A stretch of DNA of 64,000 bases from Tepidanaerobacter syntrophicus (lineage in GTDB: Bacteria; Bacillota; Thermosediminibacteria; Thermosediminibacterales; Tepidanaerobacteraceae), in contig NZ_DF976999.1 in NCBI RefSeq assembly GCF_001485475.2, positions 344,001-408,000 on the forward strand, written 5' to 3'. How positions within the stretch are numbered: position 1 is the stretch's first letter; the number at the start of each line of letters is the position of its first letter. A program made the position numbers and the translations under genes. Below the pieces are notes generated by a model. The model was not told the DNA's origin. It saw only the letters and a list, made by a program, of their open reading frames with translations, and did not search any database. Positions 1-64,000 of the stretch are shown one piece after another.

Positions 1-906
1 TTCTTCATCTGTAACAAGTATATCAAGATGGCGTCCTTTAACAGCTGCCAAGACGGCTTCATGCTTTGCTTTTCCACCTGCCACTCCAACCACGGTCGGT
101 ATTTTATCTAGGTCTTCTATAGATATTCCTATCACTCGTTCGTTGAGTTCTATTGGACATAAATTTCCTTCTTTATCTAAGAATATCCAAGAAATATCGC
201 ATACAGCCCCTGCCTCTTTCAGATGATTTAACTCCGATCCACTATAGTAGCCGGTTTGCCTTATGGTTGACTCCGGGTCCGTCGGTGAGCCGATACCTAC
301 TACTGCAATAGTAGATTTTGCGGCAAGGTCTAAAATTTGCTTTATACTTCTGTCAGATACTAAAGATTCTCTTACTTCAATGCTGCTGACGGTAACCGGA
401 GCATGTAAAAGGCGTCCTTTTCCTCCAAAAGCCCTGGCAAAATTTATAACAATTGCATTTGAATGTATATCTAATTTTGTTTGTCCCGCCCCGCCCACTA
501 GAGGCACAAATGTTACATTTTTTACTTTAGTATCAATGTATTTAGGAATATGAACAAGCGTAGTACCCCACGAAACACCGACAATATCTCCTTCTTTTAT
601 TGTCCTTTCTAAGTATTCTGCAGTAGCTTCAGCTAACCTGTGCTTTAGCCCCTCTCCTTCTTCAGGCGGAGTAACTATAACCTCCCGCAGCCCAAAAGTT
701 TTTTCCAATATATTTTCCAGCTTTGCATAACTTCCTTCATAGCGAATTTTTATTTCTACAATACCTTCATCTCTTGCTCTTTGAAGCAATCTTGATACAG
801 AAGGACGTGAAATCCCTAACTTATTCGCAATTTCTTGCTGTGTCATACTCTCATCATAGTACATGTGAGCTACCTTTGTCAGGATTCTCTTATCATTACT
901 CGCCAT
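1..906 (-). CDS. SorC-family sugar-binding transcriptional regulator (3' end cut by window edge)
   Basis: The minus strand is open from an ATG at 906 to the left edge, so the C-terminus is missing. A GGAGAG ribosome site precedes the ATG. The product begins MASNDKRILTKVAHMYYDES and has an N-terminal helix-turn-helix (TQQEIANKLGISRPSVSRLL, about residues 20-40). A SorC-type effector domain follows, with the motifs VGVSWGTTL, FVPLVGG and VVGIGSP. Proteins of this family bind phosphorylated sugars and release DNA. The gene lies directly downstream of a galactitol-type PTS operon in the same orientation, which suggests it senses a product of that transporter. A TGAACA-N2-TGTTCA palindrome between its promoter and its start codon suggests autoregulation. 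Family assignment is firm; the effector is unknown. Confidence 0.9.
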   Translation of the reverse strand, partial: MASNDKRILTKVAHMYYDESMTQQEIANKLGISRPSVSRLLQRARDEGIVEIKIRYEGSYAKLENILEKTFGLREVIVTPPEEGEGLKHRLAEATAEYLERTIKEGDIVGVSWGTTLVHIPKYIDTKVKNVTFVPLVGGAGQTKLDIHSNAIVINFARAFGGKGRLLHAPVTVSSIEVRESLVSDRSIKQILDLAAKSTIAVVGIGSPTDPESTIRQTGYYSGSELNHLKEAGAVCDISWIFLDKEGNLCPIELNERVIGISIEDLDKIPTVVGVAGGKAKHEAVLAAVKGRHLDILVTDEE

Positions 907-922
907 TTTTATCTCTCCGCTT

Positions 923-936
923 TGAACATTTGTTCA
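923..936. promoter_or_regulatory. Probable SorC-family operator palindrome
   Basis: TGAACATTTGTTCA is a perfect 6-2-6 inverted repeat 16 bp upstream of the SorC gene start. A second partial copy (TTGTTCAATTG, 949-959) lies just behind it. Both sit around or just downstream of the predicted transcription start, where bound repressor would block initiation or elongation. The palindrome form fits sites known for SorC-type regulators; the binding itself is inferred. Confidence 0.6.
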
Positions 937-960
937 CACAATAATCTTTTGTTCAATTGT

Positions 961-989
961 AGTTTAACTTAGATTTTTTGGTTTGTCAA
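961..989 (-). promoter_or_regulatory. Sigma-A-type promoter of the SorC regulator gene
   Basis: Read on the minus strand, a perfect TTGACA (984-989) is followed after 17 bp by TAAACT (961-966), which matches the -10 consensus at four of six positions. The start would fall near 954, immediately before the TGAACA palindrome. Confidence 0.55.
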
Positions 990-1106
990 TAATTGTCTAA
1001 CATTTATCAATAAATTCGTTTGTTTTATCCGGTACTTTATCAATATAAAGTCATTCTTGTAAATGTTAGTTTTCCAAAGTATTTAAGTATAAGTTTTTTG
1101 TAGACA

Positions 1107-1172
1107 TTAATCAACTATATGCAAATAAGGTCTTTAGTTAACTAAAGACCTTATTTGCATATAGTTGATTAA
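1107..1172. repeat. Perfect 66-bp palindrome between PTS EIIC and the SorC gene
   Basis: The 33 bases 1107-1139 are exactly complementary to 1140-1172, centred on GTTAAC with no spacer and no mismatch. It lies 12 bp beyond the EIIC stop codon and could fold into a very stable hairpin in either transcript. Neither side carries a clear T-run, so it is not a textbook intrinsic terminator. It may be a transcript 3'-end stabiliser, a bidirectional terminator or a mobile palindromic element. The shorter hairpin at 6571-6624 shares the AAGACCTTAT / ATAAGGTCTT arm sequence. Confidence 0.9.
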
Positions 1173-1184
1173 GATCAGCGAAGG

Positions 1185-2435
1185 CTAGCCAAATAATTGC
1201 ATAACTTTAAGAATAATCCATGTTAGCGGGTTAGCCCCATCACATATACTCGAAATTGTAGTCGCCCCCTCCGGGAACTGGAAGGCTGCATCAATCGCTG
1301 CTTGAGTATGGAGAGGAGATACGTTTGTGGCTATCAATAATCCTACAGCTATTACTAACGTCCCGATTATAACAGATCTAAAAACATTGCCTCTGCATAT
1401 TGGGGCTATCATAGCTACCATAAAAGGTATTGTAGCAAGATCTCCGAAGGGTAGAACCCTGTTTCCAGGGACCACTAAAGCTAATAAAATAGTAACCGGA
1501 ACTAATATTAGAGCCGTTGCGATAGCTGCGGGATGTCCTATAGCCACAGCCGAATCCAAACCTATATAGAATTCGTTTCCTGCAAATCTTTTCTGCATAA
1601 ACTTCTTTGCTGCTTCAGATACCGGTATCAGACCTTCCATAAGTATGCGAACCATTCTAGGCATCAAAAACATAACTCCTGCCATTGACATGCCAAGATT
1701 TAAAGAATCCTTGATATCATATTTCGCGATTAGGCCTAAGACAATTCCCAAAATCAGGCCAACCATCATAGGTTCGCCAAGCACACCAAATCTTTTACTT
1801 ATACTATCTGGATTTATATCTATTTTATTAATACCTGGGATTTTATCAAAAATTTTATTTAATGGTATTGCAACAGGAACATATGCCAGTGAAAATCCAT
1901 GAGGCAATGAAATACCTGGTAAACCGTAAAATTCTTGGACTATGGGCGCTGTCCAATCTGCAAGTTTCAAGACTATAGCAGCATTTATAGCGGCTGCAAT
2001 CATGCCGAGTGTTAAGTTATTTGTAGCTGCTGAAACTAAAGCCCCGGTAAATGCGAAATGCCAATAGTTCCACAAGTCCACATTAACAGTTTTTGTAGTT
2101 CTCGTTACTAACATAATTACATTGACTACAAGTCCTATAGGTATAACAAATGCACCAACCTTTGATGCGAAAGCAATTGCCGCAGCAGCAGGCCAACCCA
2201 CGTCGATAACATCTAACTTAAGTCCACTGTTCTTTACTAATGCTTCAGCGGCAGGACCAAGATTATTAGACAGTAAACCAATTACCAGATTTATGCCTAT
2301 AAAACCTATTCCGATTATGATGCCTGATCTCAAAGCCCTTCCTGGCTTTTCTCCAAAAATTAAGCTTAATATAAAAATTAATATCGGTAGCATAACAACA
2401 GCGCCTAAATCTAATATTGCATTTATAATAGACAA
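1185..2435 (-). CDS. PTS galactitol-type transporter, EIIC membrane subunit
   Basis: This 416-residue, strongly hydrophobic protein matches the GatC-type EIIC family: many membrane segments, the loop EKPGRALRSGIIIGIGFIG, and a cytoplasmic loop around YVPVAIPLNKIFDKIPG. It should carry a polyol or sugar across the membrane while EIIB phosphorylates it. It is the last gene of the EIIA-EIIB-EIIC operon, 73 bp after EIIB. The start appears to be TTG at 2435 with AAGGGAG upstream. Galactitol is the name-giving substrate of the family; the true substrate may be another polyol. It ends just before the 66-bp palindrome. Confidence 0.9.
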   Translation of the reverse strand: MSIINAILDLGAVVMLPILIFILSLIFGEKPGRALRSGIIIGIGFIGINLVIGLLSNNLGPAAEALVKNSGLKLDVIDVGWPAAAAIAFASKVGAFVIPIGLVVNVIMLVTRTTKTVNVDLWNYWHFAFTGALVSAATNNLTLGMIAAAINAAIVLKLADWTAPIVQEFYGLPGISLPHGFSLAYVPVAIPLNKIFDKIPGINKIDINPDSISKRFGVLGEPMMVGLILGIVLGLIAKYDIKDSLNLGMSMAGVMFLMPRMVRILMEGLIPVSEAAKKFMQKRFAGNEFYIGLDSAVAIGHPAAIATALILVPVTILLALVVPGNRVLPFGDLATIPFMVAMIAPICRGNVFRSVIIGTLVIAVGLLIATNVSPLHTQAAIDAAFQFPEGATTISSICDGANPLTWIILKVMQLFG

Positions 2436-2508
2436 ATTTACACTCTCCCTTCATTTCTAATTAATTTGTATATTTTGCAATTAATAACATGTCTAGGTTT
2501 AGGTGTTT

Positions 2509-2793
2509 TTACTTTTTTAGTTCGTCTATAATTTTTTTTATAGTTTCTTCTTCTCCTACCCCTGTTATAAAAGGCAAACCACTAATGACAGGAACATCAT
2601 AATTACCGCTTACAAATGTTGTTGATATTATAAGATCTGCTCCATTAGAATAACTGTTTAATTCTGTAACTTTACATTGCGATATATCTGCCTTAATTCC
2701 CTCCTTTCTACATGCCTCTTCAACTTTTTCAGCAACTACTGTAGATGTAGCTATCCCTGTGCCACACGCAATTACTATCTTTTTACTTTTCAT
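2509..2793 (-). CDS. PTS galactitol-type EIIB subunit
   Basis: The 94-residue protein has the P-loop of GatB-like EIIB domains, IACGTGIATS, with the phosphate-accepting cysteine at residue 10. It receives phosphate from EIIA and passes it to the substrate bound in EIIC. The ATG start has GAGGTGG four bases upstream. The gene lies 10 bp after EIIA and 73 bp before EIIC, all presumably transcribed from the sigma-54 promoter at 3393-3408. Confidence 0.92.
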   Translation of the reverse strand: MKSKKIVIACGTGIATSTVVAEKVEEACRKEGIKADISQCKVTELNSYSNGADLIISTTFVSGNYDVPVISGLPFITGVGEEETIKKIIDELKK

Positions 2794-2803
2794 AAGTCCA
2801 CCT

Positions 2804-3307
2804 CTATATAGAATTTATATTATTATTTAACTCATCTGTTGCATTGCTAATTGCAGAATTCAATTCTTTGGCAAATTCTTCTTTATTTTCAATGCTTATT
2901 AGTTTAATCAAAAATCGTTTTTTTTGAAAAATATCTACTAATTTTTTAAGTAAATTAATTTGGGTGTTTGGATCAGTAATTGCTAGCATAAAAATAAGCT
3001 TTACATCAACTTCTTCGTCTGGATTTCCCATTACATTAAATTTTACCGGGTTCTTTAAGGTCGCAACTGCAATTCCTGGTTTTATTACATGTTCTATATC
3101 GGTATGTGGAATAGCTACGCCTACTCCATTAGTTGGCAGTCCTGTGGGGTATTCTTTTTCTCTTTGCAAAATAGCGTTTAAATAACTGCTTTTTACATAT
3201 CCTTCTGAAATAAGCTTTTTTGCCATTAATGTTATTACTTCTTCTTTTTCAGTTGCTTCAACGTTTAGCATAATAAGCGATGGATCGATTAATTTTACTT
3301 CCTGCAT
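2804..3307 (-). CDS. PTS EIIA subunit, fructose/mannitol type
   Basis: This 167-residue EIIA domain has the signature GLPTNGVGVAIPHTD, with the phosphohistidine at residue 68 of IPHTD. It takes phosphate from HPr and hands it to EIIB. It is the first gene of the transporter operon, and the sigma-54 promoter lies about 90 bp upstream. The C-terminal tail (ATDELNNNINSI) goes slightly beyond the conserved domain. A second, fused EIIA of the same class ends the LevR-like regulator encoded just upstream, so the two may compete for HPr. Confidence 0.92.
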   Translation of the reverse strand: MQEVKLIDPSLIMLNVEATEKEEVITLMAKKLISEGYVKSSYLNAILQREKEYPTGLPTNGVGVAIPHTDIEHVIKPGIAVATLKNPVKFNVMGNPDEEVDVKLIFMLAITDPNTQINLLKKLVDIFQKKRFLIKLISIENKEEFAKELNSAISNATDELNNNINSI

Positions 3308-3392
3308 AATTTTCCTCCTATTTCTTGTTCTCGTATAAATCTTATATTATATTTAATCTGAAATTTCAATTGGACTTCTGGTTTCTATTCTC

Positions 3393-3408
3393 GCAAGTTC
3401 CGTGCCAA
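3393..3408 (-). promoter_or_regulatory. Sigma-54 (-24/-12) promoter of the PTS operon
   Basis: On the minus strand the sequence reads TTGGCACGGAACTTGC. TGGCACG and TTGC are spaced by exactly four bases, which is the sigma-54 consensus (-24 GG at 3405-3406, -12 GC at 3393-3394). It lies between the stop of the LevR-like activator gene and the start of EIIA. Transcription should begin near 3381, giving a leader of roughly 70 bases. A sigma-54 activator encoded next to a sigma-54 promoter is the classical LevR arrangement. Confidence 0.93.
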
Positions 3409-3429
3409 CATTTTGGAAGTTTATGTTTT

Positions 3430-6402
3430 TTATAGGAGAAGTTCTAGCATTATGCCTTTTACATCCGCTGGAGTCTTTGAATTTCTTAGCTTTGCGATGA
3501 AGTCGGGTTTTTTAAATAAATCATAAAGCTCTAAAACCATTTCCTTTGACTCCTCATTTAATGCCAGCATGAAAACTAAATCTACCGCATTTTTCTCCCA
3601 CCAATCTATGGGTTCCTTTAATATTGCTATGGCTATGGCAGGCTTTATGACGTTTTCAGGGTTTCCGTGGGGAATGGCGTATTTTCCTTCTATAAGGGTC
3701 GGTCCCATGATTTCCCTTTTGTATATATCCAGGAGAAATCCATTTTTAACATATCCGCCTTTTGTGAGAAGATCAGCAAGGCCATCTAAAACTTCATTCT
3801 TGCTGCTGTAATCAGGTTCCACCAAAATAAGTTCCTCATGTATAACATCTGCAAGGGGAGAATGGATTTTAACATCGGCCGGTATATTTTTTAGCGGCAA
3901 ATTGCCTCCAAGAATATTTTGTAATTTTTTCGCGGCACTGCCATCCACTACTTCCTCCAATGAAATAAACGGTGTTGAATTATCATGAGGGTTTATACTT
4001 CCAACAATTGCAGCCACATCGTATTCCGATTTTAATTTCTTGATCTTCTCCAAGACATCCTCATCTCCCGCGATGCCAACAGGGATGATTTCCGCTTTTT
4101 CCTCAATACCCGGCAGCATTTTTTCTATAAGTCTTTTTATCCTTACCGCAGTTCCCTCTCCCGTTATACACAATGTTATAATAGCTCTTTTTTCTTTTGG
4201 CTCTGAATCTTGCGGCACAAATCTCCCCAGCCCCGTCTTGTCTTTATCGATTATTTCAACAATTTCGTCCAGCTGAGCATCCGGTAGAATCGCTCTGCGC
4301 GTTGCCTCCAAAACCATAACTGTATCAACTCTGCCCACTGTTTTTGTGGGAATTCCGGTTCTTTTAGTGATTATTTCTCCAAATGTTATCAAAGATCCCA
4401 TGTCCACTAACAAAAGCACGCCTTTTCCTTCATCTGCCTTTTTCACCGTTTCAATAGTTCTTTCAAGTGCTGACTCAGGTTTTTCATCAAGGGACATCTC
4501 TATACCTACTGCGTGATTTACGCCTAAAAGCCGGTTGGCAACATCAGCCATTCCTTGGGCCACCCTGCCATGGGATAAAACTACCACGCCTACCCGTCCC
4601 CTCTTCATATCCATAGGCTTTGTAACAGTCCTGATATACATTGCTACAAATCCGATTTCGTCAGGCGGCAGTTTGTATCCTGATAATATCTCTACACGCT
4701 TTACCATTTCTTCGGCTATGCTGTATTCCAGTTTGTATTCATTCCTAATTTTCTCAAGCTGTGGATTTACAATGGGTTTTCCCATCTCAATTCTTTCAAG
4801 AGTTGCGCTTAAATGAATAGCCAAACAGTAAAACAAATGCTCATCAGCTTTGCCTAATCGTTTTTCCGCAATTTTTGTAATTTCCTCAGCCATATCTACT
4901 ACTTTTTGTCCGACTATTCCTACCAAATCCTGTTTTGCAAGGGTTTGATGGCTGGTTTCAACCTGTCTTATTAATTGCTGAAATTTTATCTCAAGCTCCC
5001 CACCAATTACCCTGTTTATTACATCCTGTTTTAAGCCTTGCTTTTCAAGTTCCTGAAATCTTTCCTCGATGTATTGGTATATTTCGCGGGGTAATTCATA
5101 TAGGTCGTCTTTAGGCCCTGCCTTAATATCGATCTTGCCCGGCACTACCAGTAAATCCCCTCTTAAAAAGCTCTCCACTTCAGGCTTTCGGCTTTCTATT
5201 TTCAGCAGTCCTCTTCGAACATGTGCCGGCAAATCAATTAAATCAACCTTTAAATAGTCTTTTTGGTCGCCTACATATGTCAAAAAACTTCTGGCGCACG
5301 CCACCTGAATATCGCTTCTAAGCTGTCCGATATTTCCCGGGCAATCGTATAGAAGTAAAGCTCTCAGTGCTTCCTGGGTCACCTTTATCCTGACATCTAT
5401 CCTGTTTGCTTCCTGGCTAAAAAAATTTCTGATAATCTCGTATCTTTCATCAAGAGGTCTTGCTGAAAGCGGCGGAAGTTCAATAATCATCGGTATTCTT
5501 CGCCTAAAAGTCAAAAGGAGAACAGATTCAATATCTTCGGTAGTTGCTGCAATTATCAGCACATTTGCACTTCGCTCGGCATCGGTTTCGCCCATCCGCC
5601 TAAATTTTCCTTTATCCATAAGGTAATAAAGAAGCTCCTGGCCTTCAGGAGGAAGACGGTGGACCTCATCCAAAAACAAAATACCTCCATCGGCTTTTTC
5701 CACTAAACCTTCTTTCGGACCTACCGCCCCGGTATATGCGCCCTTCGCATGGCCGAAAAGTTGAGATAAGAGAAGCTGGGGGTTCTCCGCATAATCTGCG
5801 CAGTTGAAAATGATAAAAGGAGCGCCGTCAGGAAGAACGCCTACCTCTACCGCATAATCATACATAGCCTCTGCCAAGTTGCTTTTCCCTACTCCGCTGG
5901 GTCCTAAAATTAATGTATGAAGCCCATGGGGCGGATAGAGAATTGCGGCCTTAGCCTGCTGAATCTGGGGTTTTAAGCTGCCTTCAGAACCCACTATGTT
6001 TTTAAAGGCTGTTGATTCTTCAGGATATCGCGATTTTTGCGTATTCTGAAGATTTTCCTCCTGACCTTGTTCCGTCATTTCTTCTTTCCTGTCAAAATCA
6101 CTCGACTCTTTTTCAATTTCTTCTCTTGTAGAAGACACAAGAAATCTTGATACTTCAAATCCTCGTTCTTGAATAATTTTGGTAAGCTGCCGGTTAGATA
6201 TATCTTTGTTTTTTGATAAGATCTCCTTTATCTCCTGCACCAGATAAGGCTTGCGCCGTTCCCTAGAATCCGGAATATTAAGTTCGCTTCGCAGCGTAGT
6301 TACCGCATCTCTTCGCATACTAAGCATATCGGCCAGTTGTTCATCAGTATAGGGGTTTTTCTTGTCTTCCGATTCAATAAGTTTTCTAATTTTATCCTCC
6401 AC
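3430..6402 (-). CDS. LevR-like sigma-54 activator with AAA+, PRD, EIIA-Man and EIIA-Mtl modules
   Basis: This large regulator (990 residues from the preferred GTG at 6402, which has AAAGGTGGTGA upstream; a TTG at 6420 is also open) should activate the adjacent PTS operon. Numbered from 6420, it has an N-terminal DNA-binding region (1-100) and an AAA+ domain with Walker A GPSGVGKS (173-180), the sigma-54 contact loop GAYTGA (227-232) and Walker B GILFLDEVH (246-254). A PRD follows with its His at 536, then an EIIA-Man-like domain with His617 in LSHGRV. The C-terminus is a mannitol-type EIIA with His918 in AIPHGN. The second PRD usual in LevR is not evident; the EIIA occupies its place. Phosphorylation of these histidines would couple activation to PTS flux. 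Confidence 0.92.
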   Translation of the reverse strand: MEDKIRKLIESEDKKNPYTDEQLADMLSMRRDAVTTLRSELNIPDSRERRKPYLVQEIKEILSKNKDISNRQLTKIIQERGFEVSRFLVSSTREEIEKESSDFDRKEEMTEQGQEENLQNTQKSRYPEESTAFKNIVGSEGSLKPQIQQAKAAILYPPHGLHTLILGPSGVGKSNLAEAMYDYAVEVGVLPDGAPFIIFNCADYAENPQLLLSQLFGHAKGAYTGAVGPKEGLVEKADGGILFLDEVHRLPPEGQELLYYLMDKGKFRRMGETDAERSANVLIIAATTEDIESVLLLTFRRRIPMIIELPPLSARPLDERYEIIRNFFSQEANRIDVRIKVTQEALRALLLYDCPGNIGQLRSDIQVACARSFLTYVGDQKDYLKVDLIDLPAHVRRGLLKIESRKPEVESFLRGDLLVVPGKIDIKAGPKDDLYELPREIYQYIEERFQELEKQGLKQDVINRVIGGELEIKFQQLIRQVETSHQTLAKQDLVGIVGQKVVDMAEEITKIAEKRLGKADEHLFYCLAIHLSATLERIEMGKPIVNPQLEKIRNEYKLEYSIAEEMVKRVEILSGYKLPPDEIGFVAMYIRTVTKPMDMKRGRVGVVVLSHGRVAQGMADVANRLLGVNHAVGIEMSLDEKPESALERTIETVKKADEGKGVLLLVDMGSLITFGEIITKRTGIPTKTVGRVDTVMVLEATRRAILPDAQLDEIVEIIDKDKTGLGRFVPQDSEPKEKRAIITLCITGEGTAVRIKRLIEKMLPGIEEKAEIIPVGIAGDEDVLEKIKKLKSEYDVAAIVGSINPHDNSTPFISLEEVVDGSAAKKLQNILGGNLPLKNIPADVKIHSPLADVIHEELILVEPDYSSKNEVLDGLADLLTKGGYVKNGFLLDIYKREIMGPTLIEGKYAIPHGNPENVIKPAIAIAILKEPIDWWEKNAVDLVFMLALNEESKEMVLELYDLFKKPDFIAKLRNSKTPADVKGIMLELLL

Positions 6403-6570
6403 AAATTCACCACCTTTCAATTTTCTTCTCTCTTAACACATTTTATGCAATTCTTGTACCAAATTATTTGAAGATTTTGTTGTTGCATATCACACCTGCT
6501 TTACCTAATTTTCCAATATCTCTATTCAACATTATATACCACAAAACCTACCATTTGAATATAGCATTAT

Positions 6571-6624
6571 AAAACAAAAGACCTTATGCAGTCGCTTTTT
6601 TCGAGCTGACTGTATAAGGTCTTA
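6571..6624 (-). terminator. Intrinsic terminator after the aldolase gene
   Basis: AAGACCTTATGCAGTC (6578-6593) pairs with GACTGTATAAGGTCTT (6608-6623) with one G-T pair. On the minus strand the stem is followed by TTTTGTTTT. It ends the aldolase transcript and isolates it from the activator gene. Confidence 0.8.
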
Positions 6625-6654
6625 ATGTTTTAAGTGAACTACTTGGTATTGTGC

Positions 6655-7278
6655 CTAGCCATTTTTAAGGTTTTCCAGTAGATTTATTGGCATGAACTCT
6701 GTTTGTCCAAGTGCCAGCATATGATAATATAAAAACGCAACTTCTTCCACATACATGGCATTGAGTAAAGCTTTTTCCAGGGTTTGGCCTACGGCTAATA
6801 CCCCGTGGTATTTTAAAAGGCACACATCGGAATCCTTCATAACATCTTCCATGCACTCAGCAAGATCGCAAGTGCCCGGCGGGGCATACTCCGCTACTTC
6901 TACTATATTTCCGCCGTAGTGAATCGCCTCAACAGTAACAGGCAGGATTTCTTTTGGCATACAGGCAAAAAGCGTGGCGTACCGGGAATGCGAATGGACG
7001 ATTCCTGATGCCTTTTCTTTAATCTTATATGCCCTAACATGCATTTGAGTTTCGATAGACGGCTTATAAGGGGCATCGATTATATTCCCCTCCAAATCTA
7101 CTGCTGCAATCATATCGCTTCTGAGCTCCTGCCTTGATATCCCTGAAGGAGTTATGTAGACTACTCCTTTTTCCCTGTCAATCGCACTGACATTGCCGGA
7201 TTTATGTTTGAACAAACCGATTTCTTCCGCTTTCTTGGCAGTGCGGACAACTTCTTCTTTAAGTTCTATTTCTTTCAT
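6655..7278 (-). CDS. Class II aldolase (L-fuculose-phosphate aldolase family)
   Basis: A zinc-dependent class II aldolase/adducin-fold enzyme of about 207 residues, which would cleave a sugar phosphate to dihydroxyacetone phosphate and an aldehyde. The zinc motif IVHSHSRYATLFA, then HYGGNIVEVAEYAPPGT and LLKYHGVLAVG, are all in place. The ATG at 7278 is preferred over the longer TTG at 7296, because GGGAGG lies eight bases before it and inside the longer reading. It follows ligA by 21 bp and is followed by a terminator, so it may be read with ligA. Its closeness to the PTS operon suggests, but does not prove, a shared catabolic pathway. Confidence 0.88.
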   Translation of the reverse strand: MKEIELKEEVVRTAKKAEEIGLFKHKSGNVSAIDREKGVVYITPSGISRQELRSDMIAAVDLEGNIIDAPYKPSIETQMHVRAYKIKEKASGIVHSHSRYATLFACMPKEILPVTVEAIHYGGNIVEVAEYAPPGTCDLAECMEDVMKDSDVCLLKYHGVLAVGQTLEKALLNAMYVEEVAFLYYHMLALGQTEFMPINLLENLKNG

Positions 7279-7299
7279 AGCTTCGCCCTCCCGCAATTT

Positions 7300-11488
<4,189 letters not shown>

Positions 11489-11526
11489 TGAAAACCTCCT
11501 GATAAAAAAGAAACGTGACGACCACG

Positions 11527-11835
11527 TTAATTTTCTTGCTTACGCGACTTTTCAAGTCTTTCGAGTACAAGATTGTAGCCGTCCGAACCATAGTGCAAAA
11601 AACGCTTTACGCGGCTTATAGTGGCAGTGCTGGCTCCTGTGGCTTCGGCAATATCGGTATATGTGCGGCCCTCTTTGAGCATGATTGCAACCTGCAGCCT
11701 CTGGGCCATGGCCTGCAGTTCTCCTACCGTGCATATATCCTGAAAAAATCGGTAGCATTCGTCTTTGTCTTCCAAAAGCAATATGGCCTCAAAAAGTTGG
11801 TCGATATATGGGTCGTCTACTTTCCTTACTTTCAT
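11527..11835 (-). CDS. YerC/YecD-family TrpR-related DNA-binding protein
   Basis: This small protein (102 residues) has a TrpR-like helix-turn-helix: GELQAMAQRLQVAIML followed by YTDIAEATGASTATISRVKR. The ATG at 11835 is chosen because AAGGAGG stands nine bases before it and the resulting length fits the family (about 100 residues). A longer frame to 11886 would overlap pepV. Homologues lie next to pcrA or pepV in many Firmicutes. Their target is not well established, so this is a probable regulator of unknown regulon. Confidence 0.88.
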   Translation of the reverse strand: MKVRKVDDPYIDQLFEAILLLEDKDECYRFFQDICTVGELQAMAQRLQVAIMLKEGRTYTDIAEATGASTATISRVKRFLHYGSDGYNLVLERLEKSRKQEN

Positions 11836-11875
11836 TTTTATATGCCTCCTTGCGCATAGGAGCCTGCCCGCCGCC

Positions 11876-13255
11876 TTATTCGGCAAGCTCTTTTAACACA
11901 TATGTGTAAATACGTAAGTTTTTAAATAATGTGTCTATTTTTATGTATTCGTCCTTCTGGTGTGCTAAATCCTCATCATCTGGAAAGCTGGGACCAAATG
12001 CCACGCAGTTGTCAAACATCCTGGCATATGTGCCCCCGCCTATAGTAAAGCAGTAGGCCTTTTCCCCGGTAACTTTCTCATAAGCCTTTTTCAGCTTTTG
12101 TATTAATATGTTGTCTTCCGGCACGTAATGGGGCTCTTTGTTGTGAATATCGGTAATTTGTATAGGCTCCGGAGTATGTTCTCTAATTTCACTGATTACC
12201 ATATCGCCGGTATATTTAATAGGATAGCGAATATTTATGGTGACTGCGGCATTTTCTGCCCCTATATCAGCGATGCCCACATTTAGTGTAAGGGGACCTG
12301 AGATTTCGTCCTTAAAATCTACACCTAAACCGCATCCTGTGGTGTCAAGACCTATTTTATCATCTAAAAATCTTACAAAAGGGGCCTTTGGACCGCATAT
12401 ATTCATACTTCCAAGAAGCCTTACAAGCAGCATAATGGCGTTTTTGCCGGTTTCGGGTCTGCTGGCATGGGCAGAGATGCCATAGGAGTTTATGATTATC
12501 TTGTCGCCTTCCTGGGCTACCTCAAAGTTTCCTCCTATTTGTTTACCTATAGTATCGATAGCATTTTTGACTTCATCTATATCGCCTAATATCACGGCTT
12601 CTGCATAATCCGGCACCATATTAGGTCTGGTTCCGCCTTTTATTGAAAGTATTTTTATGCCGTCACCCTCTTCTTTGCTTTCAAGGGATGCGGCAAAAGA
12701 AAACGTTAAAATGCCTTTTTCACCGTTTATTATAGGATAGGAAGCATCTGGCGAAAATCCCATGGTTATAGGTTCGTCATGAGTTTTATAGTATTTCATG
12801 CATTCAAAATCGCTTTCTTCATCAGTGCCAAAAATTACGCGAACCCTTTTATTAAGGATTACTCCGGCATCTTTAAGTGTTTTTAAAGCAAAAAGCGCTG
12901 TCATGGTAGGCCCTTTGTTATCGATGGCGCCTCTTCCATATATTTTACCATCACATATTTCGCCGCCGTAAGGGGGATAGGACCAACCGCTGCCTTCTGG
13001 CACTACGTCAAGATGCACCAGTACCCCAACTATTTCGTCTCCGCTTCCCAGCTGCGCCCATCCTGCATAGTTGTCAAGATTTTTAGTCTCAAGGCCGAAG
13101 CCTTCCGCAAGACCTAAGGCATACTGTAAAGCTTTTGCCGGACCCTCTCCAAAGGGCATGCCTTCTTTTGGCTCTTCTTTTACGCTTTTTATTTTTATGA
13201 TATTGCAAACAGCTTTTACAAGTTCCTCTTCGTTAGCTTTTATAAAATCATCCAT
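11876..13255 (-). CDS. pepV: PepV-type dipeptidase (M20 family)
   Basis: A 459-residue zinc aminoacyl dipeptidase of the M20 family, which releases amino acids from dipeptides in the cytosol. The metal-site motifs are visible: GVLVHLDVVPEGSGWSYPP, the bridging region GRGAIDNKGP, and GTDEESDFECMKYY. A lid domain follows, and the C-terminal GGGTYARMFDNCVAFGP is typical of PepV. AGGAGG stands seven bases before the ATG. It is followed after 40 bp by the YerC-type gene. Confidence 0.93.
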   Translation of the reverse strand: MDDFIKANEEELVKAVCNIIKIKSVKEEPKEGMPFGEGPAKALQYALGLAEGFGLETKNLDNYAGWAQLGSGDEIVGVLVHLDVVPEGSGWSYPPYGGEICDGKIYGRGAIDNKGPTMTALFALKTLKDAGVILNKRVRVIFGTDEESDFECMKYYKTHDEPITMGFSPDASYPIINGEKGILTFSFAASLESKEEGDGIKILSIKGGTRPNMVPDYAEAVILGDIDEVKNAIDTIGKQIGGNFEVAQEGDKIIINSYGISAHASRPETGKNAIMLLVRLLGSMNICGPKAPFVRFLDDKIGLDTTGCGLGVDFKDEISGPLTLNVGIADIGAENAAVTINIRYPIKYTGDMVISEIREHTPEPIQITDIHNKEPHYVPEDNILIQKLKKAYEKVTGEKAYCFTIGGGTYARMFDNCVAFGPSFPDDEDLAHQKDEYIKIDTLFKNLRIYTYVLKELAE

Positions 13256-13332
13256 TTCATATCCTCCTGTCGCAAAATCGAGTAATCTAGTATATATTAT
13301 TTCAACTTCGAACTGCTAAATCCTCTTTTAAT

Positions 13333-13376
13333 GTAAAAAAATAAGCGAATAAACAAGGTGTGCCTGAATATTCGCC
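13333..13376 (-). terminator. Terminator after the Usp-like gene
   Basis: GCGAATA (13345-13351) pairs with TATTCGC (13369-13375), and on the minus strand the stem is followed by TTATTTTTTT. The stem is short with a long loop, but the T-run is strong and it lies right after the stop codon of the Usp-like gene. Confidence 0.65.
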
Positions 13377-13382
13377 AAAAAC

Positions 13383-13796
13383 TCAGTCTACGACTTCTAC
13401 CGTAATTCCATTTTTTTCAACAGCGCTGCGCAGCGGATTTATGACTTCACCGCTTTTTTGCGCATCAAAAGCAGATCCTAAGGATTTACCCACGATTATA
13501 TGTGTGATTTTATTTTCTTTCGAAAAGTTTGCAAGTGTTGTATATACTTCTTCGCCGGTGAGGATGGAAACTGTGCCTCCCAGCTTTTTTGCAAGCTCAA
13601 AAAGCTCCAGTAAAATCTTATGATCTTTCAAGTCTTTATTGAGGGCTTGTTTTTTATTTACATATATTACTACGAATTGGCCGTTGCACTCACGCGCCCT
13701 TTCAGCGCCTCGCTTTATCAATCTTTCACAACTTTTTTGGGGCGTTACGCAGACCATAACCCTGTGCTCTATCTCAGGGTCAAAAACGACCATCAT
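13383..13796 (-). CDS. Universal-stress-protein-like domain (KdpD-N type), free-standing
   Basis: The 137-residue product resembles the Usp-like domain found inside KdpD sensor kinases: RVMVCVTPQKSCERLIKRGA at the start, FVVIYVN, then the nucleotide-binding-type ending ITHIIVGKSLGSAFD. Here it is encoded alone, without kinase parts. Such proteins may bind a nucleotide and signal stress or potassium status; no specific role can be read. GAGAGGAG stands seven bases before the ATG. It is monocistronic, flanked by terminator-like hairpins. Confidence 0.78.
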   Translation of the reverse strand: MMVVFDPEIEHRVMVCVTPQKSCERLIKRGAERARECNGQFVVIYVNKKQALNKDLKDHKILLELFELAKKLGGTVSILTGEEVYTTLANFSKENKITHIIVGKSLGSAFDAQKSGEVINPLRSAVEKNGITVEVVD

Positions 13797-13869
13797 GGCA
13801 AATCTCCTCTCTCACCCTTGCTCTCTATTCTTTTAATTTTATTATAACTGAAACGGCAAATTTTCGCAA

Positions 13870-13902
13870 TAAAATAGGGGCGACAGCATTTGCCCGCCCC
13901 TT
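13870..13902 (-). terminator. Terminator of the tig-clpP-clpX operon
   Basis: AGGGGCG (13876-13882) pairs perfectly with CGCCCCT (13895-13901). On the minus strand the stem is followed by ATTTTATT. It begins 15 bp after the clpX stop codon. Confidence 0.85.
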
Positions 13903-13916
13903 TAGGTTCTATTCAC

Positions 13917-15182
13917 TTATGCCGTTACTTCTTTCTTTTTGCCCTTTTTTCTATCTGATGTAACAATAATAGGTTCATCTCTATTGAGTATTACTTCTTT
14001 AGTTATGACGCATTTTGCAATATCGCTTCTCGATGGAAGTTCATACATAACATCCATCATAACTTCTTCAAGTATTGCTCTTAGGCCTCTTGCTCCTGTT
14101 TTTCTTCTTATGGCTTCTTTTGCTATAACTTCTAAGGCTTCATCAGTAAATTCTAACTGCGAGTTATCCATTTCAAAAAGTTTTTGATACTGTTTGACAA
14201 GTGCGTTCTTTGGTTCTGTCAGTATCTTTATAAGCGCAGCTTCATCAAGGGCGGAAAGTGTCACAATTATGGGAAGCCTACCTACAAACTCAGGTATCAT
14301 GCCGTATTTCAGCAAGTCTTCCGGCATTATCTGCTGCAGGATTTCTCCTACCTCCATATCCTTCTTGCTGTGAATCTCAGCTCCAAATCCCATAGACTTC
14401 TTACCTGTTCTGTTTTGAATAATATCGGTGATACCCTCAAAGGCACCGCCGCATATGAACAATATATTGGTAGTATCTATTTGGATAAATTCCTGGTGCG
14501 GATGTTTGCGTCCTCCCTGAGGCGGAACGCTGGCTACCGTACCTTCCAATATCTTTAGTAGGGCCTGCTGCACGCCTTCCCCGGATACATCCCGGGTTAT
14601 AGAGGGATTCTCGGATTTGCGCGCTATCTTATCTATCTCGTCAATATAGACGATGCCCCTTTCTGCTCTTTCTACGTCGTAGTCCGCTGCTTGAATCAAC
14701 TTTAAGAGGATATTTTCCACATCTTCGCCTACATAGCCTGCCTCTGTGAGAGTTGTAGCGTCAGCTATGGCAAAAGGCACATTTAGTATTTTTGCAAGGG
14801 TCTGGGCCAGAAGGGTTTTGCCGCTTCCGGTAGGTCCCAACATCACTATATTGCTTTTTTGAAGTTCCACATCATCCGTCTTGTTCTGATAGTTTATCCT
14901 CTTATAGTGGTTGTATACTGCTACGGAAAGCGTCTTTTTCGCCTGCTCCTGCCCTATTACATATTGGTCCAGGATGCTTTTGATTTCATGAGGTTTAGGA
15001 ACATCTGTAAAATTTATCTCGGTCTCCTCGCCAAATTCCTCTTCGATTATTTCATTGCAAAGTTCGATGCATTCATCACAAATATATACACCGGGACCTG
15101 CTACTAACTTTCTTACCTGATCTTGGGTTTTGCCGCAAAACGAGCATTTAAGCTGCCCTTTCTCATCGGTAAATTTAAACAT
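13917..15182 (-). CDS. clpX: ClpX, ATPase subunit of the ClpXP protease
   Basis: At 421 residues this is a full ClpX, the AAA+ unfoldase that feeds substrates into ClpP. The N-terminal zinc-binding domain has Cys13, Cys16, Cys35 and Cys38. Walker A is GPTGSGKT (116-123) and Walker B is in [14 protein letters not shown]. The ClpP-contacting IGF-type loop is present as [14 protein letters not shown], and the sensor-2 region is [12 protein letters not shown]. It is the third gene of tig-clpP-clpX, 24 bp after clpP, and is followed by a good terminator. Confidence 0.98.
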
Positions 15183-15206
15183 AATCTGTTCACTCCTTTC
15201 CGGCTT

Positions 15207-15800
15207 TTAACTCCTCTTACTAATCACCTCGTCAATTAAGCCGTAATCAAGAGCTTCACTTGACGACATAAAATAGTCTCTGTCTGTATCACTTTGAATT
15301 TTTTCAATGCTCTGTTTCGTATGTTTTGCAAGGATTTCGTTTAGTAATTCTCTTAAGCGCAAAATTTCCCTTGCATGTGTTTCTATATCAACCGCCTTCC
15401 CTTCGACTCCGCCCCAGGGCTGGTGAATCATGATTCTTGAATTAGGCAGTGCAAAGCGCTTGCCTTCAGCTCCTGCCGCAAGCAGCACTGCTCCCATACT
15501 GGCGGCAAGTCCCATACAGATAGTAGACACATCAGGTTTAATATACTGCATTGTATCATAAATAGCAAGTCCTGCCGTTACAGAACCGCCGGGGCTGTTA
15601 ATGTAAAGGCGCACATCCTTATCCGGGTCTTCTGATTCCAAATACAATAGCTGGGCTATGGTAAGGCTGGCCACTGTATCATCAATTGCTGACCCTAAGA
15701 ATATAATTCTCTCTTTTAAAAGCCGTGAATAGATATCGTAAGCTCTTTCGCCGCGACTTGTTTGCTCAACAACCATAGGTACTAAACTCAATTTAACCAA
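15207..15800 (-). CDS. clpP: ClpP, proteolytic subunit
   Basis: This 197-residue serine peptidase forms the ClpXP degradation chamber. The catalytic Ser101 lies in [14 protein letters not shown] and His126 in [10 protein letters not shown]. The region [18 protein letters not shown] carries the catalytic aspartate. The N-terminal [18 protein letters not shown] is standard. It lies six bases after tig and 24 before clpX, so all three are probably co-transcribed from the promoter at 17291-17320. Confidence 0.98.
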
Positions 15801-15806
15801 CCTCCT

Positions 15807-17225
15807 TTATTCTTCCGTCTTCTCCGGGATGCTTTCATTTTCAGTTTCGGCTGCTGCATTTTCATCTTCAGTATTTACTTCATCTTTTACTTCTTCTGAT
15901 TCTATTATATCATTTTTTATTTTATCTTCCACTTTTTCAGTTATAACAGCGTTTTCTATAACTAGATCGAAAATCTTATCTGTTAAAATCATATCCTTTA
16001 TCTGTGCGATGCCCTGAGGAGTTAGCGACTTCTTATATTCTTCCACAGGCGTCTTGGAAGACTCAGCAAATTCCTTTATTTTCTCTTCCAACTCTTCATC
16101 GCTTACAGTAATATTTTCTGCTTTTCTTATTTCTTCAAATATCAGAGATGTTTTTACATTGCGCACTGCCGCATCTCTGTAACGTTCTCTTAAGTCTTCA
16201 AGGCTCATGCCTGTAGACTCAAGATATGTGGAAAGGTCATATCCGAAGGTATCCCTTAAGTTTATTGCAAGCCTTAAAATAATATTGTCAGTTTCATGGT
16301 CTATCATTACGTCAGGAATCTCAACTTCTGTTTCTTCTATTAGTTTATCTATAATAGAGGTTCTAAGGGATCTTTCTTCTTTGGATTTTGCATCCTCTTG
16401 AAGTTTCTTTTTGATGTCTTCTTTCAGTTCTTCTAATGTATCAAATTCGCTGACATCACTTGCAAAATCATCGTCTAGCGGAAGAAGTTCTTTTACTTTT
16501 ATTTCTTTTAAGGTTACATTAAAAACTGCCTCTTTGCCGGCAAGTTCTTTTGAGCCGTAATCCTCAGGAAATGTAACGGTTATGTCTTTGGTTTCGCCGG
16601 GCTTCATTCCGATGATTTGTTCCTCAAAACCCTTAATAAATGAACCGGAACCTAATTTTAGAACATAGTTTTCCGCACTTCCGCCTTCAAAAGGCTCATT
16701 GTCTATATAACCTTTAAAGTCTATAGTAACTATATCTCCATCTTGAGCCGGTCTGTCTTCAACAGCCACAAGACGTGCATTTTGTTCCTGCATCATTTTG
16801 AGCCGTTCTTCCACTTCTTCCTCGGTTACTTCGTAAACAGTCTTTTCTACTTCAAGGCCTTTGTATTTATTAACCTTGGCTTCCGGCTTTACCACAACTT
16901 CTGCCGTAGCAAGCACCGGCTTTCCGGCTTCGATCTGCTGAACATCGAACTTGGGCTCGTCTACCGGCTCAAGGTTGTATTCCTCAATGCCTTTTTCGTA
17001 AGCTTTAGGCAGTAGAATTTGTAGTGCATCTTCATAAAACACTTCTACGCCATAGTGTCTTTCGATAAGCTTTCTTGGAGCCTTTCCCTTTCTAAAACCG
17101 GGAACTGCAAAACGCTTAGCATTCTTTCGATATGCTTGCTCGATTGCCTCTTCAAGTTTGTCTGCATCTACTTCAAAGCTCAAGTAAGCAGTATTTTTTT
17201 CTATCTTTTCCAGATTAACCTTCAT
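15807..17225 (-). CDS. tig: Trigger factor, ribosome-associated chaperone
   Basis: Trigger factor binds the ribosome exit tunnel and helps nascent chains fold. The N-terminal ribosome-binding signature is FAVPGFRKGKAPRKLIERHY. A FKBP-type prolyl isomerase domain follows (VTIDFKGYIDNEPFEGG), then a long helical C-terminal domain. A very acidic tail of about 40 residues (DEVNTEDENAAAETENES) extends beyond the usual end. The ATG at 17225 is chosen over 17249 because AAGGAGGAG lies just before it; the length is then 472 residues. Confidence 0.97.
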   Translation of the reverse strand: MKVNLEKIEKNTAYLSFEVDADKLEEAIEQAYRKNAKRFAVPGFRKGKAPRKLIERHYGVEVFYEDALQILLPKAYEKGIEEYNLEPVDEPKFDVQQIEAGKPVLATAEVVVKPEAKVNKYKGLEVEKTVYEVTEEEVEERLKMMQEQNARLVAVEDRPAQDGDIVTIDFKGYIDNEPFEGGSAENYVLKLGSGSFIKGFEEQIIGMKPGETKDITVTFPEDYGSKELAGKEAVFNVTLKEIKVKELLPLDDDFASDVSEFDTLEELKEDIKKKLQEDAKSKEERSLRTSIIDKLIEETEVEIPDVMIDHETDNIILRLAINLRDTFGYDLSTYLESTGMSLEDLRERYRDAAVRNVKTSLIFEEIRKAENITVSDEELEEKIKEFAESSKTPVEEYKKSLTPQGIAQIKDMILTDKIFDLVIENAVITEKVEDKIKNDIIESEEVKDEVNTEDENAAAETENESIPEKTEE

Positions 17226-17290
17226 TATGCTCCTCCTTGCGATCGCCAAAAAAATATAAGATTTTATCTTTCATTTGTGCAATTAGCTAT

Positions 17291-17320
17291 ATTATAGCAT
17301 AAAAAAATTGTGCATTCCAA
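17291..17320 (-). promoter_or_regulatory. Sigma-A promoter of tig-clpP-clpX
   Basis: On the minus strand TTGGAA (17315-17320) and a perfect TATAAT (17291-17296) are 18 bp apart. An extended -10 TGC directly precedes TATAAT. It lies about 65 bp before the tig start. No obvious CtsR-type direct repeat is seen around it. Confidence 0.7.
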
Positions 17321-17329
17321 GAACAATTT

Positions 17330-17367
17330 TTAATAAAACAACACCTCGGCGTTTGAAAACCGAGGTA
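17330..17367 (-). terminator. Terminator of the seven-tRNA operon
   Basis: ACCTCGG (17343-17349) pairs with CCGAGGT (17360-17366). On the minus strand the stem is followed by GTTGTTTTATT. It stands 32 bp after the tRNA-Leu gene and just upstream of the tig promoter. Confidence 0.8.
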
Positions 17368-17398
17368 TTAAACCCGCAAATTTTAAAATGTAATAAAA

Positions 17399-17484
17399 TG
17401 GTGCGGGCAAGAGGATTTGAACCTCCATGGGATAAATCCACCAGATCCTAAGTCTGGCGCGTCTGCCAGTTCCGCCATGCCCGC
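17399..17484 (-). tRNA. tRNA-Leu (anticodon TAG)
   Basis: The minus strand folds as a class II tRNA of 86 nt: acceptor GCGGGCA/TGCCCGC, anticodon arm CCAGA-CTTAGGA-TCTGG giving TAG, a long variable arm, T-loop TTCAAAT and encoded CCA. It is last in the seven-tRNA operon. Confidence 0.96.
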
Positions 17485-17485
17485 A

Positions 17486-17561
17486 TGGTGGGTCATGGAG
17501 GACTCGAACCTCCGACACCCTGATTAAAAGTCAGGTGCTCTGCCGCCTGAGCTAATGACCC
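17486..17561 (-). tRNA. tRNA-Lys (anticodon TTT)
   Basis: A 76-nt cloverleaf on the minus strand with acceptor GGGTCAT/ATGACCC, anticodon loop CTTTTAA giving TTT, T-loop TTCGAGT and encoded CCA. Only one base separates it from tRNA-Leu. Confidence 0.97.
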
Positions 17562-17562
17562 T

Positions 17563-17636
17563 TGGCTGGGGCGGCAGGATTCGAACCTACGATGCAGGAG
17601 CCAAAGTCCTGTGCCTTACCGCTTGGCTACGCCCCA
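17563..17636 (-). tRNA. tRNA-Gln (anticodon TTG)
   Basis: The minus strand reads a cloverleaf with acceptor TGGGGCG/CGCCCCA, anticodon loop CTTTGGC giving TTG, T-loop TTCGAAT and encoded CCA. One base separates it from tRNA-Lys. Confidence 0.97.
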
Positions 17637-17673
17637 TTAAAAAATAAAATTTAATAACTTGCGATAAAATTAT

Positions 17674-17751
<78 letters not shown>

Positions 17752-17755
17752 ACAA

Positions 17756-17832
<77 letters not shown>

Positions 17833-17842
17833 ATTGATAAGA

Positions 17843-17919
17843 TGGAGCGGGAAACGGGATTCGAACCCGCGACATTCAGCTTGGAAGGCTGACGCTCTAG
17901 CCAGCTGAGCTATTCCCGC
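17843..17919 (-). tRNA. tRNA-Gly (anticodon TCC)
   Basis: A 77-nt minus-strand cloverleaf with acceptor GCGGGAA/TTCCCGC, anticodon loop CTTCCAA giving TCC, and encoded CCA. It is the second gene of the operon. Confidence 0.97.
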
Positions 17920-17920
17920 A

Positions 17921-17997
17921 TGGTCGGGGCAGAGGGATTTGAACCCCCGACTCCATGGTCCCAAACCATGTGCGCTACCAAACTGCGCTATGCCCCG
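17921..17997 (-). tRNA. tRNA-Pro (anticodon TGG)
   Basis: A 77-nt minus-strand cloverleaf with acceptor CGGGGCA/TGCCCCG, anticodon loop TTTGGGA giving TGG, and encoded CCA. It is the first gene of the operon, about 15 bp downstream of the predicted transcription start. Confidence 0.97.
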
Positions 17998-18017
17998 TCA
18001 TCTTTGAGACAATCTAT

Positions 18018-18046
18018 AGTATACATTAAATAACTTTTTGCGTCAA
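18018..18046 (-). promoter_or_regulatory. Sigma-A promoter of the seven-tRNA operon
   Basis: On the minus strand TTGACG (18041-18046) and TATACT (18018-18023) are 17 bp apart, each one mismatch from consensus. It directly precedes tRNA-Pro, so the transcript would be Pro-Gly-Arg-His-Gln-Lys-Leu. Confidence 0.85.
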
Positions 18047-18084
18047 GATAATTTTAACATAATTTCTCCGGTATTTCAAACCCG

Positions 18085-18570
18085 TTATTTGACCTGCACA
18101 TGGTGCGCAAAAACATCTTTTCTGGCAATTTCCAAAATCCCGAAAGTCCCCGGTCCGCCTTGCTTTGGCAAAGTTACGCTGCCGGGGTTAAACAGCAGCA
18201 CTCCGGCAACTTTTAAGTTTTCGGGAATATGAGTATGGCCAAATATAACGATTTCGGCTGAAAGATTCTTTGCTCGCTCCAAAAGCTTATTTACGCCATA
18301 TTTTACCTGATAAGTATGGCCATGAGCCAGAAAAATCTTTTTTCCTTCAATTTCTATAAGTCTTTCAGCAGGTGCTATACCTATGGGATCGCAATTTCCC
18401 GCAACACAGTATACCTTGTATCCCAATCTTTCAATAAATTTTGCATCAGATACTAAATCGCCTGCATGAATTATGGTATCAATTTCTTTATTCGTTTCAC
18501 TCATGTATTCCAAGACTTTTTGTGTAGCGTTCTTCATGCCATGAGTGTCGCTAAGCACTCCTATTTTCAA
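18085..18570 (-). CDS. YfcE/MJ0936-type metallophosphoesterase
   Basis: This 161-residue calcineurin-like phosphodiesterase has the full metal-binding set: GVLSDTHG at the N-terminus, IIHAGDLV, VAGNCD, FLAHGHTY and FGHTHIP. Such enzymes hydrolyse phosphodiesters or phosphomonoesters in the cytosol; the natural substrate is uncertain. Its ATG overlaps the rdgB stop codon by four bases, and the rdgB-yfcE pairing is common in Firmicutes, which suggests translational coupling. Confidence 0.93.
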   Translation of the reverse strand: MKIGVLSDTHGMKNATQKVLEYMSETNKEIDTIIHAGDLVSDAKFIERLGYKVYCVAGNCDPIGIAPAERLIEIEGKKIFLAHGHTYQVKYGVNKLLERAKNLSAEIVIFGHTHIPENLKVAGVLLFNPGSVTLPKQGGPGTFGILEIARKDVFAHHVQVK

Positions 18571-19169
18571 GCTTTGCCTCCTTGAGATATATTTATAAGG
18601 TGTGTCTTCATTTTCTTTATGGCCTTTGCCCTATGACTAATTGCATCCTTTGCTTGAGGTCCTGCTTCAGCAAGGGTTTTCTCCAACTGTGGGACAAAGA
18701 AAATCGGATCATAACCAAATCCGTCGCACCCTGCAGGCTCCAAAGCTATGTATCCTTCCAACTTTCCTTCCTCAATAAAGGTCCCTCCATCAGGCAGCAC
18801 AAGAGCCAGCACGCATACAAATTCAGCTTGCCTTTTTTCGAAAGGTACATCCTTAAGTTCGTTAAGGAGTTTTTCAATATTATCTTTGTCAGAGGCCCCC
18901 TGCCCCGCATACCGGGCCGTAAAAACCCCGGGCCTTCCCGAAAGTGCTTGCACTCTAAGGCCGGAATCATCTCCCAATGCCGGCATCCCGGTTTTTGTGC
19001 AAGTTATTTTAGCTTTTAAAAGGGCGTTTTCCTCAAAAGTTGCGCCATCTTCGGTAATTTCAATCTCCGGAAAATCCTCCAGCGACATGAGCTTTACAGG
19101 AATATCCTCCAGCATTCTTTGAAACTCTAAAAATTTGCCTTTGTTTTTTGTAGCAATCACCAGTTCCAT
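18567..19169 (-). CDS. rdgB: XTP/dITP diphosphohydrolase (RdgB/HAM1)
   Basis: A 200-residue non-canonical purine NTP pyrophosphatase, which removes dITP and XTP from the nucleotide pool. Signatures are VIATKNKGKFLEFQRML at the N-terminus, ALGDDSGLRVQALSGRPGV, and the C-terminal SHRAKAIKKM. It lies 11 bp after rph and overlaps the downstream phosphodiesterase by four bases. Confidence 0.96.
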   Translation of the reverse strand: MELVIATKNKGKFLEFQRMLEDIPVKLMSLEDFPEIEITEDGATFEENALLKAKITCTKTGMPALGDDSGLRVQALSGRPGVFTARYAGQGASDKDNIEKLLNELKDVPFEKRQAEFVCVLALVLPDGGTFIEEGKLEGYIALEPAGCDGFGYDPIFFVPQLEKTLAEAGPQAKDAISHRAKAIKKMKTHLINISQGGKA

Positions 19170-19180
19170 AGGCCTTTTCT

Positions 19181-19897
19181 CTAAATATCCTCCAGTATCC
19201 GTTTTTGTATCCTTATAAGTTCAGAGATGCCTTTAAATGAAAGATCCATCAGATCATTTAATTCTTCCCTAGTAAAAGGAAATGCCTCTCCCGTTCCCTG
19301 TATCTCTACTATCTGCCCCTTATCGGTCATAACCATGTTCATATCTACTTGGGCGCATGAATCCTCTTCAAAATTCAAATCAAGCATCTTATAGCCATTT
19401 ACAATGCCGGCACTAATAGCCGCCACATGGCTTCTGATGGGACTTGCCTCAATTGTTTTACTGTCAATCAAGGTCTTTACGGCATCTGCCATAGCAATAA
19501 ACGCCCCGGTTATTGAAAGCGTTCGCGTACCTCCGTCAGCTTGAAGTACATCGCAATCAAGCCATATAGTTCTTTCGCCTAATGCAGTAAGATCAACTAC
19601 TGACCGCAGTGCCCTGCCTATAAGTCTTTGGATTTCCATAGTTCTGCCGCTGGGTCTTAGTGTCTCCCGCACATTTCGAACACCTGTGGCCCTGGGAAGC
19701 ATAGAGTACTCGGCAGTTATCCAGCCTTGCCCCTTTCCTCTGAGAAAATGAGGAACTTTATCCTCTACCGTAGCTGTGCAGACTACTTTCGTATCTCCGG
19801 CTTCGATAAGCACTGAACCCTCTGCATATTTGTTAAAATGTCTTGTTATAGTTATGGGCCTTATTTCGTCATAAGCCCTTCCATCTGCTCTTTGCAA
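19181..19897 (-). CDS. rph: Ribonuclease PH
   Basis: RNase PH trims tRNA 3' ends by phosphorolysis. The family start [13 protein letters not shown] and the motifs [27 protein letters not shown] and [13 protein letters not shown] are present. No ATG is suitably placed. The TTG at 19897, with GAGAGG eleven bases upstream, gives MQRADGR and 238 residues, the normal length. A longer frame to 20014 would overlap the upstream UPF0316 gene and add an unrelated N-terminus. It lies 11 bp before rdgB. Confidence 0.94.
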
Positions 19898-19931
19898 AAA
19901 AATATCATCCTCTCTAAATCTTTCAACAGTC

Positions 19932-20468
19932 CTATTTTTCTTTGATGGTACGCCTAAAATATCCGCCTTTTGTCGCTCTGGTATCCATAACGGTAACAAA
20001 GGCGGAATTGTCATTTTCCTCTATGACCTTCAAAAGGCTGTCAAGGTCCTTCCTCGGTAAAGATACAATAAGGACCTTTTTTGGCCCTTCTTTTCCTTTG
20101 CCTTCCAAAACTGTAACACCAAAATTCATATTTCGAATCAGTAAACAAAGATCCTCGCGTTCTGTAATAACCTGAACTGTCATCAAGCCTATTGCCAGTT
20201 TTTCTTCGATAAAACTTCCTACCACATTTCCTGTCGCAAAACCCAATGCATAAGCCAGAAGGTTTAAAGGATTGTCCAGGCTATTTACCACTTTGTTAAG
20301 CGCGGTTATGTATATGATAACTTCGCAAAATCCTATGCAGCCTGCTATGACTCCCTTTCCTCTGACAATCATCAGTGTTCTGACGGTTGACAGGGAAACA
20401 TCAGACACACGAGCAAGAAAGATCAGCAGATACCCGCCGATTGAAGCTAACAAAGCATCTCCCCCCAC
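19932..20468 (-). CDS. UPF0316-family membrane protein (DUF2179 domain)
   Basis: This 178-residue protein has about three N-terminal membrane helices ([20 protein letters not shown], then [11 protein letters not shown], then [15 protein letters not shown]). A soluble C-terminal DUF2179-type domain follows ([20 protein letters not shown]). The function of the family is not established. The start is GTG at 20468 or, better placed behind GGGGGAG, TTG at 20453. It precedes rph by 34 bp. Confidence 0.85.
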
Positions 20469-20510
20469 ATGTAAAAATCAAACATATCATATCAGACCCT
20501 AATTTTGGTG

Positions 20511-22454
20511 TCAATCAGTCTTTTGGCTGAAATAGTCGATTATCCCCTGGCATATCCCTTCGGCGGCTCTTTGTCTGAAGCTGTCATCCATTAAAAGCGC
20601 AAAATCGTTAGGATTTGTCATGAAGCCGACTTCCACCAGTACTGAGGGCATCTTTGTCTCTCTGGTGACTACAAGGCCCGGGCGCTCTACTATTCCTCTA
20701 TTGTTTAAATTTATGGCACTTATCAAAGCTTTTTGCACCGCCTGGGCAAGAAGTTTCTTTTCTGCCGTGGGATAATATAGGGTTTCGGTTCCGGAAGGAG
20801 TGGAACCGGTTGTGGCATTACTGTGTATGCTTATAAACAGGTCGGCGTTTAAATCATTTGCCATATTCGCTCTTTCATACAAGCCCACGTATGTATCATC
20901 ATCTCTTGTCATATAGACTTCGGCGCCGTTATCTTCAAGAACTTTTGCAAGCTTAAGGCCAATTCCCAGATTAATGTCCTTTTCCTGCACGCCATTTGCC
21001 AAAGCTCCGCACTCGCTGCCGCCATGGCCGGGGTCCACTACTATTTTCTTTCCTGTAAGCAGGCCTTCGGCAGCTGTTTGTGATGGGTACATTTCAAGCC
21101 TTATAAGGGATGATGGAGAATTTGACAGCAGCTGCCCCGTAGAGTAAGAAGCAGCATAGAATGTGATTTCAAGATTGCTGGCATTTCCGTCTTTTATCTT
21201 TGAAAACTCTATCCTGTCTATTACTCCATTGTTTACATTTATTGTTCCGCTGTTTGCCAAATCTTCTCCAAGTCCTGCATTATACGCAGTAAGTTTAAAC
21301 TTCTTCTTATTTTTTCCTTCGGTAAATTCATAATTGATTTTGCCGTCAGCATCAATATCTATAAATGCTACTCCACCTTGATTTGTAACCTCAATATTCG
21401 TGATGGTATCAATTTTAGAAAAAACAACCGATATATCGCTGCTGTTTTGACTTACTTGATAAGCAGCGTCCTTCTTTAAGTCAAAAACTACGCGCACGGT
21501 ATCATCGGAAAATTGCCCCAGCCTTATATTTTCTACGAAATCGTTGTCCGGTGTATCCACCGAGGTTTTCTCTCCCAGTTTGATATTTTTGATATCAAGC
21601 ACCAGTCTGTCGGGGTTTGAAAGGAGAAAATAATTTATGGTACAGCTGTCTGCTGCTTCTATATTTACCTTTAAATCTCCGTCGTCTTTCTTTGCCGTCA
21701 CATCTTTTAAAACGGTATCAAAAGTCAAATACAAGTTCTTTTTATCTGATGAGCTGCTTATTTTAGGACTAGCTGCAGATTTTAGATTTAAAACAATTCG
21801 TGCAGTAGGAGGATCCACTGATATTTCCCCTGCAATTGCCTTATCTAAAAATTCACTGTCCACATCAAAAACGTTTTCCTTTGTTCCAAGGTTCGCCTCA
21901 ACGTCGATTGCAAACTTACCCTCAATATCAGTATTTACTTCACTGTAGTTCAGCGGTCCGTCTCCCATAATTACAACTGCAGGTTTGCCATCCACTACTT
22001 CATAGGAAAAACCCGTTATCTTAGTTTTGCCGCTGTTTATTACGACTCTGCGCTGATCATTGTCCCAAGTTACATCAGCTCCTAGGGATTCGCTTAAAAA
22101 TCGCAGGGGTACCAGCGTCCTGTCGTTTACTATTGTGGCAGGGGCGTCAAGGGTGATTTCTTGCCCATCTACTACTGCTTTTTTATCATCAATCTTTAGT
22201 GTAATATTTTTGGAAGCTGTGGCAACTTTCACCAGCCTGTTTGTATTGTCCCAGGCAACCTGTGCCCCCAGGTTTTCAGAAATAACTCGCACAGGTGCCA
22301 GTGTCCGATCATTTACTATAACCGGCGGCACATCGGAATCAACTTTTTGTCCATTTATGTAAATTTCGATAGGCTTTGCATCTGCAAGAGCGTATGCGGG
22401 AAGGCCTATAAATAAAAGAAAGATTGCGGCTGCGGCAAATATTTTCTTTAGCAT
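20511..22454 (-). CDS. N-acetylmuramoyl-L-alanine amidase with CuAO-N and AMIN domains
   Basis: A 647-residue secreted cell-wall hydrolase. A signal peptide (cleavage after YALA, about residue 24) is followed by two copper-amine-oxidase N-type repeats (29-140; VNDRTLAPVRVISENLGAQV and VNDRTLVPLRFLSESLGADV). AMIN-like beta domains span about 145-455. The C-terminal Amidase_3 domain (469-643) has zinc ligands His477 (DPGHGG), Glu491 and His544 (SIHSNA), and catalytic Glu608 (VEVGFMTN). It cleaves the amide bond between MurNAc and the stem peptide. The same transcript may include the GerM lipoprotein upstream, although a terminator stands between them. Confidence 0.95.
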   Translation of the reverse strand: MLKKIFAAAAIFLLFIGLPAYALADAKPIEIYINGQKVDSDVPPVIVNDRTLAPVRVISENLGAQVAWDNTNRLVKVATASKNITLKIDDKKAVVDGQEITLDAPATIVNDRTLVPLRFLSESLGADVTWDNDQRRVVINSGKTKITGFSYEVVDGKPAVVIMGDGPLNYSEVNTDIEGKFAIDVEANLGTKENVFDVDSEFLDKAIAGEISVDPPTARIVLNLKSAASPKISSSSDKKNLYLTFDTVLKDVTAKKDDGDLKVNIEAADSCTINYFLLSNPDRLVLDIKNIKLGEKTSVDTPDNDFVENIRLGQFSDDTVRVVFDLKKDAAYQVSQNSSDISVVFSKIDTITNIEVTNQGGVAFIDIDADGKINYEFTEGKNKKKFKLTAYNAGLGEDLANSGTINVNNGVIDRIEFSKIKDGNASNLEITFYAASYSTGQLLSNSPSSLIRLEMYPSQTAAEGLLTGKKIVVDPGHGGSECGALANGVQEKDINLGIGLKLAKVLEDNGAEVYMTRDDDTYVGLYERANMANDLNADLFISIHSNATTGSTPSGTETLYYPTAEKKLLAQAVQKALISAINLNNRGIVERPGLVVTRETKMPSVLVEVGFMTNPNDFALLMDDSFRQRAAEGICQGIIDYFSQKTD

Positions 22455-22580
22455 GTCTTTGAAAACCTCCTATGATAGCTGCAGTTAGTCTAGTAATAAT
22501 AAATCACATATTAATAACTTCGACTCTATAGCTTAAAATCCTCTATAAAAAAATAAGTGTAATCAAATTGTAAAATATGA

Positions 22581-22626
22581 AAAAGACAAATAAAGACTGT
22601 TTAAAGCTTTACCGCTCAAAACAGCC
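22581..22626 (-). terminator. Terminator after the GerM-domain gene
   Basis: GACTGTTT (22595-22602) pairs with AAACAGCC (22619-22626), including one G-T pair. On the minus strand it is followed by TTTATTTGTCTTTTTC. It lies 24 bp after the stop codon. Confidence 0.7.
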
Positions 22627-22649
22627 TTCCTCTCAAGGCGCTGAATTTC

Positions 22650-23588
22650 CTATTTTACCTTATTATACCATTTTTCAGGTTTGATCGGGTCTTTAATGCT
22701 CATATTGCTCGTAACGTAATCTAGCTTCTTGCCATTTACTAAAAGCTGAACCTGGTCAATGCCGTCGATAGAAGTAAGGGTTCGCACTACAGAATCTATT
22801 GCAATTTCGGCATACTGAACTTCATCATTAAATGCAAAAAGCGCATCTAAATCCAGGTCAATCTCCGCTGTTCCGTCTTTTATTTGAAATTCCCTGATTT
22901 TCATTTTGTTTGGAAAAACACTTATGCCCTCTATTCCCTCTATACCTTCTGACAAATATCTTAGTGCTTCTTTTGCCCTGTCTTCCGCCGATGTTTTATC
23001 GGTCTTGATAGTCAAAGGAATTAAATATTTTTTGTTACTATCGGTATAATAGACAGTAATGTATTTACTAAGTTCTGCCGGATTGTCCTTGTCTTGTGCG
23101 TATTGCTCCGGGTTTACCGGGTTTATGAACTTAGGTCTTTCCAGCATGCTCGCAAAAGGTTTGCCATTTACGCTGATATTTATATGAAGGATATTGTCAC
23201 ACTCTGTAAGGGTATAGACGATTTGTTTTACTGCAAGTTCAGTTAATTCCCTGGAAACATCCACTGATACAATATCCTGATTTATATTCAAACTATTTAT
23301 CTTTACATCTGATACGCCGCTTTCAAATCCTTCCGGCACATCGCCTGAAAACAGCAAATTAATGGTAGTGCTGACCTTTTCTATATAATTGTCTGAATTT
23401 ACATCGATATTATAGCTTACCGGCACAAGAAAGCCCGACTTTATATAATATATAAAAGCCATATTTTCCGCAGGAGGCTCTGCAGCTTGACCTAAAGGCT
23501 CTGCTCCCGGTGAATTGCCGCTGCAGCCTGCAAGCACAAAAATCATAAATAAAATTAATATGAGGTTGAGTGTTTTTTTCAAGCCCAT
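22650..23588 (-). CDS. GerM-domain lipoprotein
   Basis: This 312-residue protein has a lipoprotein signal peptide with lipobox VLAGC (Cys22), so it should be anchored on the outer face of the membrane. Two GerM domains follow, about 45-160 and 190-300, each with the TLL.G..PEG-type and DLDALFAFND/VDVSRELTEL-type segments. GerM proteins act in sporulation and germination or cell-wall assembly; this one pairs with the neighbouring amidase. The start is ATG at 23588, or TTG at 23582 with AGAAGG at better spacing. Either gives an intact signal peptide. Confidence 0.88.
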   Translation of the reverse strand: MGLKKTLNLILILFMIFVLAGCSGNSPGAEPLGQAAEPPAENMAFIYYIKSGFLVPVSYNIDVNSDNYIEKVSTTINLLFSGDVPEGFESGVSDVKINSLNINQDIVSVDVSRELTELAVKQIVYTLTECDNILHINISVNGKPFASMLERPKFINPVNPEQYAQDKDNPAELSKYITVYYTDSNKKYLIPLTIKTDKTSAEDRAKEALRYLSEGIEGIEGISVFPNKMKIREFQIKDGTAEIDLDLDALFAFNDEVQYAEIAIDSVVRTLTSIDGIDQVQLLVNGKKLDYVTSNMSIKDPIKPEKWYNKVK

Positions 23589-23642
23589 TACCTTCTTTAT
23601 GCTTCATATTAACTTTATTCTATCACATAAGCGGCTGTTTAT

Positions 23643-24335
23643 CTACGGCCTTGGAAAGATTTTTCGTTTTTGCTTTAAAAGCCTTTTCTGAAGCTTATTT
23701 TCGTTTATTCGATAGCTTAAAGTAAAGAGGCTGTCGATTAAATGCACATTTTCTATAAGAATATCTTCATTTTCAAGTTTGATTTCTACCGGTGTAAAAT
23801 TCCAAATGCCTCGAATGCGAGTTTTTTCAAGGATACCTGCGACTTTTTCAGCTTCGCCTTTTGGCACTGTCATTACCGCAATATCTATCTCGTTCTCTTT
23901 AATAAAATATTCAATCTCTTCTGTCGAATATATAGGGACATTATTAATTTTACGGCCTATCAAAGCAGGATTTGTATCAAAAACCGCCACTATATCAAAG
24001 CCATGGGTTCTAAACTCGCCATAATTTACCAAAGCCTGGCCAAGATTCCCCGCTCCTATAAGAACCATCTTATGCACTGTATCTAAACCTAAAATTTTAG
24101 ATATTTCAAGATAAAGCTGTTGAACATTGTAGCCATAGCCTTGCTGGCCAAATTCGCCGAAATTGTTTAAATCCTGTCTTATTTGGGATGCGGTAAAACC
24201 TAAAATTTTACTAAGTTCTTGGGATGAAACCCGCTCCACGTTGTTCTTTAACAAATTCCCCAAGCACTCATAGTATTTAGGAAGCCGCTTTATAACAGCT
24301 ACTGAAACCCTTTTTATTTCATCGGGTTGGTCCAA
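23643..24335 (-). CDS. rex: Redox-sensing transcriptional repressor Rex
   Basis: Rex represses fermentation and NADH-oxidising genes and leaves DNA when NADH rises. The winged helix is at the N-terminus (VAVIKRLPKYYECL, then GFTASQIRQDLNNFGEFG). A Rossmann domain follows with VLIGAGNLGQALVNY, and a C-terminal swapped helix. The preferred start is TTG at 24335, behind GGGTGAT; a GTG at 24344 is also open. An imperfect palindrome over its own -10 element suggests autoregulation. It is separated from the GerM gene by about 55 bp. Confidence 0.95.
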   Translation of the reverse strand: MDQPDEIKRVSVAVIKRLPKYYECLGNLLKNNVERVSSQELSKILGFTASQIRQDLNNFGEFGQQGYGYNVQQLYLEISKILGLDTVHKMVLIGAGNLGQALVNYGEFRTHGFDIVAVFDTNPALIGRKINNVPIYSTEEIEYFIKENEIDIAVMTVPKGEAEKVAGILEKTRIRGIWNFTPVEIKLENEDILIENVHLIDSLFTLSYRINENKLQKRLLKQKRKIFPRP

Positions 24336-24360
24336 AAATATCACCCCGTTTGAGTTTGCT

Positions 24361-24397
24361 TTGTCATAAATATATCACAAGGGATTTTTTCAGTCAA
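24361..24397 (-). promoter_or_regulatory. rex promoter with overlapping Rex-like operator
   Basis: On the minus strand TTGACT (24392-24397) and TATATT (24369-24374) are 17 bp apart. The -10 lies inside TTGTGATATATTTATGACAA (24361-24380), an imperfect palindrome with TTGT/ACAA ends and TTGTGA on one side, resembling Rex sites. Binding there would shut the promoter. The right half departs from the canonical TCACAA and the total is 20 rather than 18 bp, so the operator call is tentative. Confidence 0.55.
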
Positions 24398-24398
24398 A

Positions 24399-25478
24399 TC
24401 AAACATTAAATCGGAAATTGATAATGTCGCCGTCCTGAACGATATATTCTTTGCCTTCAAGCCTGAGTTTTCCAAGTTCCCGAGCTTTTGCCATACTTCC
24501 GCCGCATTCTTTAAAATCCTTAAAGTTGATTACCTCTGCCCTTATAAATCCCCGCTCTATATCAGAATGGATCTTGCCTGCAGCAGCCTTCGCATTTGTT
24601 CCTTTCTTTATTGTCCATGCTTTGACCTCATCTTCGCCGGCAGTCAAAAAGGATATGAGATCCAATTTCTCGTAAATAGCCTTTGCCAGCATATCTATTC
24701 CAGACTCCTTAATATTCAGTTCCTTCATAAACTCAGCCCTGTCTCCTTCGTCAAGCTCGCTGAGCTCTACCTCTGTCTTTGCGCTTATTTCAAGCACCGG
24801 AAGATTTTTCTCTTTACAGTATCTGAGTACTTCTTCTCTTTGCTCCCACCCGTTTACCAGCTGGTCTTCGTCAATATTTACCACTATTATCATCGGTTTT
24901 GCAGTAAAAAAATCCAGATGTTCTATCATTTTTTTCTCTTCATCGGAAAGTTCTATATCAGAAACTCCTATCTCATTTTCCAGTGGCTCCCGAAGTTTTT
25001 TCAAGATTTCTCTTTCGGCTTCGGCCTCTTTGGTAATCTTTTTACTGGTATTTATTCGTTCAAGCCTTGTTTCCACAAGCTGCAGGTCTGCTAAAAGAAG
25101 TTCCAAATTAATATTTTCTATATCCCTTAAAACATCTATGGAGCCTTCCGGGTGTATTACATTTTCGTCCTTGAATGCCCTTACTATGTGAACCAGGCAG
25201 TCCACCTTCCTTATATTATCCAGAAACTGGTTGCCGCCTTTCCCTTCTCCTCTTGTAAGGCCCGGTATGTCTGTAACTTCTATCTGTGCATATGTAACCT
25301 TTTTCGGCTTGTAGATTTCGGCTAGAAAATCCACCCTTTCGTCCGGAACTTTTGCAAGGCCAAAATTCGCATCCAGTTTTCCGCTTTGGAAAGCGCTGGT
25401 CTCAATTCCTGCATGTGTAAGTAAATTAAAAAAAGTGGTCTTCCCCACTGTAGGTAAACCAATTAACCCAACTTTCAC
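24399..25478 (-). CDS. ychF: YchF/Obg-type GTP/ATP-binding protein
   Basis: This member of the universally conserved YchF subfamily binds ATP in preference to GTP and associates with ribosomes and the redox response. It has the P-loop GLPTVGKTTFFNLL, switch II TDIPGLTRGEGKGG, and in place of NKxD the YchF-type VNIDED. The C-terminal TGS-like domain ends with EYIVQDGDIINFRFNV. The GTG at 25478 (reading MKVGLIGLPTVGKT) is preferred, with GGAGGCG upstream; an ATG at 25496 is too close to that site. About 359 residues. Confidence 0.94.
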   Translation of the reverse strand: MKVGLIGLPTVGKTTFFNLLTHAGIETSAFQSGKLDANFGLAKVPDERVDFLAEIYKPKKVTYAQIEVTDIPGLTRGEGKGGNQFLDNIRKVDCLVHIVRAFKDENVIHPEGSIDVLRDIENINLELLLADLQLVETRLERINTSKKITKEAEAEREILKKLREPLENEIGVSDIELSDEEKKMIEHLDFFTAKPMIIVVNIDEDQLVNGWEQREEVLRYCKEKNLPVLEISAKTEVELSELDEGDRAEFMKELNIKESGIDMLAKAIYEKLDLISFLTAGEDEVKAWTIKKGTNAKAAAGKIHSDIERGFIRAEVINFKDFKECGGSMAKARELGKLRLEGKEYIVQDGDIINFRFNV

Positions 25479-25499
25479 TTTAACATTCGCCTCCATTAT

Positions 25500-25985
25500 T
25501 TAAATAATATATTTTCTTGGCTTTACTGAATAATGAATGAAGTTTACAAGATTGTTTATGTCAAAAACAGGAAGGCCTGATATATCATGTATCATCCGGG
25601 TAAAAGGACACATGTTAGTGCATTCCAAAATAATAGCTCCGGCGTCGGGATTTTCGGTGATAAATTCTTCTGTCATTTCCTTGATTTCATAATTTAATAT
25701 TTCCAAATCTAGGTCAGGCTTGTTCCCTATAAAAACCGACGGAAATATCGCGTCTTCTTTCATCCCCTTTATTATAACAGGAATATCGTAAGAAGACCAT
25801 CCCACACCTATTCCCATTATTTTGTTTGGCTGGGCGCCTTTAACTATTTTGTATTTCACCGGAAAATCAAATGTTTCAGCGTTTCCTATATCGCCCGGGA
25901 GCCTTGGGAAAATCGTGTCAAGCATTAGTATACCAATAGTTTGGCCGTAATTAGTATATCCGCCTTTGAATTTCACGAAATTCAT
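25500..25985 (-). pseudogene. Aspartate/glutamate racemase-like gene with an internal deletion
   Basis: The N-terminus (IGILMLDTIFPRLPGDIGNA, then FPVKYKIVKGAQPNKIMG) and the C-terminus (AIILECTNMCPFTRMIHDIS, then LPVFDINNLVNFIHY) match aspartate/glutamate/hydantoin racemase-like proteins. The protein is only 161 residues, whereas relatives are about 220-250. The part missing between them should carry the first catalytic cysteine and its surrounding helices. The frame stays open, so the gene may be an in-frame deletion remnant. The second cysteine region (ECTNMCPF) remains. It lies 3 bp before the ychF reading frame begins (ATG at 25496). Confidence 0.6.
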
Positions 25986-26072
25986 CTCCTATTATTTGCC
26001 TTACCATCAATATAACAAAGAGGCGAGCAAAACTCAATAAAATCTCGCCGCTAAAATGGGAAATTGCGGCTC

Positions 26073-26101
26073 TTGAATTTTGTCACGTTTTATATTATAA
26101 T
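26073..26101 (+). promoter_or_regulatory. Sigma-A promoter of tRNA-Ala(CGC)/tRNA-Val
   Basis: TTGAAT (26073-26078) and a perfect TATAAT (26096-26101) are 17 bp apart, 32 bp before the first tRNA. Confidence 0.75.
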
Positions 26102-26133
26102 AAATTTGCTGTCGCACTTAAATTTTGGAAATT

Positions 26134-26209
26134 GGGGATATAGCTCAGCTGGGAGAGCGTCTGGTTCGCAATCAGAAGGTCAGGGGTTCGATCCCCCTTA
26201 TCTCCACCA
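26134..26209 (+). tRNA. tRNA-Ala (anticodon CGC)
   Basis: A 76-nt cloverleaf with acceptor GGGGATA/TATCTCC, anticodon loop TTCGCAA giving CGC, T-loop TTCGATC and encoded CCA. It is one of the few plus-strand genes in the first half of the window. Confidence 0.95.
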
Positions 26210-26214
26210 TATAT

Positions 26215-26289
26215 GGGCACGTAGCTCAGGGGGAGAGCGCTTGACTCACATTCAAGAGGTCGCAGGTTCGAAACCTGCCGCGCCCACCA
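26215..26289 (+). tRNA. tRNA-Val (anticodon CAC)
   Basis: A 75-nt cloverleaf with anticodon arm CTTGA-CTCACAT-TCAAG giving CAC, T-loop TTCGAAA and encoded CCA. The acceptor GGGCACG/CGCGCCC has an A5-C68 mismatch, which is unusual but tolerable. It lies five bases after tRNA-Ala(CGC). Confidence 0.93.
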
Positions 26290-26340
26290 TACCATATATA
26301 TCAAGGCGTTCAGCAAGAACTGACTACTTGGTTTTTTGTC

Positions 26341-26368
26341 TTGACATATCCTGCAAAAGTGGTATACT
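26341..26368 (+). promoter_or_regulatory. Sigma-A promoter of tRNA-Ala(GGC)
   Basis: A perfect TTGACA (26341-26346) and TATACT (26363-26368) are 16 bp apart. They are placed between tRNA-Val and the next tRNA-Ala, so the latter has its own transcription start. Confidence 0.8.
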
Positions 26369-26391
26369 GATAAGCGTCTGTAAAAGTTTCC

Positions 26392-26467
26392 GGGGATATA
26401 GCTCAGCTGGGAGAGCGCTTGAATGGCATTCAAGAGGCCAGGGGTTCGAATCCCCTTATCTCCACCA
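26392..26467 (+). tRNA. tRNA-Ala (anticodon GGC)
   Basis: A 76-nt cloverleaf with acceptor GGGGATA/TATCTCC, anticodon arm CTTGA-ATGGCAT-TCAAG giving GGC, T-loop TTCGAAT and encoded CCA. Its acceptor and D arm are identical to those of tRNA-Ala(CGC). Confidence 0.97.
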
Positions 26468-26479
26468 AATAAGAAATCT

Positions 26480-26515
26480 AAAACCCTTGTGATTAAACTC
26501 GCAAGGGTTTTTTGT
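26480..26515 (+). terminator. Terminator after tRNA-Ala(GGC)
   Basis: AAACCCTTG (26481-26489) pairs perfectly with CAAGGGTTT (26502-26510), followed by TTTG. It ends the plus-strand tRNA unit. Confidence 0.9.
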
Positions 26516-26519
26516 ATTT

Positions 26520-26546
26520 AACACAAGGAGTCAGTCCCTCTGTGCT
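26520..26546 (-). repeat. Interspersed repeat, family B (diverged copy)
   Basis: Read on the minus strand this is AGCACAGAGGGACTGACTCC followed by TTGTGTT, one base different from the family B core found five more times at 28721-29858. It lies between the tRNA terminator and the displaced Rpn fragment. Confidence 0.85.
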
Positions 26547-26549
26547 GTT

Positions 26550-26669
26550 TCATCTCTTTAAGAGCGGCGCTTGCTTTCCATCTTTCTTTTCCGTGGTATA
26601 TTACAAGAGGTATTATTATTGGAAGTTTATTTAGCTGTTCCTTTCTAACCTTTGATTCCCAGATTTCTA
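26550..26669 (-). pseudogene. 120-bp displaced fragment of the Rpn-family nuclease gene
   Basis: These 120 bases match 28230-28349, inside the intact Rpn gene, with a single difference (C at 26568, T at 28248). No start codon or flanking coding sequence accompanies them. The match ends abruptly on both sides, at family B repeat DNA on the left and at a terminator hairpin on the right. It is a recent copy or remnant and not a functional gene. Confidence 0.9.
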
Positions 26670-26712
26670 AAAAAAAAAGAAGAACCAACCGATTAAGATC
26701 AATTCTTCTTTT
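26668..26712 (-). terminator. Terminator of the toxin-antitoxin operon
   Basis: AAGAAGAA (26677-26684) pairs with TTCTTCTT (26703-26710). On the minus strand the stem runs into a stretch of ten or more T. The segment 26669-26757 is related in sequence to 27541-27619, which stands in the same position behind the Rpn gene. Confidence 0.75.
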
Positions 26713-26763
26713 AATGTGCCGTGTCTTGCTAATAAGTGCATAAGTGAGTGCCTGATGCCATTA

Positions 26764-26994
26764 TTAAGCTACCATTTCACTGTAGTTTACAATAAATACT
26801 TCTGCTTTGTTTTTCTTTATTTCTTCCACAATGGATTCTAATTTTAAGGCTGTTTTGGTATCTAGATAATACTCTCCACACTGCTTGCAGATATTTGCAG
26901 GCACATTTTTTATAATTATTATTCCTTCTCCAAAATCAACAATGTGATTTACTTTTCCCTCTGTCAAATTAGCTTTGCAAATAATGCAATTCAT
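26764..26994 (-). CDS. MqsA/YgiT-type zinc-finger antitoxin
   Basis: This 76-residue protein has two CxxC pairs (Cys3/Cys6 and Cys36/Cys39, in NICKQCGEYYLD), matching the zinc-binding N-terminal domain of MqsA-type antitoxins. A short helical tail follows. It lacks the C-terminal helix-turn-helix of full MqsA, so it may neutralise the toxin without itself being a complete repressor. It follows the DUF4258 gene by five bases, giving the toxin-first order of mqsRA loci. Confidence 0.8.
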   Translation of the reverse strand: MNCIICKANLTEGKVNHIVDFGEGIIIIKNVPANICKQCGEYYLDTKTALKLESIVEEIKKNKAEVFIVNYSEMVA

Positions 26995-26999
26995 GGTAC

Positions 27000-27314
27000 C
27001 TACCTCCTTCTAGTTTTTAAATCATCTAACCATTCGCTTTTACTCGGGTAGTATGCCGTTATCATCCAAATATTGTCCTCTTCCAAGGCACATACCACAT
27101 GAATACTTTTATTATCAACTGTATTGCCTAGTATAAGGCAACTTGGATAAGGATAGTCATCTTCATAATACTCTATAATTTCTCCGTTTGAAAGGCAATT
27201 TATAATATCTTTAATCTTTATTCCTCTTTGCTGCATTCTAGTTAAAATATGTCCACTCCACTTTATCTTATCTTTTTTCAAAGCCTCTTTAATGCTATCC
27301 ATATTAAATGCCAT
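27000..27314 (-). CDS. DUF4258 protein, probable toxin of a type II pair
   Basis: The 104-residue protein matches DUF4258: SGHILTRMQQRGIKIKDI, then GEIIEYYEDDYPYPSCLI and IWMITAYYPSKSEW. The domain is thought to have a RelE/ParE-like fold, and it is usually followed by a small YgiT-type zinc-finger gene, as here. An mRNA-interferase activity is inferred from family context. Its ATG has GGAGG-type sequence (acGGAGGtaaat) upstream. It is probably transcribed alone with the antitoxin. Confidence 0.8.
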   Translation of the reverse strand: MAFNMDSIKEALKKDKIKWSGHILTRMQQRGIKIKDIINCLSNGEIIEYYEDDYPYPSCLILGNTVDNKSIHVVCALEEDNIWMITAYYPSKSEWLDDLKTRRR

Positions 27315-27536
27315 ATTTACCTCCGTGCGCCTATCCTTTTACTGCTTAGATTGCTTTTAATTATATTATACAGTAAACAATAATAATATACCATGTTTGA
27401 TTTAAGGCACAAAAAGGACATCTTCAGAGCATTTAAAAATACTACGTTTCCCGAGAGTAGATAAAAATAACGATATAATGATAAGAAAGACGCCTCCAGG
27501 TAAGCTAATACTTTTTAAGCCTACCTAATTGGCTGG
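27315..27536. other. Non-coding stretch upstream of the toxin-antitoxin pair
   Basis: No open frame of interest. On the minus strand a TATAAT occurs near 27368, about 50 bp before the toxin start, but without a convincing -35. Around 27494-27525, AGGTAAGCT and AGCCTACCT can partly pair. Nothing else is recognisable. Confidence 0.4.
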
Positions 27537-27577
27537 TTAAAAAAAGAAGAACCAACCAGCTAAGGTCAGTTCTCTTG
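27537..27577 (-). terminator. Terminator of the Rpn-family gene
   Basis: AAGAAGAAC (27544-27552) pairs with GTTCTCTT (27569-27576) with one bulged base, followed on the minus strand by seven T. The 27541-27619 segment is homologous to 26669-26757 behind the antitoxin gene. Confidence 0.65.
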
Positions 27578-27621
27578 TGTATCAGTTACTTAATAAGTGT
27601 ATAAGTGAGTGCTTGACGCCT

Positions 27622-28638
27622 TTATTTTATATACTTTTTCACATCATCTAAGCTTTCATAGTCAAAGATGCCATCAATTATAACTTCTAGGGTAACTGCA
27701 TCTAATTTTGATATCTTGGATTTAAGTTCTTCCGGCAAAGGGCCGAACTTTCTGCTAAGTAGTTTTAGTGCAGTTTTCGCAAGAGCTGTTACTTGACCTT
27801 TTTCCAGCCCTTCTTCAAGTCCTTTTTCTAGGCCTTCTTTTAAACCTTCTTCTCTAAGTTTTTCAGCAAGTGTCATCACAACTTCACTCCCTTCGGGGTA
27901 AGTAGTTTCGATTTTCTTAACTATCTTGCTAACATCCGAGCTTGTTAAGCTCTTGTCTACACTGAATATATAGCGCATAAGTGTTTCAAAGTATTCGGTT
28001 GCTGTTTGTTTGTCTTCAAGTTCTTTTAGATATGCTATTGCTCTATCAATAGAATCCCATGCTCCTTTACCGCTTTTAGTAAATATGTCTCTTACTGTGG
28101 TAAAGAATATTTTAAGTTGCGCTTTTCCTTTTATTTCTTCATCTGTAAATCTTGATATATCATAAAGTAAATATTCATAGTTTGGTATGTATATCTTTAC
28201 ATCTTCGGGAAGCTTATCATATCCGGTTATCATCTCTTTAAGAGCGGTGCTTGCTTTCCATCTTTCTTTTCCGTGGTATATTACAAGAGGTATTATTATT
28301 GGAAGTTTATTTAGCTGTTCCTTTCTAACCTTTGATTCCCAGATTTCTATCATATACTTTAAGAGTTGAAATGCTATGTCCTTTGATGGATAGCTTTTAT
28401 GTTCAAAGAGAAAGTAGATATAGCCTTGTGTATTATTTATGTTTACTTTAAATAAAAGATCTGAAAAGCTTTCTTCTAAGTCCTTGTTGATAAAGCTGTC
28501 TTTTTGAAGTTCAATAGTTTTAAGGTCTATAATATCTAATACGCTTTGAGGCAAGTAGTTAGTAAAAAAGTCCTCTGCTACTTCTACATTGCCGAATATT
28601 TCTTTAAAGAATTTGTCATGGGGGTTTTGTATTCCCAT
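27622..28638 (-). CDS. Rpn-family recombination-promoting nuclease (putative PD-(D/E)XK transposase)
   Basis: This 338-residue protein belongs to the Rpn/DUF4351-like group, once called putative transposases and now known as DNA endonucleases that promote recombination. The N-terminal MGIQNPHDKFFKEIFGN is typical. The PD-(D/E)XK core is visible as Asp60 and Glu79-x-Lys81 in YIYFLFEHKS, followed by FQLLKYMIEIWE. Near the C-terminus is the low-complexity EEGLKEGLEKGLEEGLEKGQ. A 120-bp piece of this gene is copied at 26550-26669. Relatives are often multi-copy and strain-variable. Confidence 0.88.
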   Translation of the reverse strand: MGIQNPHDKFFKEIFGNVEVAEDFFTNYLPQSVLDIIDLKTIELQKDSFINKDLEESFSDLLFKVNINNTQGYIYFLFEHKSYPSKDIAFQLLKYMIEIWESKVRKEQLNKLPIIIPLVIYHGKERWKASTALKEMITGYDKLPEDVKIYIPNYEYLLYDISRFTDEEIKGKAQLKIFFTTVRDIFTKSGKGAWDSIDRAIAYLKELEDKQTATEYFETLMRYIFSVDKSLTSSDVSKIVKKIETTYPEGSEVVMTLAEKLREEGLKEGLEKGLEEGLEKGQVTALAKTALKLLSRKFGPLPEELKSKISKLDAVTLEVIIDGIFDYESLDDVKKYIK

Positions 28639-28720
28639 TTTATCACCTCTTTACCTTATTATACCTTATAATTTAAGAAGATAGTAGGGTTAAGATTTTA
28701 AGAAACAAGTAGGACGGATG

Positions 28721-28747
28721 AGCGCAGAGGGACTGACCCCTTGTGCT
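28721..28747 (+). repeat. Interspersed repeat, family B
   Basis: AGCGCAGAGGGACTGACCCC followed by TTGTGCT. This copy lies upstream of the Rpn gene and has compensating changes at both ends (GCGC/GCTGC) relative to the usual AACACA/TGTGTT termini. Confidence 0.88.
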
Positions 28748-28807
28748 GCGTAGCATACGCTTTCCTCCATGGAATGAAATTTCGAGGGTTTCCTATGGTT
28801 TACCTAT

Positions 28808-28836
28808 ATAAATAAGGTGGGACAGCTCCCACCTTT
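28808..28836 (-). terminator. Terminator of the coiled-coil protein gene
   Basis: AAGGTGGGA (28814-28822) pairs perfectly with TCCCACCTT (28827-28835) around a 4-base loop. On the minus strand it is followed by ATTTATATA. It starts five bases after the stop codon. Confidence 0.75.
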
Positions 28837-28840
28837 AAGG

Positions 28841-29287
28841 CTATTTCAACAGTAAAGTTACAATTACACTAATAGTCCCGATAAGTACTGCTATTACAGA
28901 ACCAATAGCCCATTTATTGGAATTATCAACCTTATCCTCTATTCTATCAAACCTAGCATCGGTTTTGCCGGATAAATCTTTAATTTCTTTATGGACTGCT
29001 TCAAACTTTGCATCGATTTTATCGGATAAATCTTTTATTTCCTTATGGACCATATCAAACTTTGCATCTACTTTATCAAATCTTGAATCCATTTCTTTTT
29101 TCATGGACTCAAACTTTGCATCTAATCTGTCAAATTTTGCATCCATATGATTTCTCAAATCGTTTATTTGCTGTGACAGATAAAAATATCCGGATTCATA
29201 TATTTTTGGCTCAACAGGCCCTTTTGTGTTTTGTCCGTCGTTTCCTGTGCCTCCGGCATTAATTTCCTTTTCCGCCATATCCGTCAC
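28841..29287 (-). CDS. Repetitive coiled-coil protein with C-terminal membrane anchor
   Basis: The 148-residue protein has a polar N-terminus and then a long coiled coil (about 40-125) built from seven-residue steps such as DAKFDRLDAKFESM and DAKFDMVHKEIKDLS; the HKEIKDLS unit occurs twice. It ends with a single hydrophobic segment (WAIGSVIAVLIGTISVIVTL) and one lysine. It is therefore probably a tail-anchored membrane protein. I do not recognise a named family; similar small coiled-coil proteins occur in Firmicutes and phages. The start is GTG at 29287 behind GAGGAGG, or ATG at 29278. Confidence 0.75.
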   Translation of the reverse strand: MTDMAEKEINAGGTGNDGQNTKGPVEPKIYESGYFYLSQQINDLRNHMDAKFDRLDAKFESMKKEMDSRFDKVDAKFDMVHKEIKDLSDKIDAKFEAVHKEIKDLSGKTDARFDRIEDKVDNSNKWAIGSVIAVLIGTISVIVTLLLK

Positions 29288-29484
29288 CTTCCCTCCTCTT
29301 GCTTAAGACAAGTATACCATGAATAACCGCAATTTTCCATAAAACCTCCGTTTTTCTGCTTTTTAAAACCGACTCATGGTTTAGATATAAAGAAAATTTA
29401 GCATGACGTGTCAAGAAGTGGCGGGTGGGGTAAACAGAATGGGCCCTCGGGAAGGCAGCCTTTTATGCTGACGGTGGTACGAAT
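29288..29484. other. Intergenic stretch before the repeat array
   Basis: No credible coding frame. It holds the leader of the coiled-coil gene and a GC-richer segment (29420-29484), whose composition differs from neighbouring AT-rich DNA and resembles the spacers of the repeat array. Confidence 0.4.
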
Positions 29485-29511
29485 AACGCAGAGGGACTGA
29501 CCCCTTGTGTT
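29485..29511 (+). repeat. Interspersed repeat, family B
   Basis: AACGCAGAGGGACTGACCCC followed by TTGTGTT, the first unit of the dense array. It differs by one base from the consensus AACACA start. Confidence 0.92.
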
Positions 29512-29534
29512 CTGCTGGCATGGCGGCGCGTAAT

Positions 29535-29561
29535 AGCACAGAGGGACTGACCCCTTGTGTT
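29535..29561 (+). repeat. Interspersed repeat, family B
   Basis: AGCACAGAGGGACTGACCCC followed by TTGTGTT. It starts 50 bp after the preceding unit, with a GC-rich unique spacer between them. Confidence 0.92.
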
Positions 29562-29596
29562 GTCAGCAGCTCGTCATTCCCAAACAGCGTGAAAGC

Positions 29597-29637
29597 AACA
29601 CAAAAGAACACAAAAGAACCGTCCCCGCGTGTTCTCC
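29597..29637 (+). repeat. Interspersed repeat, family A (extended form)
   Basis: AACACAAAAGAACACAAAAG then AACCGTCCCCGCGTGTTCTCC. The first 11 bases are duplicated (AACACAAAAGA twice). It belongs to a 49-bp segment, 29578-29626, that is repeated exactly at 29863-29911. Confidence 0.92.
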
Positions 29638-29697
29638 TGAAGCCGCTGACCGCCTTTTTGCCGCAACGGAACATAGGGCTTCGCAGAGCACGGAGGT

Positions 29698-29724
29698 AGC
29701 ACAGAGGGACTGACCCCTTGTGTT
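29698..29724 (+). repeat. Interspersed repeat, family B
   Basis: AGCACAGAGGGACTGACCCC followed by TTGTGTT. A partial family A end (CGCGTGTTCTCC, 29736-29747) follows 11 bp later. Confidence 0.92.
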
Positions 29725-29763
29725 GCGTGTTCCTCCGCGTGTTCTCCCGTGGTGGTGCGCAAT

Positions 29764-29795
29764 AACACAAAAGAACCGTCCCCATGTGTTCTCCC
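29764..29795 (+). repeat. Interspersed repeat, family A
   Basis: AACACAAAAGAACCGTCCCC followed by ATGTGTTCTCCC. Termini AACACA and TGTGTT are inverted repeats of each other. Confidence 0.92.
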
Positions 29796-29804
29796 AAAAG
29801 GAAC

Positions 29805-29835
29805 AACACAAAAGAACCGTCCCCATGTGTTCTCC
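29805..29835 (+). repeat. Interspersed repeat, family A
   Basis: AACACAAAAGAACCGTCCCC followed by ATGTGTTCTCC, only 9 bp after the previous family A unit. Its end runs directly into the next family B unit. Confidence 0.92.
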
Positions 29836-29858
29836 CAGAGGGACTGACCCCTTGTGTT
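29832..29858 (+). repeat. Interspersed repeat, family B (fused to family A)
   Basis: CTCCCAGAGGGACTGACCCC followed by TTGTGTT. The usual AACACA start is replaced by the CTCC end of the preceding family A unit, so the two families overlap here. Confidence 0.88.
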
Positions 29859-29881
29859 ATCCTCCCAAACAGCGTGAAAGC

Positions 29882-29922
29882 AACACAAAAGAACACAAAA
29901 GAACCGTCCCCATGTGTTCTCC
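29882..29922 (+). repeat. Interspersed repeat, family A (extended form), abutting the lepB stop codon
   Basis: AACACAAAAGAACACAAAAG then AACCGTCCCCATGTGTTCTCC. Its last base is 29922 and the lepB stop codon occupies 29923-29925, so there is no base between them. Confidence 0.92.
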
Positions 29923-30447
29923 TTATTCTAGGCGGCCGGCGCGGTTTAGGGGCCAGATTCTGTAGGTGGCTTTGCCGATGATTTCTTTTCTGGAAACGTA
30001 GCTGTTGTTCCAAAATCTGCTGTCTTTAGAGTTGTTTCGGTTGTCTCCCATCATAAAATAATGCCCTTCCGGCACTGTGTGTTTTTCAAAATCCCCCCAC
30101 ATCGCCTCTTTTATGTAAGGCTCATCTAGGGGTATGTCGTTTCTGTAAAGCACGCCGTTCTTTATCTCTATAGTATCCCCACCCTTGCCTATCAACCGCT
30201 TTACAAAAATCTGCCGGTGGTCGTCGGGATACCTGAAAACCACAATATCATTATACTGCGACTCTTGAAATCTATAAATAAACTTATTTACAAGAATCCT
30301 GTCGTTTATTTGAATAGTAGGTATCATAGAACCTGTTGGCACTATCATGGGTTCAAAAATAAAGCCCCGCACAAGCAGAGCAAGAATCAGCGCAAACCCG
30401 ATAGCCTTAATCCACTCTTTTATCTCAGACTTCATCTCTTTTGGCAT
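29923..30447 (-). CDS. lepB: Signal peptidase I
   Basis: A 174-residue type I signal peptidase, which removes Sec signal peptides at the outer membrane face. One N-terminal membrane helix (GFALILALLVRGFIF) precedes the catalytic serine in PTGSMIPT (Ser40). The general-base lysine is in FVKRLIGKGGD (Lys83), and box E is FMMGDNRNNSKDSR. The ATG at 30447 is chosen because GGTGAGGA stands five bases before it; the GTG at 30459 is part of that site. The array of interspersed repeats ends exactly at its stop codon. Confidence 0.95.
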   Translation of the reverse strand: MPKEMKSEIKEWIKAIGFALILALLVRGFIFEPMIVPTGSMIPTIQINDRILVNKFIYRFQESQYNDIVVFRYPDDHRQIFVKRLIGKGGDTIEIKNGVLYRNDIPLDEPYIKEAMWGDFEKHTVPEGHYFMMGDNRNNSKDSRFWNNSYVSRKEIIGKATYRIWPLNRAGRLE

Positions 30448-30560
30448 ATATGTCCTCACCGAACCTTAATCAATTTATTTACTTTCGTTATTATATCATA
30501 AAATTTGCCGCAAAGTACCCGGTCCTATATTTTTGGCAAACTACTACCTTTGCTCTATCT

Positions 30561-31760
30561 TTACGCCGGCTTTTTGCCATATCTTACTACATACCTCATT
30601 CTGCCGTCTCTTACAAATTTGTCCACCCATGTATCAATTTCTTTTACATCTAATATATGGGTTTTGCCGCTTTCTGCATCTTTTTCAAAAGTTACCTTTA
30701 TCATAAGCCCTTCTTCTGTATGAGGAAATCTTTGTGCCGATATAAAGTTGCCCATAGAATATATGATATACTTTCGGCCGGGCTGAGCTGTGCCGGGGAA
30801 AACCGATTCTCCGGTGTTGCCGCTATCAGTGCTGCCGGATTCTGTCGGACTTGACTGCTCTGTGCCGGGGATCTCATTTTCTTCGTCAGAATCGCTGACC
30901 TCTACCCACTGGCTGGGCTGTGTCACATGGGGATGGCTTGCCACTATCACATCCGCCCCGTTTTCCAGCACGAAATGGGCCAGCTCTCTTTGGGCACTCG
31001 ACGGCATCCTTTGGTATTCCTCCCCAAAATGCAGATACACTATTACTACATCTGCCATCTGTCTTGCTTTTTGAAGGTCTCCTGCTATCAAATCTTTATC
31101 TATAAGGTTTACCAGATATTCTTTGCCCTTTGGTATCGGTATGCCGTTTGTGCCATAGGTGTAGGACAAAAACGCCATATTGATTCCATTTACATTCTCT
31201 ACGGCAATTTGGTTTCTGGCTTCCTCTGACTCATATGTCCCTATAGGAATAAGTCCTTTTTCTTTTAAGACCCTTATAGTCCTAAGCGCCCCCTCCGCGC
31301 CCCTGTCAAGGCTGTGGTTGTTGGACGTCACTATTATGTCAAAGCCTGCATCCCGCAGTGCATCTGCAATTTCGTCAGGGCTGTTGAACATAGGGTAACC
31401 GGTATACTCTTTTTCTTTTCCGCCAAGGGTTGTCTCAAGGTCTGCCATGGCTATATCCGCCCCGGAGATCTGGTCTTTTACTACATGAAAAAACTCCGAG
31501 TAATCAAAACTACCCGCTGCGTCATTATAGCCGGCCCATATTTGTCCTTCATGCATCATCACATCTCCTACCGCAAGAAAAGTGGCAAAAGTATTTGCTC
31601 CCCTTTCGCTTTTTACCGCTTCCTCATCGAGGAAATCCCTGCTCTCTCCACTCGCTTCCTTTAAAACAGCCGGCCGGGTGGCAGTATGATAAAACACCGC
31701 TCCTATTAAGATACTGCAAATAGCAAATACAAGCGCCGCTTTAAACAGTTTTTTCGCCAT
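30561..31760 (-). CDS. CapA-family protein (poly-gamma-glutamate capsule synthesis-like phosphoesterase)
   Basis: About 399 residues: one N-terminal membrane anchor, then a CapA-type metallophosphatase-like domain. Its motifs are VGDVMMHEGQIW, DIAMADLETTLGG, IVTSNNHSLDRG and VYLHFGEEYQRMPSSAQREL, then VIVASHPHVTQPSQWV. A low-complexity insert of about 35 residues (EENEIPGTEQSSPTESGSTD) interrupts the domain after that. CapA proteins act in polyglutamate export or related surface polymers; the exact role is unknown. The ATG at 31760 has AAAGGA upstream and is preferred over 31778. Confidence 0.86.
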   Translation of the reverse strand: MAKKLFKAALVFAICSILIGAVFYHTATRPAVLKEASGESRDFLDEEAVKSERGANTFATFLAVGDVMMHEGQIWAGYNDAAGSFDYSEFFHVVKDQISGADIAMADLETTLGGKEKEYTGYPMFNSPDEIADALRDAGFDIIVTSNNHSLDRGAEGALRTIRVLKEKGLIPIGTYESEEARNQIAVENVNGINMAFLSYTYGTNGIPIPKGKEYLVNLIDKDLIAGDLQKARQMADVVIVYLHFGEEYQRMPSSAQRELAHFVLENGADVIVASHPHVTQPSQWVEVSDSDEENEIPGTEQSSPTESGSTDSGNTGESVFPGTAQPGRKYIIYSMGNFISAQRFPHTEEGLMIKVTFEKDAESGKTHILDVKEIDTWVDKFVRDGRMRYVVRYGKKPA

Positions 31761-31939
31761 ATAAGGTCCTTTCTTCAAGGTATTATAGAAATATTATACC
31801 ATATAATTTTTGTTTAAAATGTAGAAGTTACAGCGCAATCTTCTGTTATTTTTTCAATTCAATAAAATCGGCAAATATATTACAATGGATATAATGATTT
31901 TGGAATTAATATATTATATAATCGAAGGAGAAGATCTTA

Positions 31940-33049
31940 ATGGCAGGAGTAATATTCAAACACATAAATAAGGTTTACCCCGGCGGGGTGAAGGCTGTTG
32001 TAGATTTTGATATGGAAATTAAGGACAAGGAGTTTGTGGTCTTGGTAGGTCCTTCCGGCTGTGGCAAGTCTACAACTCTTCGAATGGTGGCAGGGCTTGA
32101 GGAAATTTCCTCAGGCGAGCTTTATATCGGGGATAAATTGGTAAATGACGTATCTCCAAAAGACAGGGATATTGCTATGGTTTTTCAGAACTATGCCCTC
32201 TATCCTCATATGAATGTGTATGACAACATGGCTTTCGGCCTTAAGCTTAGGAAAATTCCAAAGTCGGAAATCGACAGGCGTGTGAAGGAAGCTGCCAATA
32301 TACTGGGTATCGAAAACCTGTTGGACAGAAAGCCTAAGGCGCTGTCCGGAGGTCAGAGGCAGCGTGTGGCTTTGGGAAGAGCCATAGTCCGGGAGCCTCA
32401 GGTATTCTTAATGGACGAGCCTTTGTCAAACCTTGATGCAAAACTTCGCGTAAAGATGCGTACTGAAATCGCAAAGCTCCACGACAGGCTTCAGACCACG
32501 TTTATCTATGTCACCCACGATCAGACTGAGGCAATGACTATGGGCAGCAGGATAGTTGTTATGAAAGACGGCTATATTCAGCAAGTGGATACTCCGCAAA
32601 ATATATATGATCATCCTGCAAACACTTTTGTGGCAGGATTTATCGGCAGCCCTCAGATGAACTTTATAGATGCGGCTCTTACAAGGGAAGGTGACACTAT
32701 TTATGTTGCCTTTGAAGGGATAAAGCTGCCAATACCTGACGGAGTAGCTAAAAAACTAGATCTTTCTTATGTAGGCAAAGAGGTAGTCTTAGGCATACGG
32801 CCGGAGGATATCCACGATGAGCCGGCATTTTTGGACTATTTCCCCGATTACTGCTTTAGTGTTTTGGTGGATATTATTGAGCTTTTAGGTTCTGAAACCT
32901 TCTTATATCTTACCTTAGGCCAGTATTCTCTTATTGCAAGAGTGGATCCCCGCAGCACCGCCAAGGTGGGAGATAATATCAAGATCGGCTTTGATATGAA
33001 CAAACTTCATCTTTTTGATAAAGAAACAACAAAGAGGATTCTGGAATGA
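31940..33049 (+). CDS. MsmX/UgpC-type ABC transporter ATPase
   Basis: This 369-residue ATPase belongs to the carbohydrate-uptake group (MsmK/MsmX/UgpC), shared by several sugar ABC importers. Walker A is GPSGCGKST (37-45), the signature is LSGGQRQRV (from 135) and Walker B VFLMDEP (155-161). A C-terminal TOBE/OB regulatory domain starts near 240. No permease or binding protein is encoded nearby, so it probably serves transporters encoded elsewhere. GAAGGAGA stands before the ATG. Its last four bases overlap the start of the next gene. Confidence 0.93.
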   Translation: MAGVIFKHINKVYPGGVKAVVDFDMEIKDKEFVVLVGPSGCGKSTTLRMVAGLEEISSGELYIGDKLVNDVSPKDRDIAMVFQNYALYPHMNVYDNMAFGLKLRKIPKSEIDRRVKEAANILGIENLLDRKPKALSGGQRQRVALGRAIVREPQVFLMDEPLSNLDAKLRVKMRTEIAKLHDRLQTTFIYVTHDQTEAMTMGSRIVVMKDGYIQQVDTPQNIYDHPANTFVAGFIGSPQMNFIDAALTREGDTIYVAFEGIKLPIPDGVAKKLDLSYVGKEVVLGIRPEDIHDEPAFLDYFPDYCFSVLVDIIELLGSETFLYLTLGQYSLIARVDPRSTAKVGDNIKIGFDMNKLHLFDKETTKRILE

Positions 33050-34002
33050 ATGATTTGCTAATACAAGTTTTATCTGAAATAAATGCTAATATAAGGGCTG
33101 ATTTTGTGCTGTTTGACGAAAATGGAGAGATGGTTTTCGGTAGGGAGTCTTTTGGTAAAAATGCCAATGAGAAAAGCATTTTGCTGGCAGGAAAAAGCTA
33201 TACATTAAAAGCTGCTCTTTCAAAGGAGCGGCTAGAGGATTTTTGTTTTTTTATTGAAAGCATCGTAAAGTCAAGATATGATATGGAGCTTGCCGCTTTT
33301 ATCCGCGGCAAGCCTTCTCTTGTATCGGATTTTCCTTTTCCTTCAGGCCTTATTCTTATACAAAATGAGGTTTTCTGCTGCACTCCAAATGACAGCAGTT
33401 TTCAGGGCGGCGATGTAGCTGTAAACAGTAATCTTACGGATAAGACCAGGGAATTTGTTGAAGAAGCCTTTGAGGAAGGCATTGTTGTACATATAGACAA
33501 TATTCTGGCACTTATTCTGCCCACAGAAGACAGGAATGAGCTTCGGGAGGCGGCAGAGGCCCTTTATCAGACTCTGGCAGAGGAAGTATCGGAAAAAACC
33601 GCCATCAGTCTGGGGGGTATAGCAGGTTCTCAAGCTGAGCTCTGCAGAGCTTTTGTCAACGCCCAAAAGGCCTTGGAGTTTGCCTGCGGCAAGAGGTTCG
33701 GGGTGATGTCCTATGCCGAAATGCCTTTGGAGCTCATTATTTCCCAACTTTCTCCTGAAATACGAAGCGAGTATAAAAACGAGATAGATTTTGAAAGTTT
33801 TGATATAGATACGCTCAGCACTATCCGGGTCTTCTTAGACTGCAACCTGCACATTGCAGAAGCAGCCAGAAAGCTTTATATTCACAGGAATACCCTGATT
33901 TATCGTCTTGACAAAATTTGCGCCATGACAGGCCTTGATTTAAGGGATTTTAATGATGCGCTAAAGATGAAAATCTATCTTATACTTCATGAATTTTTCT
34001 AG
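33046..34002 (+). CDS. CdaR/PucR-type helix-turn-helix regulator
   Basis: The 318-residue protein ends in a PucR-type helix-turn-helix: TIRVFLDCNLHIAEAARKLY, then IHRNTLIYRLDKI. A GGDEF-like middle region precedes it, as in CdaR regulators. The start overlaps the MsmX-type ATPase gene by ATGA, so the two are translationally coupled. I infer that it controls sugar uptake or carbohydrate diacid use, but no target is seen. Its stop codon overlaps that of manC on the opposite strand in the shared tetranucleotide CTAG. Confidence 0.85.
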   Translation: MNDLLIQVLSEINANIRADFVLFDENGEMVFGRESFGKNANEKSILLAGKSYTLKAALSKERLEDFCFFIESIVKSRYDMELAAFIRGKPSLVSDFPFPSGLILIQNEVFCCTPNDSSFQGGDVAVNSNLTDKTREFVEEAFEEGIVVHIDNILALILPTEDRNELREAAEALYQTLAEEVSEKTAISLGGIAGSQAELCRAFVNAQKALEFACGKRFGVMSYAEMPLELIISQLSPEIRSEYKNEIDFESFDIDTLSTIRVFLDCNLHIAEAARKLYIHRNTLIYRLDKICAMTGLDLRDFNDALKMKIYLILHEFF

Positions 34003-35078
34003 AGAAGTTCTTTCCTGCCCATTTCCTTTAGTTTGTCCACAACCCGCTTTACGTCTTGGGCTCTTTCTTTTGCACATACTAAAAGCGCATCAGCGGTCTC
34101 TACAACAATCATGTTTTCCAAGCCTACCGCCGCCACCAGGTGGCTGTTCGTATATATGACAGAGTTGCGGGTATCTATCTCTATTATATCGCCCCTCATG
34201 ATGTTTCCGTTTTCATCAGGCGGGAACACTTCTCCCAGTGAATCCCATGATCCCACGTCGCTCCATCCGAAATCCCCCGGTATCACCACTACCTCATCGG
34301 ATCTTTCCATTATTCCGTAGTCTATGGATATGCTCTGCATTGTAGGATATATTTTTTCTATTTGGCTCCATTCTTCTTCTGTGTCAATATAGGGCTCCAA
34401 TTCCATTAAGCTTCTGTAAAGCTTTGGTAAAAATCTTTCGAAACTTTTTAATATAACTGATACCTTCCATATAAACATACCGCTGTTCCAAAGGTAATTT
34501 CCGCTTTCAAGGTATTGTTTAGCCTTTGAAAAAGGCGGTTTTTCTACAAAATCCACTACCTCGTAGGCAAGTCTTCCATCGCTGGATATAAAGTTATCCC
34601 TATTATATCTGATATAGCCGTATCCGGTAGATGCAAATGTAGGTTTTATGCCTATCGTCACCAGTTTATCCGTGCTTTCGGCAATTTCGTAAGCCGCCTC
34701 TAAAATCCTTCTAAATTCAGTCACATTCTTTATATAGTGATCCGAGGGAAATACGCCCATCACAGCATCTCCATGCCGCTTTTTGATAGTCATTGCCGCA
34801 TATCCTATACATGCCGCAGTATTTCGCCCCACCGGCTCCAGCAGTATGTTCTCGTCTTTTATCTCCTCTGAAACCGCCTCCTGCAGTGTATTTTCTTGGG
34901 CCTTGTTGGCAACTATCATTATGTTATCCACCGGCACGATTTCTTTGATTCTCTTTATAGTGTTGTTTATCATTGTGTCTTCGCCTGCTATGTGCAAAAA
35001 CTGCTTAGGCGTATTAATTCTGCTCAGCGGCCAAAATCTTGTTCCTCCGCCGCCTGCCATTATTACTCCGTATCTCAT
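33999..35078 (-). CDS. manC: Mannose-1-phosphate guanylyltransferase
   Basis: This 359-residue enzyme makes GDP-mannose from mannose-1-phosphate and GTP. The nucleotidyltransferase signature is [20 protein letters not shown], followed by FPSDHYI and the ending motif [13 protein letters not shown]. It has only the pyrophosphorylase domain, without the fused C-terminal isomerase of long ManC proteins. It overlaps the start of the macrodomain gene's stop by four bases. GDP-mannose could feed the polysaccharide locus on the right. Confidence 0.92.
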
Positions 35079-35608
35079 ATAATCCCCCCTTTTTCGATTT
35101 CTTCCAGGGCTTTTTCGTATGCCTCCCTGGTTCTTTTGTCAAAGCAAACTATATAGACTTTTTCGATGTTGCCGTCGTTTTTTAGAAAATTTACTATCTC
35201 CCTTACCGCAATCCTTGCCGCCCTGTCTACCGGAAACCTATATGCTCCTGTGCTTATCGATGGAAAGGCGATGGTTTTTATGCCGTGCTCTACTGCAAGT
35301 TTTAGGGAGTTTTTGTAGCAGGATGCAAGAAGCTCGTCTTCTCCTGTTACTCCTCCATGCCACACCGGTCCTACTGTGTGTATGACATATTTTGCAGGCA
35401 GATTATAGCCTTTTGTAATCTTTGCCCCGCCTGTCTCGCAGCCTCCAAGTTTCCTGCACTCCTCCAAAAGTCCCGGTCCTGCCGCCCGATGTATGGCGCC
35501 GTCCACTCCTCCTCCGCCGAGAAGTGTGTTGTTTGCGGCATTTACTATGGCATCTGTTTCCATCTTGGTAATGTCCCCTTGGACAATTTCGATTCTATCC
35601 ACTGTCAC
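35075..35608 (-). CDS. Macrodomain protein (MacroD-type O-acetyl-ADP-ribose deacetylase)
   Basis: A 177-residue macrodomain that binds and usually hydrolyses ADP-ribose derivatives. The MacroD signature is complete: [35 protein letters not shown], and the phosphate loop [11 protein letters not shown]. It is encoded just upstream of manC with a four-base overlap (ATGA), giving a coupled pair with no obvious metabolic link. No DarT-type toxin or sirtuin is next to it. Confidence 0.93.
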
Positions 35609-35681
35609 CGCCTCCTGATTTTATTTGATATTCTGGTTAAAATAGACCTTCTATTCATAATTATAGCATAAAATTTTCGTT

Positions 35682-35713
35682 GTATACAAAAACAGCTCCG
35701 GGGTTCCGGAGCA
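35682..35713 (-). terminator. Terminator after the tautomerase gene
   Basis: GCTCCGG (35695-35701) pairs perfectly with CCGGAGC (35706-35712) around a 4-base loop. On the minus strand it is followed by TGTTTTTG. It begins eight bases after the stop codon. Confidence 0.9.
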
Positions 35714-35720
35714 TTTTAAG

Positions 35721-35912
35721 TTATTTATTGTGTTTTTCTGAAAGCAGCGTCTTGCCGCTTCCTATGTTGTCAAAATCATTTTCTCTTATAATCGTTGTAA
35801 AGGCTTGTTCAGGGATTTCAAGTATTTTGCTTGCAGCAGACACCAGCTCCTTTACTAAGGCGGCTTTTTGCTCTTTTGTCATTTTGCCTCCGTCTATCGT
35901 TATAACCGGCAT
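35721..35912 (-). CDS. 4-oxalocrotonate tautomerase-family protein
   Basis: This 63-residue protein starts MPVITIDGGKMTKEQK. The proline exposed after Met removal is the catalytic base of the family. Basic residues in TTIIREND fit the active site. Such tautomerases interconvert enol and keto acids, but the substrate of stand-alone clostridial members is rarely known. It follows pgi by 28 bp and is closed by a strong terminator. Confidence 0.9.
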   Translation of the reverse strand: MPVITIDGGKMTKEQKAALVKELVSAASKILEIPEQAFTTIIRENDFDNIGSGKTLLSEKHNK

Positions 35913-35940
35913 AAAAATCCTTCCCTTCCTTTAAAAATTA

Positions 35941-37245
35941 TTATTTATATCCCGGTTTCCCCAGGAGTTTGAACATATTTGTCTTGTAAGCTTCAACGCC
36001 CGGCTGATCGAAGGGGTTTACTCCCAAAAGATACCCGCTCATGCCGCAGGCCTTTTCGAAAAAGTAGGCCATGTAGCCAAAGTAATAAGGCGAAATCTCG
36101 GGGATGTTGACTATAAGGTTGGGCACCCCTCCGTCCACATGTGCCTCTATGCTGCCTTCCATGGCCATCTTGTTTACATAGTCTATTGTTTTGCCGCTTA
36201 TGTAGTTAAGGCCGTCCAGGTCGTCTTTGTCGGGTTTTATTGTAATTTCCCAGGCAGGCTTTTCTACGTTAAGCACTGTTTCGAATATATGCTTTCTTCC
36301 CTCTTGAATATACTGGCCCATTGAGTGCAGGTCTGTGGTGAAATTTAATGCCGTGGGAAATATTCCTTTCATATCCTTTCCTTCGGATTCTCCGAAAAGC
36401 TGCTTGTACCACTCTCCGAAGTAAAAAAGGCTCGGCTCGTAATTTACCATTATTTCTATGAGTTTCCCTTTAAGATACATTATATTCCTTATAGCGGCAT
36501 ATTGGTAGGAGAAGTTGTCTTTTAGGCTTTCTGATTTTAAATCCTCTGCCGCATCCCTTGCCCCTTCCATTACCTTGTCTATATCAATACCTCCCGCTGC
36601 CATGGGGAAAAGGCCCACCGGTGTCAGCACTGAGTATCTTCCGCCTACATCATCCGGGATTACGAAGCTTTCGTAGCCTTGGCTTTCTGCAAGGGATTTT
36701 AATGCGCCTTTGTTTTTGTCCGTTGTCGCATATATCCGCTTTGAGGCTTCTTCTCTGCCGTATTTTTCTTCCATATACTCTTTAAAAACCCTAAAAGCTA
36801 TGGCAGGCTCTGTGGTAGTTCCGGATTTTGATATAACATTTACTGAAATATCTTTCCCCTCTATAACATCCAAAAGACCTTTTAAATAAGAGGAGCTCAT
36901 GTTGTGTCCCGCAAAGTAAACCTTCGTCCTTCCTGAAAATTCATTAGAAAACGGAGGGTTCAGCATCTCAAGGGCGGCTCTTGCTCCAAGATAGGACCCG
37001 CCTATCCCTATAACCACTAAAACATCTGACTGCTGCTTTATCCTGTCTGCAGCCGCCTTTACTCTTTCAAATTCTTCTTTATCGTAGTTTTCAGGTAAGT
37101 CTACCCAGCCTAAGAAATCCCTGCCGGCTCCTGTCTTTTCATGGAGCATTCTGTGGCACAGGCTTACTTTTTCCTGCATTAAATCAATTTCTTCCTGCCT
37201 TATAAAGTTTAGTGCATTGGAATAATCTAAGGTAATCTTTTTCAC
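35941..37245 (-). CDS. pgi: Glucose-6-phosphate isomerase
   Basis: The 434-residue enzyme interconverts glucose-6-phosphate and fructose-6-phosphate. Family signatures are [35 protein letters not shown] and [16 protein letters not shown], and the C-terminal lysine segment is [20 protein letters not shown]. It supplies hexose phosphates for glycolysis and for the sugar nucleotides of this locus. Its ATG overlaps the end of the MurJ-like gene by four bases. Confidence 0.97.
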
Positions 37246-38783
37246 ACGTATTCCTCCTGAATGTTTTTGAGCAGATTTAGTTTCTTTTTAGCTGCGATTA
37301 TCAGCTCATCCACTTCTTTTATCTTCATAAAGTATACCACTGCAAAGTAGAAAAAAGCACCTATGAATATGGAAATTATTAGGGATAAATTAGCGCCTAT
37401 ACGCGATAAAAGGAAATTATATGAGGCATATGCCGCAATACCCATTCCTATGGAAGCTATCAGGATTTTTCCAAAGGATGTTATTGTATCCTTCATTCCA
37501 AAAGGCCCTATCTTTTTTCTCAAACTTATAAGCAAAAGAGCTGTGCAAAATAGCGCAGATATACTGGTGGCCAAGGCAAGCCCCTTTATGCCCATAAACC
37601 TTGAAAGTATAAGATTTAGGACGATGTTCATAGATACGGCAAGAACAGAGTTTTTCATGGGTGTCATGGTGTCCTGCATGGAATAAAAGGCCCGGGACAA
37701 AATCTCTCGAAGTCCAAAACCCATCATCCCTATGGAATAATAAAACAGAGCCCCTGACGTCATAGATATTGCCTCTGAGTCGAAAGCTCCTCTTCCAAAC
37801 AAAAGCCGAACCACCGGCTCTGCAAATATCATGGCTCCAAAGGTAACCGGCACAACTAAAAGATTTATTAAGTTTATGGCTTCAGACACAGAGCTTTTAA
37901 GCCCTTTAAAATTTCCCTGAGCCGCCATCTTAGATATCATAGGATACATAACAGTGGATATGGTTGTAACGAACATTCCCTGTACAAATCCATTAAGTTT
38001 ATTCGCGTAGTTTAATGCGGATATTCCCCCTACTGCAATACCGGACGCTAAGGTCTTGTCAACTAATACATTTATCTGATCTACCGACACCCCTATTATT
38101 ACCGGCAGTGCAATATATACCATATTCCTTATGTATTCATCCTTTGGATCGAATACAAACTGATACCTGTAGCCTGTCTTTCGGATAAAAGGCACCAAAA
38201 GCACCAGCTGAGATGCAGTAGCTATAACACTTCCTACAGCAAGCACCATAATATTAGTCCTAGAGCTTAATACCATAAAAAGTATTAAAATACAGTTCAT
38301 AGGAAAACCTACACATGCCGGAACGGCATAGTTTCCCTTTATCCTCAAATACCCACTGTATACATTTATGATACCTGTAAAATATATCCCAACAAGCCCT
38401 ATCCTTGTAAACCTTACCGCAAGTTCTAAGGTCTCTCCTTCAAATCCGGATGCAAATACCTTCACCAAAGGCTTTGTAAACAAAAGCCCAAAGATTACAA
38501 TACCCGTACATATCACAAGAAGGATATTTACAAGATTATTGGTATATCTTTCTCCTTCCTTTTCCCCGTACTTTTCCTCTATTTTACTGTAAAGCGGGAT
38601 ATATCCTGTAGATATACCTGTCCCGATAAAAGAAAATATCACACCGGGAATAGTAAGAGATATCAAGAAGGCATCACTTATATTAGATGCCCCATAAAAA
38701 TATGATAGGGTTATCTCCCTACCAAACCCGACTATCTTTGAAACTACTGTTATTATCATTAAAAGCAGTGCTGTTTTTTTCAT
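37242..38783 (-). CDS. MurJ/MviN-family lipid-linked oligosaccharide flippase
   Basis: A 513-residue membrane protein of the MOP superfamily with about 14 helices. It begins with the MviN hallmark [20 protein letters not shown], and continues with [31 protein letters not shown]. MurJ flips lipid II. Because this copy sits at the end of a polysaccharide locus that otherwise shows no Wzx in the window, it may instead flip the repeat unit. It is coupled to pgi by a four-base overlap. Confidence 0.9.
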
Positions 38784-38816
38784 TTGGTTAGCTCCGGTAA
38801 GTCAATTCTGTTAGCA

Positions 38817-39362
38817 TCAAAGCCGAATAACACCTAAACTCTTTAATTCCTCTATTGTTGATCGTATTTTGTCTTCTTTAAAATAAGGTTTTAACTTATG
38901 TATTTTATCTGTGACTTCTGAATCTTCTCTTATGCCGCAATCATTTACAAAATAAATAATAGTAGCCCTTAATTCCAATTCCTTGGCACTTAAATTTCCA
39001 AAAGTTTCAATGGCTTTATCTATATCATTTTTATGTTTATCTAGAAAATCTTTGCTTTTCTCTATAAAGGTATCTGCGTCTGAGTCAGGTTTTATCCTAT
39101 ATCCGCCGGTATTCACCCAAGACACATCGACACCATTTAAAGCTGCAATATACTCAAGGTCAGTTGCCAAATCTGCCGAATACGGACCATAGTTATAAAG
39201 TATAAATTTATAACCTACATTAACTTGATATACTTCCTGTAAAATATAAATAATTTTTTGCAGGGAAGTTTTTCCAAATTGAGCATCGTGACCATCCATA
39301 GCTTTTGCTAAGTATGCTATTATGCCATATTTTTCCCATGGAATTCTAAATTCGTTTATCAT
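38817..39362 (-). CDS. YwgA-like protein, partner of the HD hydrolase
   Basis: A 181-residue protein from the ATG at 39362, which has AGGGAGG nine bases upstream; a longer frame overlaps the HD gene. It contains FGKTSLQKIIYILQEVYQV, then LYNYGPYSADLATDLEYI, resembling B. subtilis YwgA and more distantly the SocA/Panacea antitoxin-type fold (LQKxxY motif). The function is unknown. In B. subtilis ywgA also lies beside an HD-domain gene (ywfO), so the pairing is conserved. It should be co-translated with the HD gene upstream. Confidence 0.75.
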   Translation of the reverse strand: MINEFRIPWEKYGIIAYLAKAMDGHDAQFGKTSLQKIIYILQEVYQVNVGYKFILYNYGPYSADLATDLEYIAALNGVDVSWVNTGGYRIKPDSDADTFIEKSKDFLDKHKNDIDKAIETFGNLSAKELELRATIIYFVNDCGIREDSEVTDKIHKLKPYFKEDKIRSTIEELKSLGVIRL

Positions 39363-39363
39363 G

Positions 39364-40635
39364 TTATATTTCCTCCCTGTATTTTTCAATTTGCTCCTTA
39401 ATTTTTTCTCTATTTTCATATGGAACATATATTCTAATTTGCTTATTCGGAACAAGATTTCTTACTATGCTTGAGTATTGAGAAAGAGGTGCGTACTTTG
39501 AATCACTTTTTTCTTCGGATATAAGTATATCTTCATCGCCAACTTTATACCATGATTTTTCTGCCGTATCTATAAAACCGATTCTGTCTTTGAACTCTCC
39601 GGATATAGCTTCGAATTCTTTAAGATCCCCAACACTGGGAACTTCTTTTGTTTCGTATACGCGTCGATAGTGTTGCCTGTTAAGTATTATTTCTCCATGT
39701 AGACCCGCTTTCCCTTCTTTTATTAAGCCTCCTACTTTCCAATCGTCCCAATCCAAATATTCATCTAGATTCTTTTCAGTCGGCGGTAGAAATGTACTTC
39801 TCTTGGTTTCAGATTCTAGTAAAGTTTTTATCGCTTCGGAAATATGATTATCATAAGCTCTTCTAGTATGATGGAAATAAACTTGTGTAAACATCTGATA
39901 TCGTGCAATGATTAATCCTTCCGCTGCGTGCCAGCCGCTTTTATTAATTCCTATGGAAAAATTATCTGTTTCAGGTTCATTTATAACCGTTAAAGTTCTT
40001 AATATTCTCTTTAAATCATATCTACCATAGTTCACACCTGCATGATAAGAATCTCTTAACAAATAATCTGCTCTATCTGCATCTAATTGACCACTAATTA
40101 AATGTCTCCAAAATGCTCTCTCAGATGATGTAGGTCCTTTTGTCAGTAAATCGCAAACTTCATCGGCGGTAATTTTTAGGTCATTAAATTTAGATTCGTC
40201 TATGTATCTTCTAAATTTATTTTTTATTATAGCAGTAGAATAATCTTCATGTTCATAATGATCTTTTACTGAATCAGGTTTTAAGGGCATCAATTCTTCA
40301 GCTGCATGTGAAAAAGGTGGGTGGCCTATGTCATGCAAAAGGCCGGCAAGCCTTATTAAAATTCTTTCTCTTTCCAGCCCTGATTCTGTATAGTTTAACT
40401 TATTCTTTAAAAAATCCATCTCGTTTTTTACTATATTGTCAAACATTTGTGTTGCCACATGCATAACACCCAGTGAATGTTCAAACCTTGTATGATTTGT
40501 AGCCGGATACACCATATTAGATAATGACAATTGTTTTATGCGTCTAAGTCTCTGAAACTCCGGCTGATTTATTATAGTTTTTTCCCACTCATTAATCTCT
40601 ATAAATCCATGGATTGGGTCCCTTATGTAATACAT
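39364..40635 (-). CDS. HD-domain phosphohydrolase (YwfO/SAMHD1-like)
   Basis: The 423-residue protein begins YYIRDPIHGFIEINEWEKTI and has the HD metal site: His53 (HTRFEHSLGVMHVA), His101-Asp102 (LAGLLHDIGHPPFSHAAEEL) and Asp187 (SGQLDADRADYLLRDS). Related SAMHD1 and dGTPase enzymes hydrolyse dNTPs, so this is probably a nucleotide triphosphohydrolase. An ATG follows TTAGGAGG. It forms a two-gene unit with the YwgA-like protein, inserted between rfbD and the flippase gene. Confidence 0.88.
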   Translation of the reverse strand: MYYIRDPIHGFIEINEWEKTIINQPEFQRLRRIKQLSLSNMVYPATNHTRFEHSLGVMHVATQMFDNIVKNEMDFLKNKLNYTESGLERERILIRLAGLLHDIGHPPFSHAAEELMPLKPDSVKDHYEHEDYSTAIIKNKFRRYIDESKFNDLKITADEVCDLLTKGPTSSERAFWRHLISGQLDADRADYLLRDSYHAGVNYGRYDLKRILRTLTVINEPETDNFSIGINKSGWHAAEGLIIARYQMFTQVYFHHTRRAYDNHISEAIKTLLESETKRSTFLPPTEKNLDEYLDWDDWKVGGLIKEGKAGLHGEIILNRQHYRRVYETKEVPSVGDLKEFEAISGEFKDRIGFIDTAEKSWYKVGDEDILISEEKSDSKYAPLSQYSSIVRNLVPNKQIRIYVPYENREKIKEQIEKYREEI

Positions 40636-40678
40636 TAAAACCTCCTAAGATAATTTAGCGAATTTGCTGCTTTCTTAT

Positions 40679-41521
40679 TTATAATGTTATTTTTATGTAT
40701 TCTTCCAATGCATTTTTCCAATGAGGCAGCCTTTGAAATCCGTTTAAATCCAAACTTTTCTTTGATAATCTGGAATTTTTAGGTCTTAAGGCTTTTGTAG
40801 GATAATCTTCTGTCCTGATAGGATTTAATTTTATATTGATATCTGCCATGTCAAATATAGCAGATGCAAATTCATGCCAACTGCAATATCCTTCGTTTGT
40901 AGCATGATATATACCATACTTTTCTGTAGTTATCATATCTGAAATCAGTTTCGCAAGATCAAATGTATATGTCGGCGAGCCTATTTGATCTGAAACTACA
41001 CTTAATTCTCTTCTTTCTCTACTTAATCTCAGCATCGTTTTTACGAAGTTGTTTCCATTTTCGCCAAAAACCCATGATATTCTTACAATAAACGCTTTAT
41101 CAACATATTTTTGAACTTCAAGCTCACCTTCATATTTTGTTTTCCCATAATAGTTTATCGGATTCGGTATATCTGTAACTTCGAATGGCTTATCTCCTTT
41201 GCCGTCGAAGACGTAATCAGTGCTAATATATAGGATTTTAGCATCAATATCTTTGCAGGCTTGCGCAATATATCTTGTTCCCAAAACATTAGTCCTATAA
41301 CAGATATCACGTTCATCCTCGGCTTTGTCAACAGCTGTATAAGCCGCACAGTGGACTACTGCATCAGGTTTATGGTTTTTAATAAAGTTTTTTGTATCTG
41401 ATTCATTTGTTAAATCAAAGTCTTTTCTTGATGCGCCAAGGCAATCTATTTTAAGGCCTTTTAATCTTCTTACCACATCATAGCCAAGTTGACCGCTGCA
41501 GCCGGTTACTAAAATTTTCAA
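40679..41521 (-). CDS. rfbD: dTDP-4-dehydrorhamnose reductase
   Basis: A 280-residue short-chain reductase catalysing the last step of dTDP-L-rhamnose synthesis. The N-terminal KILVTGCSGQLGYDVVRRLK binds NADPH. The active-site YYGKTKYEGE and YISTDYVFDG are typical of RmlD. The start is TTG with AAAGGTGA upstream. It ends the rfbA-C-B-D run and is 12 bp after rfbB. Confidence 0.96.
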   Translation of the reverse strand: MKILVTGCSGQLGYDVVRRLKGLKIDCLGASRKDFDLTNESDTKNFIKNHKPDAVVHCAAYTAVDKAEDERDICYRTNVLGTRYIAQACKDIDAKILYISTDYVFDGKGDKPFEVTDIPNPINYYGKTKYEGELEVQKYVDKAFIVRISWVFGENGNNFVKTMLRLSRERRELSVVSDQIGSPTYTFDLAKLISDMITTEKYGIYHATNEGYCSWHEFASAIFDMADINIKLNPIRTEDYPTKALRPKNSRLSKKSLDLNGFQRLPHWKNALEEYIKITL

Positions 41522-41533
41522 AGCAAATCACCT

Positions 41534-42556
41534 TTATTCTTTTTCGGCATACATTCTTTCATAGTAATTTCTATACTCACCGTTAATTATTTTTTCCCAC
41601 CAGTTCTTATTTGCAAGATACCACTGGACTGTCCTTTTAATTCCATCATCAAAATTAGTTGTTGGCAGCCAGCCTAATTCCTTATGTATTTTACTCGGAT
41701 CAATGGCATATCTCAAGTCATGCCCTGCTCTGTCTTTCACAAACGTTATAAGTGATTCAGGCTTTTTAAGTTCCTTCAATATGGTTTTTACGACTTCAAG
41801 ATTTGTTTTTTCGTTATGACCGCCTATATTATATACCTCTCCTATAGTACCATCGTGTAAAATTAAGTCAATGGCGCGACAATGATCTTCTACATACAGC
41901 CAATCTCTCACGTTTTCACCCGTTCCGTATACAGGAATGGTTTTGTTGTCTAAGGCTCTTAGTATAACAAGCGGAATCAGCTTTTCGGGAAATTGATACG
42001 GTCCGTAATTATTGGAGCATCTTGATATGGTAGCCGGCAGGTTATAAGTCCTGCAATAGGCTAAAACTAATAAATCAGCAGCGGCTTTAGAGGCCGAGTA
42101 AGGTGACGATGCCTTTATAGGCATATCTTCTGTAAAGAATAAATCTAACCTCTCCAGAGGCAAATCTCCGTAAACTTCATCTGTCGAAACTTGATGAAAT
42201 CTTTTGGTATCAAAAGCCCTGCAGGCATCCATCAGTACCTGTGTACCTAGTATATTCGTTTTAAGGAATATCTCCGGATTTTCAATTGATCTATCTACAT
42301 GAGACTCTGCTGCAAAGTTCACAACTGCGTCAAATTTTTCTTTTTCAAAAAGCTCAAAAACAAGTTCTCTGTCGGTAATATCACCCTTTACAAATTTAAA
42401 GTTCGGATTATCCATAATGCTTTCTAATGTTTCAAGGTTTCCTGCATATGTCAGCAGATCCAAACATACAATTTTATAATTTGGATGGTTTTTTAGCATA
42501 TAAAAAATAAAATTACTACCTATAAATCCGGCTCCGCCGGTTACTAATATATTGAT
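41534..42556 (-). CDS. rfbB: dTDP-glucose 4,6-dehydratase with a non-AUG (AUC or AUU) start
   Basis: RmlB makes dTDP-4-dehydro-6-deoxyglucose. The first in-frame ATG (42499) lies after the NAD-binding motif, but the frame upstream encodes NILVTGGAGFIGSNFIFY, the normal RmlB N-terminus. Between an in-frame TGA (42593-42595) and this motif there is no ATG, GTG or TTG. An ATC at 42556, seven bases after AGGGGG, gives (M)NILVTGG and a full-length 340-residue protein. An ATT six bases earlier is the other option. The catalytic motifs are intact: HQVSTDEVYGDLP and SPYSASKAAAD. It could be a rare initiator or an error in the sequence. Confidence 0.9.
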   Translation of the reverse strand: MNILVTGGAGFIGSNFIFYMLKNHPNYKIVCLDLLTYAGNLETLESIMDNPNFKFVKGDITDRELVFELFEKEKFDAVVNFAAESHVDRSIENPEIFLKTNILGTQVLMDACRAFDTKRFHQVSTDEVYGDLPLERLDLFFTEDMPIKASSPYSASKAAADLLVLAYCRTYNLPATISRCSNNYGPYQFPEKLIPLVILRALDNKTIPVYGTGENVRDWLYVEDHCRAIDLILHDGTIGEVYNIGGHNEKTNLEVVKTILKELKKPESLITFVKDRAGHDLRYAIDPSKIHKELGWLPTTNFDDGIKRTVQWYLANKNWWEKIINGEYRNYYERMYAEKE

Positions 42557-42573
42557 TGTAATTACCCCCTGTA

Positions 42574-43125
42574 TTAATATACAAAGTTGTTGTCACTGTC
42601 CTTTAATAAAGGCGCCTTCATATCTTTTTCTGAAAGAATAGGATTTTCGATTCCCCAATCAACATTTATTTCAGGATCGTCAAATCTTATACTTCGGTCA
42701 TTCTCAGGCGAATAGTATTCGTCAACCTTATACTGTATTTCAACATTATCGGTAAGAGTCGCAAAGCCATGTGCAAAGCCTTTAGGAATGAAAAGCTGTT
42801 TTTTGTTTTCCTCCGAAAGCTCCACAGACACCCATTTCTTGTAAGTAGGAGAACCTTTTCTAATATCTACCGCAACATCTAGAATTCTTCCTCTTGTGCA
42901 CCTTACAAGTTTGGCCTGGGCTTTTGGATTTATTTGAAAATGTAAACCTCTTATTGTTCCTCTGTTTGCAGAAAAAGAATGATTATCTTGGATGAAATCT
43001 ATGTCTATACCCTGTTTTGCAAGTTTTTCTTTTGAGTAGGTTTCCATAAACCAGCCCCTTGGATCTTCAAACACTTGAGGCTCAATTATATATATCCCCT
43101 CAATGGCTGTATTTATCACTTTCAT
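42574..43125 (-). CDS. rfbC: dTDP-4-dehydrorhamnose 3,5-epimerase
   Basis: This 183-residue cupin-fold epimerase is the third step of the rhamnose pathway. It has the catalytic histidine in RGLHFQINPKAQAKLVRC, then GFAHGFATLTDNVEIQYKVD and the tyrosine segment DEYYSPENDRSI. It lies between rfbA and rfbB, with its stop codon 18 bp before the putative rfbB start. Confidence 0.96.
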   Translation of the reverse strand: MKVINTAIEGIYIIEPQVFEDPRGWFMETYSKEKLAKQGIDIDFIQDNHSFSANRGTIRGLHFQINPKAQAKLVRCTRGRILDVAVDIRKGSPTYKKWVSVELSEENKKQLFIPKGFAHGFATLTDNVEIQYKVDEYYSPENDRSIRFDDPEINVDWGIENPILSEKDMKAPLLKDSDNNFVY

Positions 43126-43152
43126 ATCAATTCACTCCGATCCGGTATGTAA

Positions 43153-44031
43153 TCAATACTTAATCTTACCTTCGGCCACTCTTCTTAAGTGCTCGCCATA
43201 AGGCGACTTTCCATATTTTTCAGCAGATTCTAGGAGAGTATCTTTATTTATCCACTTATTTATAAATGCAATTTCTTCAGGTGCCGAAATTTTTATGCCT
43301 TGTCTCTTTTCAACTATCCTTACAAAATTAGTCGCATCTGCCAGCGTATCTACAGTCCCTGTATCAAGCCATGCAAATCCCCTTCCCAAAAGCTTGACAT
43401 CCAGCTCCTCCTGTTCAAGGTAAATTCTGTTTAAATCGGTAATTTCCAGTTCCCCTCTTGCACTGGGTTTTAATGTTTTCGCGTAATCTACCACCCTATT
43501 ATCATAAAAGTACAAACCTGTAACTGCATAATTAGATTTTGGTTCTTTTGGTTTTTCTTCTATTGAAATAACCTTTCCGCTATCATCAAATTCTACTACT
43601 CCAAATCTTTCAGGATCATCCACATAGTATCCGAACACTGTAGCTCTGCCTTTATTTTGAACTGCTTCCCTTAATAATCTTCCAAAGTTATTTCCGTAAA
43701 ATATATTATCTCCTAATACTAATGCACAGTCATCTGTTCCAATAAACTTTTCACCTATGATAAATGCTTGTGCAAGCCCATCCGGAGATGGCTGTTCTTC
43801 ATATGAAAAACTAACACCAAATTGACTTCCGTCTCCAAGAAGTTCTTTATACTTAGGTAAGTCAAAAGGTGTGGAGATTATAAGGATGTCCTTTATCCCG
43901 GCAAGCATTAACGTGGACAGTGGATAATAGACCATAGGTTTATCATATACAGGTAAAAGTTGCTTACTTGTCACCATAGTAAGCGGATAAAGGCGGGTAC
44001 CTGAACCGCCGGCTAAGATTATGCCTTTCAT
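43153..44031 (-). CDS. rfbA: Glucose-1-phosphate thymidylyltransferase
   Basis: The 292-residue enzyme makes dTDP-glucose. The nucleotide-binding signature is [16 protein letters not shown], followed by [28 protein letters not shown] and [13 protein letters not shown]. It begins the rfbA-C-B-D run in transcription order. Confidence 0.97.
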
Positions 44032-44043
44032 AAAAACACCTCA

Positions 44044-44955
44044 TTAATAATAGTTATCTATAATGTCTTTCTTATATAAATCTTCATCCTTCATAATTTT
44101 TGTCAACTCTCTGGCAGAGTTTTTAGTATGTTTATAGATAAAAAATCTTTTATCTCTTTCACTCCTGCATAATTTATCAGTTGAAGAATCCTCTTTATGA
44201 AATACTTCTAATTCAGGTGTATAGAGCATCCTTATATTTTCTTTTCTTGCTATATAAAATAATATATCTTCTTCCATGTACAAAAACGTCTTACTGTAAA
44301 TTCCTTTATATTTGCTTATATAATCAGGTGAAAAAATTAGGCAACTTCCGTGTAGTTGAACATCTTCAAGCTCCGTGAGCCACAGGTTTTTTCTATTTTT
44401 CTCGGTATCGTCTGTGCTCAAAAAATATTTTAATGATCTATATAAGTTAAGTATTGGAGTTTCGATATTTAATCTATTTAGTATCTGGTATATTGAATAT
44501 TTAAATATTAATCTTTGTACCTCTTTCTTTGTAATTGGAGTTATTTTTTGTGGATTTTGATGAAGACCGTCTTTTAGAGAAATTATATTTGGTCCTAATA
44601 CATGGAACTTTTGTTCATCATATTTGTGGTAAAGGTTATGTATAAAATCTTTTTGCTTAATAATTATGTCATTATTTAGAAGTATTATAAAATTACTATT
44701 TAATTTATTTTTTGCATAGTCAAACCCAACATTATTTCCTTTAGCAAAACCAAGATTTTTATTTAGAATCAATACTTCTATATTTGGACAATAATTATAT
44801 TTGGCTTTTATTTTCTCACCAGAACCGTTTTTTGATCCGTTATCTATTACAAGTATTTCATGATCTGTATCAAATTTACAATTCAATATTGAATCTATGC
44901 ATTCGCATGTATCCTCATAACTCAAAAAATGCAATATAACAAATGTTGTTTTCAA
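44044..44955 (-). CDS. Family 2 glycosyltransferase
   Basis: A 303-residue GT-A type transferase, probably a rhamnosyl- or related transferase. It has DTDHEILVIDNGSKNGSGEK, LNKNLGFAKGNNVGFDYA and the metal motif FIILLNNDI. A later EEDILFYIARKENI may hold the catalytic base. The ending lacks membrane helices. It precedes rfbA, matching the common placement of rhamnosyltransferases beside rml genes; specificity cannot be read. Confidence 0.9.
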   Translation of the reverse strand: MKTTFVILHFLSYEDTCECIDSILNCKFDTDHEILVIDNGSKNGSGEKIKAKYNYCPNIEVLILNKNLGFAKGNNVGFDYAKNKLNSNFIILLNNDIIIKQKDFIHNLYHKYDEQKFHVLGPNIISLKDGLHQNPQKITPITKKEVQRLIFKYSIYQILNRLNIETPILNLYRSLKYFLSTDDTEKNRKNLWLTELEDVQLHGSCLIFSPDYISKYKGIYSKTFLYMEEDILFYIARKENIRMLYTPELEVFHKEDSSTDKLCRSERDKRFFIYKHTKNSARELTKIMKDEDLYKKDIIDNYY

Positions 44956-45014
44956 TTATGCTTCCCTCCATATAGAAGTGATTTTATATATTGGACATCT
45001 TGGCAATTCTTAAT

Positions 45015-46292
45015 TCAAAGTCCGTTTTGTATTAATCTATACAGATATATCAAATATGCTATTATAAAAGATAAAAAAAAGTTAGTTATATGCCAATAAA
45101 ATCCATCATAAAATCCTATTGTAATTAAATACATAAAAAGAACTGTTATTAAAGCAGAGTGTAGTTTGCTAATTCTTTTATCATTTATCCTTTTTAATTT
45201 ATTTGTGGCAATAAAATATATCAAAGTAGTTACAGCAATAATAAAAAAATTTATTCCATATTCATACAAAAATGTAAAATATTGATTATCAATTACTGGT
45301 AAGTCTACAACAAAATTTTGTGTTTGATCTTTTATTAAGTACTTTATGCTTCCTGGGCCATGTCCAAAAAATAATCTTATAATGCTGTCAGATGATATTT
45401 TCTCTAAAATAAAATTAATAGTACTAATCCGTTGCATGTAAGATATTTGATCAAATAAATTATTAAATCTAAATTCAATAATTCTATAGGTATCTGTTAA
45501 TTGAATAGCCTCAGGTAATTGTGTAAAGATTGATAATCCCAAAATTATAATTGCTATTAAAAAAAAGGATATGATATTTTTATTATTTAATTTTAAATTT
45601 TTTAAAATATAAAATATAACTCCGAGCAGCAAAGATAAATAAACACTTTTAGTAAACGTAAAAATTATTGTTGCTAAATTCAAGAGTATTAATATTAAAT
45701 TTCTCTTATTTAAAAAGTATAAATTTAACATAAAACTAAATAACATCAAATTACCCATAACTATGCTATTTGTCGCACTACCCGTAACTCTATAAATCCA
45801 ACTATTATTTTTTGTAGTATACAACATGGCAATTGAATCATCCATAAAATAGCTAAAAATAGGATTAAATTTTATAATATATTCTATAATACAATATATT
45901 GCAAGCAGATTTAGCAATATACTAATAGTTTTCAAAAATTTTATATTATCTTGAATAGTGTTTTCTTTTAGCCAGATTAGGATATTACATAAGCTTAACA
46001 TGAACATCAAAAAGTAGCCATAATAACTTAATGATAATCTTATATACCTCATATCTTTACCGAACAAATTTATAATAAAAATAAATGTTACATAAAATGT
46101 TATGTAAGATAGTAGCTTCATGTTACTTGTCAAGCTTTTAAAATTCAAAAAGAAATAAATTACTTGAAAAGTTAAAATGATGTATGTAAAATAAGGATTC
46201 TTACCAGATAAACCTGAAAAGAATATATAATAAAGAATAAGCATCTTTATATATATATTACTTATAGTGCTTCTAGATATATTAACATTCAT
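45015..46292 (-). CDS. O-antigen polymerase/ligase-like membrane protein (Wzy-type)
   Basis: This 425-residue, very AT-rich gene encodes about 12 membrane helices with one longer extracytoplasmic loop (ISTINFILEKISSDSIIRLF, then FGHGPGSIKYLI). That is the usual architecture of Wzy polymerases and WaaL ligases. It should polymerise or ligate the lipid-linked repeat unit outside the membrane. Sequence conservation in this class is low, so the call rests on topology and context. A decayed transposase fragment lies just upstream. Confidence 0.82.
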   Translation of the reverse strand: MNVNISRSTISNIYIKMLILYYIFFSGLSGKNPYFTYIILTFQVIYFFLNFKSLTSNMKLLSYITFYVTFIFIINLFGKDMRYIRLSLSYYGYFLMFMLSLCNILIWLKENTIQDNIKFLKTISILLNLLAIYCIIEYIIKFNPIFSYFMDDSIAMLYTTKNNSWIYRVTGSATNSIVMGNLMLFSFMLNLYFLNKRNLILILLNLATIIFTFTKSVYLSLLLGVIFYILKNLKLNNKNIISFFLIAIIILGLSIFTQLPEAIQLTDTYRIIEFRFNNLFDQISYMQRISTINFILEKISSDSIIRLFFGHGPGSIKYLIKDQTQNFVVDLPVIDNQYFTFLYEYGINFFIIAVTTLIYFIATNKLKRINDKRISKLHSALITVLFMYLITIGFYDGFYWHITNFFLSFIIAYLIYLYRLIQNGL

Positions 46293-46382
46293 ATATTTAA
46301 AATTCGCTCCCTTGTCCTCGTTTATCTTATATCTAAAGGTTTGAAGTGTTTTTTGATAAACGCAAAATTTCCTCCAAGTCAG

Positions 46383-46460
46383 TTAGGAGATATGGCGAAT
46401 GCCCGATTCCTTTGCTATTTCTTTAAAAAGATCAAAAGTAAATTGTAAACCGTTATCTGA
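46383..46460 (-). pseudogene. Remnant of an rve-type (IS3/IS481-like) transposase
   Basis: The minus strand reads SDNGLQFTFDLFKEIAKESG then IRHIS and a stop. This matches the integrase-core motif around the second catalytic aspartate (DNG-QFT ... GIRH). There is no start, no third catalytic residue, and the surrounding frames are broken. It marks an old insertion between the polymerase and the GT4 gene. No terminal repeats could be identified. Confidence 0.6.
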
Positions 46461-46725
46461 CTTATTTTGGGAAGTATCATACCTTTTGCAAATTTTTTGG
46501 CTACTAAATTTTTAATTATTCTTCCTACATCTTAGAATAGAAAGGATGGCTCCAAATGGCAATCAATCATTAAAGATACATGATCCATGTATTAATTGAT
46601 AATATTTTTATATATCTTTCATCGATTTTAAAAATCACCATACATTTTTACTGCATTTTTGGCACGAAAAACTTGTAGGGCTTTTTAAGCTTATGTAACA
46701 CATCTGTCTTACTTACAAATGACTG
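46461..46725. other. Non-coding stretch inside the polysaccharide locus
   Basis: No open frame of convincing length. It may hold further decayed insertion-sequence DNA. A 17-codon plus-strand frame from 46556 (MAPNGNQSLKIHDPCIN) has no recognisable relative. No clear promoter or terminator is seen. Confidence 0.35.
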
Positions 46726-47829
46726 CTAATATTTTCCATAAATACTTAAATACTCTTTTGCTATCTTATCCCAATCAAATTTATCGACTTTTTCTATGCA
46801 ATTTTTTGAAATGGTTTCATAATTATTTAAGATATCTTTAACTCTGTCTGAAATCTCCTCGGCAGAATTATATTGAACTGAATAGCCGACTTCTCCTTCT
46901 TTAAATTGTCCATCAAAGCCCTGTCCTCTTGTATAAATAATTGGGAGGCCTTGAGACATAGCTTCTGCATACACCAAGCCAAAGGTTTCATGTTTAGAAG
47001 GCATTACAAATACATCTGAACTTCTATAGTGGTCTATTAATTCCTCTTTCTGGCAATGCGGTATGTATTTGATAAATGGATGCTTATCTATAAAATTACA
47101 GTACTTTTTATCGGTTATCTTTCCAATAATCTTATAAGTTACTTCATATCCTTGATCTGATAGAAGCTTGCAGGCTTTTGCTGTTGTAATTATGTTTTTG
47201 TTTTCGCTGACAGTACCTGCATAAATAAGTTTTAATTTATTGTCTTGAGGTTTAATTCTATCTTGAAATTTATTATCAAGCCAAAATTTATCTATACCAT
47301 TAGGTATTACTACAGATTTTTCTTCTATTTCTTTTTTATATTTCTCAGGAATAAATTTATCTATAGTATATTTTTTATATGGCGTAGAGATAAATATTAT
47401 TTTTTCAGCATTTTTCAATATATTGATGCCAAGAACCCTTAAATGTATCATTTTACCAAAAAATAAATTTACATCTGTGTTCCTTACTGCAACTATATAA
47501 GGTATATTGTACTCTTTCTTTATCTTATAGGCTATGTAACCATTTGAAAATAGAGAATGAGCATGAATGATATCATATTTACTGATCTCCATCTTGTTTT
47601 TTATATCATTTAAAACTTTAGCATGTTTTAGATGAAAAAACAATCTGTCAATTTCATTATAGCATTTTGATATGTGAATATTAGATGGAAATTCTCCTTT
47701 TGCTTCATACTTATTTTCCACAAAAACATATACATCTTGTTCTAATTTGAGTTTTTCCAATGAATCAAATAATTTCTGGTATAAGTTAGTACCAACATAA
47801 TAAGAACATATGTGCAATACCTTAGTCAT
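46726..47829 (-). CDS. Family 4 glycosyltransferase
   Basis: A 367-residue GT-B type retaining transferase. The N-terminal domain begins KVLHICSYYVGTNLYQKLF. The C-terminal donor-binding domain has KLIYAGTVSENKNI and SDVFVMPSKHETFGLVYAEA with the E-x7-E motif. It should add one sugar to the lipid-linked repeat at the inner membrane face. Its start lies eight bases after the WbpB-like gene. Confidence 0.92.
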   Translation of the reverse strand: MTKVLHICSYYVGTNLYQKLFDSLEKLKLEQDVYVFVENKYEAKGEFPSNIHISKCYNEIDRLFFHLKHAKVLNDIKNKMEISKYDIIHAHSLFSNGYIAYKIKKEYNIPYIVAVRNTDVNLFFGKMIHLRVLGINILKNAEKIIFISTPYKKYTIDKFIPEKYKKEIEEKSVVIPNGIDKFWLDNKFQDRIKPQDNKLKLIYAGTVSENKNIITTAKACKLLSDQGYEVTYKIIGKITDKKYCNFIDKHPFIKYIPHCQKEELIDHYRSSDVFVMPSKHETFGLVYAEAMSQGLPIIYTRGQGFDGQFKEGEVGYSVQYNSAEEISDRVKDILNNYETISKNCIEKVDKFDWDKIAKEYLSIYGKY

Positions 47830-47837
47830 TGATTCAC

Positions 47838-48827
47838 TTACCTCTCATAAGCCCTCAATATTATCTCCACGGCTTTCTTTCCTTCTTCACCATTTACCAA
47901 AGGCTCTCTGTTGTTATTTATAGCATCTATAAAGTCTTTGTAAAGGGGCGTATGGCCTAAGTTGGTTTCATCTAATTCGGCACTATCGTAATCTTTTTCG
48001 TCTGCAAAATTCCATGTTTCTATACGTCCGTTTTTTATAACCACTGTTCCTTTTTCTCCAAATATGCTCAAGGTTTCTTCAAGGTTTTTCGGATATACGC
48101 ATACACTGCCTTCTACAACTCCTATGGCTTTATTTTTAAACCTGATAAGCATAGCTCCGAAATCTTCTGTCTCAATATCTCTTATAAACGTATCAGTTTC
48201 AGAAGATATTCGCTCAACTTCTCCACCCATCATCCACTGCAGTAAATCTATGTTATGTATACATTGGTTTATTAAGGTGCCGCCATCTAATTCTTTTGTC
48301 CCTCTCCATGATGCTTGCCTATAATAGTTATCATCTCTTGCCCAGAGGGTGCGGGCAGAACCATGTATCAGTTTCCCAAACCTTCCTTCCTCTACAGCCT
48401 GCCTTAATCTTTGGACTGCCGGAATAAATCTGTTTTGATGAGATACGCATACTTTTTTATTCTTTTCCTTACCTAATCTAATTATTCTATCTGCGTCCTC
48501 TATACTCAGTGCCATAGGTTTTTCTATCAATACATGTTTATCACGATTTAGAGAGTCAACAGCTTGATTTGCATGATAACCACTTATTGAAGCTATAGTA
48601 ACAACATCTATATTTTTATCATTCAAGAATTCATCATAATTTGCATACACCTTTACATTTGAATTCTTTATCTTAGATTCATATTGATTCTTTCTATCTA
48701 TGGCAAGCTCTTTTACTATGTCATAGACAGCTACAAGCTCTGCCTCATCTTTGTTATTTATTATGGCATCGACATGTTTTGCAGATATTCTGCCGCAACC
48801 TATGATTCCAAACTTTAGTTTTGACAT
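47838..48827 (-). CDS. WbpB/WlbA-like Gfo/Idh/MocA oxidoreductase
   Basis: The 329-residue protein has the Rossmann motif FGIIGCGRISAKHVDAI, then VLIEKPMALSIEDADRII and the active-site segment DGGTLINQCIHNIDLLQWMM. WbpB and WlbA oxidise the 3-OH of UDP-GlcNAc uronate, the second step to UDP-2,3-diamino sugars. WbpA, E, D and I homologues lie just upstream in the same operon, which makes this role likely. Confidence 0.86.
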   Translation of the reverse strand: MSKLKFGIIGCGRISAKHVDAIINNKDEAELVAVYDIVKELAIDRKNQYESKIKNSNVKVYANYDEFLNDKNIDVVTIASISGYHANQAVDSLNRDKHVLIEKPMALSIEDADRIIRLGKEKNKKVCVSHQNRFIPAVQRLRQAVEEGRFGKLIHGSARTLWARDDNYYRQASWRGTKELDGGTLINQCIHNIDLLQWMMGGEVERISSETDTFIRDIETEDFGAMLIRFKNKAIGVVEGSVCVYPKNLEETLSIFGEKGTVVIKNGRIETWNFADEKDYDSAELDETNLGHTPLYKDFIDAINNNREPLVNGEEGKKAVEIILRAYER

Positions 48828-48854
48828 ATTAACCCTCGCTTTTATTTCTAAGAA

Positions 48855-49643
48855 TTAATTTCTATATTTTATGCCTTCAATTAGTCTAATGTAATCATCC
48901 TTTATATTTTCCTTTATGTTAGCTTTCCAATGTCTCGGATGAGTAAGAATATATATTACAGGACTATGATTTTTTATAGCTTCCTTTGGCGAATTTGGTT
49001 TCCAAAATACAGGATAACCACAATCAGAATGCCTGCTAGTTACATATTTCATCATACTGTCATCATAAACTTCAAGTTTTATATTATTCTTGTCTCTAAA
49101 TTCTGCCTCCCTTAATATTACGCAATTTGTAATCTTTAAATATCTATTTACAAAATCACCATGCGAAGCAACAATCTCCATTGGAATTCCCGTAGCATTC
49201 CTTAAAGCTTCTAGGTTTTTGCTGAATAAACTTTGGATTTTTGTAAGATTATCATATATTTGATTAGGATTTTTTATTTTATATTGTTTTGCATATGATG
49301 CTACTTCTTCATAGTGATAGCTGACTTCACTGCCAAATTGATGAATTTCTTTCATCAGTGGAATATTTATTGTAGATAACCTAAAATAATAGGATGCATT
49401 AACATTTAATTGCTTTTCAACTTCAAACATCAGTTTAGCAGTAGAAGCATCTGTATCAATATCATGTCTTAAAACTAAGTAATTCTGATTCTCTATATTT
49501 TTATTTACTATTACATCATAGAACTGTTCAATAGAAACTATTCTATATCCATTTTCTAACGCTTCAATCAGTAAGTTTTTATATTCTTCTAACCTTGAGG
49601 GTAAAAATAAATCTGAATATATTCTTTGAAAAACTTTTTTCAT
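48855..49643 (-). CDS. Polysaccharide-deacetylase-like protein
   Basis: A 262-residue protein with LVLRHDIDTDASTAKLMFEV, where His60-Asp61 and Asp63 resemble the metal site of NodB/YdjC-type carbohydrate deacetylases. Later segments are SEVSYHYEEVASYAKQ and YILTHPRHWKANI. Overall similarity to classical NodB domains is low. Deacetylation of a sugar N- or O-acetyl group is a reasonable inference from the operon. It follows the acyltransferase-like gene at 49648. Confidence 0.65.
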   Translation of the reverse strand: MKKVFQRIYSDLFLPSRLEEYKNLLIEALENGYRIVSIEQFYDVIVNKNIENQNYLVLRHDIDTDASTAKLMFEVEKQLNVNASYYFRLSTINIPLMKEIHQFGSEVSYHYEEVASYAKQYKIKNPNQIYDNLTKIQSLFSKNLEALRNATGIPMEIVASHGDFVNRYLKITNCVILREAEFRDKNNIKLEVYDDSMMKYVTSRHSDCGYPVFWKPNSPKEAIKNHSPVIYILTHPRHWKANIKENIKDDYIRLIEGIKYRN

Positions 49644-49647
49644 GGAG

Positions 49648-50340
49648 CTATTCCAACCTCCATTTTACCTTAGCTGGTTCAAATCCTAATCTTTCCTTAA
49701 AGTACTTCAATCCTGGTTTTGCACCAAAAAACGTATCATACATAATATATTTAGGATATCCAAGTAATTTCTTTTTTTCGACAAAATCATGTACTACCTC
49801 GCTTATTAGTAAATACATAACTCCGTCTTCTAATGCCTCTTCATGCCCCAGTAATCTTGAAATAACACATACGTCTCCTATTATTGGCACATATGCATAG
49901 GCTTTTAAAGTATCATTTTTGTCAAAAACCCCATACAAACTCGGTTTATCTGAAATCCACTTTTTTACTTCATTTTCGTCAGTATAAGATTTGCTTATAG
50001 GTCTACCTTGACGCACGTTTGATGATGAGTTTATATCTATTATTTCTGTAAAAAAATCGCTGGAAGGAAATATTTTAAAATAATAGCCCTGTTTTAAACA
50101 TTTAGTCCTGTTTGTCCTTACTACCTGCTTTTTCTTTCCTTTTAAATATTCCTCAAAAGAGGTCGGTATCTCTTGAATAGCCACTCCCCACTTTTTATTT
50201 TGTATTATTTTGTATCTTGGATGTGGCTTTGTGAAATAATCATATATATCTTTATTTTCACTAAAAATTCTTAATGAAAGTGTAGGTAATGAGTACATTT
50301 CCTTCAATATAGAAAACATATGAGCTAATTTACTTTTCAT
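49648..50340 (-). CDS. Putative GNAT/FemAB-fold acyltransferase
   Basis: The 230-residue protein has no strong signature. The pattern SFEEYLKGKKKQVVRTNRTK, then LYGVFDKNDTLKAYAYVPII and a C-terminal YIMYDTFFGAKPGLKYFKER with LGFEPAKVKW fits a GNAT-like or FemAB-like N-acyltransferase fold. It could acylate an amino sugar of the repeat unit, possibly with the acyl group made by the ACP module at 57-61 kb. This is an inference from fold and position only. Confidence 0.5.
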   Translation of the reverse strand: MKSKLAHMFSILKEMYSLPTLSLRIFSENKDIYDYFTKPHPRYKIIQNKKWGVAIQEIPTSFEEYLKGKKKQVVRTNRTKCLKQGYYFKIFPSSDFFTEIIDINSSSNVRQGRPISKSYTDENEVKKWISDKPSLYGVFDKNDTLKAYAYVPIIGDVCVISRLLGHEEALEDGVMYLLISEVVHDFVEKKKLLGYPKYIMYDTFFGAKPGLKYFKERLGFEPAKVKWRLE

Positions 50341-50352
50341 ACAAATTATCCC

Positions 50353-51414
50353 TCATTTATAAATACGTAATATCGAAACTATCTTCTCCGCTGCTTTGCC
50401 GTCGCCATATATATCCTTAATGTATTCTGCTTTTTTAGCTTTCATCACATTTTGATATATATTATTTTCATCGGATAAAGTATTTAATCCCAAATCCGTA
50501 AGCTCACGCCAACCAGTATCCGGCATGATTACTACTGCCTGTTTACCGGAGAAATATGCTTCTTTTTGATATCCGCCGCTATCTGTTATCACTTTATAAC
50601 AATTTTGAGTAAGCCCCATCAGTTGTAAGTAATCGATCGGCTCTATTACTGTAATATCTGTTATTAGGTGGCTCAACCCAAACTCATTAATTCTTTTTTG
50701 AGTACGAGGATGAATAGGCATTACTACTTTTATTTCTTTAGAAATCCTATTAACTTCCTTTAATATTTTTTCTAATTTCTCGGGGATATCTACGTTAAAA
50801 TCTCTGTGCAACGTCATTATAATAAATTGATTTTCTTTTAAATGTAATTTCTCCATCAGCACGTAATCAAAACTTGGTTTCATTTTTAGAAATATATCAT
50901 ACATGACATCGCCTGTAAAAAATACGCCTTCTGTTATTCCTTCTCCTTTTAAATTCTCTACTCCTAAATTACTGGGGACAAATAAATATTGTGATATTCT
51001 ATCAGTTAACATTCTGTTTATTTCTTCAGGCATATCCTTTGGTTCTTGTCTTAAACCTGCTTCTACATGAGCAATATCAATCTTAAGCTTAGAAGCGGCA
51101 ATTGCTCCTGCCAATGTAGAATTTGTATCTCCATACAGTAAAACAACATCAGGTTTTTCTTGTAACATTATTTCTTCCAACCGGATTATCATTTTACCTG
51201 TCATTTCGCCATGCTTTGATGCGCTAATCCCCAGATTATAATCCGGTTTTCTCATATCAAGCACATCAAAGAAAACACCTGACATGTTGTCATCGTAATG
51301 CTGGCCTGTATGAACAACAACTTCCTTAATGTCATCAAATTTATTTATTTCACTTTGAATAATTGCTTCTTTAACAAATTGAGGCCTTGCACCTACTATA
51401 GACAGTATTTTCAT
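50353..51414 (-). CDS. WbpI/WecB-like UDP-GlcNAc-type 2-epimerase (non-hydrolysing)
   Basis: A 353-residue epimerase with KILSIVGARPQFVKEAII, then VVHTGQHYDDNMS, HVEAGLRQEPKDMPEEINR, and GDVMYD. The catalytic EEINR/DSGGYQKEA set is complete. WecB makes UDP-ManNAc. In a cluster with WbpA, B, E and D the expected substrate is UDP-GlcNAc(3NAc)A, giving UDP-ManNAc(3NAc)A, as for WbpI. Simple WecB activity cannot be excluded. Confidence 0.9.
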   Translation of the reverse strand: MKILSIVGARPQFVKEAIIQSEINKFDDIKEVVVHTGQHYDDNMSGVFFDVLDMRKPDYNLGISASKHGEMTGKMIIRLEEIMLQEKPDVVLLYGDTNSTLAGAIAASKLKIDIAHVEAGLRQEPKDMPEEINRMLTDRISQYLFVPSNLGVENLKGEGITEGVFFTGDVMYDIFLKMKPSFDYVLMEKLHLKENQFIIMTLHRDFNVDIPEKLEKILKEVNRISKEIKVVMPIHPRTQKRINEFGLSHLITDITVIEPIDYLQLMGLTQNCYKVITDSGGYQKEAYFSGKQAVVIMPDTGWRELTDLGLNTLSDENNIYQNVMKAKKAEYIKDIYGDGKAAEKIVSILRIYK

Positions 51415-51425
51415 AATGAATGCTC

Positions 51426-52754
51426 CTACAACAACTCAATATTTTCTCTTTTTAAGACATCTTTCATTGCATTTTTAGTATCGAATATAAATTTTGAATT
51501 AGACTGCACAAAATCATAGTCTATATTTGTATGGGCTGTAGTTATTACTACCAAATCCGCATTTTGCAGTTCCTGCTTACTAAGTTTTTCTACACTTGTT
51601 CTCTTTTTCCCTTTATAGTCGTAACTTGCAACATAAGGATCGTAGTAATTTACTACTGAGCCTTTTTTTTCGAATCCTTCTATAACTTTTAATGCCGGAC
51701 TTTGTCTTATATCATCTATATCTTGCTTGTATGCTACACCAAGTATCAATATATTCGAACCGTTTAATGGTTTCTTGAAACGGTTTAATATCTTTGATGC
51801 CCGTTCGACTACATAATCAGGCATACTGTCATTTATTATTCCAGATGTTTCTATGAGTTTGGTATGGTAATCAAATTCCCTTGCCTTCCACGCTAAATAA
51901 TACGGATCAAGCGGTATGCAGTGTCCTCCTATTCCGGGGCCGGGATAGAAAGCTTGAAATCCGTAAGGTTTGGTTTTTGCAGCATCTATTACTTCCCATA
52001 CACTAATACCCATTTTTTCGCATATTATTGTCATCTCATTAGCCAGTGCAATATTTATATTTCTATAAGTATTCTCAAGCAGCTTTTCCATTTCTGCTAC
52101 CTTTGGCGATGATACTTTATGTACGCAGCCTTCTAAAACCGAACTGTACATTGCTGCAGCAATTTCCGTAGAATCTTCTCCTACTCCCCCGACCACCTTT
52201 GGAGTGTTCTTTGTTTTATAAAGTTTATTGCCGGGATCTACCCGTTCCGGCGAATAGGCTAAAAAGAAATCTTCTCCGCATTTTAATCCTGAGCCTTCCT
52301 CAAGTATCGGTAATAGCAGTTCCTCTGTAGTACCTGGATATGTAGTGCTTTCCAGTACGACAATCGAACCTTTTTTTAGGTATTTGGATATATTTATAGC
52401 AGAGTTTTTTACATAGCTGATATCCGGCTGCTGGTACTCATCTAGTGGAGTTGGTACACATATGGCTATAAAATCCGCATCTTTCACTATTGAAAAATCA
52501 GTAGTAGCTGATAGTAGGCCCTTATTGACTAAATCCGTCAGTTCTGTATCTACAACATCGCCTATATAGTTGTGTCCTTCATTTACCATTTTAACCTTTG
52601 ATTCCTGTACATCAAAACCCACTGTTTTATATCCTGCCTTAGCTTTTTCTACTGCTAAAGGCAAGCCTACATATCCTAATCCTATAACAGCAACTTGTGC
52701 TGTTTTGTCTTTTATTTTCTGTAATAGATTATCTTTTATTTCTTCCTTACCCAT
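51426..52754 (-). CDS. WbpA/WecC-like nucleotide-sugar 6-dehydrogenase
   Basis: The 442-residue enzyme should oxidise C6 of UDP-GlcNAc (or UDP-ManNAc) to the uronate with two NAD+. Signatures are VAVIGLGYVGLPLAVEKAKA, SPERVDPGN, and the catalytic cysteine in FYPGPGIGGHCIPLDPYY. The C-terminal domain has GVAYKQDIDDIRQSPALKVI. It is 11 bp before the 2-epimerase and six after the acetyltransferase, as in wbpA-type clusters. Confidence 0.93.
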   Translation of the reverse strand: MGKEEIKDNLLQKIKDKTAQVAVIGLGYVGLPLAVEKAKAGYKTVGFDVQESKVKMVNEGHNYIGDVVDTELTDLVNKGLLSATTDFSIVKDADFIAICVPTPLDEYQQPDISYVKNSAINISKYLKKGSIVVLESTTYPGTTEELLLPILEEGSGLKCGEDFFLAYSPERVDPGNKLYKTKNTPKVVGGVGEDSTEIAAAMYSSVLEGCVHKVSSPKVAEMEKLLENTYRNINIALANEMTIICEKMGISVWEVIDAAKTKPYGFQAFYPGPGIGGHCIPLDPYYLAWKAREFDYHTKLIETSGIINDSMPDYVVERASKILNRFKKPLNGSNILILGVAYKQDIDDIRQSPALKVIEGFEKKGSVVNYYDPYVASYDYKGKKRTSVEKLSKQELQNADLVVITTAHTNIDYDFVQSNSKFIFDTKNAMKDVLKRENIELL

Positions 52755-52759
52755 ATTTT

Positions 52760-53335
52760 TTACTCCCTTGGTATTAAATTTTCGTTTGCAAATATATATT
52801 CTTTACTGCAGATGCTGCATTTATATATGTTGTTGATTTTTTCCAACTTATTTCCGCATTTACAAACATATCCTACTACTTTTGCAGGTGTTCCTATTAC
52901 AAGTGCATAGTCAGGAACATCTTTTGTAACTACGGCGCCTGCGCCGACAAAAGCATATGAGCCTATATTATGTCCGCAAACTATAGTGGCATTGGCACCT
53001 ATCGAAGCACCTTTTTTTACTATAGTTTTTTTATATTCGTTTTTTCTTTCTATAAATGCCCGCGGGTTTATTACATTGGTAAAAACGCAAGAAGGACCTA
53101 AGAACACATCGTCTTCACATATAACGCCGGTATAGACTGATACATTATTTTGTATCTTTACGTTATTACCTATCACAACATTAGGTGATATAACCACATT
53201 CTGTCCTATGTTGCAGTTCTCGCCTATTTTGGCATTTTGCATTACATGTGAAAAATGCCAAATCTTAGTGCCTCTTCCTATCTCGCACGGTTCATCTATA
53301 TATGAGGATTCATGAACAAAATAATCCTTATTCAT
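52760..53335 (-). CDS. WbpD/WlbB-like N-acetyltransferase with C-terminal zinc ribbon
   Basis: A 191-residue left-handed beta-helix acyltransferase with the hexapeptide repeats [20 protein letters not shown] and [16 protein letters not shown]. WbpD acetylates the 3-amino group of UDP-GlcNAc3NA. After the beta helix comes an added zinc ribbon, CKCGN then CSICSKEY. Its ATG directly follows the stop of the aminotransferase gene with no spacing, so translation is coupled. Confidence 0.92.
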
Positions 53336-54526
53336 TTAGTCACCAAATTTCTTTATAGTATCTACTATATATTCTTTTTCTTCATCTGTAAGTTCTGCAA
53401 ACATTGGTATTGCAAAGGTTCTATGGGAAAGATATTCCGCATTGGGAAGATCTCCTTCTTTATATCCTAAATCTTTATACGCTTTTTGAAGATGCAGCGG
53501 TATCGGATAATACACGCCTGTGGCTATTCCGTTTTCTTTCAGGTAATTTACCATTTTCGAACGATCATCCGACTGAAGAATATACAGATGATATACATGT
53601 TTTACATTATCTGCTTCAAAAGGCGCTGCAAGATTAGTATCTTTTAATTGTTCGTTATAAAACCGGGCATGTTTTCTTCTTGCATCATTCCAAATATCAA
53701 GGTTTCTTAATTTTACCCTGAGTATTGCAGCTTGGAGCTCATCAAGCCTTGAGTTTTGGCCAATTAGATAGTTATAATACTTCAAAGGATTGTATACTGT
53801 ATTGTCAGTTCCGTTATCTTCTACAGCATCTTCCTTAATATTATTGATTATATTAAAGGCTTTTTGTCCATCGGCCCCGCTTCCATGAGCTCTTAAAGCC
53901 CTGCATACCGTTGCAAGGTTATAATCATTTGTAACTATCATGCCTCCGTCACCGGCACATCCTAAATTCTTTGTGGGGAAAAACGAGAAACAAGCTATGT
54001 CTGATAAACTTCCTGCCTTTTTGCCCTTATATTCCGAACCGATAGCTTGACAAGCATCTTCTATAACTTTCAGGTTATGTTTTTTAGCTATTTCATTTAT
54101 CGCATCCATGTCGCATGGCTGTCCAAAGATATGTACAGGCATTATGGCTTTTGTCTTATCGGTTATCTTTTCCTCTATCTTTGCAGGGTCAATATTAAAC
54201 GTATTAATATCCACATCTACAAAAACCGGAGTTGCCCCTACAAAAGATATGCTTTCAGCTGTTGCAAAAAAAGTAAATGGAGTTGTGATTACTTCATCTC
54301 CTTTACCAATTCCCAAAGCTTTTAAAGCTATGATAAGGGCATCTGTTCCATTTCCCACAGATACGCTGTGTTTTGTTCCTATGTATTCACTAACTTCTCT
54401 TTCAAATTCTTTAACATTTTTGCCCATTATATATTGACCTGCAGATAAAACATCTAATACTTCTTTGTCTACTTCTTCTTTTATAGATTCATACTGCCTT
54501 TTAAGATTGATTAATTGTATTTGCAA
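53336..54526 (-). CDS. WbpE/WlbC-like PLP aminotransferase
   Basis: This 396-residue DegT/DnrJ/EryC1-type enzyme should place the 3-amino group on UDP-3-keto-GlcNAcA, coupled to the WbpB-like oxidoreductase. The motifs are VGNGTDALIIALKALGIGKG, the PLP-lysine region FSFFPTKNLGCAGDGGMI, and GQNSRLDELQAAIL. It is followed directly by the WbpD-like gene. Confidence 0.93.
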   Translation of the reverse strand: MQIQLINLKRQYESIKEEVDKEVLDVLSAGQYIMGKNVKEFEREVSEYIGTKHSVSVGNGTDALIIALKALGIGKGDEVITTPFTFFATAESISFVGATPVFVDVDINTFNIDPAKIEEKITDKTKAIMPVHIFGQPCDMDAINEIAKKHNLKVIEDACQAIGSEYKGKKAGSLSDIACFSFFPTKNLGCAGDGGMIVTNDYNLATVCRALRAHGSGADGQKAFNIINNIKEDAVEDNGTDNTVYNPLKYYNYLIGQNSRLDELQAAILRVKLRNLDIWNDARRKHARFYNEQLKDTNLAAPFEADNVKHVYHLYILQSDDRSKMVNYLKENGIATGVYYPIPLHLQKAYKDLGYKEGDLPNAEYLSHRTFAIPMFAELTDEEKEYIVDTIKKFGD

Positions 54527-54547
54527 ATATACCGCACCTTCTTTTGT

Positions 54548-55768
54548 TTAATCTTCTAGAATAACTTCTTCTAGTTTATCGGTTAAAATTTTAAAATCAA
54601 AATCACGAGCCGCCTTCAATGCATTATTACAGTAAGTATCATATTCTTCTTTCGGCATATTATAAAACTTGAGAATTCCTTCTGCTAAGGCTTCTGCTGA
54701 CCCGCCTTTTACTGTAATCCCGCACTTGTATTTTTCTAACATGTCATATCCGCACTCAACATTTGAAACTATGGGATGCCCGGAAGCGAAGTACTCAAAC
54801 ATTTTATTTGGACTTAATCCATACTTAAATAAATTCGGTAAGTATTCTAAACAAAATATGTTCAGATCTGCCCTTGAGAGAATGGAGGGCACATATCTTT
54901 TATCTACCCTACCCTTAAAGATAACATTTGTAACTTTGTCCTCTTGAACACGATTTTGAAGTTTTTCTTTTTCCGGGCCATCGCCAAAAATATAAAATTT
55001 AATATCTTCAATTCCTTTATCTATAAATATCTTTGCAGCATCAACTATTCTATATATGGCATTTGCCTCGCCGATAGCACCTGTAAATAAAACTTTAAAT
55101 GTGCTGTCATCGCCTAAATCTTCATCTTCTAAAACATATCTTGTTTTATTCTGATTGAATTCTTCTAAATCAACTCCGTTATTTATATATCTGACCTTAG
55201 AGGAATCTAAGCCTATGCTTTCAACGTAATCTTTTCCGCCCGGAAAAGTAAAGATAAGTTTATCTGCCTTTTGATAAATAAATTTCTCTATTTTGTAAAG
55301 TATCTTTGCCGGAATACTATTCTTACTCATCTTGCCCATAGCTACGAAAGTTTCCGGCCATAAATCTCTAGTTTCGACTATAAACTTGGCGCCATAACGC
55401 TTTGAAAGTTTATATCCCGCAAGCCAAGTTAGGGGATGCGGAGAAGATGCGTATATTACATCCGGTTTTTCGGTATCAAATTTTTTTGAAACTGACATTA
55501 AACCGGCAGTATAGTCTATCATATTTTTTATTCTTTCTGCTCCGTTTCCCTTATAATTTCGGGCTCGGATAATAATAAAAGGTACATCATTATGTAGTTC
55601 ATACAAATACTTTCTTGAATCGGTTATCATGTTCTGATTTGAATTGTGAACAGTACTTGCACAAAAAATTTTAACATTATAGCCGCGCTTAATTAGGTTT
55701 TCAGCAAATTTGTAATGCCTTCCGCCAGAAGGTTTTGCATAGTGATTTAATATCCAGATATTTTTCAT
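54548..55768 (-). CDS. Family 4 glycosyltransferase (WbuB-like)
   Basis: The 406-residue GT-B enzyme begins IWILNHYAKPSGGRHYKFAE, as in WbuB/FnlC-type transferases of amino-sugar loci. The C-terminal domain shows VLFTGAIGEANAIYRIVDAA and SPNKMFEYFASGHPIVSNV. It may add the WbpI-type mannuronate or the second sugar of the unit. It is the first gene before the WbpE-like aminotransferase. Confidence 0.9.
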   Translation of the reverse strand: MKNIWILNHYAKPSGGRHYKFAENLIKRGYNVKIFCASTVHNSNQNMITDSRKYLYELHNDVPFIIIRARNYKGNGAERIKNMIDYTAGLMSVSKKFDTEKPDVIYASSPHPLTWLAGYKLSKRYGAKFIVETRDLWPETFVAMGKMSKNSIPAKILYKIEKFIYQKADKLIFTFPGGKDYVESIGLDSSKVRYINNGVDLEEFNQNKTRYVLEDEDLGDDSTFKVLFTGAIGEANAIYRIVDAAKIFIDKGIEDIKFYIFGDGPEKEKLQNRVQEDKVTNVIFKGRVDKRYVPSILSRADLNIFCLEYLPNLFKYGLSPNKMFEYFASGHPIVSNVECGYDMLEKYKCGITVKGGSAEALAEGILKFYNMPKEEYDTYCNNALKAARDFDFKILTDKLEEVILED

Positions 55769-55801
55769 TCTGTGTCTCCTTGATGTAGTAATTAAATCAT
55801 A

Positions 55802-56974
55802 TTATTTCTTATACATTTGCAGTTTCTCCACCACTACCCCAACTTCTTCCTCACTCAAATTGCTGCTGCAGGGTATGTTTATGAGGTTCTTTTCATAAAA
55901 CTCTGCTTTTTCTATTTTATAGCTTTGATTGTTGAGGTAGGGTTTTTGTTTATGTATTAGGCTCCACAGAGGTCTTGTTTGGATACTGTCATTGTTTAGT
56001 TTTCTGAGAAGTTCGTCTCTATCTATTCCGTATTTGTCTTTATCAACTATTACAGAATAAAACCAGTGGTTTGATCTGGTATCTTCCCTGAAAGGAAGAA
56101 GCGTTAAACCTTCTATATTTTCTATGCCTTTTTTATATAGGTTGTAGTTTCTAATCTTTGTTTCTATAAAGCTTTCTAATTTATCTATCTGGTCTGTTCC
56201 AAAGGCTGCCTGGATATTGGTCATACGGTAGTTGTATCCGACTTCGTCGTGAACAAAATATAGCGGATCTGTTTTTGCTTGGACTGCTAAATACGCTACT
56301 TTGTCAAGCAATTCTTGATTATTTGAAACTACCATCCCGCCGCCGCCGGTTGTTATTATCTTGTTGGCATTAAAGGAATATACCCCTATATCACCGATAG
56401 TACCGCAGTACTTGCCTTTATATTTTCCTTCCAGATAATATGAGCCTAAGGCTTCTGTAGAGTCTTCTATAACTTTTAAGTTGTATTTTTCCTTTATCCT
56501 TATAAGTTTTTCCATATTTGCAGGATTGCCGAATACATGGACTATTGTTATTGCTTTTATTTGTCTTTTTGTCTTTTTATTGATTACCTTTCCGTCTATA
56601 AAATCACATTCATTTTCCAGAAATTCTTCAAGCTTATCCATATCCATATCTAATGTATCATCACAATCCATGAATATAGGTTCTGCACCCATGTATTTCA
56701 CCGGATTTACCGCTGCTATAAATGTAACCGTAGGAACTATTACCTCATCTTCCGGCTCTATGCCAAGCACCTTCAGTGCAAGATGAAGCCCTGCTGTACC
56801 GCTTTGACATGATACCGCTCTTTTTACACCTACATATCTTGCTGTCTTTTCTTCAAATTCAGTTATAAATCTACCGCCCGTTGACACCCAGCCTGTTTCT
56901 ATGGTTTCTTTTATATTCTCCATGATGTCTAAAGAAAGGTTAGGAACCGATAGGGGTATTGGGTTATGATCCAT
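55802..56974 (-). CDS. LegC/PglE-like PLP aminotransferase
   Basis: The 390-residue enzyme of the LegC family starts IPLSVPNLSLDIMENIKETI and contains GWVSTGGRFITEFEEKTARY and the PLP-lysine segment YSFNANKIITTGGGGMVV. LegC and PglE aminate C4 of UDP-4-keto-6-deoxy-GlcNAc, the product of a PglF/CapD dehydratase. The C-terminal end of such a dehydratase is encoded at the right edge of the window. Acyl transfer to the new amino group would then be done by the PglD-like protein or by the ACP module. Confidence 0.9.
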   Translation of the reverse strand: MDHNPIPLSVPNLSLDIMENIKETIETGWVSTGGRFITEFEEKTARYVGVKRAVSCQSGTAGLHLALKVLGIEPEDEVIVPTVTFIAAVNPVKYMGAEPIFMDCDDTLDMDMDKLEEFLENECDFIDGKVINKKTKRQIKAITIVHVFGNPANMEKLIRIKEKYNLKVIEDSTEALGSYYLEGKYKGKYCGTIGDIGVYSFNANKIITTGGGGMVVSNNQELLDKVAYLAVQAKTDPLYFVHDEVGYNYRMTNIQAAFGTDQIDKLESFIETKIRNYNLYKKGIENIEGLTLLPFREDTRSNHWFYSVIVDKDKYGIDRDELLRKLNNDSIQTRPLWSLIHKQKPYLNNQSYKIEKAEFYEKNLINIPCSSNLSEEEVGVVVEKLQMYKK

Positions 56975-57131
56975 GGTTTACCACTCCAAACTGCTTTTTG
57001 ATACTAAATTAAATCCACATTTTAGTAAACGTTAATTTTATTTTCTATATTCAGGGAAAAATGAGCTTTCTTCTGTCTTTGCTTCGCTTAGAATGTCAAT
57101 TAAATCTTTGCAGAGCCCTATATCAAGGATT

Positions 57132-57515
57132 TTATATAAAAAATCCTCTTTCTAAAGCAACTAAAGCAACAACTAATTTGTTTTCAGTATCTATTGTTAG
57201 ATGTGCTTCTGTAACACCTAATTCATCTGCAAAACTCTTGGCTGTATTTAAAAATTCTATTTTTCTCTCACCATTTTCATTTATTATTATTTGAATATCT
57301 TGGGTGCCGATAGTATCAGTAAATCCTGTCCCCAAAGCTTTTGCCACTGCTTCTTTTGCTGCCAACATACTACCCAAGGTAATTATTTTTTCCCTATAAT
57401 TGAGTTTAACTGTTGATTCTAATTCTAAAGGGGTAAAAAGTCTGCAGAGAATACTTTTTTTACGTTCTATGATTTTTATTCTTTCAAGATCAAGGATATC
57501 GGCGCCAATTAGCAT
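57132..57515 (-). CDS. acpS: Holo-ACP synthase (AcpS), dedicated to the polysaccharide locus
   Basis: A 127-residue phosphopantetheinyl transferase that arms acyl carrier proteins. The family motifs are IGADILDLERIKII and LAAKEAVAKALGTG, with the metal-binding Asp and Glu in place. AcpS genes normally lie among housekeeping genes. Here it lies downstream of ACP, KASIII and reductase genes in a sugar operon, which suggests service to that ACP. A second chromosomal AcpS outside the window is likely but not seen. Confidence 0.9.
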   Translation of the reverse strand: MLIGADILDLERIKIIERKKSILCRLFTPLELESTVKLNYREKIITLGSMLAAKEAVAKALGTGFTDTIGTQDIQIIINENGERKIEFLNTAKSFADELGVTEAHLTIDTENKLVVALVALERGFFI

Positions 57516-57532
57516 ACCTTTTCACCCGAAAT

Positions 57533-58165
57533 TTACTTTATGTATTTTGCTGGATTCCCAAAAACAGTAGAGCCTTCCCTTACATTTCGAACCACTACAC
57601 TGCCTGCGCCAATAACCGAATCATCTCCTATAATAACGCCCGGTAAAACGCAAGCACTACTGCCAATGCTCACTCTCTTACCTACCTTTGCAAAACCAGT
57701 AACATCTACTTTGCCACTGAGAGTTGAGTAGTCGCCCACTGAAGCATCGTGGCCTGTGCCTGATCCGCAATTAATTGTAACAAACTCTCCTATATTTGCA
57801 TCACAGGTTATAATAGAATTTGGACATAAAACACTGCCTAGGCCAATCTTTACATTTTTTCCTATAATACTCGTTCTGTGGATAAAGGTTTCAAACTTTG
57901 CACCTTTATCCCTGAGCACATTTGCAAGTTTGTACTTAATTCGAGGAGTTCCTATAGCCATAACCAGATACTCATCATCTTGAGGTTGATACTCCGATAT
58001 CGTTGATACTACATCAACTTCATAATTGTACTCCCTTAGTGCTGACAAATTATCATCTAAAAATCCCATAACTTGCCAGTCTGGATACTTTTCCCGCGAA
58101 TCTTTAATCCAGTTATAGACTTCTCGACCAAAACCGCCCGCACCTACAATTAAAATTTTCTTCAT
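57533..58165 (-). CDS. PglD/NeuD-like sugar O/N-acyltransferase
   Basis: The 210-residue protein has the N-terminal nucleotide-sugar-binding domain (KKILIVGAGGFGREVYNWIK) and a left-handed beta helix: IGKNVKIGLGSVLCPNSIIT, then the catalytic-histidine region NCGSGTGHDASVGDYSTLSG. It ends STVFGNPAKYIK. PglD acetylates the 4-amino group of UDP-4-amino-sugars from acetyl-CoA. With an ACP module upstream, an acyl-ACP donor is possible. It starts 40 bp after the reductase gene. Confidence 0.9.
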   Translation of the reverse strand: MKKILIVGAGGFGREVYNWIKDSREKYPDWQVMGFLDDNLSALREYNYEVDVVSTISEYQPQDDEYLVMAIGTPRIKYKLANVLRDKGAKFETFIHRTSIIGKNVKIGLGSVLCPNSIITCDANIGEFVTINCGSGTGHDASVGDYSTLSGKVDVTGFAKVGKRVSIGSSACVLPGVIIGDDSVIGAGSVVVRNVREGSTVFGNPAKYIK

Positions 58166-58204
58166 AATGATTCTCCATTATATATATAATTAGTAATGCG
58201 TATT

Positions 58205-58972
58205 TTATTCTTTGCTAATAGTAAATCCTCCATCAACCACCATAGTAGTTCCTGTTATCCACTTTGAAGCATCTGATAATAAAAACGCTGCTGCCATTGC
58301 CACATCTTCCGGAAGTCCAAATCCAAGCGGATATCTTTCCATTTTTCTTTTAATTGCTTCGCCGGGTGCGCGATTAACCAGATCTTCATACATTTTTGTT
58401 TTGACCAATCCGGCAGCTATTGAGTTTACCCTGATATTTTTTGGGGCAAGTTCTACAGCCAATGCTCTTACAGCACCGTCAACGGCAGCCTTGCTGGCAG
58501 AATAAAGCGATATTCCATTATTCCCTGTTAATCCGGCTGCTGATGACATAACTACCAAGCTTGAAGTTTCTTGTTTAACATCTTTATGGCTCAAGCCCTT
58601 GGCAATCATTAAAGCCGCAAACGCACTGGTTTTAAAAACAGGTTCAATTTTCTTCTCTTTAATTATATTTAGGGGAATTGTTGCTTCTATCCCCGCAGCA
58701 TGAAATACCCCGGAAAGCCGTCCTTGCTCAGCTGCGATAGTTTTTAATAATTCCGGTATCCCATCTAATTGTTCCAGATCATATTCATAAATACTATGGC
58801 CACTGCCTTCCAGCTCTCTGCAAGTTTCTTCAAGTCTTTCTCTATTTCTGGCTAACAACACGACTTCTGCTCCAAGTTTGCTTAAAATAATCGCCGTTTC
58901 TCTGCCTATTCCCGATGAAGCACCGGTTACTAATATTCTTTTACCTTCCAAGGACATAGGGTTAAAAACCAC
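58205..58972 (-). CDS. FabG-like short-chain dehydrogenase/reductase
   Basis: A classical SDR of about 255 residues: cofactor motif TGASSGIGRETAIIL, the serine at VVMSSAAGL, Tyr-x3-Lys in SLYSASKAAVDGAVRALAVE, and the ending ITGTTMVVDGGFTI. The GTG at 58972, behind GGAGGTG and three bases before the upstream stop ends, is chosen; ATG at 58957 is a second option, and a longer frame to 59035 overlaps the KASIII gene. It probably reduces a 3-ketoacyl-ACP made by the KASIII enzymes, though sugar reduction is possible. Confidence 0.88.
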   Translation of the reverse strand: MVFNPMSLEGKRILVTGASSGIGRETAIILSKLGAEVVLLARNRERLEETCRELEGSGHSIYEYDLEQLDGIPELLKTIAAEQGRLSGVFHAAGIEATIPLNIIKEKKIEPVFKTSAFAALMIAKGLSHKDVKQETSSLVVMSSAAGLTGNNGISLYSASKAAVDGAVRALAVELAPKNIRVNSIAAGLVKTKMYEDLVNRAPGEAIKRKMERYPLGFGLPEDVAMAAAFLLSDASKWITGTTMVVDGGFTISKE

Positions 58973-58974
58973 TG

Positions 58975-60033
58975 CTACACCTCCAATAATCGTAAGCTCG
59001 CAAGAGGGCCTGCATTCATTAAGGCGCCTCCCCACGAATAACCTACTCCAAAACCTATCATTGCAAGCTTTTTCTTATTGGAGCTTAGCACATCTTGCAG
59101 TTCACTTGTTATTGTAAGAGGTATTGAAGCAGAGCTTGTATTCCCAAATCTATCAATGCTGATAGGCGTTTGTTCTTGACTAAGCTTTAATTTTTTTGCT
59201 AAATGTTTTAAAATAAATTCATTTGCCTGATGAAAAACAAAGTAATCAATATCTTTAACATCTAAGTTATTTATACTTAACAGCTCTTTTACCAGCGGCG
59301 GCACTCTCTTTATTGTAAAATTAAAAATTTCTCCGCCATCCATGTATAGATCATTTAGGCTTCGTATACTCCCATCGGGTTGAACAATTCTTACAAGATT
59401 TTCTTGTGTTGCCGGATTCCTGTAGCCTCCTGCCGGAATAATTAAATTGTCGCTGCCTTTACCGTCTGTTTTTAAAACAAAGCTTATTGTTGAAGATGTT
59501 TCGTCCATCTCTAGTGCGGTTGCCGAGGCAGCATCGCCAAAAAGCATAGATGTTGAGCGATCATTAGGAGAAATAGCTTTGCTTATGGTATCACCTACAA
59601 GCAGCAAAATCCGCTTCAAAGCTCCTGTTGCGATAAAATTGGCAGCCATCCATAATCCATAAACATAACCGGAACATCCTAGATTTACGTCAAATGCCAT
59701 GCATTCCGTAGATAATCCCAGTTTATCTTGCACAACACAGCTTGTGGCAGGGAGCCTATAGTCCGGCGTCTGAGAAATAAAGATAATACCGTCTATTGTA
59801 TCTGCCGGCCAATCCAGCTCTTCTATCAATTTTGCAGCAGCTGCCGTACATAAATCCGATGTGCAAGTATCGCTATTTGTGATACGTCTTTCCTTAACAC
59901 CTGTCATTTCAGTTATTTTATTTATATCTTCTTTGGGAAAATATTTTTCAAAATCTTCATTCTTAACGATATTTTTTGGTACAGTACAGACTATTCCCTT
60001 AATATTAACATTCGATGCCAGTGTTTGTATCAT
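58975..60033 (-). CDS. Ketoacyl-ACP synthase III-like enzyme, second copy
   Basis: The 352-residue protein has a complete thiolase-fold triad: Cys120 (NLGCSGYVYGLW), His268 (VFHQANEFIL) and Asn298 (RFGNTSSASIPLT). KASIII joins an acyl-CoA primer to malonyl-ACP, making 3-ketoacyl-ACP. It lies three bases after the ACP gene and just before the reductase. It is clearly related to the copy at 60292 but well diverged, so the two may use different primers or act one after the other. Confidence 0.92.
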   Translation of the reverse strand: MIQTLASNVNIKGIVCTVPKNIVKNEDFEKYFPKEDINKITEMTGVKERRITNSDTCTSDLCTAAAAKLIEELDWPADTIDGIIFISQTPDYRLPATSCVVQDKLGLSTECMAFDVNLGCSGYVYGLWMAANFIATGALKRILLLVGDTISKAISPNDRSTSMLFGDAASATALEMDETSSTISFVLKTDGKGSDNLIIPAGGYRNPATQENLVRIVQPDGSIRSLNDLYMDGGEIFNFTIKRVPPLVKELLSINNLDVKDIDYFVFHQANEFILKHLAKKLKLSQEQTPISIDRFGNTSSASIPLTITSELQDVLSSNKKKLAMIGFGVGYSWGGALMNAGPLASLRLLEV

Positions 60034-60036
60034 ATC

Positions 60037-60267
60037 TTAATCCTCTTTTGCTTTTTTTATTAAATCTATTACTTCTCCCACTGTTTTAGCTTGTGACAGC
60101 GACTTTCCGTTAACTGTTACATCGAAATATTCATCGATTAAAGCTATGGTAGATACTACAGCGACTGAATCAAAATTTTCACTATCTAATTCGTAATCAT
60201 CGTTTAAATCTTCTGCATCTACCTCTAATAAATCTGCAAGTTCCGCTAAAAATTCCTTAAATTCCAT
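60037..60267 (-). CDS. Acyl carrier protein
   Basis: A 76-residue acidic four-helix carrier protein. The phosphopantetheine serine is Ser34 in ENFDSVAVVS, where DSV replaces the DSL usual in fatty-acid ACPs. That difference and the position between two KASIII genes mark it as a specialised carrier. It should be activated by the AcpS encoded downstream. It lies 24 bp after KASIII-1 and three before KASIII-2. Confidence 0.92.
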   Translation of the reverse strand: MEFKEFLAELADLLEVDAEDLNDDYELDSENFDSVAVVSTIALIDEYFDVTVNGKSLSQAKTVGEVIDLIKKAKED

Positions 60268-60291
60268 TTATATTCCTCCAATTAATTTTAA

Positions 60292-61314
60292 TTAAACATA
60301 TCTTATTATTGTACCTGCCCAAGAAAGTCCTACTCCAAACCCTACCAACATTAATTTATCGCCCTTTTTTATGCTGTTTTTTTCTAACTCTAATTCAATA
60401 GCCATGGGTATAGTAGATGAAACTGTATTGCCATACTCTTCGTTGTTTACGCAAAATTTTTCTTTAGGTATTTTTATCTTTTTGCGCAGAGTTTCCAGCA
60501 TAAATGCATTAGCTTGGTGGAATATATACATATCGATATCATCGATTGTCATCTTGCTTTTTTTGAGCAACTCTTTCACTGCAGAAGGCACGGATTTTAA
60601 GGTAAAGTTAAATATCTCCGCACCATCCATAAAAAGATTTTGCGGTGACCTTATTGCTCCATCATCAAAAGTTTGCTCTATTCCCGTCTCTTGTGATACC
60701 GGCATTCTAAGCCCGCCTGCCGGTACAATTAACAGGTCGGCACCGCTGCCGTCGGTTCCGAAAACAAACGGCCCGATTAGCTCTTCTTCGCTTTCGATAG
60801 AAGATATAAATGTTGCTGCCGCTCCATCGCCGAAAATCGTTCTTACACTCCTGTCACTGGGATGTAAGTATTTGGAATATGTTTCAGAAGTAATCAGAAG
60901 TACATTACTAACAATCCCTGATTCTATCATTCCTTTGACAATTGAAAGCCCATATACATATCCGGAACACCCTAGGTTAATGTCAAAAGCTCCGCAAGTA
61001 GTTGGCAGCTTTAGGCGGTCCTGCACAATGCAAGCTGTTGTCGGCAAATAATAATCTGGACTTTGCGTGCAAAGTATTAGAAATTCTACTTCTTCTCTTT
61101 TGCATATACCTTTTTCAAATAGTTTTTCAGCCGCCGCAACAGCTAAATCAGATGCGCATTCATTCTTTCCCGCAATTGCTCTGGTTGATATGCCTGTTTT
61201 ATTATAAATTTTTTCTACATCCCAATCAGGATAATCTTTTATAAGTTCATCATTAGTCAGTTTTTGTGCGGGAAGGTATGATGCTATATCTTTAATGTAA
61301 GCTCTGTTCCTCAT
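60292..61314 (-). CDS. Ketoacyl-ACP synthase III-like enzyme, first copy
   Basis: The 340-residue protein has the triad Cys116 (NLGCSGYVYGLS), His266 (IFHQANAFML) and Asn296 (EYGNTVSSTIPMAI). It starts RAYIKDIASYLPAQKLTND, typical of KASIII-like proteins in polysaccharide and flagellin-glycosylation loci. It should load or extend the acyl chain on the ACP that follows. Both KASIII copies keep the NLGCSGYVYGL form rather than the housekeeping FabH ACSGF form. Confidence 0.92.
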   Translation of the reverse strand: MRNRAYIKDIASYLPAQKLTNDELIKDYPDWDVEKIYNKTGISTRAIAGKNECASDLAVAAAEKLFEKGICKREEVEFLILCTQSPDYYLPTTACIVQDRLKLPTTCGAFDINLGCSGYVYGLSIVKGMIESGIVSNVLLITSETYSKYLHPSDRSVRTIFGDGAAATFISSIESEEELIGPFVFGTDGSGADLLIVPAGGLRMPVSQETGIEQTFDDGAIRSPQNLFMDGAEIFNFTLKSVPSAVKELLKKSKMTIDDIDMYIFHQANAFMLETLRKKIKIPKEKFCVNNEEYGNTVSSTIPMAIELELEKNSIKKGDKLMLVGFGVGLSWAGTIIRYV

Positions 61315-61377
61315 TATTAGCCCCCTAATACAAAAAACTCATTTCAAAAATTTCTTCTCCACAGCCTTAATTTGTCT

Positions 61378-62028
61378 TTACAATGTCTCTCTCACTAACA
61401 TAAAACTTTCTGCATATGCTACACCAATCGTTGATCCCCTAAGCTTTGCCAGTGCTTCTATTATTTCATTTGAACGAGGATGGGGTGGCTCTTTTATTTG
61501 AGACTTATAGCAATTCATCGCTTGTTTTTTCTTATCTATAAAACCTGTAATATTGCTCCATACATTTGGAATAAAGGCATTATCGACTGTGGGAATATTC
61601 CATTCGGTTTCGGAAAGGGTTTCGTATGCATAAATCGCATTTACATTTACGCTGTTGATTGGTCTTAATGCAACCATCGCACTGTTCGAAACCACAGCAT
61701 GGTCAATGTGCATGTCTCCTTTATGTGGTATAAAAGCTATATTTGGTTTTATATGCTCAACAACTTTTAGTAATTCAAAATTAATGTCCTTTAATGGAGT
61801 TTCTCTAAGCTGCACTACTGGAAAATCTAAAAAAATCGTTTCTTTGACACCCAATATTTTGTGTGCGTTCAGAGCTTCGGAACGTATCATGTTCACCATT
61901 TCGTCCGAATCTCCTTTTGTCACTTCACATATAAAAACTTCATGCCCTGAGGCTGAGTATTTAGCAATTGTTCCTCCCACTCCTAAAACTTCATCATCGT
62001 TGTGGGGTGCAAAGACTATTATGCGCAT
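61378..62028 (-). CDS. PIG-L-family N-deacetylase
   Basis: A 216-residue LmbE/PIG-L-type zinc enzyme with the motifs VFAPHNDDEVLGVGGTI (residues 6-22) and MHIDHAVVSN. The family removes N-acetyl groups from GlcNAc-containing lipids, thiol precursors and sugar conjugates. Here it could free an amino group of the lipid-linked or nucleotide sugar, to be re-acylated by a formyl or ACP-derived group. It lies 13 bp after the formyltransferase-like gene. Confidence 0.9.
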   Translation of the reverse strand: MRIIVFAPHNDDEVLGVGGTIAKYSASGHEVFICEVTKGDSDEMVNMIRSEALNAHKILGVKETIFLDFPVVQLRETPLKDINFELLKVVEHIKPNIAFIPHKGDMHIDHAVVSNSAMVALRPINSVNVNAIYAYETLSETEWNIPTVDNAFIPNVWSNITGFIDKKKQAMNCYKSQIKEPPHPRSNEIIEALAKLRGSTIGVAYAESFMLVRETL

Positions 62029-62041
62029 CTTTTAAACCACC

Positions 62042-62941
62042 TTATTTGAACTTATGTCCTACTCTGAAATGTACTTGATCTTCTGGCGAATACTCATATA
62101 CGCGGAGTAAACCGTCTAAGCATACTATGTCTATGTAGTTTTCACTGATTTCGGCAATTTGGCCCGGGATTCCGATATATTTATTGTTCTCTAATTTATC
62201 AGCTTTCCAAAAAATCACCTTCGTTTTGCCGTCATACATCGAAAAGGCTCCGGGATACGGATATGATACTGCGCGAATTAAGCGCTGAATGTTTTTAGCG
62301 GAATCCTGCCAATTTATGCAGCCATCTTCCGGAGTTCTTTTTAATAAATAAGTGGCCAGGCTCTCATCCTGAGGTATGGCTTCTATAGTGTCATCTAGAA
62401 ATTTCGGTAAGGACACTTTTAAAAGTTCTTGCAGCGCTACCCCGCATTTTCTGCCCACATCGTCGGCATAATCATCATCTTCTATAAGATACTCCATCTG
62501 ACCGATAATTCGTCCGGAATCAGTGCCTTCGTCGATAAAAAACAAGGATACCTTTGAATTCTTTACCCCTAATAAAATTTGCCATGGAATTGCAGCCCTG
62601 CCTCTGAATTTTGGAAGCGGTGTCGGATGAAATCCTACTACGCCCTTCTTTGCACACTGCATTATTTCATTTCCCACCAACTGGGAAAGTCCTATAACAA
62701 ATATATAATCAGGCTGAATTTGTCTGATAGCGGAAACACAGCTTTCATCGTTTATTTTTTTAAACGTCATATAAGGCAATCCATGCTGTTTTGCTATTTT
62801 GTGTATAGGCTCATACCCTGAAACATTTTTTGAATACTCCTCGCCAAGCGAAAATACCATATCTACCGGAAAACCTAATTCAATCATTGTTTCTAATGCG
62901 ATTTTACTTGAACCGACAGAACCAATAAGTACAGATTTCAT
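62042..62941 (-). CDS. Formyltransferase-like protein (sugar N-formyltransferase family)
   Basis: The 299-residue protein has a methionyl-tRNA-formyltransferase-like fold: GFHPTPLPKFRGRAAIPW (103-120), then SLFFIDEGTDSGRIIGQ and a C-terminal OB-like domain (KVIFWKADKL). Sugar N-formyltransferases such as VioF or QdtF transfer formyl from N10-formyl-THF to an amino sugar. Their Asn-x-His-Asp triad normally reads NxH. Here Gly103 takes the Asn position before His105. This GFHPT form recurs in a subgroup linked to surface-sugar loci, so it may not mean loss of activity. Confidence 0.85.
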   Translation of the reverse strand: MKSVLIGSVGSSKIALETMIELGFPVDMVFSLGEEYSKNVSGYEPIHKIAKQHGLPYMTFKKINDESCVSAIRQIQPDYIFVIGLSQLVGNEIMQCAKKGVVGFHPTPLPKFRGRAAIPWQILLGVKNSKVSLFFIDEGTDSGRIIGQMEYLIEDDDYADDVGRKCGVALQELLKVSLPKFLDDTIEAIPQDESLATYLLKRTPEDGCINWQDSAKNIQRLIRAVSYPYPGAFSMYDGKTKVIFWKADKLENNKYIGIPGQIAEISENYIDIVCLDGLLRVYEYSPEDQVHFRVGHKFK

Positions 62942-62976
62942 ATGTCTATATGCTCCTTATCATCTCTAAAACCAAT

Positions 62977-63576
62977 TTAAGTTGAGGCTTTAGTTATTTC
63001 TTTTTTAAAATGTTTTTCACCAAACAAAATTATTGCAATAGTTTTAAGGAGAATTTTTATATCAAGAATTACCGAATAATTATCCACGTAAAAAACATCG
63101 TATTCAATTCGTTTATCCCATGGCAACGCTACATTGCCATTGACTTGGGCAAGCCCTGTCATACCGGGCCGAACTTTGAGTCTTCGCATCTCGCGAGAAG
63201 TGTAGTTATCAACTTGGATTTTAATTGTTGGCCTCGGACCCACTAACGCCATATCGCCTTTTACAACATTGAATAATTGCGGTAATTCATCGATTTTTGT
63301 CCTTCTTAAGATTTTCCCTATAAAAGTTATTCTCTCAGCATCTTTGCTCGAATCGAAATTTTTTTCTGCTTTATTATCAACTTTCATCGTCCTAAACTTA
63401 TAAATCTTAAATATCCTGCCATTCTTTCCGACTCTCTCTTGTTTAAACAGCACCAGGCCCTTGGGATCTTCCAGTTTGATAGCAATAGCGGCAAGGAGCA
63501 TGATGGGAGATAGGGCTACAAGTAAAACTACCGCAAGTATGTAATCTAGTAATCTTTTTATGTATTTTCGATACAT
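62977..63576 (-). CDS. PglC-like polyprenyl-phosphate sugar-1-phosphate transferase
   Basis: The 199-residue size and sequence fit the small monotopic initiating transferases (PglC/WcaJ family). One N-terminal hydrophobic re-entrant helix (LLDYILAVVLLVALSPIML) precedes IFKIYKFRTMKVD, RRTKIDELPQLFNVVKGDMA and LVGPRPT. It should start repeat-unit assembly by moving a phospho-sugar onto undecaprenyl phosphate. In a locus with PglD, PglE and PglF homologues, a diacetamido-bacillosamine-like sugar is the likely substrate. Confidence 0.93.
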   Translation of the reverse strand: MYRKYIKRLLDYILAVVLLVALSPIMLLAAIAIKLEDPKGLVLFKQERVGKNGRIFKIYKFRTMKVDNKAEKNFDSSKDAERITFIGKILRRTKIDELPQLFNVVKGDMALVGPRPTIKIQVDNYTSREMRRLKVRPGMTGLAQVNGNVALPWDKRIEYDVFYVDNYSVILDIKILLKTIAIILFGEKHFKKEITKAST

Positions 63577-63715
63577 CTTAATAAAACCTCCCTAAAAACT
63601 TTCTGGGCCACTGCTGTTTTCCTGTTCCTTTTGCTTTTGGGCTTTCAGTGGGGCATATGTGGGAACAAGAGAGTGTATTCCGGAAGGTGCTTATCCGTTC
63701 ACGATTTTATAAGTT

Positions 63716-63735
63716 GTGCTTGTACATTCAAGCAC
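63716..63735 (-). other. Perfect 7-bp hairpin after the dehydratase gene
   Basis: GTGCTTG (63716-63722) pairs with CAAGCAC (63729-63735) around a 6-base loop, 33 bp beyond the dehydratase stop codon. No T-run follows on the minus strand, so it is a weak terminator candidate or a processing structure. The rest of 63577-63767 shows nothing recognisable. Confidence 0.4.
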
Positions 63736-63767
63736 TCTGTCCGTAAATAATGTCCTTTACAAATAAA

Positions 63768-64000
63768 TCATTGAGAAATACTTTTCTCTTCTTGTGTTAA
63801 TGTTTTAAATGTCGGTACTATGCTCCTTATAATTTCCACAAAATCTTTTTCTCTTTCTTCTATAAGGATGTTTTTCAGCTGTTCCAGTTCTTCTGCAAAG
63901 GCTGCCTTGTCTATGTGTGTAGGTCTTGCTACAAATATTCTGTTATTTTTGGTGGCGGTAAGGCCTTCTTCGCTTAGGAGAAGTTCTTCGAAAAGTTTTT
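63768..64000 (-). CDS. CapD/PglF-like NDP-sugar 4,6-dehydratase (C-terminal end only)
   Basis: The minus strand is open from the right edge to a TGA at 63768-63770, giving 77 C-terminal residues: KLFEELLLSEEGLTATKNNR, then IFVARPTHIDK and the ending VPTFKTLTQEEKSISQ. This matches the C-terminus of CapD/FlaA1/PglF-type membrane-bound UDP-GlcNAc 4,6-dehydratases. The N-terminal membrane domain and the catalytic part lie outside the window. This supplies the first step for the LegC/PglE-like aminotransferase. Confidence 0.85.
   Translation of the reverse strand, partial: KLFEELLLSEEGLTATKNNRIFVARPTHIDKAAFAEELEQLKNILIEEREKDFVEIIRSIVPTFKTLTQEEKSISQ

Follow-up and report, generated by a model that had tools for sequence, protein, structure and literature searches.

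A perfect palindrome of 66 bp lies just past the last gene of a PTS operon in the window, as the whole 64,000-nt stretch of Tepidanaerobacter syntrophicus DNA analysed here is called. The data presented favour its reading as a hairpin at the 3' end of the EIIA-EIIB-EIIC mRNA, where it would terminate transcription and protect the message; to this we assign a probability of about 0.7. An earlier note on this DNA had offered several explanations, and the one supported makes it an RNase-resistant 3' end, or a terminator, for the PTS mRNA. That reading agrees with the position of the element, with the 3' ends of relatives and with the loopless hairpins found past genes in the genus. As an extreme natural 3'-end hairpin with 33 perfect pairs, the palindrome would provide a test case for the origin and persistence of perfect stems.

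Results

Positions 1107-1172 equal their own reverse complement, with arms of 33 nt that are 100% complementary, a spacer of 0 nt and GTTAAC at the centre, exactly as the earlier note had described. At the 3' end of the PTS operon, the RNA form of the element is predicted to be a hairpin in which 31 pairs enclose a loop of 4 nt. Eleven inverted pairs with arms of at least 18 nt and a separation of at most 200 nt are listed in the window; the palindrome is the only one with full complementarity, the remaining ten lying at 70-80%. With a G+C content of 39% and a random pair match of p ~0.26, the chance of 33 consecutive matches is ~6e-20 at one centre and ~1e-13 across 2.4 Mb. The palindrome is far beyond chance, which is excluded as its source. 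Its arms are also the longest among the 75 perfect repeats (arms of at least 11 bp, loops of up to 14 nt) in an 860,290-base sample of the same genome, which covers 35% of the total and comprises 460,290 of the 464,290 bases of contig C5 and 400,000 of the 529,606 of contig C7. The fold of the palindrome region has a z-score of -11.45, equalled by none of 200 shuffles. At -47.3 kcal/mol, the 90 nt downstream of EIIC are the most stable of the 739 gene 3' ends in that sample, ahead of a runner-up at -41.4 and a median of -14.3 kcal/mol.

On the minus strand the gene order is sigma-54 activator, EIIA, EIIB, EIIC-GAT, palindrome and SorC/DeoR-type regulator. The activator gene (3430-6420; Sigma54_activat, PRD and EIIA domains) is presumably of the LevR type. 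Adjoining it, upstream of EIIA-EIIB-EIIC, is the minus-strand motif TGGCACGGAACTTGC (3393-3407), of the sigma-54 promoter type as judged by a pattern rather than by a curated model; this pattern has one other match in the window, at 40865-40879. The EIIA (PTS_EIIA_2, 2804-3307), EIIB (PTS_IIB, 2509-2793) and EIIC-GAT permease (1185-2435; PF03611, 343.9 bits) genes follow on the same strand, EIIC being the last of the operon. Beyond the palindrome lies the minus-strand gene of a SorC/DeoR-type transcriptional regulator with a Sugar-bind domain (PF04198), which occupies positions 1-906 and is open at the window edge. It is preceded on its own strand by a promoter-like TTGACA-17-TAAACT (961-989), a class represented by 23 sites against 17.7 in region shuffles and thus weak evidence taken alone. 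Between this promoter-like site and the regulator gene is an operator-like TGAACAAATGTTCA (923-936), and the nearest relative, G009, has a similar site, TGAACAATTGTTCA, at the matching place ahead of its SorC/DeoR-type gene; TGAACAAATGTTCA is likely to be an autoregulatory operator of the regulator gene.

The EIIC stop codon is 12 nt ahead of the palindrome, so that a stable hairpin stands shortly past the stop of the last gene, as is expected of an intrinsic terminator. The remainder of the gap holds no better terminator candidate: from the palindrome to the regulator gene, no perfect stem surpasses one of 7 bp, which is A+T-rich and without a T-run. A terminator scan left the whole 278-nt EIIC-regulator gap, palindrome included, without a listed site. 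This silence means little, because the same consensus scan also misses the minus-strand hairpin at 6571-6624, past a class II aldolase gene, which is followed by TTTTGTTTTATA (tail TTTTGTTTTATAATG, T score 4.5) and is a plain intrinsic terminator that was overlooked.

The palindrome had been described as having no T-run, which is correct outside the element: behind the full hairpin the tail is TGTCTACAAAAAACT, with a T score of 1.65, and the absence of a U-trail is what characterises I-shaped terminators and stabilising hairpins. Inside it, the description needs a qualification. The centre of the palindrome contains an 11-bp stem, GGTCTTTAGTT/AACTAAAGACC (1129-1150, minus strand), which ends in GACC and is proposed as the terminator core, and right behind it, within the 3' arm, is the T-rich tract TTATTTGCATATAGT (1114-1128, minus strand). 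Behind this inner stem (TTATTTG) the T score is 3.01, just above the 95th percentile (2.91) of the window background and below the 99th (3.82).

The 10-nt AAGACCTTAT is truly common to the palindrome and the hairpin at 6571-6624, as had been pointed out, but the kinship proposed from it does not follow, since such sharing is at chance level. Among 113 hairpins, 11 pairs share a 10-mer, against a mean of 10.4 and a maximum of 21 in 200 symmetry-preserving shuffles. The 113 comprise 117 perfect repeats with arms of at least 10 bp, less five of a GGGACGG family, plus the hairpin at 6571, which was left out of the 112 that were shuffled; the pair count retains some identical or near-identical repeats. 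AAGACC or GGTCTT occurs in 3 of the 113.

The genome-wide search for the arm that had been suggested returned a single locus. The 121-bp region, a 21-nt arm and an 18-bp core, the latter two with up to 3 mismatches allowed, are each found at one place in the genome. The 21 other genomes of the order yielded fragments of 15-28 nt, with E values of 0.07 or worse, and no counterpart; the arm had no exact match in viral contigs. BLAST of the palindrome against plasmids gave 28 records, all with less than 80% of the query covered, with E values of at least 0.04 among the 20 listed. The palindrome is therefore not a repeated element, which argues against the suggestion that it might be mobile. Rfam returned 22 matches for positions 900-1300, all under their gathering scores; microRNA precursor families account for the first 12, which reach 40 bits at best against a gathering score of 94 and reflect hairpin shape alone.

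The genome does contain a repeated palindrome family around GGGACGGTTCTTTTGTGTT, with arms of up to 30 bp and a 1-nt centre, at 29493-29860 of the window, at L126:11424-11484 and 13541-13601, and in L132, L115 and L169. GGACGGTTC sites number 23 in 860 kb of this genome and 2 in 400 kb of G002, a second genome of the genus. Two Y1-transposase genes are present in the genome; the stretch around one has two motif sites of the GGACGGTTC family and the stretch around the other has none.

EIIC was searched for in 61 genomes, 22 of which gave a match, and in genome contigs, where 80 of 517 loci were kept. The 3' ends of 14 relatives picked among the closest (59-89% identical) were read. In ten of them a perfect hairpin (arms of 9-20 bp, in one case A/T only) starts 1-81 nt past the stop codon. 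Of the remaining four, one shows a stem of 7 bp with a T-run and three lack a hairpin within 85 nt. In G009 (EIIC 89% identical) the order EIIC-hairpin-SorC is kept. Given this synteny, a whole EIIC gene and a regulator gene that is open to the window edge, a recent inversion, which had been raised as a possible origin, is not supported. The G009 hairpin is perfect, with 20-bp arms and a 5-nt loop, and its sequence is unrelated to the 66-bp palindrome. Aligned as a whole, the two gaps score 146, where the highest of 200 shuffles reaches 128, the similarity being visible at the promoter/operator end, while for the EIIC-side hairpin stretch 132 of 500 shuffles reach the alignment score. The G009 hairpin core was also considered as a homologue with a compensated pair, for which the alignment gives no support. 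In the EIIC-SorC gap the hairpin thus appears to have been kept and its sequence replaced, as judged from one fully syntenic relative.

Loopless perfect repeats are found elsewhere in the genus, and gene calls behind the following position counts are plain longest-ORF calls. Eighteen with arms of at least 11 bp occur in the samples of this genome and of G002; eight begin 4-15 nt past a predicted stop, a further one overlaps a stop codon and the other nine are located elsewhere. In the genome sample, 29 of the 33 perfect repeats with arms of at least 14 bp fall outside predicted ORFs. A spacer of zero was seen in 7 of 75 perfect repeats in this genome and in 11 of 50 in G002, against 1 in 15 if spacers were evenly distributed; zero spacers are in excess in G002 only. 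Stems were perfect in 30 of 38, 18 of 24 and 25 of 35 cases in three samples, obtained by a search that favours perfect stems.

A loopless palindrome of 32 bp (L125:3454-3485; L203:1501-1532) lies between an SBP_bac_5 solute-binding protein gene and a BPD_transp_1 permease gene, and is identical at the orthologous place in G002, where the neighbouring gene stretch has 80% identity and the remainder of the gap aligns poorly; no match was found in G001. This identity shows that loopless palindromes are, in some cases, of long standing and conserved. For a 38-bp palindrome (L125:17526-17563), neither the element nor the adjoining gene stretch matches G001 or G002. Eight G002 hairpins have an alignable neighbour on one side. 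In this genome, some perfect hairpin (arm of at least 9 bp, within 250 nt on the alignable side) is present for five and absent for three. Three further G002 hairpins fall inside alignments, and one of them, a palindrome with 15-bp arms and no loop (L141:5602-5631), corresponds at an orthologous intercistronic site to 13-bp arms with a 3-nt loop in this genome (L176:14457-14485). Both members of two adjacent outer pairs and of one inner pair are changed, and an outer pair present in G002 is unpaired in this genome. Loopless and looped versions of an orthologous hairpin with paired changes are the pattern debated by template-switch and compensatory-change models. On these comparisons, loopless palindromes can be ordinary 3' or intercistronic hairpins, some kept in sequence, some with changed pairs and some lost. 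Two copies of a 24-bp palindrome, ATATGGTAACTTAAGTTACCATAT, lie 137 bp from each other (L172:8671-8694 and 8808-8831) and look like a pair of operators.

Loss of SbcCD was considered as a possible reason for the survival of so long a palindrome. At 66 bp it is not below the size limit of SbcCD, because the lower in-vitro limit is put at palindromes of 20-36 bp in PMC4245961, which works with a 460-bp palindrome. Searches for SbcD gave no match above the NCBIfam cut-off in any of the 22 genomes of the order and a weak match in 20 of them. SbcC had no match above cut-off in the genome studied here, at a threshold passed by just 1 of 14 control genomes. On contig C9 (~457.5-458.6 kb) weak matches to SbcC and to SbcD adjoin, near 457.5 and 458.4 kb; this genome may thus have a divergent SbcC/SbcD pair rather than none.

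Discussion

The arrangement of the PTS genes, the palindrome and the regulator gene can be accommodated in the following model. The minus-strand transcript of the palindrome would fold into a hairpin of ~31 pairs. Once RNA polymerase has passed the inner stem that ends in GACC and entered TTATTTG, the hairpin could close in its wake, making a pause and release more likely, and the remaining part of the arm would lengthen the stem if it is transcribed. The complete hairpin would then shield the PTS mRNA from 3' exonucleases and keep PTS transcripts from running into the regulator gene, which has a promoter motif of its own. We infer that transcripts end at the palindrome. Counting against this reading are the missing T-run behind the full hairpin, the narrow margin of the T-rich tract over background, the 4 of 14 EIIC relatives lacking a 9-bp perfect hairpin within 85 nt, the three of eight G002 hairpins with none nearby in this genome, and the ten of 18 loopless repeats that do not begin 4-15 nt past a stop. 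In PMC13155455, a survey of perfect inverted repeats in 118,019 genomes, such repeats are more than 12-fold enriched past bacterial stop codons, where spacers of 4-5 nt, not zero, dominate. For E. coli, PMC6060812 states that repeats at this post-stop position mostly belong to intrinsic terminators.

The length and perfection of the element could stem from template switching during replication, in which one arm is copied from the other through a hairpin, with selection then keeping the pairing. Template switching makes or perfects hairpins according to PMC7202029 and PMC8794818, and possibly perfected the arms of the present palindrome. It would account for both features, and selection can also hold such palindromes, as in the 32-bp case. 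The step itself cannot be read from an ancestor, since nothing homologous to the arms was found.

The palindrome might instead form a hairpin that does not terminate, whether I-shaped or purely stabilising: polymerase would continue past it or be released by Rho/NusG, and the element would affect mRNA decay or pausing. The missing T-run outside the palindrome would suit such a hairpin, as would a Rho gene present above the NCBIfam cut-off, the loopless hairpins that also sit between seemingly co-transcribed genes (for example the solute-binding protein and permease genes) and the I-shaped M. tuberculosis element described in PMC5335608. We nevertheless consider it unlikely, as there is a T-rich tract within the arm and a promoter motif stands before the downstream gene, so that a terminator would be expected in the gap. 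A more speculative proposal, which we hold to be improbable, is that post-stop loopless palindromes form a genus-wide class, strand-symmetric and kept perfect at the DNA level, that works in RNA as a hairpin and also in DNA, as a structure or binding site; were this true, the 66-bp element would be an extreme member.

Action at the DNA level only, as a cruciform or as a protein-binding site such as an operator for the SorC-type regulator or another dimeric factor, is very unlikely. Perfect dyad symmetry is what such a site would have, and a 32-bp loopless palindrome elsewhere is shared unchanged by two species, which a binding site might also be, but operators recur and the 18-bp core is found at one place in the genome even with up to 3 mismatches. 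Moreover, ~120 nt separate the palindrome from the downstream promoter motif of the regulator, a motif with a TGAACA-TGTTCA site of its own, and the palindrome is not kept in G009. Least credible of all is a fold-back artefact of assembly or a recent inversion junction. Perfect arms without a spacer are the expected product of a fold-back, yet the two flanks are unrelated rather than mirrored, which makes an artefact unlikely, and gene order is as in G009. At 66 bp the palindrome is also shorter than an ordinary sequencing read.

Returning to the 3'-end hairpin that we favour, several known systems bear comparison with it. Mobile REP-like palindromes are likewise intergenic and perfect, but the element described here is single-copy, and the repeated family of this genome, GGGACGGTTC..., does not resemble it. 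Hairpins produced by quasipalindrome correction or template switching, as presented in PMC7202029 and PMC8794818, share the long stem and perfect Watson-Crick pairing; the difference is that here the arms are perfect without an alignable imperfect ancestral form. I-shaped (U-less) terminators and 3' stabilising hairpins have in common with the palindrome a strong hairpin and an absent U-trail. The I-shaped element of PMC5335608 is from a G+C-rich mycobacterium, unlike the present one, for which release is only putative, and the same source describes the activity of U-less terminators as disputed. From typical intrinsic terminators the palindrome differs in its mostly A+T stem of 31-33 bp, the lack of a T-run after the whole hairpin and a self-complementary loop. 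It shares with them a hairpin within tens of nucleotides of the last stop codon, a location between transcription units and, at a score just above the 95th percentile of background, a T-rich tract after the inner stem, and is most likely an extreme version of the ordinary 3'-end hairpin.
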